From Syntrophomonadaceae bacterium (GTDB lineage Bacteria; Bacillota; Syntrophomonadia; Syntrophomonadales; Syntrophomonadaceae), in NCBI GenBank assembly GCA_012511795.1, contig JAAZFJ010000084.1, positions 1 to 35,843 of the forward strand: a stretch of DNA of 35,843 nucleotides. The letters are read 5' to 3'. Below the pieces are notes generated by a model. That model made no database searches. It saw nothing but the letters and a program-made list of their open reading frames with translations, and was not told where the DNA came from. Position numbers and translations under genes: made by a program. Numbering within the stretch: the stretch's first letter is position 1; every line of letters starts with the position of its first letter. This document shows, one piece after another, positions 1 to 35,843 of the stretch.

Positions 1-29
1 AATAACCCCGGGGTATAAGAAAGCTTATC

Positions 30-58
30 TTGACTAAAATAATCTGGTGATATACAAT
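30..58 (+). promoter_or_regulatory. Promoter of the host tRNA-Pro gene
   Basis: A -35 box TTGACT (30-35) and a -10 box TACAAT (53-58) are separated by exactly 17 nt, a near-consensus vegetative promoter. The tRNA begins 11 nt after the -10 box. This promoter belongs to the host and stays with the 5' half of the tRNA after integration. Confidence 0.85.
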
Positions 59-69
59 ATTCATTGCGT

Positions 70-147
70 CGGGGTGTAGCTCAGTTTGGTATGAGCGCTA
101 CGTTGGGGACGTAGAGGCCGCTGGTTCAAATCCAGTCACTCCGACCA
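70..147 (+). tRNA. tRNA-Pro (anticodon GGG), integration target
   Basis: A full cloverleaf can be drawn: acceptor stem CGGGGTG (70-76) with CACTCCG (137-143), discriminator A144 and encoded CCA (145-147). The anticodon stem is CTACG/CGTAG around loop TTGGGGA, giving anticodon GGG (105-107). The T-loop is TTCAAAT. The prophage enters through the 3' half, and everything from position 102 on may come from the phage. Its T-loop differs at one position from the displaced copy at attR (A128 versus G34198). Confidence 0.97.
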
Positions 148-148
148 T
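102..148. repeat. attL core (direct repeat with attR)
   Basis: These 47 bp run from the anticodon stem of tRNA-Pro to one base past the CCA and are repeated at 34172-34218 with a single A/G difference at 128/34198. The integrase gene lies just inside, ending at 174. This copy keeps the tRNA whole, so the phage carries a replacement 3' half. Confidence 0.95.
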
Positions 149-163
149 CTCCAAAGACCGAAA

Positions 164-192
164 AGGCGGGATTTCATCTTCCCGCCTCTTTT
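164..192. terminator. Bidirectional terminator of tRNA-Pro and integrase
   Basis: An 8-bp stem (164-171 with 180-187, AGGCGGGA/TCCCGCCT) with an 8-nt loop is followed on the plus strand by CTTTT and on the minus strand by TTTT. The integrase stop codon (174-176) sits in the loop. It lies on the phage side of the core, so the prophage supplies the host tRNA with a new terminator. The displaced host terminator is at 34237-34270. Confidence 0.8.
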
Positions 193-1484
193 GCTTTTCT
201 GACCATATTTTTTGGTTTGTTAGTAATTCTGTTAGTAATTGTGTACCGCTTTGGTTTTTTGAGCAGCGCATTTCCCATTTTAGCAGCTGCAGCTTTTTCC
301 CTTTCACGATCTGAATGCAGGTAAATGGTAGTCGTGGCAATGACGGAATGCCCCATATTATTACTTACAACTGATAAGTCTGTCCCCAAGGCTACTGCAG
401 AGGTTGCATAAGTGTGGCGTAAGCCGTGAACAGTTAGTTTTTCGAAACCATGCTTTTTCAGCAGTCGCTGCAGGTGCCGGTATAAATGATCTGGTGAATA
501 CCATCTGCCATCCGGCCAGCAAAACACCAAGTCTTCACCCTGGGGATCCTTCCTTGATTTAATTGCTACTACTTTTGAATCTGTTGGTTTTTCCGTAATC
601 CCTGTGAGCTTTTGTTTTTGCTCCCATTGCTGCTGTTTATGCTTTTTTAATATAGCGATCAACTCCGGGGGTAACTGCAGTTCCCGGTAGCCAGTGTCAG
701 TTTTAACCCGTTCAACAAGTTTGCATTCTCCCGATGTCTTACGGATCAACTGGCGCCTAACTATAACAGTGCCCTTTTTATTAAGGTCAAAATCCTTCCA
801 TTTCACCCCCAGCAGTTCGCCGCGCCGCAATCCTATCATTAAGTCAGTGACAATCGCCGGATACATATAGTCATCTTTAATAGCCTCAAGGAACGCTGCC
901 GCATCATCAACAGTCATATGCTTAATTTTTGGCTTTGGGATCTTAGGCAGGTTGATCAATTTCTTTGCGGCTGGATTGGAGATTATTAATTCTTGTTCTA
1001 CTGCTTTATCCAATGCCTGGCGCAATATTCCGTAGGAACGAGCTACTGTTTTAGGAGCGAGGCCGCCCTTTCCGTCCCTGCGGCCGCTTTTACTAAGTTT
1101 ATTAACCCATTGCTGCACATCCAGAGGTCTTAAGTCTGGGAGCAGAATACTACCTATATGAGGCTTGATCCTTAATTCAATTTCATTTTCATAGGATTCC
1201 CAGCCGGTTTCCTCAAGATCGGACACCTTATAATTATTCATCCAGAAATCCATCCATTCACTGACAGTCAGTTTATTCTTTTTGGGAAGAAAGCCGTTCT
1301 GGGTCAGTGTGGCCAGGGCTTCATCTTTTTTCCGGACAGCTTCCTCAGCATCCTTTGCAGTAAAATACCTGGGCTTTGTCTCTCCCCGAAAAGTGATCGC
1401 ATAGCACCAGCGGCCATCGCTGAGCTGGTACAATGATCCTTCGCCGTTAACCCGGCGGCCTCGGGACTTTTTCTTTCGCGGCAT
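174..1484 (-). CDS. int: Tyrosine-recombinase integrase
   Basis: This 436-residue integrase catalyses recombination between attP and the tRNA-Pro attB. Visible parts are an N-terminal arm-binding region (about 14-60), a core-binding SAM-like domain (about 70-175) and the catalytic domain with R220 (GLRRGEL), K261, H353-x-x-R356 (HGLRH), H379 (MGHS) and Tyr388 (TIYLH). I start at the ATG at 1484, preceded by GAGGTGAT; the frame is open further upstream without a better site. The C-terminal stretch ITNRITN is encoded by the tandem repeat at 219-241, which also looks like an arm-type site. The gene points into the tRNA, as is common for tRNA-integrating phages. Confidence 0.96.
   Translation of the reverse strand: MPRKKKSRGRRVNGEGSLYQLSDGRWCYAITFRGETKPRYFTAKDAEEAVRKKDEALATLTQNGFLPKKNKLTVSEWMDFWMNNYKVSDLEETGWESYENEIELRIKPHIGSILLPDLRPLDVQQWVNKLSKSGRRDGKGGLAPKTVARSYGILRQALDKAVEQELIISNPAAKKLINLPKIPKPKIKHMTVDDAAAFLEAIKDDYMYPAIVTDLMIGLRRGELLGVKWKDFDLNKKGTVIVRRQLIRKTSGECKLVERVKTDTGYRELQLPPELIAILKKHKQQQWEQKQKLTGITEKPTDSKVVAIKSRKDPQGEDLVFCWPDGRWYSPDHLYRHLQRLLKKHGFEKLTVHGLRHTYATSAVALGTDLSVVSNNMGHSVIATTTIYLHSDREREKAAAAKMGNALLKKPKRYTITNRITNKPKNMVRKAKEAGR
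219..241. repeat. Putative integrase arm-type sites, left arm
   Basis: Two copies of GTTAGTAATT occur here at a 12-bp step (219-229 and 231-241), inside the 3' end of the integrase gene and about 70 bp from the attL core. The same sequence occurs twice in tandem at 34015-34036 near attR, in the same orientation. Paired short repeats on both sides of a core are what arm-binding sites of tyrosine integrases look like. Binding itself is inferred. Confidence 0.7.
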
Positions 1485-1494
1485 AGATATCACC

Positions 1495-2277
1495 TCATTC
1501 CGATTCAAAAAAAATTGCAACTTTAACAACATATTTATCATCGTCATCTTCTTCCAAGAGCTCTATAAAAGCCGGGTGTTCATTTTCCAGATATTTTTCT
1601 GCCGATTTAGGGAAATAACCTATTTCACCACCGCATATAGCAACATACTTTTCTTTGTCATAGTCAAACTCATATTCAACTTCCTCTTCTTCATCACAGT
1701 AGGATAGTGTATCCTGCATGTCTTCTTTGCGATTGCCGGTTAATTTGAAAACTTTATAAGGTTCTCCAGACGAAATTAGCTTGCTATATTCACTTTGTTC
1801 TCTTTTCTCTTTATAAAAACCGATTGAAAATTGAACCGTATCAGTCGATTTATCAATATCAGAAATAAAAGATTGAATAGGATCGCCCCTTCTCAGAAAA
1901 TCGAGGACCATATCCTGCATACTGCCTCTATATAAATAGCCTATATTAGTATCACCGGTTTTTACTATAACAGCTTTGGGATCATAAGGATTTGAAGGCT
2001 CCGGTATAAAACAAATAGGCATATAGGGTTTAAGTTTATCGTAATCGGGCTTATTATCTCTGATTATACATACCTTTATATTTGCATAGTTATAAGCCAG
2101 AGGAAACCCGTTAAGCTCTTGCGGTAAAACTTTAGGTGTTACTTCAAGCAATTCTTCCCGTTCAGGCACTGGCGGTGCCTCAGTAACTTTGTTAATATCA
2201 GCAGCAGACACGTTCATTAGATTTTTACTGACCGGCTGGGATTGCGGGATGCCAAACAATAGTTTTATGAAACGCAT
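1495..2277 (-). CDS. HIRAN-domain protein
   Basis: A 260-residue protein. Residues about 90-118 contain the HIRAN signature (EPSNPYDPKAVIV, then a short turn and IGYLYRG). A weaker, similar half (KYVAICGGEIGYFPKS, about 208-226) suggests a second, degenerate copy, with an acidic linker between. HIRAN domains in other proteins bind DNA ends or damaged DNA; here the domain stands alone with no helicase or nuclease part. The start ATG at 2277 follows AGGGGGG. The gene lies between integrase and the repressor/protease pair on the same strand, so it is probably made in the lysogen. Its job is unknown; a repair or defence accessory role is possible. Confidence 0.75.
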   Translation of the reverse strand: MRFIKLLFGIPQSQPVSKNLMNVSAADINKVTEAPPVPEREELLEVTPKVLPQELNGFPLAYNYANIKVCIIRDNKPDYDKLKPYMPICFIPEPSNPYDPKAVIVKTGDTNIGYLYRGSMQDMVLDFLRRGDPIQSFISDIDKSTDTVQFSIGFYKEKREQSEYSKLISSGEPYKVFKLTGNRKEDMQDTLSYCDEEEEVEYEFDYDKEKYVAICGGEIGYFPKSAEKYLENEHPAFIELLEEDDDDKYVVKVAIFFESE

Positions 2278-2292
2278 TATAAACCCCCCTTT

Positions 2293-2505
2293 TTATTTCT
2301 CAATATCTTTTATATGTAATGCCTTTGAAAAATCGTTGCCTTCGATGTGTTCAAGTTCGTGTTGGAGCGTTTTGGTGTGTGATTCATGAGTAAATCGAGA
2401 GTTGAGATAAATGTTGTATTTTCCTTCTTCATCTTGAACGGTTAGTCCCCTGATAGTTGCCGGTAAGGCTACATATCTCAAAAAAATTTCATCAGGTTTA
2501 ATCAC
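2293..2505 (-). CDS. ImmA/IrrE-type metallopeptidase, short form
   Basis: A 70-residue protein with the zinc-peptidase motif H49-E-L-E-H53 near its C-terminus. In the ImmA/IrrE family such proteases cleave a partner Xre repressor to induce a mobile element. The partner is the adjacent upstream gene, whose 3' end overlaps this start by 8 nt, suggesting translational coupling. I chose the GTG at 2505, which follows AAGGAAGTGAT; the longer frame upstream lies inside the repressor gene. It is much shorter than typical ImmA proteins (about 120-170 residues) and lacks most of the region after HExxH, so it may be minimal or degenerate. Confidence 0.7.
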   Translation of the reverse strand: MIKPDEIFLRYVALPATIRGLTVQDEEGKYNIYLNSRFTHESHTKTLQHELEHIEGNDFSKALHIKDIEK

Positions 2506-2869
2506 TATCACTTCCTTTCTTTTTAAGTGCTTCGATGATAGTAATAGCTGTCTCAATATCTTGCTTCGTTGCTTTCCTGCCCACTTGGAACAGTGCTTTC
2601 ATTTCTGGCCGCTTATGCAGCTCTTCCAAAAATTCTAATGCTTCTTCATCATTTACATGCTGTTTAGTATCATCAGATGCTAAATTGTTGTCATTTAAGA
2701 GATAGTCAGTAGATACGCCGAAAAATTTTGCCAGAGATTTAAGTGTATCATTGTCAGGTTCACGCTCTCCGAGTTCCCATTGACTAATAGTATTCTGAGC
2801 AACACCTAATAACCCAGCTAATTCTCGCTGGGTTAGCTCTGCCTTTTTACGCAACTCTTTTAATCTCAC
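2498..2869 (-). CDS. Xre-family repressor (ImmR/CI-like)
   Basis: A 123-residue lysogeny repressor candidate. Residues 1-58 form a classic HTH_3 domain (LTQRELAGLLGVAQNTISQW), followed by an acidic linker and a helical C-terminal part, probably for dimerisation. The GTG start at 2869 follows AAGGGGGAG. It is divergent from the Cro-like gene at 3023, and three similar palindromes lie between them. Together with the overlapping HExxH protease downstream it forms a repressor/anti-repressor protease pair, suggesting induction by proteolysis rather than RecA-type self-cleavage. No LexA-like Ser/Lys peptidase domain is visible. Confidence 0.9.
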   Translation of the reverse strand: MRLKELRKKAELTQRELAGLLGVAQNTISQWELGEREPDNDTLKSLAKFFGVSTDYLLNDNNLASDDTKQHVNDEEALEFLEELHKRPEMKALFQVGRKATKQDIETAITIIEALKKKGSDSD

Positions 2870-2889
2870 TTTGACTCCCCCTTATTAAT

Positions 2890-2930
2890 CTATATATATC
2901 ACTTTAAGAGATAGAATTAAATACTTTCAA
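2890..2930 (-). promoter_or_regulatory. Candidate leftward lysogenic promoter
   Basis: On the minus strand an extended -10 (TGATATATA, 2901-2893) lies over operator O1, and a TTGAAA (2930-2925) could serve as -35 for an overlapping TAAAGT box. Neither pair is consensus, so the exact promoter is uncertain, but the repressor gene needs one here. Confidence 0.4.
2897..2913. promoter_or_regulatory. Operator-like palindrome O1
   Basis: A 17-bp imperfect palindrome, TATCAC-TTTAA-GAGATA, sits where the leftward promoter should be. Its half-sites match those of O2 and O3 (consensus TATCTC-N5-GAGATA), so it is a likely binding site for the Xre repressor and/or the Cro-like protein. Confidence 0.65.
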
Positions 2931-2935
2931 CAAAA

Positions 2936-2952
2936 TATCTCAAAATGAGTTG
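2936..2952. promoter_or_regulatory. Operator-like palindrome O2
   Basis: A 17-bp site, TATCTC-AAAAT-GAGTTG, ends inside the -35 box of the rightward promoter (2950-2955). It has the same 6-5-6 layout as O1 and O3. A protein bound here would cover the -35 region. Confidence 0.65.
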
Positions 2953-2978
2953 ACAAAATTTGTTTTACGATTTATTAT
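2950..2978 (+). promoter_or_regulatory. Rightward early promoter
   Basis: Consensus -35 TTGACA (2950-2955), a 17-nt spacer and -10 TATTAT (2973-2978). It reads toward the Cro-like gene at 3023 and probably the whole early operon. O2 overlaps its -35 box and O3 covers the expected transcription start. Confidence 0.85.
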
Positions 2979-2995
2979 TACCTCATATAGAGATA
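2979..2995. promoter_or_regulatory. Operator-like palindrome O3
   Basis: A 17-bp site, TACCTC-ATATA-GAGATA, begins directly after the -10 box of the rightward promoter. The half-sites fit the O1/O2 consensus with one change. Confidence 0.6.
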
Positions 2996-3022
2996 AATAT
3001 ACAAATTGAGGTGAGATATAAC

Positions 3023-3214
3023 ATGCAGGAACGCACTTGGCTAATCGAATTAAGAGATAAAAGGTCGCAATTAGAAATAGCTGAAGCTGCAGGAATAAGC
3101 CAAAACTTTTACAGCTGGATAGAAAAGGGTAAGCGGACACCAAGACCCGATGTGGCAAAAAAAATAGCTGTTGTTCTCAAGTTTGAATGGACAAGGTTTT
3201 ACGAAACTGCCTAA
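3023..3214 (+). CDS. Cro-like Xre-family regulator
   Basis: A 63-residue HTH protein (LEIAEAAGISQNFYSWIEKG, about 17-36), the first gene of the rightward operon. The ATG at 3023 follows GAGGTGAG; the frame is open upstream, but only this start has a ribosome site. Small size, divergence from the repressor and shared operators suggest a Cro-type role in shutting down repressor or early transcription. The usual initial Gln of the HTH (xQxExA) is replaced here. Confidence 0.8.
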   Translation: MQERTWLIELRDKRSQLEIAEAAGISQNFYSWIEKGKRTPRPDVAKKIAVVLKFEWTRFYETA

Positions 3215-3251
3215 AAAAGAGGGGAGGCACAAGGAAAGAAGGTGATTTTTG

Positions 3252-3458
3252 ATGCAAACTCCCTTAAACAAATCTGCTCAAGCTCCGCCTTTAGCTGTAG
3301 GCCTGTCAGAAGCAGCCAGGTTGCTGGGCATAAGCAAATCGTTAGCCTATAAACTGGCCGCTTCTGGTGAAATACCCACTATAGCTATGGGGGAACGCCG
3401 CAAAATCGTACCAATGGCGGCAATTGAGAAGTTAGTGGCTCAGTGGGACAGTCAATAA
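3252..3458 (+). CDS. Excisionase-family (MerR/HTH_17-like) DNA-binding protein
   Basis: A 68-residue protein with a winged-helix HTH_17 motif (LSEAARLLGISKSLAYKLAASG, about 18-39, then IPTIAMGERRKIVP). Such proteins act as excisionases or as small phage regulators. The ATG at 3252 is preceded by GAAGGTGAT. It is well separated from the integrase but early-expressed, which would suit a directionality factor. No experimental link can be read from the sequence. Confidence 0.75.
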   Translation: MQTPLNKSAQAPPLAVGLSEAARLLGISKSLAYKLAASGEIPTIAMGERRKIVPMAAIEKLVAQWDSQ

Positions 3459-3477
3459 ATTACGGGAGGTGAGATCG

Positions 3478-3657
3478 TTGACAATAGATGATTGTCTGAC
3501 ACTTTTGGAGATTGAGGACGGGCTGGGAGACTTATTTGAACAACTGAATTATCTGGAAGGTGCTAGTTATTTTCAGACAGTCAAAATTCGTCAGCTGCTG
3601 ATTATTGCTACAGAAGCTATCGAGAATGTGATCGTAAAGGAGGGGAGGTACATATGA
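3478..3657 (+). CDS. Small hypothetical protein
   Basis: A 59-residue acidic, helical protein with no recognised domain. I prefer the TTG at 3478, about 8 nt after GGGAGG; the in-frame GTG at 3469 overlaps that site. It overlaps the antirepressor gene by 4 nt (ATGA), so the two are probably coupled. Function unknown. Confidence 0.7.
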   Translation: MTIDDCLTLLEIEDGLGDLFEQLNYLEGASYFQTVKIRQLLIIATEAIENVIVKEGRYI

Positions 3658-4364
3658 ACGAGCTCATCAAGGTTACATACAACAATGATCGGCCGACTGT
3701 TTTAGGCAGAGATTTGCATTCATTTTTGGTGGTAGACACTGAATATAGGCATTGGTTTCCCAGAATGTGTGAATACGGCTTTACAGAAGGCGTAGACTTT
3801 CGGTCATTTTTGAACGAAAGTACCGGAGGCCGCCCTGCCCAGGATCACCAGCTCACTATCGACATGGCCAAAGAGATATCTATGCTGCAGCGGACCGAAA
3901 AGGGAAAGCTGGCTAGGCTGTATTTCATCGACCTTGAAAAGAAATGGAATAGCCCGGAGGCGGTCATGGCCAGGGCGCTGCAGATGGCGAATCGGAAAAT
4001 ATTAGATCTGCAGAACCGGATTGAGCTGGACAAGCCTAAGACTATTTTTGCTGATGCGGTTACCGCGTCAAAATCTAGCATTCTTATAGGGGATCTGGCA
4101 AAGATACTGAGGCAGAACGGATATGATATTGGTCAGAACAGGCTGTTTATGTATCTGCGCCAGAACGGGTATTTGATCAAGTCGGGTGCCAGCCGCAACA
4201 TGCCGACGCAAAGATCCATGGATATGAGTTTATTTGAAATCAAGGAAACGACATTGAGCAATCCGGACGGCAGTATCCGCATCACCAAGACACCGAAAGT
4301 GACCGGTAAGGGGCAGGTCTATTTTATCAATCATTTCCTGAGAATGGAGGTGGAGATCGGTTGA
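3654..4364 (+). CDS. Phage antirepressor (AntA/AntB N-terminus, KilAC C-terminus)
   Basis: A 236-residue protein. The N-terminal half (about 1-105: EYRHWFPRMCEYGFTEGVDF, then GGRPAQDHQLTIDMAKEISM) matches the AntA/AntB antirepressor domain. The C-terminal half (about 135-236: IGDLAKILRQNGYDIGQNRL, then LIKSGASRNMPTQRSM) matches the KilAC/ANT DNA-binding domain. Antirepressors of this type counteract the prophage repressor. The ATG at 3654 follows AAAGGAGGGGAGG and overlaps the preceding stop. Confidence 0.92.
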   Translation: MNELIKVTYNNDRPTVLGRDLHSFLVVDTEYRHWFPRMCEYGFTEGVDFRSFLNESTGGRPAQDHQLTIDMAKEISMLQRTEKGKLARLYFIDLEKKWNSPEAVMARALQMANRKILDLQNRIELDKPKTIFADAVTASKSSILIGDLAKILRQNGYDIGQNRLFMYLRQNGYLIKSGASRNMPTQRSMDMSLFEIKETTLSNPDGSIRITKTPKVTGKGQVYFINHFLRMEVEIG

Positions 4365-4474
4365 AGAAGAATCCAGGCCGTAAACAACGCCGGCAGTTGG
4401 CCAGAGCAAACAGGAGAGCCGCCGGTAAGAAAAGAGTGAAAGAAAGAGCTATAAAGAAAAGAAAGACCGCTTAA
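4361..4474 (+). CDS. Very small, highly basic protein
   Basis: A 37-residue ORF starting at TTG 4361 (overlapping the antirepressor stop as TTGA) with a strong GGAGGTGG site upstream. The product is almost half Lys/Arg (start MKKNPGRKQRRQLARANRRA). It resembles a nucleic-acid-binding peptide but matches no family I recognise. The stop lies in a short self-complementary stretch (GACCGCTTAAGCGGCC). Confidence 0.55.
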   Translation: MKKNPGRKQRRQLARANRRAAGKKRVKERAIKKRKTA

Positions 4475-4511
4475 GCGGCCAAATGGAAGTATTAATTAAT
4501 TATACATATTC

Positions 4512-4589
4512 GCTGCCCGGTGCGCAAGTGCCCCCTCCTCGGCGATATGCACGGCCGGGCGGCTCCCCCCTATATAAAGCGGAAAGGAG
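4512..4589 (+). promoter_or_regulatory. GC-rich foldable leader with anti-Shine-Dalgarno tract
   Basis: In an otherwise packed operon this 123-bp gap (4475-4597) contains a 9-bp stem: GCTGCCCGG (4512-4520) with CCGGGCGGC (4555-4563), one G-U. TGC/GCA can extend it. The loop carries CTCCT (4535-4539), complementary to AGGAG (4585-4589), the ribosome site of the gene at 4598. It may be a translational control element. On the minus strand the same DNA encodes a short peptide frame (HIAEEGALAHRAAN), which could be an alternative explanation. Confidence 0.45.
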
Positions 4590-4597
4590 CTAGCTAA

Positions 4598-4882
4598 ATG
4601 GAAGAGACGACTATATTAACTCCGGAACTTGTATCGGAGATTAAACAAATCAGCACAAGGCTTTTAGATTTATACAGACAGGGCATTATCAGGATTGACC
4701 CCCAAGAAGGCTCTGTGCTTGTTACAGAAGAGATTTTTGAGAAAAATTTCCCCGATGAATACATTGTGATGAGCCTTGATCATGTCAGTTTCCCCTATAA
4801 GAAATTTACGACCGTTGATGGCATTAAGTTTTTCGCCTATTACAGAGAGCTTCCTGGTCAAAAGGAGGATGCAAATGATTGA
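4598..4882 (+). CDS. Hypothetical early protein
   Basis: A 94-residue acidic protein with no domain I recognise. The ATG at 4598 follows GGAAAGGAG. It overlaps the next gene by 8 nt. Its ribosome site could pair with the CTCCT tract in the leader at 4535-4539. Confidence 0.7.
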   Translation: MEETTILTPELVSEIKQISTRLLDLYRQGIIRIDPQEGSVLVTEEIFEKNFPDEYIVMSLDHVSFPYKKFTTVDGIKFFAYYRELPGQKEDAND

Positions 4883-5117
4883 ACCGATAGAATGCGAAAT
4901 ACTCATTTCCTTAGATGAATTCCTTACATACCTTAAGGATAATGTTCGGTCCAGCTGTTTAGTTTTTGTTTTTCCTGATCAACTGCCTGTTGCAATCAAC
5001 TATAAAGATTTTTCCCATGTCAGAGACAGAAGTTGTTTCCTTTCGTTTAAAAACGATTTAAGGACTTGGGCAAAGGACACCTGGGAAGAGGGAACGATTG
5101 TTATTTTAGTACCGTAA
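4875..5117 (+). CDS. Hypothetical early protein
   Basis: An 80-residue protein of unknown function, rich in aromatic residues (FVFPDQLPVAINYKDF). I start at ATG 4875 after AAAGGAGG; the longer upstream frame overlaps the preceding gene in another frame and has no ribosome site. It is followed by the Lar-like gene after 12 nt. Confidence 0.65.
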   Translation: MIEPIECEILISLDEFLTYLKDNVRSSCLVFVFPDQLPVAINYKDFSHVRDRSCFLSFKNDLRTWAKDTWEEGTIVILVP

Positions 5118-5129
5118 GGAGGGGAGATA

Positions 5130-5708
5130 ATGGAGATTCTTAAACCCTGTCCGTTTTGCGGAGGAGAAGCCATGTTAACGGCGCGTGACGACGGAAGTGG
5201 CGGCATTTGGTGCACTAAGTGTGGTTTCACTCCACTTAATCACGCACATTACGGTGGGTGCAAAGGCAAGCAAGTTGCTATTGAAGAATGGAACCGCCGC
5301 CCCGTTGATTCCGAAAACGCCCAGCTTCGCAAGGAACTGGAGCGGTACCAAAAATGGGTAAATGATTTGCAATCTGGTATGTATGTGAACTGCGTTTACT
5401 GTGGACACAGATATGGGCCTAATGATAAAGTGCCCGCAAGCATGGCTGATGTCCTTAAAGAGCATATCGAAAAATGTCCGGAACATCCCATGTCAAAGCT
5501 ACGCGCTGAGCTAGAACAAGTTAAGGCAGAGCGGGATGCGGCGGTGGAGGATTTAAAAAGTGTTTGCGAAGGCATAAACTCTTGTGCCTTCTGCATACAT
5601 GATCTGCGTGGAACCGAGGAAAATTGGCCCACCGAACATTGCTCTCCCCAGTGGAGAGAGACAAAAGAATATTGCTGGCGATGGCGCGGATTGGAGGGGA
5701 GAGCATGA
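5130..5708 (+). CDS. Lar-like zinc-ribbon protein with extra Cys clusters
   Basis: A 192-residue protein. Residues 1-56 match the Lar (restriction alleviation) zinc ribbon: KPCPFCGGEA, CTKCG, then EEWNRRP. A second cluster at about 88-115 (CVYCG ... H ... C) resembles a zinc finger, and a third Cys-rich patch is at about 146-185 (CAFCIHD ... C). A coiled-coil stretch with heptads links them. Lar proteins are associated with protection from type I restriction, but many phage Lar-like ribbons have no tested function. The ATG at 5130 follows TAAGGAGGGGAG. Confidence 0.7.
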   Translation: MEILKPCPFCGGEAMLTARDDGSGGIWCTKCGFTPLNHAHYGGCKGKQVAIEEWNRRPVDSENAQLRKELERYQKWVNDLQSGMYVNCVYCGHRYGPNDKVPASMADVLKEHIEKCPEHPMSKLRAELEQVKAERDAAVEDLKSVCEGINSCAFCIHDLRGTEENWPTEHCSPQWRETKEYCWRWRGLEGRA

Positions 5709-6022
5709 ACACAGCATTCCACGATCCAGACCAGGTTAAAAGAGACTTTATAGCCCGAAAAAGAAGACAGCGCCGGCTGCAGCTCTTTGCACCCCAATCT
5801 TATTGGAACCGGTACCGGGCGGAAGAAATCGCCCGGGAGGAAGCACAGTTAAAGCGCATGGAGGCAGCCATGGACAGAATAGGAATTTTCACGGGCATCA
5901 TTTGTATCAGTTTATTTATAGCCATGCTTTGTTTTCATGAGCGGATCTTCTGGCTGCCGCCGCTGATCAGCATCGGTGCAGTTATCTGGTGGGTCGGATG
6001 GGGGAGACACCAGTATCAGTAA
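5705..6022 (+). CDS. Small two-TM membrane protein
   Basis: A 105-residue protein with a basic N-terminus (KRDFIARKRRQRRLQ) and two hydrophobic segments (about 59-77 GIFTGIICISLFIAMLC and about 82-99 WLPPLISIGAVIWWVG). It starts at ATG 5705 after GGAGGGGAG, overlapping the Lar-like stop. Unknown function; a membrane protein inside an early cluster could act in exclusion or host takeover. Confidence 0.65.
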   Translation: MNTAFHDPDQVKRDFIARKRRQRRLQLFAPQSYWNRYRAEEIAREEAQLKRMEAAMDRIGIFTGIICISLFIAMLCFHERIFWLPPLISIGAVIWWVGWGRHQYQ

Positions 6023-6046
6023 TCTTTGCCAGTGGTGGGACCGACT

Positions 6047-6094
6047 CTGACCGAGCATAGGTCAGGGGTAAGCGGGGGATCATTTCCCCCGGCT
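6047..6094 (+). promoter_or_regulatory. Two tandem RNA hairpins upstream of the ASCH gene
   Basis: The 99-bp gap before 6122 contains CTGACC/GGTCAG (6047-6052 with 6060-6065, 7-nt loop), then an AGC-GGGGGA/TCCCCC-GCT stem (6071-6079 with 6085-6094, one bulged G, 5-nt loop). Neither is followed by a T-run, so they look more like processing or translational elements than terminators. Confidence 0.45.
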
Positions 6095-6121
6095 GGCTCC
6101 AATTATGAGGGGAGGATAACT

Positions 6122-6709
6122 ATGAAAGCTATTACTACATGGCAACCGTGGGCATCATTACTCGCCCGTGGAGCCAAGAAATATGAGACTCGATCATGGG
6201 AGACAAAGTACAGAGGACCGATAGCGATACATGCGGCGCAAAAGCCTTTTAATACAGACTCTTACTTAGACAGGGAACTTTATCCTTTCGCAGATGCGCT
6301 TGGTTTACCTGATATATACAGCTTCAACAAATTGCCTTATGGAGCCGTTGTCGCAGTAGCAAATTTGGTAAACTGCCTTGAAATAACATACAGAGTAAAG
6401 ACGCATGGTGAAATGTTATCCGCAGCATTAGTGAACGGACAAATAATCGAGGGCAACGAACTTTATTTTGGCGATTTTACCCCCGGCCGTTTTGCTTGGG
6501 AATTTACCAATATGGCGATACTGGCGAAGCCGATACCCACTAAAGGGGCGCAGCAACTATGGAATTTTGATGAAGCTCCTTTTGAAATATCCATCGACCC
6601 TTATATTTGTGGCGACACCCGTATCTGGACACCAAAGGGGATCATATCAGGCCGCCAGATAGACCCGGGCAAAGAGGATGCGGTCAGAGGATTGGAGGTG
6701 GCTGTGTAA
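6122..6709 (+). CDS. ASCH-domain protein
   Basis: A 195-residue protein. The N-terminal half has the ASCH signature (TWQPWASLLARGAKKYETRSW, then YRGPIAIHAA), a PUA-like fold that binds nucleic acids and in some members hydrolyses modified cytidine. The second half (about 125-195) continues with FGDFTPGRFAWEF and a variable tail. The ATG at 6122 follows GGGGAGGATAACT. Its stop overlaps the start of the DUF5131 gene (TAATG), so the two are coupled and probably act together. Confidence 0.85.
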   Translation: MKAITTWQPWASLLARGAKKYETRSWETKYRGPIAIHAAQKPFNTDSYLDRELYPFADALGLPDIYSFNKLPYGAVVAVANLVNCLEITYRVKTHGEMLSAALVNGQIIEGNELYFGDFTPGRFAWEFTNMAILAKPIPTKGAQQLWNFDEAPFEISIDPYICGDTRIWTPKGIISGRQIDPGKEDAVRGLEVAV

Positions 6710-7569
6710 TGGCTGATACCAAGATTGAATGGACGGACAAAACATGGAATCCAGTCACAGGTTGCACCAAAATAAGTGAAGGCTGCCAATATTGCTATGC
6801 TGAGAGGATGAGTAAGAGACTGGCTGGTAGGTGCGGATACGATAAGGATGAGCCTTTCAAGGTAACTTTTCATCCCGATAAGCTAGACGAGCCCCTGCGC
6901 TGGAAAAAGCCTAGCATGGTGTTTGTATGTTCAATGGGGGATTTATTTCATGAGGATGTTGATGATGGATTTCTATGTCGAGTTTTTGATGTAATGGCGG
7001 TTGCCGAACATCATACTTTTTTAATTTTAACCAAACGACCGAAGAGAATGATGAATTTTTTCGATATAACCGTTTACGGGAAGCGGGATAACCTCTGGCT
7101 TGGTGTTACGGCTGAAAACCAGCAACGAGCCGATGAACGCATACCGATACTGCTTGAAATACCTGCGGCAAAAAGATTTGTGAGCGTGGAGCCAATGTTG
7201 GGGCCTGGGGATATAACTAAATATATTTCTCGCGATTATGCAAAATGCAGATGTATGATCTGCGACGATAATCCCACCCTTGATTGGGTTATCTGCGGCG
7301 GCGAAACAGGCCCGAAGGCCAGACCGATGCACCCTAATTGGGTAAGAAGTCTGAGTGACCAGTGTCAAGAAGCAGGAACACCGTTCTTTTTTAAGAGCTG
7401 GGGAGAGTGGGTAAGACCAAGTCAGATGCCGGATAGTACATACCGTGAAATTGAAGATTACGGTAATGGAATAGGAATAGCTGATGTCCCTCTTGGTGTC
7501 GGCAAAAAACGCTCAGGCCGTCTGCTTGATGGCCAGGTGTGGGACCAATATCCAAAGGAGGCGAAGTAA
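6709..7569 (+). CDS. DUF5131 / phage Gp37-Gp68 family three-Cys protein
   Basis: A 286-residue protein that begins with the family hallmark: TKIEWTDKTWNPVTGCTKIS followed by EGCQYCYAE, giving C19-x6-C26-x2-C29, reminiscent of radical-SAM Fe-S ligands. VFVCSMGDLFHEDV, LTKRPKRM, GVTAENQ, VSVEPMLGP and VICGGETGP-KARPM are also typical of the family. The reaction is unknown. The start overlaps the ASCH stop. A CRCMICDD insertion at about 178-185 adds a possible metal site. Confidence 0.88.
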   Translation: MADTKIEWTDKTWNPVTGCTKISEGCQYCYAERMSKRLAGRCGYDKDEPFKVTFHPDKLDEPLRWKKPSMVFVCSMGDLFHEDVDDGFLCRVFDVMAVAEHHTFLILTKRPKRMMNFFDITVYGKRDNLWLGVTAENQQRADERIPILLEIPAAKRFVSVEPMLGPGDITKYISRDYAKCRCMICDDNPTLDWVICGGETGPKARPMHPNWVRSLSDQCQEAGTPFFFKSWGEWVRPSQMPDSTYREIEDYGNGIGIADVPLGVGKKRSGRLLDGQVWDQYPKEAK

Positions 7570-7815
7570 TTGAGTTACGATCATCTGCCGCGGATATGCG
7601 GGACCTGTGCACGATGGAATCCGGAAGGCGGTGACGACTTCCGGGAACGCCTGAAAGCAAGGGGAAAAGATCCTACCTGCAAACTTAATAAGAAAGTCAG
7701 ATACAAAAATGACATGGCCGGCTGCCTGGCCTGGAAAGCAGCAGACCCCTGGGACATTGAAACACGCGGGTATCCATTGGATCCGCCGGAAGGAGAGGAA
7801 AAAAATGTACGATAA
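7570..7815 (+). CDS. Small zinc-binding-type protein
   Basis: An 81-residue protein starting at TTG 7570, with AAAGGAGGCGAAG upstream and the preceding stop directly before it. CGTCARW near the N-terminus and two later cysteines (PTCKL, AGCLAW) form a likely four-Cys metal site. It lies between the DUF5131 and PcfK-like genes and may be an accessory of that cluster. No named family. Confidence 0.65.
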   Translation: MSYDHLPRICGTCARWNPEGGDDFRERLKARGKDPTCKLNKKVRYKNDMAGCLAWKAADPWDIETRGYPLDPPEGEEKNVR

Positions 7816-8143
7816 CGCAGAGAAAAAAATAACTGACGAAATGGATGCTAATAAAAGCAACGGTTACATACAAGCAGTTGGACATATGCTGCTGGGGTAC
7901 CTTTCAGCGCATCCGGATGCAGCTGACAAGATCCTGGCCGAAGGCAAAACTATTGCCGGCAGCCTAGAGGACATGCGTAATAAAGCAAGAAAGAAGCAGA
8001 CCGGAAATTGTGCAGTATTGACTGACCAGGAGGGTTTTACCATCGTTCTGAAATATTTCGGCTTAACTCCCCATGCACCAGCGCAGGTACCGGCTCCATC
8101 AAAACAGGCACGCTTTGAAGTCAGCCTGGATGATCTTCTGTAA
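7805..8143 (+). CDS. PcfK-like / AcrIIA9-family candidate
   Basis: A 112-residue helical protein. Its position directly before a PcfJ-like gene, its size and the pattern LLGYLSAHPD ... GFTIVLKYFGL fit the PcfK-like family, which includes the Cas9 inhibitor AcrIIA9. The assignment rests on context and weak motif recall, so anti-CRISPR activity is only a possibility. The ATG at 7805 follows GGAAGGAGAGG and overlaps the preceding gene by 11 nt. Confidence 0.55.
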   Translation: MYDNAEKKITDEMDANKSNGYIQAVGHMLLGYLSAHPDAADKILAEGKTIAGSLEDMRNKARKKQTGNCAVLTDQEGFTIVLKYFGLTPHAPAQVPAPSKQARFEVSLDDLL

Positions 8144-8155
8144 GGGGGGCTGGCG

Positions 8156-9715
8156 TTGAAAGAATTTATGAAGCATTTCCCTAAAAGGATTGGCAAGGAA
8201 ATAGAAAAATTCGCGCTTGACGAAGTTTTTTATCATGGCAGATACATTTTTACCACCAGGGAAGGGAATCAACAATACGGATATTGTACTTACTGCCGCA
8301 AGACATTTAAAACTGCCGGCCTTAAGCATAAAAAAGATGAAATTTGTCCTCAATGCGGAAGTACCTGCGAAGTGCATCATGCCGGCCGGGGCAGGAACTA
8401 CATGGTTGACGATGCTTATTTCGTGTACTATTCCAAATCAGTTATCGATCCGGAGGTTGTTATAGCCAGGGGATTCCTGGCAGTACGGGACCACCGGGGC
8501 GATTATCGTCAGGTAAAAACAGAGATCCTGGAAACGGCCCGTTATCTTTTCAAAAAAGGCGAAAGTGCTCTGTTTACTCGCTGGGGATATTACAGCTGCG
8601 CGGGAAGTTTTAACTATGGTAAGAACTGGGAGCGTCGATCGAGGATCTTCAGCATGTTTAATCAGCAATATGTGCAGAACAAAAGGTTTCAATATGAATC
8701 GATAAATAACGTCATGCAAGCCATCAAGGGAACTCCCTTTGAACACTGCACGATCGATCAATATTCACGTTATAATCAGTGTTTTGCCGTTTTTCTAGGG
8801 CTCTATTCCAAGTATCCCTGCATTGAATATCTTACCAAGCTGGGATTTAAAGGTTTGGTACATGACAAGCTTTTTGGGTTCCCCACCTATTCATCAATAA
8901 ACTGGCGCGGGAAAAGCCTTCAATCTGTTCTTAAGCTGACATCAAAGGACCTGAAGGAGATTAAAGAAACTGGTTATGAGCTGACTCCATTTGCTCTACG
9001 GGTATATCAGATATCGAAAAAGGACGGCTCTAATTACAGCTTTAAGGAAATTGATGATCTTATTAGTTCGTCATTCATTCAGCCGCACGTGATTACTTTG
9101 CTGAAGAAGTTGAATATCCAGCTTAAACGAATAATTAGATATTCTGGCAAGCAGCTTGAGCTAGATAAAACAAGAGAGCGGCCCTGTTATTATTCGAATC
9201 ATATGATATTTCACGATTATGAGGATTATATTGCAGATTGTCGGAGGCTGAACCTGGATCTTACTAAAGAGTCGGTATTATTCCCCAAAGATCTCCATAA
9301 AGCTCATCAGAACACGATCAAACAAATCAAAATCAAGGGCAATAAGCTGCTTAATGCAAAAATTAAACAGATTGCCAAAGAAATCGACGTAAAATATGCA
9401 TTTCAGAAATACGGCCTGTTCATCAGGGCAGCTGCCAGCATCAAGGAGCTGATCAACGAAGGTAAAGCACTGAATCATTGTGTAGGTGTTTATGCAGATT
9501 GGTACGCTTCCGGAAAGATGTCCTTGCTATTTATCAGAGAAAACGCTTCACCGGATGTGCCCTATTTCACTGTTGAAATCAAAAATAATGTCATTATTCA
9601 GTCCAGAGGGAAGAATAACTGCGCGCCTGATAAAAAAGTTGAGAAGTTTTTAAAGGCATTTACTGAGGCAAAATTATCGGCACCTAAGAAAACAAAGATT
9701 AAGATCCCGGCATAG
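8156..9715 (+). CDS. PcfJ-like protein
   Basis: A 519-residue protein with a treble-clef or zinc-ribbon region near the N-terminus (YCTYCRKTF ... CPQCGSTC, about 43-75) and the PcfJ C-terminal signature (EGKALNHCVGVYADWYASGK, then SLLFIRE, about 439-468). PcfJ was named from a conjugative plasmid transfer operon; phage copies are common and of unknown function. The TTG at 8156 follows AAGGGGGGC. It forms an operon with the PcfK-like gene, as seen elsewhere for this pair. Confidence 0.85.
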   Translation: MKEFMKHFPKRIGKEIEKFALDEVFYHGRYIFTTREGNQQYGYCTYCRKTFKTAGLKHKKDEICPQCGSTCEVHHAGRGRNYMVDDAYFVYYSKSVIDPEVVIARGFLAVRDHRGDYRQVKTEILETARYLFKKGESALFTRWGYYSCAGSFNYGKNWERRSRIFSMFNQQYVQNKRFQYESINNVMQAIKGTPFEHCTIDQYSRYNQCFAVFLGLYSKYPCIEYLTKLGFKGLVHDKLFGFPTYSSINWRGKSLQSVLKLTSKDLKEIKETGYELTPFALRVYQISKKDGSNYSFKEIDDLISSSFIQPHVITLLKKLNIQLKRIIRYSGKQLELDKTRERPCYYSNHMIFHDYEDYIADCRRLNLDLTKESVLFPKDLHKAHQNTIKQIKIKGNKLLNAKIKQIAKEIDVKYAFQKYGLFIRAAASIKELINEGKALNHCVGVYADWYASGKMSLLFIRENASPDVPYFTVEIKNNVIIQSRGKNNCAPDKKVEKFLKAFTEAKLSAPKKTKIKIPA

Positions 9716-9737
9716 CCGGTGAAGGGAGAGGATCATA

Positions 9738-10655
9738 TTGGAAACAGCTTTACAGATACAAAGGACCCCGGAATTGATCGCTGCGGAGATAAACCATATC
9801 AAAGACCAGACCAAAACCATGCTGCTTTATAACAGTATCGAGATCGGCCGCCGGCTGACCGAGGCCAAAATGTGTGTCCCTCATGGTGAATGGGGAGCCT
9901 GGCTTGAAGAAAAGGTGGAGTTTTCAAAAAGCTCGGCCAATTATCTGATGCGGATCTTCGAAGAATACGGAAATAACCAGCTGGCACTCTTCGGTGAGAC
10001 CGGCGCAAAAAGCCAGGCGCTTGGAAGTTTGTCCTATTCTCAGGCTGTTGCTCTCCTGGCCATCCCCGGTGAAGAGAGGGAACAATTCATTGAGGAGAAT
10101 GATGCTCTGAATATGTCGACCCGGGAACTGCAGCAGGCGATCAAGGAACGGGATCAGGCTCGGGAAGAAAAAGAAAAAGCTGAAGATGACCTGAAATATT
10201 TTCAGGATCAGATTGAAAAAGGGCAATCGGCATTAATGGGCGCAAAAAAATACTTTAGTGAGGAATTGGAACGCTTGGAAAAAGAACTTGAACAGGCCCA
10301 AGCCGCCGGCAACGAAAAAGAAATACGCATCCTGAAACAGGAACTAGAACAGACCGATGAAATGCTTAAATGCGCAAACGATGAAATCGATGAGCTGAAA
10401 AAACAGCTGACCGAGAAGCCGATCGATGTGCCGGCGACTATAGAAGTGATTCCGCCGGAAGTCGAAGCCGAGCTAGCTAAGCTCCGGTCTAAGAACAAAA
10501 GCGCTGCTGAATTGAAGTTTAAACTGCAGTTTGATGCACTGACCAGCAGTTTTAACAGCTTGCTTCAAACACTGGATGAAATTGAACCGGATAACAGAGC
10601 TAAATACACCAATGCGGTTAAAACCCTAATAAATAAAATGGCTGAGTATTTATAA
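9738..10655 (+). CDS. DUF3102-family coiled-coil protein
   Basis: A 305-residue protein. Residues about 10-105 match DUF3102 (SIEIGRRLTEAKMCVPHGEW, then GAWLEEKVEFSKSSANYLMR). From about 120 to 240 it is a long charged coiled coil (heptads of Glu/Lys). The TTG at 9738 follows GGAGAGGATCAT. Such proteins recur in the early regions of Firmicute phages and integrative elements; a DNA-binding or partition-like role has been guessed but is not shown. Confidence 0.8.
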   Translation: METALQIQRTPELIAAEINHIKDQTKTMLLYNSIEIGRRLTEAKMCVPHGEWGAWLEEKVEFSKSSANYLMRIFEEYGNNQLALFGETGAKSQALGSLSYSQAVALLAIPGEEREQFIEENDALNMSTRELQQAIKERDQAREEKEKAEDDLKYFQDQIEKGQSALMGAKKYFSEELERLEKELEQAQAAGNEKEIRILKQELEQTDEMLKCANDEIDELKKQLTEKPIDVPATIEVIPPEVEAELAKLRSKNKSAAELKFKLQFDALTSSFNSLLQTLDEIEPDNRAKYTNAVKTLINKMAEYL

Positions 10656-10668
10656 GGAGTTTTACGGG

Positions 10669-10833
10669 ATGAAACATAAAACCCTTGATGAAATGCTAAA
10701 TGCCAAAGAAAAGAGACTTTTTTATTATCTTGCAGATGAAAGCAACAGCAGGACAATAGGCCATATTTGCAAAGCATTGCATACCACTCCCAGCACTTTA
10801 CTTAAAACCAAAAACAGCAAGAGGAGGCGTTAA
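10669..10833 (+). CDS. Small HTH-like basic protein
   Basis: A 54-residue ORF with a good ribosome site (AAGGAG, 9 nt before ATG 10669). The middle (TIGHICKALHTTPSTLLKTK) could form a helix-turn-helix, and the C-terminus ends KRRR. The codons for this tail double as the ribosome site (GAGGAGG) of the replication gene at 10835, which argues that the gene is real and coupled. No family recognised. Confidence 0.65.
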   Translation: MKHKTLDEMLNAKEKRLFYYLADESNSRTIGHICKALHTTPSTLLKTKNSKRRR

Positions 10834-10834
10834 A

Positions 10835-11611
10835 GTGCCGAATCGGATCATAAAAGAATCGATTGTTACCAGTGACAACTTAAATGAGCTGTCTCCGGAG
10901 GAAGAAGTTTTTTTCTATCGGCTCATGGTCGTTTGTGATGATTTTGGCCGCATGGATGCCAGGCCTCAGATCATACTGGCTAAATGTTTCCCGCTGAAAA
11001 CGCACATTATAAAAATCGAAAAAATTATTACCTGGTTGAAGGCTTTGAGACAGCAGGACCTGCTCAGGATCTATGAAGTCGAGGGGAAGCAGTATCTATA
11101 TATGACCACCTGGGACAAGCATCAGCAAAAACGGGCGAAAAAGTCTAAATATCCTGAGCCGCCGGACAATGATAGCTATGACAATAACTTGATATCATCT
11201 GATATCAATTGTAATCAAGTGCAAGCAAATGTCCCCGAGAAGCGAGAATCGAGAAACGAGAATCGAGAATGCGATGCCGAAAATAAAAAAAACCCTCGCT
11301 CTCAGAAAATTAAATTTGCTGACTTCGTAACAATGACCGAAGCTGAGCATGAAAAACTGGTTGCTGAGTGCGGCGAAGAAGACACTGCCCGGCTGATCGA
11401 TATATTAAACACCTATAAAGGCGCCAATGGCCGGTCTTATAAATCAGACTATCATGCGATCAAAAAGTGGGTAATATCAGCCCTGGCCGAGGAAAAGCAG
11501 AAGGCCGGATTAAAGAAAAAAGCCAGGGCTCCTAATGAAACACAATCTGCAGCTGCTGTGATAATTGGGGGCGAATATCCGATATTCATCCCGCCGGAAA
11601 GGGGTGGTTAG
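10835..11611 (+). CDS. Phage replication initiator / replisome organizer
   Basis: A 258-residue protein. The N-terminal part (about 1-110: LSPEEEVFFYRLMVVCDDFG, then DARPQIILAKCFP) is a winged-helix replisome-organizer domain. The C-terminal part (about 165-220: MTEAEHEKLVAECGEEDTAR, then NGRSYKSDYHAIKKWV) is the DnaD-like tail of phage replication proteins. The variable linker (about 115-160) contains a probable origin at DNA level (11189-11270). No helicase or loader gene is visible, so host DnaC/DnaB/DnaI proteins are probably recruited. The GTG at 10835 follows GAGGAGGCGT. Confidence 0.88.
   Translation: MPNRIIKESIVTSDNLNELSPEEEVFFYRLMVVCDDFGRMDARPQIILAKCFPLKTHIIKIEKIITWLKALRQQDLLRIYEVEGKQYLYMTTWDKHQQKRAKKSKYPEPPDNDSYDNNLISSDINCNQVQANVPEKRESRNENRECDAENKKNPRSQKIKFADFVTMTEAEHEKLVAECGEEDTARLIDILNTYKGANGRSYKSDYHAIKKWVISALAEEKQKAGLKKKARAPNETQSAAAVIIGGEYPIFIPPERGG
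11189..11270. other. Probable phage replication origin (inverted repeat and iterons)
   Basis: Within the initiator gene, a perfect inverted repeat TTGATATCA-TC-TGATATCAA (11189-11208) is followed by five tandem 7-bp repeats CGAGAA[G/T/A] at 11236, 11243, 11250, 11257 and 11264, then an A-rich run (11280-11293) and further AT-rich DNA. A 7-bp period is not a codon multiple, so the repeat is conserved as DNA rather than protein. Origins inside the initiator gene are usual in lambda-like and many Gram-positive phages. Confidence 0.75.
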
Positions 11612-11675
11612 TTTGGCGATGCTGCGAAGGAAAAAGCCTATGCCAGTAGCATTTTGCTAGTACCTGGGCTGCGAA

Positions 11676-11822
11676 ATGTCGGCAAAAACTGTCAATGAAA
11701 AGGGCTGCTGTGATCCGGAAAAACAGAAAAGGCCGAGTGGAATATGCAAGCATCTGCAAATCTATGGGAAAAAAGGCGGTGATTACGGTGAAAAAAGGCA
11801 ACAAGTGGTACAAGGCGACTGA
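11676..11822 (+). CDS. Possible small Cys-containing ORF
   Basis: A 48-residue frame (starts MSAKTVNEKGCCDPEKQKRP) with three cysteines and a plausible composition fills the gap between the initiator and late-regulator genes, overlapping the latter's start by 35 nt. The ribosome site is weak (GGGCTGCGAA). A small TAGCA/TGCTA hairpin (11647-11659) lies just upstream. The alternative is that this stretch is non-coding or part of a longer late-regulator frame. Confidence 0.35.
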   Translation: MSAKTVNEKGCCDPEKQKRPSGICKHLQIYGKKGGDYGEKRQQVVQGD

Positions 11823-12309
11823 GCGGCTGCTCTATACATACAAAAGTTTCCCCCTCAGGATCAAGTCACTTCTACGGCAGATAGAAAACATTCGTCAGGA
11901 GCTGGAGCCGACTATGATCGCCGGATACGAACCCCGGGAAGGGAAAAGTTACTCGGTATCATCACCAGTTGAGCGTGCCGTCCTTGAACGGATCGAAGGT
12001 GACGCCATCCTGAAGATCGAGCAGAAGATCCGAAACCTGGAAACCATGCAGGAAATCGTTGAAGACAGTATCGGGACCATGTTAGACCATGATCAGCAGC
12101 AGCTGGTAGAAATGATTTACTGGCAGCAGAAGACCTGGCAAATGATCTGCATGGAATTAGCAATCGAGAAAAACACGTACTATACCCGCAAAAACGATAT
12201 TGTAAAAGTCCTGGCCTGGTGCTTTGGGTACCTTCCCGACGATGAAGCGGAGCAAGCCCTGGGAATCTTCATGGACCAGGCATTGTGGCAAAAAGCCAGG
12301 GCAATTTAA
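11788..12309 (+). CDS. ArpU/RinA-like late transcription regulator
   Basis: A 173-residue protein. The C-terminal half (about 103-150: MLDHDQQQLVEMIYWQQKTW, then ICMELAIEKNTYYTRKNDIV) is the sigma-region-4-like helix-turn-helix of ArpU/RinA-type phage regulators, which switch on packaging, structural and lysis genes. I start at GTG 11788, just after AAGGCGGTGAT; an in-frame ATG at 11695 has no ribosome site. Its placement at the end of the early region fits an early-to-late switch. The target promoter is probably in 13077-14223. Confidence 0.8.
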   Translation: MKKGNKWYKATERLLYTYKSFPLRIKSLLRQIENIRQELEPTMIAGYEPREGKSYSVSSPVERAVLERIEGDAILKIEQKIRNLETMQEIVEDSIGTMLDHDQQQLVEMIYWQQKTWQMICMELAIEKNTYYTRKNDIVKVLAWCFGYLPDDEAEQALGIFMDQALWQKARAI

Positions 12310-12322
12310 AGGAGGCGAGATC

Positions 12323-12499
12323 ATGAAAAACTACACCGTAATGTTCAAAAGATATCCACGGAGCCGAAAAAACATAATTGTAAAAACAAAAGCTCAAAGC
12401 ATATCCGAAGCAAAGAGTATAGTTGCTTGTGCATTTGTAGCAGCAAAAATTCTCTTTAATAGTCAACCTAATCTAGTTGCTATTTTTGAAGAGGTATAG
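12323..12499 (+). CDS. Small hypothetical protein
   Basis: A 58-residue basic protein (MKNYTVMFKRYPRSRKNIIV at the start) with a strong AAAGGAGGCGAG site before ATG 12323. The helical tail is hydrophobic. No recognised domain. It is the first of three tightly spaced small genes before the packaging region. Confidence 0.65.
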   Translation: MKNYTVMFKRYPRSRKNIIVKTKAQSISEAKSIVACAFVAAKILFNSQPNLVAIFEEV

Positions 12500-12501
12500 C
12501 C

Positions 12502-12711
12502 ATGAAGGTATGGGAAAAAATAGCTGATTTCAACGACACAAAAGGATGGAGTAAAGAACAAATTGCATCAGAGTGTTATCAGCATAAATATTGCCCGGCT
12601 GAGATTGAAGAAAAACATCACTTTATTGGATCCAAGAGATTTAACAAACATTGTCAGATAGGTTGTGGAGTTGAATGTTTGCTGGAATATCTTGAATTGG
12701 AGGCACGCTAA
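12502..12711 (+). CDS. Small Cys/His-rich hypothetical protein
   Basis: A 69-residue protein with five cysteines and several histidines (SECYQHKYCPAEIEEKHH, then KHCQIGCGVEC), suggesting a metal site. The ATG at 12502 follows GAAGAGGTA, and the stop overlaps the next start by one base (TAATG). Confidence 0.65.
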   Translation: MKVWEKIADFNDTKGWSKEQIASECYQHKYCPAEIEEKHHFIGSKRFNKHCQIGCGVECLLEYLELEAR

Positions 12712-13076
12712 TGGATCTTATTCATGTCACTAAAGACGGAATCGTCACCGGTGACTATTGGGGTGGAATACGCCAGGTTGAAAAAGACAAAGTAAAGCAA
12801 GCTATAAAATATAGAGAACAAAAGCAAAGAGAAGAATATTTTAATGCTATCCAGGCAGCAAAAAGCACCATAGAACCGCCAACTGGTAAAATAAATGGCC
12901 GGAGAAAACGCAAAAGTAGTAAAAAAACAAAGCCAACAATGCGGGAAATTTACGGTGAACAAATAGAAAGATTGTTTGTGGATGGCTTCACCATGAAACA
13001 GATTGCATCAACCATCGGCATATCCACCCAAACCGTGAGTAAAATTATAGTTCAAATGAAAAAGGAGGCCATGTAA
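12711..13076 (+). CDS. HTH protein, possible second late regulator
   Basis: A 121-residue protein. A basic middle (GRRKRKSSKKTK, about 63-74) is followed by a C-terminal helix-turn-helix (MREIYGEQIERLFVDGFTMK, then QIASTIGISTQTVSKIIVQM) like that of resolvases and sigma factors. It is the last gene before the phased A-tract region and so a candidate to act there. Its stop is 8 nt before the repeats begin. Confidence 0.7.
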   Translation: MDLIHVTKDGIVTGDYWGGIRQVEKDKVKQAIKYREQKQREEYFNAIQAAKSTIEPPTGKINGRRKRKSSKKTKPTMREIYGEQIERLFVDGFTMKQIASTIGISTQTVSKIIVQMKKEAM

Positions 13077-13084
13077 GAATAAAA

Positions 13085-13139
13085 CGGGAAAAAATACGGA
13101 AAAAAACGGGAAAAAATCGGGAAAAAATCGGGAAAAAAT
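13085..13139. repeat. Phased A-tract repeat (predicted bent DNA)
   Basis: Five units of roughly CGGGAAAAAAT follow each other: 13085-13096, 13097-13106, 13107-13117, 13118-13128 and 13129-13139. The A6-A7 tracts are centred at about 13091, 13103, 13113, 13124 and 13135, so they repeat once per helical turn, the arrangement that gives intrinsic DNA curvature. The repeat lies between the last early gene and a terminator. Confidence 0.85.
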
Positions 13140-13166
13140 AAGGAATCATAATAGGTAACTAACATA

Positions 13167-13172
13167 TATACT
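13167..13172 (+). promoter_or_regulatory. Candidate -10 box downstream of bent DNA
   Basis: TATACT (one mismatch to consensus) lies 28 bp after the last A-tract. No good -35 box is found at 13144-13149. The curved A-tracts in the upstream position could act as UP elements or bind an activator. Transcription from here would meet the terminator at 13187 almost at once. Confidence 0.35.
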
Positions 13173-13186
13173 AAAAACGTGGAATA

Positions 13187-13211
13187 GGCTCTGGGTCGCC
13201 AGGGCCTTTTT
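13187..13211 (+). terminator. Rho-independent terminator at the end of the early region
   Basis: GGCTCTGG (13187-13194) pairs with CCAGGGCC (13199-13206), 8 bp with one G-U and a 4-nt loop, followed by TTTTT (13207-13211). It closes the early operon, or attenuates a promoter at about 13167. Confidence 0.85.
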
Positions 13212-13231
13212 GCATGGCTAAGTGGGAAACT

Positions 13232-13309
13232 ACATCCTGGGTATTGCATCCTGGCTAAACCTTCCCGGCCAGGGTGTATGATACTTGCCGGGGCGGGGGC
13301 TGGGGATGT
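13232..13309 (+). promoter_or_regulatory. Leader with alternative RNA pairings
   Basis: Upstream of the second recombinase, ACATCC (13232-13237) can pair with GGATGT (13304-13309), enclosing CATCCTGG/CCAGGGTG (13247-13254 with 13269-13276). CATCCTGG is present twice (13233-13240 apart from one shared base, and 13247-13254). CCCGGC/GCCGGG (13264-13269 with 13287-13292) would compete. Competing stems suggest an attenuator or protein-binding leader, but folding was judged only by eye. Confidence 0.4.
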
Positions 13310-13330
13310 AATTATTAGGAGTGAACAGTA

Positions 13331-13879
13331 ATGAATTTTGTTCAGCCGATCAGGGATAAAGAGACGGTCCAAGATATTGCAGAATTTTATAAAGCTAAAT
13401 GTGAACGTAACTTTATCATGTGGATGCTGGGCATTTACTCAGGATTGCGGGTATCGGACATATTGCCGCTGCGAGTAAGAGATGTATATAAGAGGCCGTA
13501 TATTAAACTGCGCGAAATGAAAACCGGCAAAATGAAGCGATTTGAAATAAATCCAATACTGGCCCGGGCATTAAATAGATATTGTGAAGGACGGCCGCTG
13601 GATGAATATCTTATTAAAAGCAGAGAAGGAAGAAATAAACCAATTACTCGTAGCATGGCCTATAAGATCCTGCAGGAAGCAGCTGACCATTTTGGCCTCG
13701 ATAGTATTGGGACGCATTCAATGAGAAAGACCTTCGGCTACCACTTCTATCTCCAGACTAAAGACGTGGTAACACTGATGAAGATCTTTAATCATAGCAA
13801 CCAGCTCATCACATTAAGATACATAGGCATCGAAGAGGAGCAAGTTAATGAAGCAATTAAGAAGTTTAAAATTTTTTAA
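13331..13879 (+). CDS. Second tyrosine recombinase, catalytic domain only
   Basis: A 182-residue protein consisting essentially of the catalytic domain: R40 (SGLRVSD), K64, H129-x-x-R132 (THSMRKTF), H155 (NHSN) and nucleophile Y164 (LRYIG). All key residues are present, so it should be active. It lacks the N-terminal core-binding domain. Similar short recombinases are found just before the terminase in many Firmicute phages, where their role is unclear; resolving genome dimers or recombination at the packaging region are possibilities. The ATG at 13331 follows TTAGGAGTGAACAGTA. Confidence 0.9.
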   Translation: MNFVQPIRDKETVQDIAEFYKAKCERNFIMWMLGIYSGLRVSDILPLRVRDVYKRPYIKLREMKTGKMKRFEINPILARALNRYCEGRPLDEYLIKSREGRNKPITRSMAYKILQEAADHFGLDSIGTHSMRKTFGYHFYLQTKDVVTLMKIFNHSNQLITLRYIGIEEEQVNEAIKKFKIF

Positions 13880-14223
13880 TTGAGTTATCCATATTAATTA
13901 GTTGTATAATCCGAAAACGCTTTATCTTTATAAGCCTCATGTAGCGGTCTTTTAAGTATATGTAATGAGTTCAACACAATATTAAATAAGGATAACTCAT
14001 AAGACTATATAAAAAGCGGTCGAAACCTAGTAAATATCATGGTTTTAACGATTGCTTTTTAAATCTGTTTGTGATTGCCATAAAAAGGAAGGGAAAGGCG
14101 GCAAAAATAGCGGTCACTTCTGAATTGTTTCAACTCAATTATTTCGCAAATCGTGTGATAAATCTTAGATTTTTATATATGAATAAGACGAAAATAAATC
14201 TTATTTTTAACGGGGTTGGTAAA
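13880..14223. promoter_or_regulatory. Early/late junction with inverted repeats
   Basis: This 344-bp gene-free stretch separates the second recombinase from the packaging genes. It holds a long-spaced inverted repeat (TGAGTTATCC at 13881-13890 and GGATAACTCA at 13990-13999, extending imperfectly to about 18 bp), a possible promoter TTGAGT (13880-13885) with TATAAT (13905-13910, 19-nt spacer), and three direct copies of AGCGGTC (13943, 14015, 14109). It is the natural place for the late promoter and/or the recombinase target. Confidence 0.5.
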
Positions 14224-15006
14224 GTGGGTAGGAAAAAAAGTCCTAACCGGGAAGCAGCCTTCAATCTTTTTAAAGAAAGCGGGGGGAAGTTAAGCTCTGC
14301 TGAGATTGCAGACCAGTTAGGAGAAAAGATCAATAACATTAATACATGGCGCCATAAAGACAATTGGAAAGATAAAGTGGGGAAAGTCGGGGCGCCATTT
14401 GAAAATCAAAACGCAGTGGGCAACAAAGGGGGAGCACCTGAGAAGAACCAAAACCGAACGATCCACGGCCTGTATTCTAAGTATTTCCCGAAGGCATCCG
14501 TGGATATTATGAAAGAGACTGAAGGCCTGGGTCCAATTGATATACTTTGGATGCAGATCCACATGAAGTTTGCGGCCATTATTCGTGCTCAAAAGATCAT
14601 GCACGTCAAGAACCAGAAGGATATGACTAAGGAAGTTAAACGGGTAAAACGGGAATATGATGTCAAAAACAATGGAACGAGAGATGAACCTAGTTTTGAA
14701 AACATCCTAACTTATGATGAAATAGAATACGAAATCCAGTACGCCTGGGATAAACAGGCGACTTTTTTAAAGGCTCAGTCCCAGGCCATGGCCCAGCTGA
14801 CCAACATGATCAAGCGATATGATGAGATGCTCCATAAGAACTGGGATATGGTCACCGAAGAACAGAAGCTCCGGATTGAAAGCATTAAGCAGCAGATCGA
14901 GAATCCTGATCTGGATTATAAGAAGCAGCTTAACAGTGAGAAAATGAAGCTATCCAGGGAAAGGTTTGAACATCAGAAGAAGATGGATGAGCTGAAAAAC
15001 TTTTGA
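14224..15006 (+). CDS. Terminase small subunit-like protein (YqaS/XtmA type N-terminus)
   Basis: A 260-residue protein. The N-terminus (VGRKKSPNREAAFNLFKESG, then SSAEIADQLGEKINNINTWR) is the HTH domain of PBSX-type small terminases, followed by the NAVGNKGGAPEKNQNRTIHG segment usual in that family. A coiled-coil C-terminus follows (about 180-260). The GTG at 14224 aligns with the family's start; its ribosome site (GGGGTTGGT) is weak, and the frame is open upstream. It would bind the phage packaging site. A second small-terminase candidate lies at 16045. Confidence 0.82.
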   Translation: MGRKKSPNREAAFNLFKESGGKLSSAEIADQLGEKINNINTWRHKDNWKDKVGKVGAPFENQNAVGNKGGAPEKNQNRTIHGLYSKYFPKASVDIMKETEGLGPIDILWMQIHMKFAAIIRAQKIMHVKNQKDMTKEVKRVKREYDVKNNGTRDEPSFENILTYDEIEYEIQYAWDKQATFLKAQSQAMAQLTNMIKRYDEMLHKNWDMVTEEQKLRIESIKQQIENPDLDYKKQLNSEKMKLSRERFEHQKKMDELKNF

Positions 15007-15036
15007 TTAAAAACTTCCAAACGCTTGGAGATTATT

Positions 15037-15693
15037 ATGGATATACTGCATAGTTTCTACTGTAGGAAGCCCTGGCTCGACTTATCTTTTAATTTAAAGA
15101 TAGCAGCAAAAGGAAAATGCCAAAGGTGCGGGACAACTGTCAAAGATATTAAATATTTGATTGGTCATCACAAAATAGAACTGACCGAAGAAAATGTTAA
15201 TGACCCAAGCATAGCTCTTAATCCTGTACATATCGAAATAATATGCCTTGATTGTCATAACAAAGAGCATCGACGCTTCGGCGGCAAGAAGCAGGTCTAT
15301 ATTGTTTACGGAAGTCCGCTGTCTGGGAAGAATACCGCGGTTAGGGAAATGATGCAGTATGGCGATATCGTCCTGGATATAGATGCACTCTGGCAGGCGG
15401 TCACATTTCAGCCGGCATACATAAAACCAGACAATTGTAAATTCAACCTTTTTAAATTACGGGATGAGATGCTGGACCAGATCAAGACACGATACGGGAA
15501 CTGGTACGATGCTTATATTATCGGCGGCTATCCGGAGAAGTACGAGCGTGAGAGACTGGCCCAGATGTTAGGTGCAGAGATGATTTATTGCGAAAGCACC
15601 AGAGAAGAATGCCTTACAAGGCTTCATAATAGTGGAAGACCAAAAGCCTGGGAGAATTATATTAATGATTGGTGGGATAAGTTTAATGATTAA
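15037..15693 (+). CDS. HNH endonuclease fused to a P-loop kinase-like domain
   Basis: A 218-residue two-domain protein. Residues about 20-82 are an HNH nuclease with a zinc cage (C28-QR-C31, GHHKIEL with H44/H45, C70-LD-C73-HNKEH). Residues about 85-218 are a P-loop NTPase: Walker A GSPLSGKNT (92-100), an acidic LDIDALW motif after it, and a kinase-like layout. HNH proteins next to terminases assist cos cleavage in HK97-type phages. The kinase-like half may act on nucleic-acid ends. The ATG at 15037 follows TTGGAG. Confidence 0.82.
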   Translation: MDILHSFYCRKPWLDLSFNLKIAAKGKCQRCGTTVKDIKYLIGHHKIELTEENVNDPSIALNPVHIEIICLDCHNKEHRRFGGKKQVYIVYGSPLSGKNTAVREMMQYGDIVLDIDALWQAVTFQPAYIKPDNCKFNLFKLRDEMLDQIKTRYGNWYDAYIIGGYPEKYERERLAQMLGAEMIYCESTREECLTRLHNSGRPKAWENYINDWWDKFND

Positions 15694-15760
15694 AAATGGA
15701 TATCAACCCAAAGGAGGTAACAATCAATCAATCGTTCCACCAGAAGGTGGAACAGCTGTA

Positions 15761-15919
15761 TTGTATAAATGTGATCCAAATAAAAACATCCTATGCAAAA
15801 AACAAGGGTGTAAATATAATCCCAATTCAGTATATCCTTGCTGCGAATACTCATCAAATAGAGCGGCATCGGTCGATGGAGTTCCAATTATAATACAAAT
15901 TAACGGAGAAATGATGTAA
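15761..15919 (+). CDS. Small Cys-rich phage protein
   Basis: A 52-residue frame starting YKCDPNKNILCKKQGC, a pattern familiar from small conserved phage proteins located near terminase genes. I use the TTG at 15761, about 10 nt after AAGGTGG. A better ribosome site, AAGGAGGT (15711-15718), lies upstream in a frame that stays open but has no ATG/GTG/TTG behind it, only ATC codons, so the start may be non-standard or mutated. Function unknown. Confidence 0.55.
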   Translation: MYKCDPNKNILCKKQGCKYNPNSVYPCCEYSSNRAASVDGVPIIIQINGEMM

Positions 15920-16044
15920 TAGCCCCCCGGGCCGGCGTTTACGGCGCCGACTCCCAGACTGTAAGCGGACCTCTGCGTGGTACACGGGGAAGTTTTGAGT
16001 TTTTGGCTGAGAAGTTTTTAGGGGAGAAAAAAGCAGGTGATATA
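15920..16044. other. GC-rich non-coding gap before the terminase, cos candidate
   Basis: About 125 bp without a convincing gene. The first 40 bases are very GC-rich (CCCCCCGGGCCGGCG) and contain a CGGCG/CGCCG stem (7-nt loop). In phages with an HK97-type terminase and a neighbouring HNH protein, the cos site usually lies just before or near the small terminase gene, so this is the most likely site. No overhang can be defined from the sequence. Confidence 0.35.
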
Positions 16045-16368
16045 GTGGAAAATCAAGAGATAGTGGACGAAATTGCCCGTCTTAAGGCTGAATTTGCCGG
16101 GGCGGATGAGAATAAAATGAAAGTCCTGGAGGCCTTGATTGAGCAGGCGGCCTATGAGCGGCTTTATTTAAAACGGTTGAATGAGCAGGCCCTGGTTACC
16201 GGCCTGGTTAAAATACACCCTGAGAATGCTATGCTGCAGAAGACGTTACCGATCGCGGGGGTGATTGCCAAGCATTCGGCAGCGCTTACAAATATCATGG
16301 ACAAGCTGATGAAGCACCTGGCGGTAGAGTCGGATGATGAGGACGATGGCCTTGATGAATACGCATAG
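16045..16368 (+). CDS. Terminase small subunit, P27-like
   Basis: A 107-residue helical acidic protein directly before, and overlapping, the large terminase, which is the position of the P27-type small terminase. The motif VTGLVKIHPENAMLQKTLPI resembles the central P27 segment (a Gly-Leu-Val turn, then Asn-Pro-like and helix), and the tail is very acidic. The GTG at 16045 follows AGGTGAT; a TTG at 16003 in frame is less convincing. Assignment rests mainly on position. Confidence 0.65.
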   Translation: MENQEIVDEIARLKAEFAGADENKMKVLEALIEQAAYERLYLKRLNEQALVTGLVKIHPENAMLQKTLPIAGVIAKHSAALTNIMDKLMKHLAVESDDEDDGLDEYA

Positions 16369-18046
16369 TTATCTGATTGAGTATTATGAAAAATGCAAGG
16401 CGGGAAAGATCCTGATCGGCAAGGAACTGATGACGATGCTGGAAATCCTGATGGCAGATATGGAGGATCCGGCCTATCGTTTCGATCCAGCTGAGGCCCA
16501 TAAGCGGATCACGTTCATTGAGAAAGAATGCAAGCATAGTATTTCTCCTTTTGCCGGGCATCCTTTTCTTTTAGAAATAAATCAGAAGGCGCTCAGGGAA
16601 GCGATATACGGCTTTTATATGAACATTGAGGGAAGATGGCTGAGGCGCTTCACTGAAGTCTTATATATGGTAGGAAGGAAAAACGGGAAGACGACTGAAG
16701 TGGCAGGGGACGGCAATGCTGAATTCTTCTGCGGGAACATGGGCACCAACATTCTTTGCGCTTCCAATGACTATGAACAGGCAGGGCTGGTATTTGATGA
16801 GATCAATAATATGCGGGAGGAAAGCCCCAAGTTGGTTAAAGTCAGCCGAAAAACCATCAAAGGTATTTTCATGGGCAACCCGAAGCAGAAGAAAAAGAAA
16901 GGTAAATTCAGCCGGCAGAATAAGGCCAAGATCAAGAAGCTATCGGCCAAGACCGGAGCTAAAGAAGGAAAGAATGTAGATGTTGCCTTTGTGGATGAAG
17001 TCCATGAAATGAAAGATGACAGCCTGGTCCGTCCGATCAAGCAATCGATGTCAACAAAAGATGAACCTTTATATTGGGAAATAACCACTGAGGGTTTCAC
17101 TGAAGACGGGTACCTGGATAAAAGGCTGGCTGATGCCAGGCGGGTCTTAAAGGGAGAGCTTCACCGGCCCCGGTGGCTAATCTGGCTTTACACCCAGGAC
17201 AGTGAGGAGGAGATCTGGCAGAACCGGGACAGCTGGGTGAAGTCAAATCCCAACCTGGGGGTGGCTAAAAAGTGGCACTACCTGGACGGCCTGATCGAGG
17301 AAGCGAAAACTGACAGCGGTACCCGGGCCTTTATGCTGGCCAAGGATTTTAATATTAAACAATCCAATGCGCAGGCCTGGCTGCAGCAGGCTGAAATTAT
17401 AAACCTAGAGACCTTCGACATTAAAGATTTTGCCGGAGGTTTTTATATTTCGGGCAATGACTTTGCGGAGACTACTGACTTATGCGCCAGCGATCTGCTG
17501 CTGAAAAAACCAAATGATAAGCGGGTTTATTTTTATTCTCGGTATTGGATTCCGGAAAGTAAATTGATAAATGCTCCGGATGATGCAGACTATCGCGGGT
17601 GGGAGCGCGCGGGACTCTTGACGATCGTACCGGGGAACGCAGTGGAAAGTTCGATGGTTGCTGATTGGCACTATGAATTATTAAAAGAATACGATCTGAA
17701 ACCATTTAAAAGCGGTTATGATAACCGATTCGCCAAGGATTTTCAGAACAGATATATAGAGGTATTCGGGGATAAAATAGCAATCAATATTCCCCAGGAA
17801 CCAAAAGTATTAAACAATCCTATGAGGACCCTGGAGGCTGATCTCAGAGATAAGCTGGTCATATATAACAACAATCCTGTAAGCTTCTGGTGCTTATGCA
17901 ATACCGGCATAAAGCTGGATAACCTGGGGCGGATTATGCCGTGCAAGATGCATGCAACTAAACGTATTGACGGTACCGCATCCAAAGTTATAGCTTACGC
18001 AACTCTGGAATGGTACCGGTCAGAATTTATGAGCTTAATCGGATAG
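16346..18046 (+). CDS. terL: Terminase large subunit (HK97 type)
   Basis: About 566 residues, the normal length. ATPase: Walker A VGRKNGKTT (109-117), Walker B VDVAFVDE (211-218). A Lys-rich stretch (about 179-210, with KQKKKKGKFSRQNKAK) precedes Walker B. Nuclease domain: SGNDFAETTDLCA (first catalytic Asp) and later conserved blocks to the C-terminus. It powers DNA packaging and cuts concatemers. The start is uncertain: ATG 16346 or 16355 (ribosome site GAGG at 16339-16342); both overlap the small-subunit gene. Confidence 0.95.
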   Translation: MALMNTHSYLIEYYEKCKAGKILIGKELMTMLEILMADMEDPAYRFDPAEAHKRITFIEKECKHSISPFAGHPFLLEINQKALREAIYGFYMNIEGRWLRRFTEVLYMVGRKNGKTTEVAGDGNAEFFCGNMGTNILCASNDYEQAGLVFDEINNMREESPKLVKVSRKTIKGIFMGNPKQKKKKGKFSRQNKAKIKKLSAKTGAKEGKNVDVAFVDEVHEMKDDSLVRPIKQSMSTKDEPLYWEITTEGFTEDGYLDKRLADARRVLKGELHRPRWLIWLYTQDSEEEIWQNRDSWVKSNPNLGVAKKWHYLDGLIEEAKTDSGTRAFMLAKDFNIKQSNAQAWLQQAEIINLETFDIKDFAGGFYISGNDFAETTDLCASDLLLKKPNDKRVYFYSRYWIPESKLINAPDDADYRGWERAGLLTIVPGNAVESSMVADWHYELLKEYDLKPFKSGYDNRFAKDFQNRYIEVFGDKIAINIPQEPKVLNNPMRTLEADLRDKLVIYNNNPVSFWCLCNTGIKLDNLGRIMPCKMHATKRIDGTASKVIAYATLEWYRSEFMSLIG

Positions 18047-18061
18047 GGGAGAAGGTGAAGA

Positions 18062-19783
18062 ATGATAGTTCTAGATTATTTAAAAAATGTTTTTAAAGGG
18101 ATAGGGCAAGAGCGTCAGTATAGAAAATGGCTGATGAATGGTGTGCCGCTATTTACGAGTTTTGGGAAGGATATCTACTTATCTGATTATGTTAATAATG
18201 CCATTGACCGGATAGCCAGCGAGATCAGTAAGATAGAGTTAAAAAGTATTGTGCAGAACGGGGATGTGCTTAAGGTCCAGAATGATGATATAACCAGGCT
18301 GTTTCGTTTTAAACCTAACCCGCTGCAGACGACCAGCGATTTCTTTTCCAGTGTGGAGTGGCTGCGGCGAAAATATTGCAATGCTTTTATTTATCCGCAG
18401 TATCAGATTATATCTTTACCGGATGGGCGGCAGTTTAGAAAGTATATAGCGTTTTATCCGCTCAAGCCCCAGGCAGTTTATATCGGTGAGAATAATGGGG
18501 CGGTGTGGGAGATCCGCATGGACTTTGAGGATGGAAGTAGTTATACATTGCCTTATGCGGACTTGATTCATCTGCGCTGGCGCCGCGGGGCTAATACGAT
18601 AATAGGCGGCGGGGATGATTATGGGGGCGTTAATAATTATGATGTGCTCCGCACCATTGATGCTCTGGATAAGACCATCCAGGGGTTGCCGAAAAGTATT
18701 GAGGCCAGTCTGCAGATCAAAGGTGTTTACCATGCCAAGACATTAGCTGAGGCTCAAAAGCTGGCTGCCATCCGGGACGATTTTGAGAGTCATATTACGA
18801 CCAGCAAAAGCGGCATAGTGGCAACGGACCTGGCCGGCGAATTTACACCGGTAAATATAAACGCTCCGGAAATCCCGGACGCTGCTTTAAAATTCCTTAA
18901 GTCTGTGATCCAGGAGCGTTATGGTGTGTCGGCGGCTATATTATCCGGAGATTATAACGGCGATCAGCATAGTGCATTTTATCAGACTGCTATCGAGGAT
19001 TTTATAGTGCAATTTGAACAGGCCTTTACGGCCTGTGTGTTTACTGCCCGGGAGCAGGATGTAGGGCACCGGGTCAAGGGTTATTACAGTAAAATCAACT
19101 ATATGGCTACACAGGACAAGATCCAGCTGGCCAATATCGCCAAGGAAACCGGCATCATGATGCTCAATGAAATTAATGAGATGTTCGGGATTCCACCTTT
19201 TGAGGGCGGTAACCGGCGGCTGCAGAGCCTGAACTATGTCAATATCGAGGACGTGGATGCCTACCAGAAGGGAAAGGCCGGGGTAGGCGATAGTAAGCCA
19301 AAGAAGGAAGACGATGAGGAAGAGGAAGGCCGGGCGTTGAATATACGGTTTTCATTAGAATCAAGCCCCCTTTCCGGCGTGGATATTAGGGCAGATAAAA
19401 AAGACCTGGATAAGGTAAAGCAGATAATCAAGGCCTTATCCAAGGGGGAAAGGAAAGAACTGGGCCCCAGGTATTTCTATGACGACGCACAATACAGAAA
19501 GGTCCTTGAAGAAGACGATGAATTGATTGGTTTTATTGAAAATAGGGCTACAGGTAAGAAGGGTCATTTTAATTTAGCTATTCACCCCGATTATAGAGGA
19601 AAAGGATATGCTGAGAAAATCGTCAAAAAGGCCGTAAAAGACGCGGGTAAGCTAGACCTGGATAAAATCTATTGGATAACTTCATCAGGCAATAAGGCAT
19701 CCCGGGCGTTGGCAGAAAAAATGGGATTTGTTTTGAAGAAGGAAGACGATGATGAAGTCAGGTATGTTTACGAATTGGATTAA
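18062..19783 (+). CDS. HK97-type portal protein with C-terminal GNAT acetyltransferase domain
   Basis: A 573-residue protein. Residues 1 to about 400 are an ordinary HK97-family portal (LSDYVNNAIDRIASEISKIE, the LRWRRG and SAAILSGDYNG regions, NEINEMFGIPPFEGG). After an acidic Lys/Glu linker (about 405-424) comes a second domain (about 440-573) with GNAT hallmarks: FNLAIHPDYRGKGYAEKIV (503-521, acetyl-CoA-binding R-x-x-G-x-A/G type loop at 512-517) and NKASRALAEKMGF (544-556). The frame is continuous. The fused domain would sit at the portal vertex in about 12 copies. The ATG at 18062 follows GGGGAGAAGGTG. Confidence 0.9.
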   Translation: MIVLDYLKNVFKGIGQERQYRKWLMNGVPLFTSFGKDIYLSDYVNNAIDRIASEISKIELKSIVQNGDVLKVQNDDITRLFRFKPNPLQTTSDFFSSVEWLRRKYCNAFIYPQYQIISLPDGRQFRKYIAFYPLKPQAVYIGENNGAVWEIRMDFEDGSSYTLPYADLIHLRWRRGANTIIGGGDDYGGVNNYDVLRTIDALDKTIQGLPKSIEASLQIKGVYHAKTLAEAQKLAAIRDDFESHITTSKSGIVATDLAGEFTPVNINAPEIPDAALKFLKSVIQERYGVSAAILSGDYNGDQHSAFYQTAIEDFIVQFEQAFTACVFTAREQDVGHRVKGYYSKINYMATQDKIQLANIAKETGIMMLNEINEMFGIPPFEGGNRRLQSLNYVNIEDVDAYQKGKAGVGDSKPKKEDDEEEEGRALNIRFSLESSPLSGVDIRADKKDLDKVKQIIKALSKGERKELGPRYFYDDAQYRKVLEEDDELIGFIENRATGKKGHFNLAIHPDYRGKGYAEKIVKKAVKDAGKLDLDKIYWITSSGNKASRALAEKMGFVLKKEDDDEVRYVYELD

Positions 19784-19800
19784 AAAGGAGGATAAGGAGG

Positions 19801-20397
19801 ATGAAAAATAAGGCGGAACGCCGGCTGATCGAAGTCAGAGCGGTCAAAAATGATGATGGAAAAATGCTGGTGGAGGGCTATGCTATTACATATGAAACGC
19901 CGGCCACGCATCAGATTGGTAGCAGGAAATTTACTGAAACCATCAAACGGGGAGCCCTGGACAAAACGGATATGAAGGATGTGCCCCTACGGTACAACCA
20001 TAATGACAACGTGATGATCATGGCCAGGACCCGCAACAAGTCGCTTAGGCTCATAAAGGATGAAAAGGGTTTGAAAATCGAGGCGGAGCTCCTGGACACT
20101 CAGAGCAACCGCGATTTATATAAAGGGATCCAAGAGGGGCTCATCGATAAGATGAGCTTTGCTTTTAGGGTAGCTGATCAAGGAGACACCTGGATTTTCG
20201 GGGAAAAGGAGACGACCCGGGAAGTCAATGACATTGAAAGATTGTGCGACGTATCGGTGGTGGATACCCCGTTTTACGACAGTACATCTATATATGCCCG
20301 CAGCCTGGAACTGCTGGACAGCGAGGAACGGCGGCTGGAGAGCCTGCGGGAGATTACACTGATCAAAGAAAGAATTATTATGAAAGGAAAGGTTTAA
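19801..20397 (+). CDS. HK97-family prohead protease
   Basis: A 198-residue serine protease that trims the capsid protein during head maturation. H67 (LRYNHND) and S119 (DKMSFAF) are the catalytic His and Ser of the family, with DVSVVDTPFYDSTSI near the C-terminus. The ATG at 19801 follows AAGGAGGATAAGGAGG. Order portal, protease, capsid protein is the standard HK97 arrangement. Confidence 0.95.
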   Translation: MKNKAERRLIEVRAVKNDDGKMLVEGYAITYETPATHQIGSRKFTETIKRGALDKTDMKDVPLRYNHNDNVMIMARTRNKSLRLIKDEKGLKIEAELLDTQSNRDLYKGIQEGLIDKMSFAFRVADQGDTWIFGEKETTREVNDIERLCDVSVVDTPFYDSTSIYARSLELLDSEERRLESLREITLIKERIIMKGKV

Positions 20398-20401
20398 AAC
20401 C

Positions 20402-21661
20402 ATGAAGAAAAAATTAATGGCTTTGCTGGCCAAAAAGGAAGAGCGTAAAACCGCTATCATGGCCAAAGCGGAAGCATCCAACGATGTGGCTGAATTAAGA
20501 GCACTAAATACTGAGCTGGACGGCCTCAATGAAGAGATCCGCAGCTTAAAGGAAATGATTGCGGGTATGCCTGATGATGCTGCTGCCGGTGATCCTGCAG
20601 CTGATGATCCTGATCAGCGTACTGCTGCTGTTACCGGCCAGATTCCGGGAGTGGTAACTGCCGGAGCAAAAGGCCAGGAGCAAAGAGGGGCAGAGGTCAC
20701 TGATAAATTCAGCACTGTGGAATACCGCACTGCGTTTAAGGATTACTGTCTGAGAGGGACGCCGATCCCCGAGGAATACCGCGACGATGCGTTTACTGCG
20801 GTTGCTGATGCGGCTGCTGTGATCCCGACCACGATCATGACTGAGATCGTCAAGGAGATGAAGGTCAGAGGCCAGCTTTACAGCCGGGTCCGGAAGACGA
20901 ACATTCCCGCTGGTGTACAGGTGCCGATCCTGTCCCTGAAGCCGACGGCTTCCAGGATCACCGAGGCTGCTGTATCTGCGCGGCAAAAGCTGCAGGCTAA
21001 TACCTACATCAGTTTCTCCTACTATGGCCTGGAATGCAAGGTGGCCACTTCTCTCTTGACATCAGCTGTTTCCCTGCCGGCTTTCGAAGCGGAGATCGTG
21101 CCGCTGATCGTTGAAGCAATGGTAACCCAGTGCGAGATCGAGGTCATCAAGGGCACCGGTGAAGGTCAAATGCTGGGTGTTACAGTTGATACCCGGGTTG
21201 CTGCCGGGCAGAAAATCACCCTTACAGCGGATGAAATATCAGACTGGGGCGCATGGAAGAAAAAGGTCTTTGCCAAAATTCCGCTGGCTTATAAGGCGGG
21301 GGGAATATTCGTTATGGGTGCGGGCACCTTTGACGGCTATATCGACGGGATGCAGGACGCCAACGGGCAGCCGATCGGCCGGGTGAACTACGGTATCGCT
21401 GATGCTCCGCAGTACCGGTTTGGCGGCAAAGAAGTGCTGGAAGTCGAGGAAGATGTGATCGAATCCTATGATTCCGCCAACGCCGGTGAGGTCATTGCTG
21501 TGTTTATGAAACCTTCGGATTTCTGCGTCAACAGCAACATGCAGATGGCCATGTACAGATGGCTTGACCACGACACCAATCAGTGGGTTGATAAGGCGAT
21601 CCTGATCAATGACGGGAAGCTGATCGATGCAGCGGGTGTCCTGATCATTAAGAAAGGGTAA
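20402..21661 (+). CDS. Major capsid protein (HK97 fold)
   Basis: A 419-residue protein. Residues 1 to about 110 are the charged, coiled-coil delta (scaffold) domain, expected to be removed by the protease. The rest is the HK97-type capsid domain (AVIPTTIMTEIVKEMKVRGQ, then LYSRVRKTNIPAGVQVPI, and SDFCVNSNMQMAMYRWLDHD). A GC-rich hairpin follows the stop. It shows the codon bias (GC-rich third positions) of a highly expressed gene compared with the small flanking genes. Confidence 0.96.
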   Translation: MKKKLMALLAKKEERKTAIMAKAEASNDVAELRALNTELDGLNEEIRSLKEMIAGMPDDAAAGDPAADDPDQRTAAVTGQIPGVVTAGAKGQEQRGAEVTDKFSTVEYRTAFKDYCLRGTPIPEEYRDDAFTAVADAAAVIPTTIMTEIVKEMKVRGQLYSRVRKTNIPAGVQVPILSLKPTASRITEAAVSARQKLQANTYISFSYYGLECKVATSLLTSAVSLPAFEAEIVPLIVEAMVTQCEIEVIKGTGEGQMLGVTVDTRVAAGQKITLTADEISDWGAWKKKVFAKIPLAYKAGGIFVMGAGTFDGYIDGMQDANGQPIGRVNYGIADAPQYRFGGKEVLEVEEDVIESYDSANAGEVIAVFMKPSDFCVNSNMQMAMYRWLDHDTNQWVDKAILINDGKLIDAAGVLIIKKG

Positions 21662-21683
21662 TCTTTTAAGACTGATAATCGGG

Positions 21684-21707
21684 GGCGGGCAGGAAGCCCG
21701 CCTCTTT
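21684..21707 (+). terminator. Hairpin after the capsid gene (weak terminator)
   Basis: GGCGGGC (21684-21690) pairs with GCCCGCC (21696-21702) around a 5-nt loop, followed only by TCTTT. It probably gives partial termination or mRNA 3'-end protection that favours capsid over downstream expression. Confidence 0.6.
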
Positions 21708-21720
21708 AAGGAGGAAAGCT

Positions 21721-22686
21721 ATGCCTAATTTTTATCCATATAACCCAAAATTGGGGCAGAGAATCCAGACAGACGCCAAAGGAACAAGTATAGACAGGGC
21801 TTTTGGCGCTCACTATCACATCGATGCGGAAGATGCGCCGGCGGCCAGCTCTGATGGAGTGCATGCGGCCATGGCCTTGGGGGCTGCAGAGCAGTCGATC
21901 ACCACTGGGATCACCAATCCGGCGGTGCCGAGAAACATCCGGATTGATGGGAACGTGTCCGGGATTGATGGAGTAGTAAAAATCACCGGGACCAACTTTG
22001 CGGGTGAAGCGATAACGGAGGACATAACCGCCAATGGTACTACTGCAAAAGATGGGAACCTGGCATTTAAGACCGTGACCAAGATCGACCTGCCGATCCA
22101 GGATCATGTGCCAAGGGCTCAGGTTGAGACAGCCACGGCAGCTGGCACTGTAACAACTGCGGGGAATGCCGCGGTAACGGTAAAATCAGCGCTTTTTGCG
22201 GAAGATGAAGTCGTTGATGTACCGGTGGAACTCAATGATGATGCGGCGGCAATTGCTCTGGCAATACGGACTGCCCTGGCAGCAAATGAAATCATTGCAG
22301 AACATTTTGACGTTTCCGGAGAAGATGCAGCTGTAGTTTTGACTGCGAAGGTTGCGGACGCTAATGATGATACGCTAAACATCGCTATTGATGACGGAAC
22401 CGGAGAAGGGGCATCCGAAGGGGTAACGACTGCAGCAACATCAGCCAACACCACCGGTGGCGTTGGCGTTGGCTCTGACCAAATCAGTGTGGGCTGGGGG
22501 GATAAATTCGGGATCCCGTACAAGCTGTACGCCGATGAGCTAGTCATCCTTAAATTGTTTGGCAAGGCTGTAGAAGCTACAGAGGGTGTTGTTACCGCTG
22601 ATGCGGAGGATCTGGAGAAAAACGTATATGACCCGAACGCAGGGGCTGACGGAACTAAGGATATCGACCTGTATATTATTGTTTAA
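21721..22686 (+). CDS. Head decoration-like protein with inserted domain
   Basis: A 321-residue protein placed directly after the capsid gene. Residues about 1-134 (NIRIDGNVSGIDGVVKITGT, then KTVTKIDLP) and about 250-321 (SVGWGDKFGIPYKLYAD, then KDIDLYIIV) read as one beta-rich decoration-type protein. Between them (about 135-249) lies a Thr/Ala-rich domain (TATAAGTVTTAGNAAVTVKS, then DVPVELNDDAAAIALAIRTA and DDTLNIAIDDGTGEG) of a kind found in phage surface and tail proteins, which looks like an insertion. Probably a capsid surface protein. The ATG at 21721 follows AAGGAGG. Confidence 0.7.
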   Translation: MPNFYPYNPKLGQRIQTDAKGTSIDRAFGAHYHIDAEDAPAASSDGVHAAMALGAAEQSITTGITNPAVPRNIRIDGNVSGIDGVVKITGTNFAGEAITEDITANGTTAKDGNLAFKTVTKIDLPIQDHVPRAQVETATAAGTVTTAGNAAVTVKSALFAEDEVVDVPVELNDDAAAIALAIRTALAANEIIAEHFDVSGEDAAVVLTAKVADANDDTLNIAIDDGTGEGASEGVTTAATSANTTGGVGVGSDQISVGWGDKFGIPYKLYADELVILKLFGKAVEATEGVVTADAEDLEKNVYDPNAGADGTKDIDLYIIV

Positions 22687-22700
22687 GGAGGCAGCGGAGT

Positions 22701-22991
22701 ATGGCGCTTATTGATGATGTTAAACCCAGGCTGGGAGTGTTCTACTCCGATGCCAATAAAGACGCAGAAATCCAGGGCATGATTGACGGGGCGGCTTTAT
22801 ATTTCAAGGGTGCGGGGTGGGACATTTCCACCCCGGATGCCCTGGCGGTGGAAGCGGTGGTCCTGTACTGCAAAATGGCACAGTCAACAGACCCTGGGCA
22901 GCTGATTAATCATCCGGTACTGCTGGCATTTGTGGCGCAAGGCAGGGCAGCTGCTCTGGCGGCAGCGGAGGAGGCGGAAGCGGATGCTTAA
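22701..22991 (+). CDS. Head-tail connector (gp6-like)
   Basis: A 96-residue helical protein (MALIDDVKPRLGVFYSDANK; LINHPVLLAFVAQGRAAALA) in the usual place of the gp6-like adaptor that binds the portal ring. The ATG at 22701 follows AAGGAGGCAG. It overlaps the next gene by 8 nt. Confidence 0.8.
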   Translation: MALIDDVKPRLGVFYSDANKDAEIQGMIDGAALYFKGAGWDISTPDALAVEAVVLYCKMAQSTDPGQLINHPVLLAFVAQGRAAALAAAEEAEADA

Positions 22992-23385
22992 ATTCAATCC
23001 TACGACGCCGATGCAGTTTTATTATGCCGAAGGGGAATATGTTTCCGGCCAGGGGATGAACAGGACCTGGGAGCTGATAGAAAGCGAACCCTATAATATT
23101 TTTTACGGTGAGTGGAAAGGCAGCTACGGGGACCGGTCTCTGGCAGCGGAGTCATTGGGCGTAAAGGATTCGGCGACGGTTAGGACTTTTTACAATCCAG
23201 TTATATATGCGAAACTCAGGGGTGAACAGGTAGTTGTGATCAAAAACGCGGACAGCACGGCCATCATTGACGGGGTACCGGACAGGAACAACCCGAATGT
23301 CTACGAGCTGTGGGGCGGCGTGGATAACATGAAAGAGGAAAATCTTTTCCTGGAGTTTAGAGTCAGGAGGTACGAGGGCCTATGA
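22984..23385 (+). CDS. Head closure / head-tail joining protein
   Basis: A 133-residue beta-rich protein in the head-closure position, overlapping the connector by 8 nt and the next gene by 4 nt. ATG at 22984; ribosome site GGAGGCGGAAG. The repeated short beta-strands (WELIESEPYNIFYGEWKGSY; ATVRTFYNPVIYAKL) fit a stopper-type fold. Identification rests mainly on order. Confidence 0.65.
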   Translation: MLKFNPTTPMQFYYAEGEYVSGQGMNRTWELIESEPYNIFYGEWKGSYGDRSLAAESLGVKDSATVRTFYNPVIYAKLRGEQVVVIKNADSTAIIDGVPDRNNPNVYELWGGVDNMKEENLFLEFRVRRYEGL

Positions 23386-23765
23386 TGATAGATATACGAG
23401 GCTTGGTACAGACGGCCCTGGACAATACCTTGAAAGGCGCGGTCAAGGTTTTCTGGCAAAGAAAAAAGGGAGCCGATGCCGATGAGTACATCGTTTTTAC
23501 TCTGAGTGGGGACTCTACAGAGTTTTTTGCCGATAATGAACCCCTGGTAATGGCGGGAGACGTAACGGTCCGCTATTTTTATCGGGACTACTATTTAGAT
23601 GATCAGGCCGAACGGGAACATGTTAAAAGCCAGGAAAAAATCATACAAACTGCTTTAGAGGGAGCGGGGTTTGTATTGCCTTTCGGCAAATTTGATGCTG
23701 GGGATGTAGATAATATCGGCTATTTTACAACTGTTTTTGAATGTGAGTTCTGGAGGAATGTTTAA
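23382..23765 (+). CDS. Tail terminator/completion-like protein
   Basis: A 127-residue protein (LVQTALDNTLKGAVKVFWQR, YIVFTLSGDS; GYFTTVFECEFWRNV) resembling minor tail/tail-completion proteins that cap the tail tube. It overlaps both neighbours (ATGA, TAATG). It comes before the gp10-like gene, a swapped order relative to many HK97-like phages, so the function is tentative. Confidence 0.6.
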   Translation: MMIDIRGLVQTALDNTLKGAVKVFWQRKKGADADEYIVFTLSGDSTEFFADNEPLVMAGDVTVRYFYRDYYLDDQAEREHVKSQEKIIQTALEGAGFVLPFGKFDAGDVDNIGYFTTVFECEFWRNV

Positions 23766-24148
23766 TGGCCGCAATAAATATCGATAAATTCGATAAAGCT
23801 GTAGCCGCCGCTTTAGAGGACTATGGGCATAAAGTGGATCAGAACATTGAAACGGGACTGGACGCAGCACAAAAAATATTGATAAAAAATTTACGAAAAA
23901 ATAGTCCTGAGGGAGTTACAGGTGATTATAAAAAGTCTTGGAAAGGTAAGGGCAAAAAATATCAGAAGCGCCGGTATGTTGGCAACACAAAAACGGTAGA
24001 AGGGGCAAATAGTGACACGATACCGTTGTCGAACATTCTGGAGTATAGCTCAAAGTCCCCATACCAGGGACTTATAAAACGCAGTTATAATGCAAGTGTT
24101 GATGAGATGGTTGCCGCAATAGTGGCGCAACTTGAGAAGGAGGTTTAA
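23765..24148 (+). CDS. HK97 gp10-like head-tail protein
   Basis: A 127-residue basic protein with the gp10-family layout: an N-terminal helix, SPEGVTGDYKKSWKGK, a Lys/Arg-rich middle (KKYQKRRYVGN), and ILEYSSKSPYQGLI. Members join head and tail or neck. The ATG at 23765 overlaps the preceding stop. Confidence 0.78.
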   Translation: MAAINIDKFDKAVAAALEDYGHKVDQNIETGLDAAQKILIKNLRKNSPEGVTGDYKKSWKGKGKKYQKRRYVGNTKTVEGANSDTIPLSNILEYSSKSPYQGLIKRSYNASVDEMVAAIVAQLEKEV

Positions 24149-24149
24149 A

Positions 24150-24980
24150 ATGTCTAAAAACAAAGTCAAATATGGGCTTAAAAATGTGCATTATGCGCCA
24201 ATTACAGAGGCTAATGGCATTGTAAGCTATGGTACGCCAAAGGCGCATCCTGGGGCTGTAAACATAGCTCTATCGCCAGTGGGGGACAGTGTGAAGTTCC
24301 CGGCTGATGACATTGAGGATTATTTTGCTGAAAACGTGAATAACGGTTATGACGGGGATCTGGAACTGGCACTGGTAACGGATGATTTCAGAATCGATAT
24401 TTTAGGCGATACCGTTGATGCCAACGGGGCGCTGATTGAAAATACCAATGCCAAGGCTAAACGGTTTGCATTGCTTTTTGAATTTGATGGCGATGCGAAA
24501 AAGACCAGGCATGTGCTTTACAATGTCTTGGCTAATCGTCCGAATATCGAGGGGGCGACCCGGAGCAACAAGAAGGAACCGAAGTCCGAATCATTATCAA
24601 TTGAGGCGCGGCCGGCAATAGACACCGGTGATGTGAAAGCCAAGCTTGAGCAGGACAAGGCCGGTTATGACACCTTTTTCAGTGCGGTTTATCTTAAAAA
24701 TGCAGTGCTTAATGCTGCTGGGGATGATCCGGCTGATTTCAGTAAGGCGGCTCCGGATGATGTAGAAGTAATTTCAACTTCCAGCGGTGTAACTGCAGTC
24801 AAGAATGTCCTGCTTAACGGCTTGCCAGTACCCGGCGTAAGCTTAACCATCGCCGCATTGCAAGTTACTATCGCCAGTGCCTATGTTTCTGGTCTGGATC
24901 TGGCTATTGGCAGCTACCCGCTAGTGGTTGAATTTACCAAGGGAAACAGCGTGATCTACAACCTGACCGTTAAGGCTTAG
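24150..24980 (+). CDS. Major tail tube protein with C-terminal Ig-like domain
   Basis: A 276-residue phi13/TP901-1-like tail tube protein. Residues 1 to about 185 are the tube fold (YGLKNVHYAPIT; SPVGDSVKFPADDIEDYF; KAKRFALLFEFDGDAKKTRH). The last 80 or so residues (DDVEVISTSSGVTAVKNVLL ... YPLVVEFTKGNSVIYNLTVK) form an immunoglobulin-like beta domain that probably decorates the tail surface. The ATG at 24150 follows GAAGGAGG. Confidence 0.85.
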   Translation: MSKNKVKYGLKNVHYAPITEANGIVSYGTPKAHPGAVNIALSPVGDSVKFPADDIEDYFAENVNNGYDGDLELALVTDDFRIDILGDTVDANGALIENTNAKAKRFALLFEFDGDAKKTRHVLYNVLANRPNIEGATRSNKKEPKSESLSIEARPAIDTGDVKAKLEQDKAGYDTFFSAVYLKNAVLNAAGDDPADFSKAAPDDVEVISTSSGVTAVKNVLLNGLPVPGVSLTIAALQVTIASAYVSGLDLAIGSYPLVVEFTKGNSVIYNLTVKA

Positions 24981-24990
24981 AGGTGATAGA

Positions 24991-25434
24991 ATGCAAAAAA
25001 TAATAAATATTGATGGCAGGGACGTCAAGTTTAAGGCTTCGGCGTCCTTTGTTTATCGGTATAAACAGCAATTCGGCAAGGATCTCTTAACACTGGTGAT
25101 GCCACTTATCAAATCGGCGCTTGAGGGGCTTAATGCGTTTTTTGCCCTGCAAAGCAACAATAATGAAGACATGGAAGCACTTTTATCTGAAATCAATATA
25201 AGCAGCGCAATCGAAAAGATTGAGCTGGTGGATCTGTTCAACATTATCTGGATAATGGCTAAAACAGCTAACAAGGACATTGCTGAGCCAGCTGACTGGT
25301 ATGACGAATTTGACGTTTTTCCCGTTTTTGACGTGGCCCGGGAGCTGATGGAGATCTTCCTGCCATCGCTTTTTATAACGGAGGAATCAAAAAAAAAGTT
25401 GCGAACGATGATACCCCGGAAGAAGAAGAAATAG
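24991..25434 (+). CDS. Tail assembly chaperone, short (G-type) form
   Basis: A 147-residue protein made when ribosomes stay in frame. N-terminal region KIINIDGRDVKFKASASFVY and IEKIELVDLFNIIWIMAK are typical of the family. It ends soon after the slippery site with RTMIPRKKKK. The ATG at 24991 follows GAGGTGATAGA (24981-24990). In the G/GT system the short and long products help the tape measure and tail tube assemble. Confidence 0.85.
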   Translation: MQKIINIDGRDVKFKASASFVYRYKQQFGKDLLTLVMPLIKSALEGLNAFFALQSNNNEDMEALLSEINISSAIEKIELVDLFNIIWIMAKTANKDIAEPADWYDEFDVFPVFDVARELMEIFLPSLFITEESKKKLRTMIPRKKKK

Positions 25435-25616
25435 TAACCACAAACATGATCATAGCTGCCGCCAAGATCAGGGGAATCAGCCTGGATGAGCTTGACTACA
25501 TGACCTGGGGGCAGCTGATTGACTACATCATTGTTTATAATAACCTGCATCATACGGAGGAAACGGAAAGAGAAACTGTTCAACAGGCCGGCCAGGACGA
25601 TTTCGACAGCTTTTAG
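24991..25616 (+). CDS. Tail assembly chaperone, -1 frameshift (GT-type) fusion
   Basis: A slip of -1 on A AAA AAG (25392-25398) would continue as K-V-A-N-D-D and read through to TAG 25614, giving about 208 residues. The second frame is clearly coding (MIIAAAKIRGISLDELDYMT, then WGQLIDYIIVYNNLHH), matches the usual second half of this family, and has no ribosome site of its own. It ends 12 nt before the tape-measure start. No mutation needs to be invoked. Confidence 0.88.
25392..25398 (+). other. Programmed -1 ribosomal frameshift site
   Basis: Heptamer A AAA AAG within nine consecutive A (25389-25397), correctly phased: zero-frame codons are AAA (25390), AAA (25393), AAG (25396). The zero frame ends 36 nt later at 25434. 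GC-rich sequence (ACCCCGG) lies about 15 nt downstream and could help. It is the best-studied bacterial -1 slippery sequence. Confidence 0.9.
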
Positions 25617-25628
25617 GGGGTGATATAT

Positions 25629-28040
25629 GTGGCTGGAAAGATAAAAGGTATTACGATAGAAATAGGCGGCGATACTCAGCCCCTGCAAAAAGCCTTAGGA
25701 GATGTAAATAAAAAGTCCCGCGAAATCCAGTCAGAATTAAAAGAAGTGGAAAAACTGCTTAAACTGGATCCTAAAAACACGGAACTGGTCGCGCAGAAAC
25801 AGAAACTCCTATCTGAGGCGGTAACTAATTCCAAAGAAAAGCTGGACCGGTTGAAGATGGCCCAGGAACAAGTTAATGAGCAGTTTAAAAAAGGCGAGAT
25901 ATCCGAGGAACAGTACCGGGCATTTCAGAGAGAAGTAGCGAAAGCGGAACAGGAACTGACGGGTTTTGAGAAAAAGCTGGAGTCTACCGCTAAAGCCTCC
26001 AAAACCCTGGGGGAAAAACTCCAGGATGCTGGCGGCAAGATGAAGTCGGCCGGCGAGACCATGACCAAGTATGTTACGGTACCCCTGGCAGCTGCCGGTG
26101 CTGGTTTGCTGGCAGCCGGCAAAACCATCGATGAGGCGTATGACAAGATCCGCATCGGCACCGGGGCCACCGGCAAGGCTTTGGAAGGATTGCAGAATGA
26201 TTTTGACAATGTCGCCAAACGGGTTCCTTCAAATTTTGATGATATCTCAACAGTAATCGCTGACTACAATACACGCCTGAATATATCAGGCAAGGTACTC
26301 CAAGACCTGTCAGTCCAGACACTAAACCTGGCCCGGGTCACTAAGAGCGATCTAAGCAAAACTATTGAGGAGACCTCTCAATCCTTCCAGGCTTTTAACG
26401 TGCCGGTGCAAAAATACGGGGAATACCTGGACTATATTTTTAAAGTTTCGCAATCCACGGGTATTGCCATTGACCGCCTTTTGTCCAACCTGGTCAAATT
26501 CTCCCCGGCGTTAAAGGGTATGGGCTTTGATTTTCAGGAAAGCGCAGCCCTTATGGGGTATTTTGACAAGGCGGGGGTCGAGGTCGAACAGGCCATGACC
26601 GGCCTTAACAAGGCGTTGGTTAATATGGCCAAGGCTGGGGTCACGGATGCCAGTGAGGCCCTGAATAAATTATTTGCAGAAATAAAGGGCGCCCCCAGTG
26701 ATATTAAGGCTACCGAACTGGCAATTGAGGTTTTCGGTGCTAAAGCGGGGCCTTTAATGGCAGCAGCTATAAGAGACGGAAAACTTGAGTATGCGGCTTT
26801 GTTAAAGGAACTTGTAGGTTCCAAGGAGACCATCAACGGTGTTGCCAAGGAAACCGATGACTTTGCGGAACGTCTGGCACAACTAAAGAACAATATCTTA
26901 ATAGTAACAAAACCAATATCAACGACCTTTTTTGACGCACTAGATGAACTTATGCCGCTTCTTGAAAGAGCAGTTCCGACTCTGGAAAAACTGGCTGATA
27001 GCTTTGCCAATCTACCAAAAGGGGCACAAATGGCGATACTGGCAATTGCCGGCATAGTCGCCTTGATAGGTCCGCTCCTGCAGGGGATCGGAACCATGGT
27101 TATTGCCGGACCGGGTTTAATTGCGATGTTCGGGAAAATAAAAGTGGTACTTATTGCGCTTATTTCGCCGCTTAAAATGCTCGCAAGCGTAGTGATACCT
27201 GCGGTATCTACCGCTCTGACCGCGCTGGCGGCAGTTGTGGGGGTATCAGTAGGCTGGCTGATTGCCATCATCGTCGGGCTTATAGCTGCCGGGGTTTTAA
27301 TCTACAAAAACTGGGATGAAATAAAGGCTTTTGTTCTCAGGATTTGGGAAGATCTTAAAACCGGACTGTCTGAGGGTTTCGCTTCAATGAAAAAAGCTTT
27401 TACAGACTTCGGTACCCAGATAGCTGAGGGCTGGGCAAAAACCTGGAACGGCATAAAAAGCTTTTTCGAGACCTGGGGGCAGACGATCCTGTTAATAGCA
27501 GTTGGTCCTGCCGGCTGGGCGGTACTCTTAGCGCAAAAACTGGGGATTAGTTGGGAAGATATCAGAACCACCAGCAGCCGGATCTGGGAAGGGATTAAAA
27601 ACGCCATCGTAAGCCCGATAGAAACAGCCAAGGAGATACTTTTAAGAATCATAGACAGCATTAAAAAGGCTTTTGCCAATATGAAAATAGAGATCCCTAA
27701 GCCCAAGCTGCCAAACGTGAATGTTACAACGAAGTATAAAACTGTGGGTAATATAGATGTCCCATACCCAGCCTTTAACTGGTACGACAAAGGCGGTATC
27801 TTTACTAAGCCTGCTATAATCGGGATTGCTGAGAAAAGACCAGAATTCGTGGGAGCACTAGATGACCTGCGACAGATTATCAGGGGGGAGCTCAGAGGCA
27901 CCCAGTTAGCTACAGCTGGTAACGGCGGGAATATTGTAATCCAGAATATGTATGTGAGAAATGATCAAGACATTAAATCAGTGGCCAGAGAACTATATAA
28001 GCTCCAAAACAGCCGGGGAAGGGGGCTTGGTATGGCATGA
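25629..28040 (+). CDS. Tape measure protein
   Basis: About 803 residues, the longest gene. The N-terminus is a coiled coil (KSREIQSELKEVEKLLKLDP) followed by the PhageMin_Tail region (TVPLAAAGAGLLAAGKTIDE ... YDKIRIGTGATGKALEGLQN). Hydrophobic membrane-spanning stretches lie at about 475-570 (AILAIAGIVALIGPLLQGIG; VGWLIAIIVGLIAAGVLIY). It sets tail length and probably helps DNA entry. I start at GTG 25629, after AGGGGGTGAT. Confidence 0.93.
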   Translation: MAGKIKGITIEIGGDTQPLQKALGDVNKKSREIQSELKEVEKLLKLDPKNTELVAQKQKLLSEAVTNSKEKLDRLKMAQEQVNEQFKKGEISEEQYRAFQREVAKAEQELTGFEKKLESTAKASKTLGEKLQDAGGKMKSAGETMTKYVTVPLAAAGAGLLAAGKTIDEAYDKIRIGTGATGKALEGLQNDFDNVAKRVPSNFDDISTVIADYNTRLNISGKVLQDLSVQTLNLARVTKSDLSKTIEETSQSFQAFNVPVQKYGEYLDYIFKVSQSTGIAIDRLLSNLVKFSPALKGMGFDFQESAALMGYFDKAGVEVEQAMTGLNKALVNMAKAGVTDASEALNKLFAEIKGAPSDIKATELAIEVFGAKAGPLMAAAIRDGKLEYAALLKELVGSKETINGVAKETDDFAERLAQLKNNILIVTKPISTTFFDALDELMPLLERAVPTLEKLADSFANLPKGAQMAILAIAGIVALIGPLLQGIGTMVIAGPGLIAMFGKIKVVLIALISPLKMLASVVIPAVSTALTALAAVVGVSVGWLIAIIVGLIAAGVLIYKNWDEIKAFVLRIWEDLKTGLSEGFASMKKAFTDFGTQIAEGWAKTWNGIKSFFETWGQTILLIAVGPAGWAVLLAQKLGISWEDIRTTSSRIWEGIKNAIVSPIETAKEILLRIIDSIKKAFANMKIEIPKPKLPNVNVTTKYKTVGNIDVPYPAFNWYDKGGIFTKPAIIGIAEKRPEFVGALDDLRQIIRGELRGTQLATAGNGGNIVIQNMYVRNDQDIKSVARELYKLQNSRGRGLGMA

Positions 28041-28405
28041 TGGGTTTTAAGTTTAACAACGTGCATTCCAGTACCTACGGTCTAAGAGTCAGGACTGTTC
28101 TGCCGCCAGGGATCCCCCAAGCCCGTTACACGCTGGTGAATGTTATTGGCAAGGATGGCAGTTATAAGTTTTTTGACAGCTACGATGACATGGAAATCAT
28201 CTTTGATGTGCTGATCGAAGGCAGTAAGACAGAGCGCAGAAATAAGGTGGTCTTGATCAGAAGCTGGCTAGCAGGCGAAAAGGATCTGGTAATTGACTAT
28301 GACCCAACCACCTATAAGGCGGTTTTGGAAGACAGTGACATAAGGGATTTTAAAAATAACAGCGAGATTTTAACGCTAACTTTTAAGGCCACGGTGTCTG
28401 CGTAA
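28037..28405 (+). CDS. Distal tail protein (Dit)-like
   Basis: A 122-residue protein at the Dit position between tape measure and Tal, overlapping the tape-measure stop (ATGA). It contains the compact N-terminal Dit region (YTLVNVIGKDGSYKFFDSYD; LIRSWLAGEKDLVIDYDP) but not the extra C-terminal domain of larger Dit proteins. It would form the hub at the tail tip. Confidence 0.75.
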   Translation: MMGFKFNNVHSSTYGLRVRTVLPPGIPQARYTLVNVIGKDGSYKFFDSYDDMEIIFDVLIEGSKTERRNKVVLIRSWLAGEKDLVIDYDPTTYKAVLEDSDIRDFKNNSEILTLTFKATVSA

Positions 28406-28417
28406 GGAGGGAGGCAG

Positions 28418-30166
28418 GTGAAGCTATACGATAAAAACCTAGTACATAAAGCGACTTTAGAAAATATTGTTCGCTCTGAAATAAGCGAGGGTATTAACGC
28501 AGAATATACGCTTACCGTCACAACCATAATAGAAGATGCGACAAAAGCTTATCTCAACCATAACCATATAGTAGAAGCTGATGATAATTATTTTAATATC
28601 GCGGCTTATAGAATTTATAGGAGTGGGGCTGCCCAGCTGATTGATTTGGAGTGTGAGCAGGTTTCTTACGATCTGAACGATCCGGCCTATGACAAGGAAT
28701 ATTTCACCGAAGACGGCACCCCGACCTACATACTGGGAAAAATACTGCAAGGCACCGGTTTTTCTGTGGGGACGGTAGAGTTTACCAAGGTCGCAACATA
28801 TTCCATCCAGCAAAAAATGAGCCGCCGCAGCATACTGCTGGAGTTTGCATCTTATATCGGGGCGGAAATCAAATTCGACAAATATACTGTCTCCCTGCTG
28901 ACCAGGCGCGGGGCAGACACCGGGATAGAATTTAAAATCGGCAAAAATATCAAGGGTATTGAAAAATATATCGATGCCCGGAACATGGTGGACGGCCAGC
29001 CCACAGTAGCATATGACCTGAATGTGGTTGAGCTTAGAAGCCTGCCGGAATTCGGTGCCCTGGAAGCATTTGCCCTGGGTGATACGGTGAGGATTTTAGA
29101 CAGTGAACTGGGGATAGACGCTAATGTCCGGATCGTCAGATACCATTTTGATCCGGTCAAAAGGATCAATTCGTCCCTTGAAGCGCTGAATTTTTTTAGT
29201 ACCTTGTCCGACACCATCTATCGTATCCAAAGGGATACAGTGCAAAAGGATGAGCTTTATTACGGCGCCCGGATCGGGCCGGAAAACGGGTTTGAATCTA
29301 TCCGCAGCGACAATATGGCCAGGGGCGTTTTCAATGCTGATCTGTTTGCGCTGCAGGCGGGGGACGGCTCCGGAGGCAACTGGGAGAACAAGGTCTATTT
29401 TGATCCGGTAGAAGGTAAGTATATTTTTGACGGGCTGCTGAGCGCCAGCGCTATTGAGGCTGTTTCTGCGGCAATTGATGTGGTAATAAGCAATACTGTC
29501 ATAGTGAATAACTTATACGCAGAAAAGGGCAATATCTCTGAGCTGACGGTTGACCAGCTGGATACCTCCACCATGGTGCAGAAGTATTTGAATGGTGATA
29601 AATCGGATCTGCATTACATCAAAATTTATGAGCAGAATATAGAATTTATCGAGGCGCAGACAAGTGGACAGTCGGCTCAGCTATTAAACCGGTCCGGGCA
29701 GCCTTTGTACTGGGTGGATGAAAACCATGCCGGCTCGACTACAAATGAAACAGACTGGCCTATAATGGTCTATGTTTATACCGAATATGTAAAGCTGAAG
29801 CATTATTTTGAACTGGACAGCCAGTCAGGCTATATGATACCAAAGATGGTTTGGGGAACTGGCTTTGGCGATGGAGATAAGGGGAAGGCTTTTATTTTTA
29901 AGGATAATGACGGTCTGGTATTTCAGTATGTGAATTCAGCCGGTATTACCAGGGAGATTAGGCTGGGGGAAGCGGGGGTCTCTGGTACCGGGGAAGACCT
30001 GAGCAGTATTGCTTTATATGCTGACGGAATGATTACGTCTTACGGTGACGGGGCGGTTTATGACTGGGACTGGATAAAAGACGGCTCCGGGCAAATTACC
30101 TCTATTACCAATAATACTACCAACAATACAACCACAATAACCTGGAATGCAGGCAATAAACCATAG
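28418..30166 (+). CDS. Tail-associated protein (Tal), prophage endopeptidase-tail type
   Basis: A 582-residue protein. Residues about 1-330 match the prophage-tail family (KLYDKNLVHKATLENIVRSE; ARNMVDGQPTVAYDLNVVEL; VRIVRYHFDPVKRINSSLEA). The C-terminal part is beta-rich (GYMIPKMVWGTGFGDGDKGK; Asn/Thr-rich tail NNTTNNTTTITW) and is likely the receptor-facing part. The GTG at 28418 follows AAGGAGGGAGG. Confidence 0.85.
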   Translation: MKLYDKNLVHKATLENIVRSEISEGINAEYTLTVTTIIEDATKAYLNHNHIVEADDNYFNIAAYRIYRSGAAQLIDLECEQVSYDLNDPAYDKEYFTEDGTPTYILGKILQGTGFSVGTVEFTKVATYSIQQKMSRRSILLEFASYIGAEIKFDKYTVSLLTRRGADTGIEFKIGKNIKGIEKYIDARNMVDGQPTVAYDLNVVELRSLPEFGALEAFALGDTVRILDSELGIDANVRIVRYHFDPVKRINSSLEALNFFSTLSDTIYRIQRDTVQKDELYYGARIGPENGFESIRSDNMARGVFNADLFALQAGDGSGGNWENKVYFDPVEGKYIFDGLLSASAIEAVSAAIDVVISNTVIVNNLYAEKGNISELTVDQLDTSTMVQKYLNGDKSDLHYIKIYEQNIEFIEAQTSGQSAQLLNRSGQPLYWVDENHAGSTTNETDWPIMVYVYTEYVKLKHYFELDSQSGYMIPKMVWGTGFGDGDKGKAFIFKDNDGLVFQYVNSAGITREIRLGEAGVSGTGEDLSSIALYADGMITSYGDGAVYDWDWIKDGSGQITSITNNTTNNTTTITWNAGNKP

Positions 30167-30176
30167 GAGGACAAAT

Positions 30177-30347
30177 ATGAGCAACATTGATTTCCAAAAT
30201 GGATTGGCAGTGGGCATGGTCTTGGCCGGAAAGAATGGACTGGTGGGGCAGATCATTGTTTCCCCAGGCCCAGGAAGCGGGTATGCGGGATATATAGATT
30301 ATAATATTCCGATATTTACGACTAATATACTATACCCCACGATATAG
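30177..30347 (+). CDS. Small distal tail/hypothetical protein
   Basis: A 56-residue protein (NGLAVGMVLAGKNGLVGQII) with ATG 30177 after AGGAGGACAAAT. The GLAVGMVLAGK pattern recurs in small proteins next to phage tail-fibre genes. No known function. Confidence 0.6.
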   Translation: MSNIDFQNGLAVGMVLAGKNGLVGQIIVSPGPGSGYAGYIDYNIPIFTTNILYPTI

Positions 30348-30359
30348 GGGGGGGTTATA

Positions 30360-31049
30360 ATGTCTACTTTATATAATATTGATTTAGGAAATTCTGTTAA
30401 TGATATTAAAAGTGCTCTTAATTCAAACGGATTACTAGGGACTATATATTATGAAGATGCCAGTCACATTGTTATTGATACGCCTTTAGTACCCGATAAA
30501 GTGATACGTATTTCAATTAATGGAAACCTTTACAATACTGTACAAATAGGAAGCTCCTGGAAAAGCGGAACTACTGTAAATGACGTTATTAGCCTCATGT
30601 ATGCGTCAACGGATGTCCCAACTGGGATATTGATGGTAGTGGGGAGTGACTTTTTCTGTTTTTTGCTAAACAGAGGTGATAATCCGTTTGCTTATATTGG
30701 GCGATTAGAAAACGGAGAAATAATTTATTGTGGATTATCAACAATAAATGGACCCGTTGCCGGAAGCATAACAGCAGGCCAATCTATTGCGCCTATAACT
30801 TTCAGACAGGATTTCAGAGACGCTGCAGGTAATGTTTTTGCTGTGCCGTTAATGTGGAAGTATAATTCTACGGGGCAAACCATACAGAACGGACCGCTTC
30901 CCTGCGGAACCCCAGGGGTAAAAGTAGCATCCTGTATACTGACGGGGGTGCCTTATATTCTGGGACCAAATTACATATTAACTAACAGCGCAGTGAGAAC
31001 AAACCGCAGTGATAGTATTTATTCTTCGTTGTTAATTGAATTTAGTTAG
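30360..31049 (+). CDS. Unknown distal virion protein, possibly host-range
   Basis: A 229-residue protein without a recognised domain, mostly beta-strand (VIRISINGNLYNTVQIGSSW; CILTGVPYILGPNYILTNSA). The gene is visibly more AT-rich than the tail genes before it, suggesting recent exchange. Position after Tal and before lysis suits a receptor-binding or baseplate protein. The ATG at 30360 follows a G-run (GGGGGGGGTTATA). Confidence 0.6.
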   Translation: MSTLYNIDLGNSVNDIKSALNSNGLLGTIYYEDASHIVIDTPLVPDKVIRISINGNLYNTVQIGSSWKSGTTVNDVISLMYASTDVPTGILMVVGSDFFCFLLNRGDNPFAYIGRLENGEIIYCGLSTINGPVAGSITAGQSIAPITFRQDFRDAAGNVFAVPLMWKYNSTGQTIQNGPLPCGTPGVKVASCILTGVPYILGPNYILTNSAVRTNRSDSIYSSLLIEFS

Positions 31050-31085
31050 AGGATATGGAAATAGTTTTTGGTGGCTGCACTTACA

Positions 31086-31114
31086 TTGACAAATAAACCC
31101 ATAAATTATATATT
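31086..31114 (+). promoter_or_regulatory. Strong internal promoter
   Basis: Consensus -35 TTGACA (31086-31091), 17-nt spacer, -10 TATATT (31109-31114, one mismatch). It lies in a gene-free 187-bp region between tail and lysis genes and faces a small membrane-peptide gene. Such a strong vegetative promoter should not need the late regulator, so it may fire in the lysogen. Confidence 0.85.
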
Positions 31115-31127
31115 GAATAGAACCCTG

Positions 31128-31217
31128 CCCCACCATATGGCAACATATGGACTTCTACTAGCGTTCGGCAGCGCTTCGGGGGATGTCATGTCTAGTGATA
31201 GTCATGGTGGTAGAAGT
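31128..31217 (+). ncRNA. Structured RNA leader with crossing stems
   Basis: CCACCAT (31130-31136) is complementary to ATGGTGG (31204-31210), and ACTTCTAC (31151-31158) to GTAGAAGT (31210-31217). The order a-b-a'-b' would give a pseudoknot, or two alternative folds. CATATGG is repeated (31134-31140 and 31144-31150), and an AGCG/CGCT stem lies between. It follows the promoter at 31086 closely and ends 19 nt before the ATG at 31237. Folding was not computed. Confidence 0.5.
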
Positions 31218-31236
31218 GATTAGGGAGGGGATGCGT

Positions 31237-31362
31237 ATGCTGATTTTCAGCCTTGGTGAGTTAACAGATTGGATAAGGCTTTTAGGCTTTATAGTAACTT
31301 TGTTTCAACTACTCCATGGCATCCTCGCCCTCGATTTGAGGGTCAGAAAAAATGTTATTTGA
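31237..31362 (+). CDS. 41-residue membrane peptide, type I toxin-like or holin-like
   Basis: The peptide (MLIFSLGELTDWIRLLGFIV, then about 20 more residues ending RVRKNVI) has one hydrophobic segment and a basic C-terminus. GGGAGGGG lies 6 nt before ATG 31237; another ATG at 31231 directly touches that site. A promoter and structured leader precede it and a terminator overlaps its end, making an autonomous unit. Size and charge pattern recall type I toxins and small holin-like peptides. No antisense RNA promoter is obvious. Confidence 0.55.
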   Translation: MLIFSLGELTDWIRLLGFIVTLFQLLHGILALDLRVRKNVI

Positions 31363-31363
31363 G

Positions 31364-31388
31364 CCGCTCCAGGTGGGGCGGTTATTTT
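31364..31388 (+). terminator. Rho-independent terminator
   Basis: CCGCTCC (31364-31370 counted with its leading C) pairs with GGGGCGG (31375-31381), 7 bp with one G-U, loop AGGT, followed by TTATTTTATTT. It begins two bases after the stop of the 41-residue gene. Confidence 0.75.
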
Positions 31389-31408
31389 ATTTCCGGGAGG
31401 GGATGGGA

Positions 31409-31768
31409 TTGGGCGCTCAAGAATTTGTGACGTTGTTGAATGAGATAGGGGGCAAGCTGGCCGAACCGGCTAAGCATGTACTTGAAATATGGATAAGGCA
31501 GATCATGATATTCGGAATAGTGGATATAGTAGTAGGGATAATTTTTTTCTTTGTGGGGCTAATCTTTTTCAACATGTGGCTGAATGAGCCGGAAGAATCA
31601 AAAAACCGGCGCCCGCCAGATGATATAAGCACATTGGCTTTTTTGGCGTTCATTGGTTTTATAGGCGGTGTATTTGGATTAGGACTGGTTTTGCGAGGAT
31701 TTATGTTGCTGCTGAATCCCGAATATTGGTTTGTAACTGACGTGCTTGGTTTTGTTTTTGGAGGATAA
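31409..31768 (+). CDS. Two-TM membrane protein of the lysis region
   Basis: A 119-residue protein with hydrophobic segments at about 33-55 (MIFGIVDIVVGIIFFFVGLI) and about 70-95 (LAFIGFIGGVFGLGLVLRGF). I start at TTG 31409, 8 nt after GGGAGG; ATG 31403 is too close to that site. It precedes the holin gene and may be an antiholin or accessory lysis protein. Confidence 0.6.
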   Translation: MGAQEFVTLLNEIGGKLAEPAKHVLEIWIRQIMIFGIVDIVVGIIFFFVGLIFFNMWLNEPEESKNRRPPDDISTLAFLAFIGFIGGVFGLGLVLRGFMLLLNPEYWFVTDVLGFVFGG

Positions 31769-31789
31769 CCTAAAAAAGGAGGGCTGGTG

Positions 31790-32350
31790 ATGTATGGAAC
31801 TATAATAACAGTCGGCAAGATCGCCGCAAATGCAATATCGAACCCCCTGGCCTGGCTGGGGGGCTTTTTAATTGGAGTAATTACCTATCTGGTACAGCCG
31901 GGGGCCGCGTTTTTTGCTCTGTGGATCGTGGTGGCCTGTGACCTGGTCAGCAGACTCATAACCGAAAGCGCGAGCCATGGGGGATTTATAAGAGCTATCA
32001 GGGAGGGCCATATCCAGTCCGACAAGGCCTGCAAGGGGACAATGATGAAGATCACTGCCTATTTTTTTATGTGCGTGATCGCAAACCAGAGTTTGCAGAT
32101 TTTCCCCTGGGTGTCAGCAGCGGAGCTGTTTTCAAACATCGTATATTCAATACTCTTTTTTGTTGAAGTGCTCAGTATTGCTGAAAACTTCATGGAGGCC
32201 GGGGTTGAGGAATTCAGCTGGATCAAGAAATTCGCCAGGAAGAAACTGATAGACACTTGTGAGAACGATACCTACAATTACGGTAATTACAGTGATTACG
32301 GAGGTGATAATAATGAGCAATCAGATATTGGAGACAAACCTCCAGTTTAA
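31790..32350 (+). CDS. Phage holin (phi-type / toxin-secretion holin family)
   Basis: A 186-residue membrane protein with several hydrophobic segments (WLGGFLIGVITYLVQPGAAF, FFALWIVVACDLVSRLI; ITAYFFMCVIANQSLQIF; YSILFFVEVLSIAENF), an S-K-A-C-K-G turn region and a polar tail. The pattern with ALWIVVACDLVSRLITE and SIAENFMEAG is typical of this holin family. It overlaps the amidase by 38 nt. The ATG at 31790 follows AAAGGAGGG. Confidence 0.85.
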   Translation: MYGTIITVGKIAANAISNPLAWLGGFLIGVITYLVQPGAAFFALWIVVACDLVSRLITESASHGGFIRAIREGHIQSDKACKGTMMKITAYFFMCVIANQSLQIFPWVSAAELFSNIVYSILFFVEVLSIAENFMEAGVEEFSWIKKFARKKLIDTCENDTYNYGNYSDYGGDNNEQSDIGDKPPV

Positions 32351-32969
32351 CAGCGGCCTTAAAAAGCGAAGCAGCACCCGAAGAGCAATCATCCACCATT
32401 CTGCTTCCCCTGATGTGCCGGCCAGCACTATTCACCGCTGGCACCTGGGTCAGGAGTGGAGCGGCATCGGGTATCATTTCGTGATCCGGGTTAATGGTGC
32501 GGTGGAACGAGGCAGGCCTGTGTGGGCAATTGGGGCTCACAGCGGGGTGAAAGGGAATGGGGACAGTATAGGTATTGTTTTAACCGGTAATTTTGAGACC
32601 GGAAAACCTACTGCAGCACAGATGGCGTCCCTGGTATGGCTGCTGTCGGAGTATCTGCCGGCGACATATGGGAAGCTTACGGTGGCTGGGCATAAAGATA
32701 TTATGCAGACGGCGTGCCCGGGGCGTAATTTTCCCTGGGCTGAGTTAAAAAACAGATTGGAGGTGGCCAGCGTGCCGGATTGGATGCAAAAGCTGATGGT
32801 CAAATGCGGTAGGGCAGGAATCATCGACCCTGCTCATGGTCATAACCCGAATGATACCAGTACAAAATGGTTTGTCCTGGCCGTGATGGTGAACCTGGCT
32901 TTAGTCATGCTGAAGGCCGTAAAAAACCCGGCCAGGCATGATGAGCTGATAAGAATTTTGGAGGAGTAG
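32313..32969 (+). CDS. N-acetylmuramoyl-L-alanine amidase (endolysin)
   Basis: A 218-residue endolysin. Residues about 20-145 form an Amidase_2/PGRP domain with zinc ligands H28 (AIIHHSAS), H127 (AGHKDI) and C135 (TACPGRNF), and YHFVIRVNGAVERGRP. The last 70 residues (about 155-218) are an uncharacterised tail with a hydrophobic helix (FVLAVMVNLALVMLKAV), perhaps a peptidoglycan-binding or membrane-associated part. The ATG at 32313 follows GGAGGTGATAAT. Confidence 0.93.
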   Translation: MSNQILETNLQFNSGLKKRSSTRRAIIHHSASPDVPASTIHRWHLGQEWSGIGYHFVIRVNGAVERGRPVWAIGAHSGVKGNGDSIGIVLTGNFETGKPTAAQMASLVWLLSEYLPATYGKLTVAGHKDIMQTACPGRNFPWAELKNRLEVASVPDWMQKLMVKCGRAGIIDPAHGHNPNDTSTKWFVLAVMVNLALVMLKAVKNPARHDELIRILEE

Positions 32970-32996
32970 ATATGGAGGAGTAGAAAGGAGAGTAAA

Positions 32997-33281
32997 ATGG
33001 CAAGTGGAATCATATTGATCATTGTGGCAGCTGTCCTGGCGGAAGCTGTATGGGAGACGTTTAAGCCGATTTGGGACAAGGGAAAACTTAATCCAGATCG
33101 GGTCGGGGCACTGGTAATCGGTATTATAATTGCTCTGGCAGCGGGTGTTGATATATGTACAGCGCTAGGGCTTACAATAGTTTATCCGGTTATAGGGCAG
33201 CTATTAACAGGGATACTGATCAGCCGGGGCGCGAATTTTATACATGATCTATTTAAGAGCATTCAGCAGTTATCTACTTAA
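32997..33281 (+). CDS. Second holin-like membrane protein
   Basis: A 94-residue protein with three hydrophobic stretches (IILIIVAAVLAEAVWETF; ALVIGIIIALAAGVDICTAL; VYPVIGQLLTGILISRG). It lies after the amidase as the last plus-strand gene. Two holin-like genes around an endolysin suggest a holin/antiholin pair. The ATG at 32997 follows AAGGAGAGTAAA. Confidence 0.7.
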   Translation: MASGIILIIVAAVLAEAVWETFKPIWDKGKLNPDRVGALVIGIIIALAAGVDICTALGLTIVYPVIGQLLTGILISRGANFIHDLFKSIQQLST

Positions 33282-33303
33282 AAATTTACTAAGAATAGTT
33301 AAA

Positions 33304-33330
33304 GCCGGGGATCAGTCCCCGGCCTATTTA
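33304..33330. terminator. Bidirectional terminator between convergent genes
   Basis: GCCGGGGA (33304-33311) pairs with TCCCCGGC (33316-33323), 8 bp, loop TCAG. It separates the last lysis gene from the convergent minus-strand gene. The flanking T-runs are short (TTTA on the minus side), so efficiency may be moderate. Confidence 0.75.
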
Positions 33331-33887
33331 CTAAACAGTGAATGCTCCCAGTATTGATCAGCGACTAAAGGAATATTTTCCGGATTTATGTTTTCCCAAT
33401 TAATAGTTTCTGCATTTTCCCGATCGAACGTTATAGTCATTACCTTCCCTACTTTTTCATTTCCCCTTAAATCCACCAAATCAAGGTACCAGTTGATCGT
33501 TATACTGTTTAGCTCCGATCGATCAGCAAAAGCCATACCAAAGATTTCAGGAGACTTAATAAGCATACTCTGTCGAGTTGTGTTTTTGGTAAAATTTTCA
33601 CTGGCGTTTAAATCAAGTGTAATCATCCCTGGGTCATCTACAGTTACTGTTATAAGCGAGGTCTTATCGGTATTGCTCTTTTCGCCGATGGTTTCTTTGA
33701 TTAGATACGGTGCGTACTCTTCGATTGTCATTTCAGACAGCTGCAGCGGAGCAACCGCTTCATCAGGCTTATCAGACGACTTTCCCCCCAGGCATGATGA
33801 TATGATCGCAACAATTACAAATAGCATGGCAATCATGGTCAGGCAGCCAACCGCAGTATTTACAGGTTTTTTCGCGCTTTCCTCCAT
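33324..33887 (-). CDS. Membrane-anchored moron-type protein
   Basis: A 187-residue protein of unknown function: a short Lys-containing start (MEESAKKPVNTAVG), one hydrophobic segment (about 14-33, CLTMIAMLFVIVAIISSCLG) and a soluble beta-rich domain facing outward. The ISSC region resembles a lipobox-like cysteine, so it could be a lipoprotein. The ATG at 33887 follows GGGGGGG. It is in reverse orientation at the prophage right edge, with its own terminator, the usual place for genes expressed in the lysogen (surface change, superinfection exclusion). Confidence 0.7.
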   Translation of the reverse strand: MEESAKKPVNTAVGCLTMIAMLFVIVAIISSCLGGKSSDKPDEAVAPLQLSEMTIEEYAPYLIKETIGEKSNTDKTSLITVTVDDPGMITLDLNASENFTKNTTRQSMLIKSPEIFGMAFADRSELNSITINWYLDLVDLRGNEKVGKVMTITFDRENAETINWENINPENIPLVADQYWEHSLFSK

Positions 33888-33958
33888 AAATATCCCCCCC
33901 ATAAATAATATTTATTTACAACTTTCTGCAGATTTAACTTAATACCTGCTACAGAAAA

Positions 33959-33982
33959 CAAAAAACCGCTTATTAAGCGGTT
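33959..33982 (-). terminator. Insulating terminator upstream of the moron
   Basis: AACCGCTT (33964-33971) and AAGCGGTT (33975-33982) form an 8-bp stem with a 3-nt loop; on the minus strand it is followed by TTTTGTTTTC. It would stop minus-strand transcription entering from the host hydrolase gene before it reaches the moron. Confidence 0.7.
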
Positions 33983-34014
33983 AATTATTAGGGGGAGATC
34001 TCGGCATGAATCTT

Positions 34015-34036
34015 GTTAGTAATTCGTTAGTAATTC
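34015..34036. repeat. Putative integrase arm-type sites, right arm
   Basis: GTTAGTAATTC occurs twice head-to-tail (34015-34025 and 34026-34036), 136 bp from the attR core. The copies match those at 219-241 on the left side in sequence and orientation, as expected for P and P' arm sites. Confidence 0.7.
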
Positions 34037-34171
34037 TCGTTAAAAACACGTAAAAAACTAAATAAAAAGTAAAAGACTTAAAAAGCTAACAATGCGCGCA
34101 AAGCCCTATATACAGGATATAGATAGTGGATATAAAAATACTTAAAATGCTCAAAAATCCTATTTAACAAA

Positions 34172-34218
34172 GTTGGGGACGTAGAGGCCGCTGGTTCGAA
34201 TCCAGTCACTCCGACCAT
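34172..34218. repeat. attR core (partial tRNA-Pro copy)
   Basis: The 3' part of tRNA-Pro from the anticodon loop through CCA, duplicated from attL with one difference (T-loop TTCGAAT instead of TTCAAAT). It lacks the 5' half and a promoter, so it is not a gene. It is probably the original host 3' end. Confidence 0.95.
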
Positions 34219-34236
34219 TTATAAATCGTTAAAAAT

Positions 34237-34270
34237 AGGGCTTTCCTTTTATAGAAAGCCCTTCGTGTTT
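34237..34270. terminator. Original host tRNA terminator, now also for the hydrolase gene
   Basis: AGGGCTTTC (34237-34245) pairs perfectly with GAAAGCCCT (34254-34262), 9 bp with an 8-nt loop, followed by TCGTGTTTTT on the plus strand and ATTTTT on the minus strand. It was the tRNA-Pro terminator before integration and serves the convergent hydrolase gene. Confidence 0.8.
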
Positions 34271-34282
34271 TTCTGACACATA

Positions 34283-35068
34283 TTACCTGATTTCTTTACA
34301 TTTACATTCATTTGGCAACTCACCGTTCTGGATCCATTTTTCTGTCATATTATTAAAAAAATCAGGCATTGCTAAGGAAATTCCATGTCCGACTCCAGGT
34401 ATAATAACGCCGGTACAATTTGAGTTAGAGTTTATAAGGTCTTTTGCAGATTTTTTCATAACCGCGTTTTCTTTTTCACCCACAGTGACCAAAATCTCTC
34501 CATTGGCTTTTTTAAAACCCTCAGGTATTTCAAATGATATGTTTTCTTCTAATACCCTTATAAGTGTATCCAGTTTCATTTGACGACTTTCTCTATAATA
34601 TTCTTCAAAATAGTCATCACTTATATATAATGTTTTGGCTTGCAATTTGGAAAACCATTTATGTTTTACTAATGGAAATGACAACCTGATTATAGGTTGA
34701 AGCAATTTTTTAAGGTAAGGATTCGGTCTGACTAAAGCACTGTTAATTATTGCATAGTTACATAAATTCGGTTTCATACTTAGAATTTGAATAACTACTT
34801 GCGAACCTAATGAAAATCCTATTAAGATTACTTTCCTTCCGTTGGCTTTTTCTTCAATTAATTTAATTAACTCCTTTGCACTATTTTTTATGGAAAATTT
34901 AGTTTCATAATTGTTTGGTCCATGTTCAGGTAGTTGTGGCACAACACAATGGTAATGAGTAAAGTATTTTATTTGTCGATCCCACATCCAGCCACTGACT
35001 CCGCCGCCATGTAAAAACAGCATCAAAGGAGCATTCTTATCACCATATTCCTGGTAATGTAAAGTCAA
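34283..35068 (-). CDS. Alpha/beta hydrolase (host gene)
   Basis: A 261-residue alpha/beta-fold hydrolase: oxyanion-hole HGGG (MLFLHGGGVSGWMWD), nucleophile Ser in GFSLGS (ILIGFSLGSQVVIQ), VTVGEKENAVM as the acid region, and the catalytic His in IIPGVGHGISLAMP. Substrate unknown. I prefer the TTG at 35068, directly after AGAGGTGA; the frame extends to 35089 without a ribosome site. The gene lies outside attR in host DNA and is more AT-rich than most phage genes. Confidence 0.85.
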   Translation of the reverse strand: MTLHYQEYGDKNAPLMLFLHGGGVSGWMWDRQIKYFTHYHCVVPQLPEHGPNNYETKFSIKNSAKELIKLIEEKANGRKVILIGFSLGSQVVIQILSMKPNLCNYAIINSALVRPNPYLKKLLQPIIRLSFPLVKHKWFSKLQAKTLYISDDYFEEYYRESRQMKLDTLIRVLEENISFEIPEGFKKANGEILVTVGEKENAVMKKSAKDLINSNSNCTGVIIPGVGHGISLAMPDFFNNMTEKWIQNGELPNECKCKEIR

Positions 35069-35172
35069 TGTTTCACCTCTGTTCTTCAATAAATTATTTT
35101 ATCTATTGATCAAAAAACCAATTACGTATTGGATGTCACAGATTAGTTTTACCTAATTGTAAAGGGAGTAAC

Positions 35173-35843
35173 TTAAATTATTATATTTGCAACAGCCGGC
35201 AGATGGTCTGAAATCTGGGAATCGACGATATAAAAGTCATCACATTTACAATGTGAATTTATAAAAATGTAGTCAATGCGGACATGGGGGTTGCTGGAAG
35301 GAAAGGTACAATCGATAAGGCCGGAATTGGATTTAAAAGTGTCATGTAAATTTCTGGCCACCATTTTTATTTCTTTGGAATCTTCAGGAGCATTGAAGTC
35401 ACCCAGTAAGACCGCAGCATTTGCTTGTTTCTTCACCAAGGGCAGGAGGAATTCTCTTAACTGCCGGGTGCGTTCCTGGCTGTCCAGGCCCAAGTGGGTA
35501 GTTATAACAGTTATGACCTGGCCATTGAGCAGGATTTGAGCTTCCAGAAAAGCCCGCCTTTCATATTTAGATGGTAAAGGGTGATTAGAGGATGATAAAA
35601 AGGGAAACTTACTGAGCAGGGCATTTCCATATGCGCCGATCGGATACCGGGTGGCCGGCCCGAAAACATAGTTCATACCCAGTTCTCGGGCAAGAAATAC
35701 GGTCTGCCGGATAAAGTTACTGCGGGGACGGAGTTCATCCACTTCCTGCAGGGCTATAATATGCGGATCGATCTGGGCAAAGAGTTTTGCCGGGCCTTCT
35801 ATATCAAGATTGCCTGACATATTTACACCATGTCTTATGTTGT
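35173..35843 (-). CDS. Endonuclease/exonuclease/phosphatase family protein (5' end cut by window)
   Basis: The frame continues past the window edge (NIRHGVN before the internal Met), so the start is missing. Visible family motifs: ALQEVDE (metal-binding Glu), THLGLDS, LLGDFNAPEDS, RIDYIF and SDHLPAV (catalytic His). The family includes Mg-dependent phosphodiesterases acting on nucleic acids, phosphoinositides or sphingolipids; which one cannot be told. It ends 105 bp before the hydrolase start, same strand. Host gene. Confidence 0.88.
   Translation of the reverse strand, partial: NIRHGVNMSGNLDIEGPAKLFAQIDPHIIALQEVDELRPRSNFIRQTVFLARELGMNYVFGPATRYPIGAYGNALLSKFPFLSSSNHPLPSKYERRAFLEAQILLNGQVITVITTHLGLDSQERTRQLREFLLPLVKKQANAAVLLGDFNAPEDSKEIKMVARNLHDTFKSNSGLIDCTFPSSNPHVRIDYIFINSHCKCDDFYIVDSQISDHLPAVANIII

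What the first reader, a model, noticed from the sequence alone, without database searches (positions are those of the whole stretch)
18062..19783. Portal protein fused to a GNAT acetyltransferase domain
The frame is unbroken. An ordinary HK97 portal (about 1-400) is followed by an acidic linker and a domain with both GNAT hallmarks (IHPDYRGKGYAEKIV at 507-521, NKASRALAEKMGF at 544-556). A portal is built into every virion in about 12 copies, so an enzyme attached to it would travel with the particle. It could modify head or tail proteins during assembly or act on host targets on entry. I do not know of a described portal-acetyltransferase with a known role.
Basis: partly seen in the sequence, partly recalled or inferred. 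Interest (0 to 1): 0.82.

Follow-up and report, generated by a model that had tools for sequence, protein, structure and literature searches.

The report
Phage portal protein carrying acetyltransferase tail
A virus of bacteria has welded an acetyltransferase-like enzyme onto the ring protein through which its DNA enters the head, and the same enzyme is found welded onto unrelated ring proteins of other phages, which suggests a swappable add-on tool whose target is still unknown.

Summary
ORF 18062-19783 (573 aa) is a complete HK97-type portal, a 40-residue linker and a GNAT domain (Pfam E 1.2e-14; GNAT fold modelled). A new result comes from relatives. In 2.9 million viral contigs this GNAT subfamily was found in 8 other contigs (7 distinct proteins). 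All are C-terminal to a portal, but the portals belong to lineages with no or barely detectable sequence similarity: lambda-type (PF05136) and three divergent HK97-type groups (PF04860). GNAT domains up to 90% identical sit on portals with no similarity. Portals 76-84% identical to carriers lack the domain and stop where the linker begins. It is a mobile, optional cassette under purifying selection. The acetyl-CoA loop is invariant, but the usual catalytic Glu and Tyr are invariantly His and Ala, so activity is likely, not certain. I favour an effector-type protein acetyltransferase aimed at a host factor, because carriers share neither portal, protease nor terminase type. 'Acts on entry' is not shown: a portal normally stays in the emptied head, so injection needs release from it. 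Portal fusions to other effector domains are published (PMC5512222); I found no description of portal-GNAT. It is a new variant of a known kind.

The parts
18062..19276 (+). HK97-type portal part (aa 1-405), complete; ends where GNAT-less relatives end
   Evidence: PF04860 aa 44-375, E 1.8e-30; 83.6-84.2% identity to L002/L004 over aa 1-412, which stop at 415-416 aa
19277..19402 (+). Linker (aa 406-447), partly acidic, predicted disordered, not conserved among carriers
   Evidence: Sequence; pLDDT 25-35 over aa 391-440; no internal start with a good Shine-Dalgarno in most carriers
19406..19780 (+). GNAT domain core (aa 449-573), SpeG/RimI/Pat-like
   Evidence: PF00583 E 1.2e-14; model and Foldseek; profile search of PDB sequences
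19463..19498 (+). Invariant motif GxRYFYDDxQYR (aa 468-479), substrate-side segment, diagnostic of the subfamily
   Evidence: Alignment of 8 distinct members; DNA pattern found in exactly 8 viral contigs, all portal fusions
19538..19573 (+). Invariant motif ENRxTGKKGHxN (aa 493-504); His502 sits where SpeG and Pat have the Glu of beta4
19595..19612 (+). Acetyl-CoA pyrophosphate loop RGKGYA (aa 512-517), fits the GNAT motif R/Q-x-x-G-x-G/A; R, G, G, A invariant
19691..19729 (+). NKASRALAEKMGF (aa 544-556); Ala551 replaces the usual catalytic Tyr in all members
19801..20397 (+). S78 prohead protease, directly downstream; in every carrier the head protease follows the GNAT
   Evidence: PF04586 E 2.8e-35; neighbours of relatives
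16334..18046 (+). Large terminase, directly upstream
   Evidence: TerL_ATPase and TerL_nuclease
20402..21661 (+). HK97-fold major capsid protein
   Evidence: PF05065 E 7.3e-18

Best explanation
The gene makes a normal dodecameric portal whose C-terminus carries a flexible linker and a small GNAT. SHOWN by sequence: the fusion; the GNAT fold; an intact acetyl-CoA loop; a dedicated GNAT subfamily found only on portals; its occurrence on portals of unrelated lineages and its absence from close relatives of two of those lineages; purifying selection. INFERRED: it is an exchangeable effector cassette that uses the portal as carrier. About 12 copies are made late and anchored at the inner (crown) face of the portal vertex. 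The domain transfers an acyl group from acetyl-CoA to an amine, most likely a lysine of a protein, on a host target that these phages have in common (a host regulator or a defence component). It could act in the producing cell before and during assembly, or in the next cell if a protease frees it. It works like the effector domains of polyvalent and MuF head proteins, not as part of the DNA-packaging machine.
For: Carriers: window, L018, L019 (HK97-type, S78 protease), L021 and L022 (other HK97-type, S14 protease), L015/L016, L017, L020 (lambda-type PF05136, S14 protease). The 26-base motif pattern hits exactly these 8 contigs among 2.9 million. L020 (lambda-type) and L021 (HK97-type) GNATs are 90% identical while their portals have no significant BLAST match; DNA similarity begins at the GNAT and runs into the protease gene. 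The GNAT tree mixes the portal types. Near-identical portals without GNAT: L002 and L004 at 84% to the window; L044 at 76-78% to L020/L017. pN/pS 0.06-0.49 with synonymous sites saturated. A prophage relative of L021's terminase (72%) and one of L020's capsid (69%) lie in the same bacterial family as the window's host. Pat from Sulfolobus is the best whole-domain structural match (TM 0.73/0.80) and also lacks the Tyr. GNATs as phage or MGE effectors have precedents: Rac (PMC7552054) and AcrVA5 (PMC9114340). Portal and MuF fusions to effector domains: PMC5512222.
Against: No substrate, activity or virion incorporation is shown. The usual Glu/Tyr pair is His/Ala in all members, so it could be a binding module. 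The cassette is rare (8 distinct proteins). The host inference rests on two 69-72% matches. A siphophage portal is not normally injected. No conserved cleavage site was looked for beyond inspecting linkers, which differ in sequence.
Confidence: 0.5

Rival explanations
1. Assembly enzyme: the GNAT acetylates the phage's own head or tail proteins (or the portal itself) and controls assembly or packaging.
For: It is tethered at the portal vertex, made with the late genes, and always followed by the head protease gene; in L015, L020 and L021 GNAT and protease DNA are similar together.
Against: Carriers use unrelated portals, two protease families (S78, S14) and different terminases, while the GNAT substrate-side motifs are invariant. 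Closest portal relatives assemble without it (L002, L004, L044).
Confidence: 0.17
2. Polyamine acetyltransferase: a SpeG-like enzyme that acetylates spermidine or other amines held with packaged DNA or in the host cell.
For: SpeG proteins are the best PDB sequence matches (E 5.6e-11 with the family profile), among the best fold matches, and spermidine N1-acetyltransferase is the top NCBIfam model for the first member and matches all 8.
Against: The NCBIfam match is far below its cut-off (35.6 of 218 bits). The SpeG Tyr and beta4 Glu are Ala and His in all members. Sequence matches to SpeG cover only residues 33-136 of the profile, while Pat covers 12-135.
Confidence: 0.13
3. Non-catalytic GNAT: a binding or scaffolding module that uses the fold, perhaps with bound CoA, as an interaction surface or to mask the portal.
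For: Both usual catalytic residues are replaced in every member.
Against: The acetyl-CoA loop and the whole cleft-side motif set are invariant. Pat also lacks the Tyr, so loss of Tyr alone does not abolish activity in the superfamily. GNATs can use other bases.
Confidence: 0.17
4. Assembly error or read-through artefact of a metagenome bin.
For: The window is a contig of a 419-contig assembly.
Against: Same architecture in 8 further contigs; open frames and purifying selection.
Confidence: 0.01

Closest known systems
Polyvalent proteins and portal/MuF fusions of phages (Iyer et al. 2017, PMC5512222)
   Same: Effector-type domain fused to a head protein of the portal-terminase system; portal fusions to PBECR, 2H phosphoesterase and InPase are reported there; GNATs occur in polyvalent proteins.
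   Different: The two GNAT families described there sit beside ART domains in gammaproteobacterial phages or in conjugative elements, not on portals. Here a single GNAT subfamily rides on several unrelated portals. Whether it belongs to either of those two families was not tested.
MuF polymorphic toxins of temperate phages (PMC5576092)
   Same: Head-module carrier with a variable C-terminal enzyme domain in temperate siphophages.
   Different: Carrier is the portal itself; no MuF domain; no immunity gene follows, since the protease gene starts within 20 bases in the window.
SpeG spermidine N-acetyltransferase / RimI / Pat GNATs
   Same: Same fold and best sequence and structure matches.
   Different: Beta4 Glu is His, catalytic Tyr is Ala, beta1 strand not modelled, fused to a portal.
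Rac of phiKMV-like phages (PMC7552054) and AcrVA5 (PMC9114340)
   Same: Phage- or MGE-encoded GNATs that act on host proteins (RNA polymerase alpha subunit; Cas12a).
   Different: Free proteins, not virion-tethered; no homology test made here.
DUF7211-tagged GNATs in L024 and L025
   Same: 31-40% similar GNAT segments encoded in the same head/packaging region.
   Different: Separate small proteins with an N-terminal HHGVKGMKWG tag (PF23847), not portal fusions.

Membership tests
Phage portal protein PF04860 (HK97-type) | Profile match over nearly the whole model, position between terminase and head protease | tested here: met
   E 1.8e-30 over model 3-320 of 321; TerL upstream, S78 protease downstream; portal structures head the Foldseek list of the full model (that model is low-confidence, pLDDT 57)
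GNAT superfamily | Profile match above cut-off and GNAT topology | tested here: met
   PF00583 55 bits against 20.7; model and Foldseek. Beta1 was not modelled.
GNAT superfamily | Acetyl-CoA pyrophosphate loop R/Q-x-x-G-x-G/A | tested here: met
   R512-GK-G515-Y-A517, invariant in 8 distinct members
GNAT superfamily | Acetyltransferase activity | not testable with these tools
   Needs biochemistry; usual Glu and Tyr replaced
SpeG spermidine N-acetyltransferase | Curated equivalog score and catalytic Tyr/Glu | tested here: not met
   35.6 bits against 218; Tyr is Ala and Glu is His in all members
RimI | Curated equivalog score | tested here: not met
   32.5 bits against 86.4
Polyvalent protein (phage type) | Two or more domains, one of effector type, encoded with the portal-terminase packaging genes | tested here: met
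   definition from PMC5512222
Polyvalent protein (phage type) | Packaged and delivered into the host cell | not testable with these tools
   Needs virion mass spectrometry and a translocation assay
MuF polymorphic toxin | MuF domain | tested here: not met
   No MuF match in P0001; genuine portal-MuF fusion seen elsewhere in L035

The most novel reading that the evidence does not exclude
The cassette is a built-in counter-defence: a GNAT tied to the portal so that a host immune receptor which recognises portals (as Avs4-type receptors do; PMC12931631 says Avs1-4 recognise terminase and portal proteins) is acetylated and silenced as it binds. This would explain one enzyme on unrelated portals, its patchy presence, phages that seem to share a host family, and tethering instead of a free enzyme. 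Nothing here tests it directly.
Probability: 0.1. Interest if true: 0.9.

Novelty: new variant of a known kind. Interest (0 to 1): 0.6.

Why it matters
Portals are thought of as among the most constrained parts of a tailed phage. Here a whole enzyme is added to, and apparently exchanged between, portals that share no detectable sequence similarity, without another domain between them. If the enzyme is active, the portal vertex is a fixed-copy, addressable carrier for enzymes, and the target, probably shared by phages of one bacterial family, becomes findable by acetyl-proteomics. It also extends the list of portal-borne effector domains by one that leaves a detectable chemical mark.

Tried and rejected
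Two genome-contig scans found no other member in GTDB species genomes. Searches in the host's family, class and a phylum sample found only the window itself and one weak 183-aa open-frame hit. INPHARED phages and PLSDB plasmids hold only distant SpeG-like GNATs (24-37% identity). A standalone gene with its own start was considered and rejected: no consistent internal start with Shine-Dalgarno. Identity as SpeG or RimI was rejected on score and, for SpeG, on residues. The full-length structure model (pLDDT 57, pTM 0.30) is too weak to place the GNAT relative to the portal, so crown location rests on portal biology (PMC10359639). The dN/dS run used a wrong frame for the window and was replaced. 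A sample of 200 genomes of the phylum gave two portals with long C-terminal extensions: one carries a MuF domain by Pfam (L035) and one looks MuF-like by inspection only (L034); neither is a GNAT.

Full report
What is there. The frame 18062-19783 is open and encodes 573 aa. Pfam finds Phage_portal at 44-375 (E 1.8e-30) and Acetyltransf_1 at 472-556 (E 1.2e-14); PHROGs give portal phrog_12 and acetyltransferase phrog_1249. The gene lies in a temperate siphophage-like prophage: integrase (174-1547, minus strand), replication genes, small terminase, large terminase (16334-18046), the portal-GNAT, S78 protease, HK97-fold capsid, tape measure, holin and amidase. The assembly is a 2.9 Mb bin, and this is its only copy.

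The fold. The GNAT domain alone, with its relatives as alignment, models well (pLDDT 83.8, pTM 0.77) with the order alpha1-alpha2-beta2-beta3-beta4-alpha3-beta5-alpha4-beta6-beta7. The best 50 PDB fold matches are all GNATs. Pat of Sulfolobus has the best whole-domain agreement (TM 0.73 and 0.80); SpeG, RimI and PatZ follow. The full-length model is poor (pLDDT 57) but still retrieves portals and GNATs separately.

Relatives of the portal. Thirteen viral contigs hold portals 69-84% identical to the window's. None has the GNAT; those that reach the portal's end stop near residue 415-426, where the window's linker begins, except L003, which has a different short helical tail. So the portal is complete without the domain.

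Relatives of the GNAT. Eight viral contigs hold it (57-66% identical to the window's), and in all eight it is the C-terminus of a portal. A DNA pattern for the motif YFYDDxQYR, scanned over 2.9 million viral contigs, returns exactly these eight; L015 and L016 are the same phage protein, so with the window there are eight distinct proteins. The portals are lambda-type PF05136 (L015, L017, L020) and three HK97-type PF04860 groups (window/L018/L019; L021; L022). BLAST finds no significant similarity between the lambda-type and HK97-type portals, and 20-24% identity between the HK97-type groups. The GNATs of L020 and L021 are 90% identical, yet one portal is lambda-type and the other HK97-type; DNA similarity starts at the GNAT and runs on into the S14 protease gene. 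A tree of the GNATs mixes portal types (few taxa, several weak branches). A lambda-type portal 76-78% identical to L020/L017, in a genome of the window's bacterial family, ends without the GNAT (L044). The cassette is therefore optional and has moved between unrelated portals.

Selection and expression. Pairwise pN/pS is 0.06-0.49 with saturated synonymous sites, so the domain is maintained. No consistent internal start exists, so it is most likely made only as a fusion.

Active site. R512-GK-G515-Y-A517 fits the acetyl-CoA loop and is invariant. GxRYFYDDxQYR and ENRxTGKKGHxN are invariant. In the alignments to SpeG and Pat, the beta4 Glu is His502 here, and the SpeG Tyr is Ala551; Pat has Gly at the Tyr position. 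That Glu and Tyr are the usual base and acid is general GNAT knowledge. Activity is thus plausible but not certain.

Mechanism. Steps shown: fusion, fold, cofactor loop, exchange, selection. Steps inferred: incorporation in about 12 copies, inside location (the crown faces the capsid interior, PMC10359639; that the C-terminus lies at the crown is general portal knowledge), protein acetylation, host target. The host-target inference rests on the invariance of the substrate-side motifs across phages whose portals, proteases and terminases differ, and on two prophage relatives of carriers (72% and 69%) lying in the same bacterial family as the window's host.

What is known. Portals fused to PBECR, 2H and InPase domains, and GNATs in other polyvalent proteins, were described in PMC5512222. 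MuF head proteins with toxic C-termini are in PMC5576092. Phage or MGE GNATs acting on host proteins include Rac (PMC7552054) and AcrVA5 (PMC9114340). My full-text searches (open-access papers only) found no portal-GNAT description. I file it as a new variant of the polyvalent/head-effector kind, with delivery untested.

Noticed in passing
L024 239-6534; L025 2691-5561: Several neighbouring genes in each of these phages begin with or carry the DUF7211 peptide HHGVKGMKWGxRRYQ (PF23847), including a GNAT; L024 has about five such genes around the terminase. It looks like a shared tag on otherwise unrelated accessory proteins.
   Followed up: partly
L034 1-1920; L035 761-3025: HK97-type portals with long C-terminal extensions: L035 carries a MuF domain (Pfam), L034 ends in a similar Cys-rich MuF-like segment by eye only.
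   Followed up: partly
window 21721-22686: 321-aa protein right after the capsid with no Pfam or PHROG match; homologous by DNA and sequence to genes after the capsid in L018 and L022.
   Followed up: no
window 15025-15693: Gene between small and large terminase with an HNH endonuclease domain, matching a PHROG annotated as terminase small subunit, although 14071-15006 also matches small terminase.
   Followed up: no
window 13331-13879: Second, small tyrosine recombinase just before the packaging genes; L020 has a similar gene in the same place (538-1101).
   Followed up: no
L003 2192-3640: A close portal relative carries a different short C-terminal extension (about 60 aa, predicted helical by eye), so the portal C-terminus varies in more than one way.
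   Followed up: no

What the first reader, a model, noticed from the sequence alone, without database searches (positions are those of the whole stretch)
31128..31217. Crossing complementary segments suggest a pseudoknot or RNA switch
Two perfect complementary pairs (CCACCAT/ATGGTGG and ACTTCTAC/GTAGAAGT) occur in the order a-b-a'-b' with a' and b' touching. They either form a pseudoknot or exclude each other. A repeated CATATGG and an inner stem add structure. The downstream strand ends just before the ribosome site of the 41-residue gene, so the fold could control its translation.
Basis: seen in the sequence. Interest (0 to 1): 0.66.

Follow-up and report, generated by a model that had tools for sequence, protein, structure and literature searches.

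The report
Self-masking leader before prophage mini-gene
A short stretch of a bacterial prophage, flagged as a possible RNA pseudoknot, is better read as the folded start of a small independent message that may hide its own ribosome-binding site before encoding a 41-residue membrane-type peptide; no relative was found, so this rests on prediction.

Summary
The complementary segments are real, but a' (31204-31210) and b' (31210-31217) share one base, so both helices cannot be full length at once. Crossing pairs this long are near chance across the window (9 found; mean 3.75 in 20 shuffles). The pseudoknot is not supported: helix a-a' has predicted probability 0.000 and costs about 6 kcal/mol, because segment a is taken by the hairpin CCATATG-GCAA-CATATGG. 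Helix b-b' (probability 0.999) closes a three-way junction.

A strong sigma-70-like promoter (31086-31114, 11 of 12 matches), a GGGAGGGG ribosome site, a 41-codon hydrophobic ORF (31237-31362) and a terminator hairpin (31362-31383) suggest an autonomous unit of about 275 nt between tail and lysis genes. Predicted folding hides the ribosome site twice: first by the 5' end, then by a sequence inside the ORF. Both together are uncommon: 2 of 400 shuffled controls, and 3 of 470 phage genes with both at 0.8 or more. Each feature alone is not rare, and thresholds were set after seeing the target.

This resembles hok/aapA type I toxin mRNAs, but no antisense RNA, toxicity or homologue was found. Covariation could not be tested.

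The parts
31086..31114 (+). sigma-70-like promoter TTGACA-17-TATATT; start of transcription inferred near 31121
   Evidence: 11 of 12 consensus matches; one of 3 sites with 11 or more of 12 in the window, both strands; mean 0.7 per shuffled window, 40 shuffles. Start site inferred from spacing.
31123..31134 (+). 5' strand CCCTGCCCCACC: predicted nascent anti-Shine-Dalgarno (31123-31130), later able to pair with the terminator's 3' arm (31127-31134 with 31372-31379)
   Evidence: pairing of the ribosome site with the first 16 nt 0.84-0.85 in prefixes ending 31230-31320; pairs with the terminator arm at 0.27-0.50 in the full transcript; 8-nt exact complement
31133..31150 (+). hairpin A: CCATATG, GCAA loop, CATATGG
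   Evidence: probability 0.999; inverted repeat I10. It uses segment a of the reported crossing pair.
31151..31217 (+). three-way-junction domain closed by reported helix b-b' (31151-31158 with 31210-31217)
   Evidence: b-b' probability 0.999 in the leader and 0.93-0.99 in full transcripts for nine assumed 5' ends; 0.18-0.19 in prefixes ending 31331 and 31340
31204..31210 (+). reported segment a' (pairs with 31130-31136 only on paper)
   Evidence: exact complement, overlaps b' at 31210; predicted pairing 0.000
31223..31230 (+). Shine-Dalgarno GGGAGGGG
   Evidence: sequence; 7 of its 8 bases at least 98% paired in the full predicted transcript, 31226 unpaired
31237..31362 (+). 41-codon ORF MLIFSLGELTDWIRLLGFIVTLFQLLHGILALDLRVRKNVI (alternative ATG 31231, 43 codons): one hydrophobic stretch, basic end
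   Evidence: hydropathy up to 1.87 over 19 residues. No family in Pfam, NCBIfam or PADLOC, only phrog_35160 at E 0.019. The codon score (43-codon form) does not settle whether it is coding.
31319..31335 (+). anti-Shine-Dalgarno inside the ORF, pairs with 31219-31234
   Evidence: pair probabilities 0.71-1.00; inverted repeat I2, 85% over 13 nt
31362..31393 (+). terminator-like hairpin AGCCGCTCC-AGGT-GGGGCGGTT with ATTTTATTTC tail, abutting the ORF's stop codon and directly before the next ribosome site
   Evidence: similar motif at tail/lysis junctions in L002, L003, L119

Best explanation
The reported segments lie in the 5' leader of a small autonomous transcription unit inserted between the tail genes and the lysis genes of a prophage (moron-like: own promoter, one short ORF, own terminator). 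The leader is a nested fold, not a pseudoknot. Helix b-b' and hairpin A bring the 5' end next to the ribosome site, which the 5' end masks as soon as it is transcribed. Once the polymerase has passed about 31331, a sequence inside the ORF takes over the masking, and the freed 5' end can pair with the 3' terminator arm. The message is thus made silent and kept silent; translation of the 41-residue membrane-type peptide would need trimming, unfolding or a factor. This is the logic of hok/aapA type I toxin mRNAs. Shown: sequence parts and computed folds. Inferred: transcription start, translation, function of the peptide and the release step.
For: Promoter 11/12. GGGAGGGG, 41-codon ORF, terminator in order within 275 nt. 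Fold of 31121-31394: z -3.28, 0 of 200 shuffles as stable, repeated as -3.23, 1 of 300. Two-stage masking in prefix folds: 0.84-0.85 by the 5' end up to 31320, 0.85-0.87 downstream from 31331. It holds for nine assumed 5' ends, although masking by the ORF falls to 0.63 when 221 nt upstream are included. With ribosome site and terminator kept and the rest shuffled: both stages in 2 of 400, both plus 5'-3' pairing in 0 of 400; at relaxed thresholds, all three in 5 of 400. Real phage genes with a ribosome site: 3 of 470 reach 0.8 on both, 8 of 470 reach 0.7. In L112 (capsid 67% identical) the last tail-side ORF and an XhlA-like ORF (my naming) are only 18 nt apart, with no such unit.
Against: No homologue of leader or peptide, so no covariation and no conservation. 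Single features are common: ribosome site as hidden in 45 of 150 controls, 5'-3' pairing in 10 of 150; (nascent masking; masking by the ORF; 5'-3' pairing) of 400. Thresholds were set after seeing the target. Folding significance depends on the ends chosen: z -0.68 for 31100-31260 (43 of 200), -1.27 for 31121-31240 (21 of 200), -0.75 for 31081-31321. The other strand also folds well (z -2.15, 4 of 300). The ORF's codon score does not separate it from spurious frames. No antisense promoter above 8 of 12 was found near it. L112's tail genes are not recognisably related, so its missing unit is weak evidence.
Confidence: 0.38

Rival explanations
1. Chance fold: a real or accidental promoter in orphan spacer DNA, with G-rich ribosome sites that pair easily; the leader has no function of its own.
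For: Crossing pairs near chance over the window; each masking feature alone is common; significance depends on end points; no conservation found.
Against: Whole-transcript z about -3.2; both masking stages together in 2 of 400 controls and 3 of 470 genes at 0.8; an 11/12 promoter, ribosome site, ORF and terminator in order.
Confidence: 0.36
2. Translation-coupled attenuator of the lysis genes: the ORF's stop codon (31360-31362) abuts the terminator hairpin, so a ribosome at the stop would block the hairpin and let transcription run into the holin and amidase genes; the folded leader keeps this off.
For: Geometry of stop codon and hairpin; holin and amidase families downstream; a similar hairpin directly before a lysis-side ribosome site in L002, L003 and L119.
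Against: Terminators close to stop codons are ordinary; in L002, L003 and L119 the hairpin recurs without this leader; no expression data.
Confidence: 0.12
3. H-type pseudoknot or a-a'/b-b' switch.
For: Two perfect complementary pairs in crossing order.
Against: One shared base; a-a' probability 0.000 and about 6 kcal/mol cost; never formed in the prefixes tracked or with other 5' ends.
Confidence: 0.04
4. The segments are coding sequence: an ORF of 51 codons (31068-31223) runs through them and ends just before the ribosome site.
For: Open frame ending 8 nt before the next ORF's first ATG.
Against: Codon score -0.16 bits per codon, below all 140 pieces of likely real genes and below 65% of 169 spurious frames; no well-placed ribosome site (my reading); no homologue. 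Caution: the neighbouring tail gene also scores low (-0.08).
Confidence: 0.06

Closest known systems
aapA3/IsoA3 and aapA1 type I toxin mRNAs of Helicobacter pylori (PMC6733600, passages read)
   Same: short hydrophobic ORF (for aapA recalled); ribosome site masked in sequence during transcription, then in the full-length RNA; 5'-3' long-distance pairing
   Different: no antisense RNA, toxicity or conservation shown here; no sequence relation known; here the final mask lies inside the ORF and the 5'-3' pairing is only about half formed in the prediction
hok/sok type I system (referred to in PMC6733600; details recalled)
   Same: metastable 5' structure, ribosome site masked by a downstream strand, 5'-3' pairing of a silent full-length mRNA
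   Different: no sok-like antisense RNA or overlapping reading frame found
Type I toxins of Clostridia and Bacillus prophages, such as CD0956.2/RCd10 and txpA/RatA (PMC6563280, passages read)
   Same: prophage location, 28-60 residues, one membrane segment, charged C-terminus
   Different: no convergent antisense promoter found; C-terminus is not lysine-rich; no family match
Prophage moron loci (PMC7067206, passages read; promoter-ORF-terminator definition recalled)
   Same: own promoter and terminator-like hairpin, placed between late phage genes
   Different: same strand as the late genes; expression in the lysogen is unknown

Membership tests
H-type pseudoknot | two crossing helices that form together | tested here: not met
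   shared base 31210; a-a' probability 0.000, nested fold about 5-6 kcal/mol better (crude estimate)
Known RNA family (Rfam 15) | match at the curated score | tested here: not met
   only a tRNA at 70-144 in the whole window; two matches far below threshold at E 2.3 and 3.9
Type I toxin-antitoxin system | small hydrophobic peptide ORF with a ribosome site | tested here: met
   41 codons, hydropathy up to 1.87 over 19 residues, GGGAGGGG
Type I toxin-antitoxin system | antisense RNA antitoxin | tested here: inconclusive
   no opposite-strand promoter above 8 of 12 near the unit; other promoter types not covered
Type I toxin-antitoxin system | toxicity of the peptide when expressed | not testable with these tools
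   needs a laboratory test
Type I toxin-antitoxin system | sequence match to a known toxin family | tested here: not met
   none in Pfam, NCBIfam or PADLOC; phrog_35160 (unknown function) only at E 0.019. Not strictly defining: toxins of C. difficile and B. subtilis lack sequence similarity to each other (PMC6563280).
hok/aapA-type self-masking mRNA | ribosome site masked in nascent and full-length RNA, with 5'-3' pairing | tested here: inconclusive
   predicted; joint feature rare in controls, single features not; no probing data
Prophage moron | own promoter, ORF and terminator between phage genes | tested here: met
   consensus scans only; flanked by tail-side and lysis genes
Prophage moron | expressed in the lysogen, dispensable for the phage | not testable with these tools
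   no RNA data held

The most novel reading that the evidence does not exclude
An orphan prophage unit, unrelated in sequence to any known type I toxin family searched, has arrived at the hok/aapA strategy of passing ribosome-site masking from the 5' leader to the ORF during transcription; in this position it could also gate readthrough into the lysis genes, through its stop codon at the terminator.
Probability: 0.13. Interest if true: 0.55.

Novelty: new member of a known kind. Interest (0 to 1): 0.3.

Why it matters
If real, it adds an independent example of mRNAs silenced while being made, at the boundary between tail and lysis genes of a prophage. The tests are simple in vitro ones on a 275-nt RNA. 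If not, it shows how readily G-rich ribosome sites give switch-like predictions from one sequence.

Tried and rejected
Rejected: the pseudoknot. ORF of 51 codons as coding. A 43-aa homologue in G002 (E 0.003): it lies antisense to a release-factor-2-like ORF (my naming of the translation), so treated as chance. Weak hits of the 51-aa frame in 19 of 100 relatives besides the own genome, all at E 0.086-0.9, treated as chance. mcrA RNA match, opposite strand, E 2.3.

Led nowhere: DNA and protein searches of the phage collection (one search gave one match at E 10); viral contigs with five queries from this junction; genome contigs with the holin; 63 genomes of the order and 398 of the phylum with the downstream membrane protein and with the 43-residue form; a covariance model of 31133-31217 on 63 genomes and 21 of the held sources. 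Class and order turned out to be the same 63 genomes (one search repeated). Weak relatives of the membrane protein in 6 of 398 genomes were not followed. DNA hits other than L002, L003, L007, L013 and L015 were not read.

Limits: the pseudoknot energy is a hand estimate with a penalty recalled from memory (9.6 kcal/mol). 'Cotranscriptional' here means equilibrium folds of prefixes, not kinetics. The genes used for the codon score were picked by me from the ORF list; one (32380-32969) was skipped because its length is not a multiple of three. Of 476 genes, 6 were dropped because the sequence was too short at an end or held other letters. The model R1 rests on two identical rows of the same stretch, so it is a one-sequence model.

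Full report
What was checked. Over the whole window, crossing pairs of this size occur 9 times, against a mean of 3.75 in 20 shuffles; most of the others lie inside ORFs. On its own the pattern is weak evidence.

Folding. In the leader, b-b' and the hairpin CCATATG-GCAA-CATATGG each form with probability 0.999, and a-a' with 0.000; forcing a-a' costs 5.9 kcal/mol. Segment a is used by the hairpin and, upstream of it, by the 5' strand that reaches the ribosome site. b-b' closes a three-way junction. A crude pseudoknot estimate is 5-6 kcal/mol worse than the nested fold (the penalty is recalled, not computed). The pseudoknot reading is therefore set aside.

Surroundings. The window is a prophage: a tRNA at 70-144, an integrase at 174-1547, large terminase, portal, protease, capsid, tape measure and tail proteins, then holin and amidase. 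The reported stretch lies in the gap between a tail-side ORF ending at 31049 (best PHROG match: tail fiber protein, E 0.017) and a membrane protein from about 31403 (phrog_1486, listed under moron and host takeover, E 3.1e-11). In that gap are, in order, a promoter-like TTGACA-17-TATATT at 31086-31114, the leader, GGGAGGGG at 31223, a 41-codon ORF at 31237-31362 and a terminator-like hairpin at 31362-31383 with a T-rich tail. Sites with 11 or more of 12 promoter matches number three in the window; the other two, at 2303 (minus) and 2950 (plus), diverge, as lysogeny and early promoters do (that reading is an inference). In L112, whose capsid is 67% identical (Peptococcaceae bacterium UBA6129), the last tail-side ORF and an XhlA-like ORF (my naming) are 18 nt apart and no such unit is present, though its tail genes are not recognisably related.

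Proposed mechanism. In equilibrium folds of growing prefixes the ribosome site is masked by the first 16 nt (0.84-0.85) until 31320 and by downstream sequence (0.85-0.87) from 31331 onward; in the full RNA the partner is 31319-31335, with pair probabilities of 0.71-1.00. The freed 5' end can pair with the 3' arm of the terminator at about 0.3-0.5. Assumed 5' ends from 30900 to 31126 give the same picture, weakest (0.63) for the longest.

Controls. With the ribosome site and terminator kept and the rest shuffled: nascent masking in 60 of 400, by the first 16 nt in 3 of 400, masking by the ORF in 39 of 400, 5'-3' pairing in 29 of 400, both masking stages in 2 of 400, both plus 5'-3' pairing in 0 of 400, and 5 of 400 for all three at relaxed thresholds. 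A simpler measure, how far the ribosome site is hidden at all, is matched by 45 of 150 controls. Among 470 phage genes with a ribosome site, 3 reach 0.8 on both stages and 8 reach 0.7; at 0.85 on both there are none, and the target itself (0.845, 0.853) just misses. The joint feature is therefore uncommon, at about 1%, but it was chosen after seeing the target. Stability is likewise sensitive to end points: z is -3.2 to -3.3 for 31121-31394, -2.4 for 31121-31230, -1.27 for 31121-31240 and -0.68 for 31100-31260. Of 297 sliding windows of 241 nt, 14 have a lower z than the best local one (31201-31441, -2.31).

Comparison. The order of events matches the published working model of aapA3, with two successive ribosome-site-masking structures during transcription and then a silent full-length RNA with 5'-3' pairing (PMC6733600, passages). 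The peptide fits the general description of Gram-positive prophage type I toxins: 28-60 residues in B. subtilis and 34-59 in C. difficile, a transmembrane domain and charged C-termini, without sequence similarity between the two groups (PMC6563280, passages). Morons are prophage accessory loci often highly expressed in the lysogen; one candidate there is transcribed from its own promoter (PMC7067206, passages). Membership in type I toxin-antitoxin systems is not claimed: no antisense RNA, toxicity or family match was found. 'It works like' is an inference with modest support.

Verdict.

Noticed in passing
31362-31406 in the window; L002 1501-1533; L003 543-566; L119 4243-4260: A terminator-like hairpin ending GGGGCGGTTATTTTATTT (one base shorter on the G run in L002) sits directly before the ribosome site of the first lysis-side gene in the window and three other loci; read in different frames, so the nucleotides rather than a peptide seem kept. 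A further exact match (L118, other strand) does not share the context by eye. A somewhat similar hairpin lies before the holin in L052.
   Followed up: partly
31384-31410: The T-rich tail after that hairpin can fold back on the next gene's ribosome site; 31355-31410 folds with z -3.89, 0 of 200 shuffles.
   Followed up: no
18062-19783: The portal protein carries a C-terminal GNAT acetyltransferase domain (Pfam 1.2e-14, residues 472-556). In the phage collection none of 53 records with a match covers 80% of the query, and the 12 listed end at residues 384-413.
   Followed up: partly
13081-13321, 18001-18241, 2641-2881: The most stable RNA folds of the window relative to shuffles (z -4.2, -4.1 and -3.5, 40 shuffles each).
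   Followed up: no
31223-31239 and 31395-31411: Two successive ORFs begin with the same GGGAGGGGATG, each with a second in-frame start codon six bases later (ATG 31237, TTG 31409).
   Followed up: no
70-144 and 174-1547: A tRNA next to a tyrosine-integrase gene suggests an attachment site in the tRNA.
   Followed up: no
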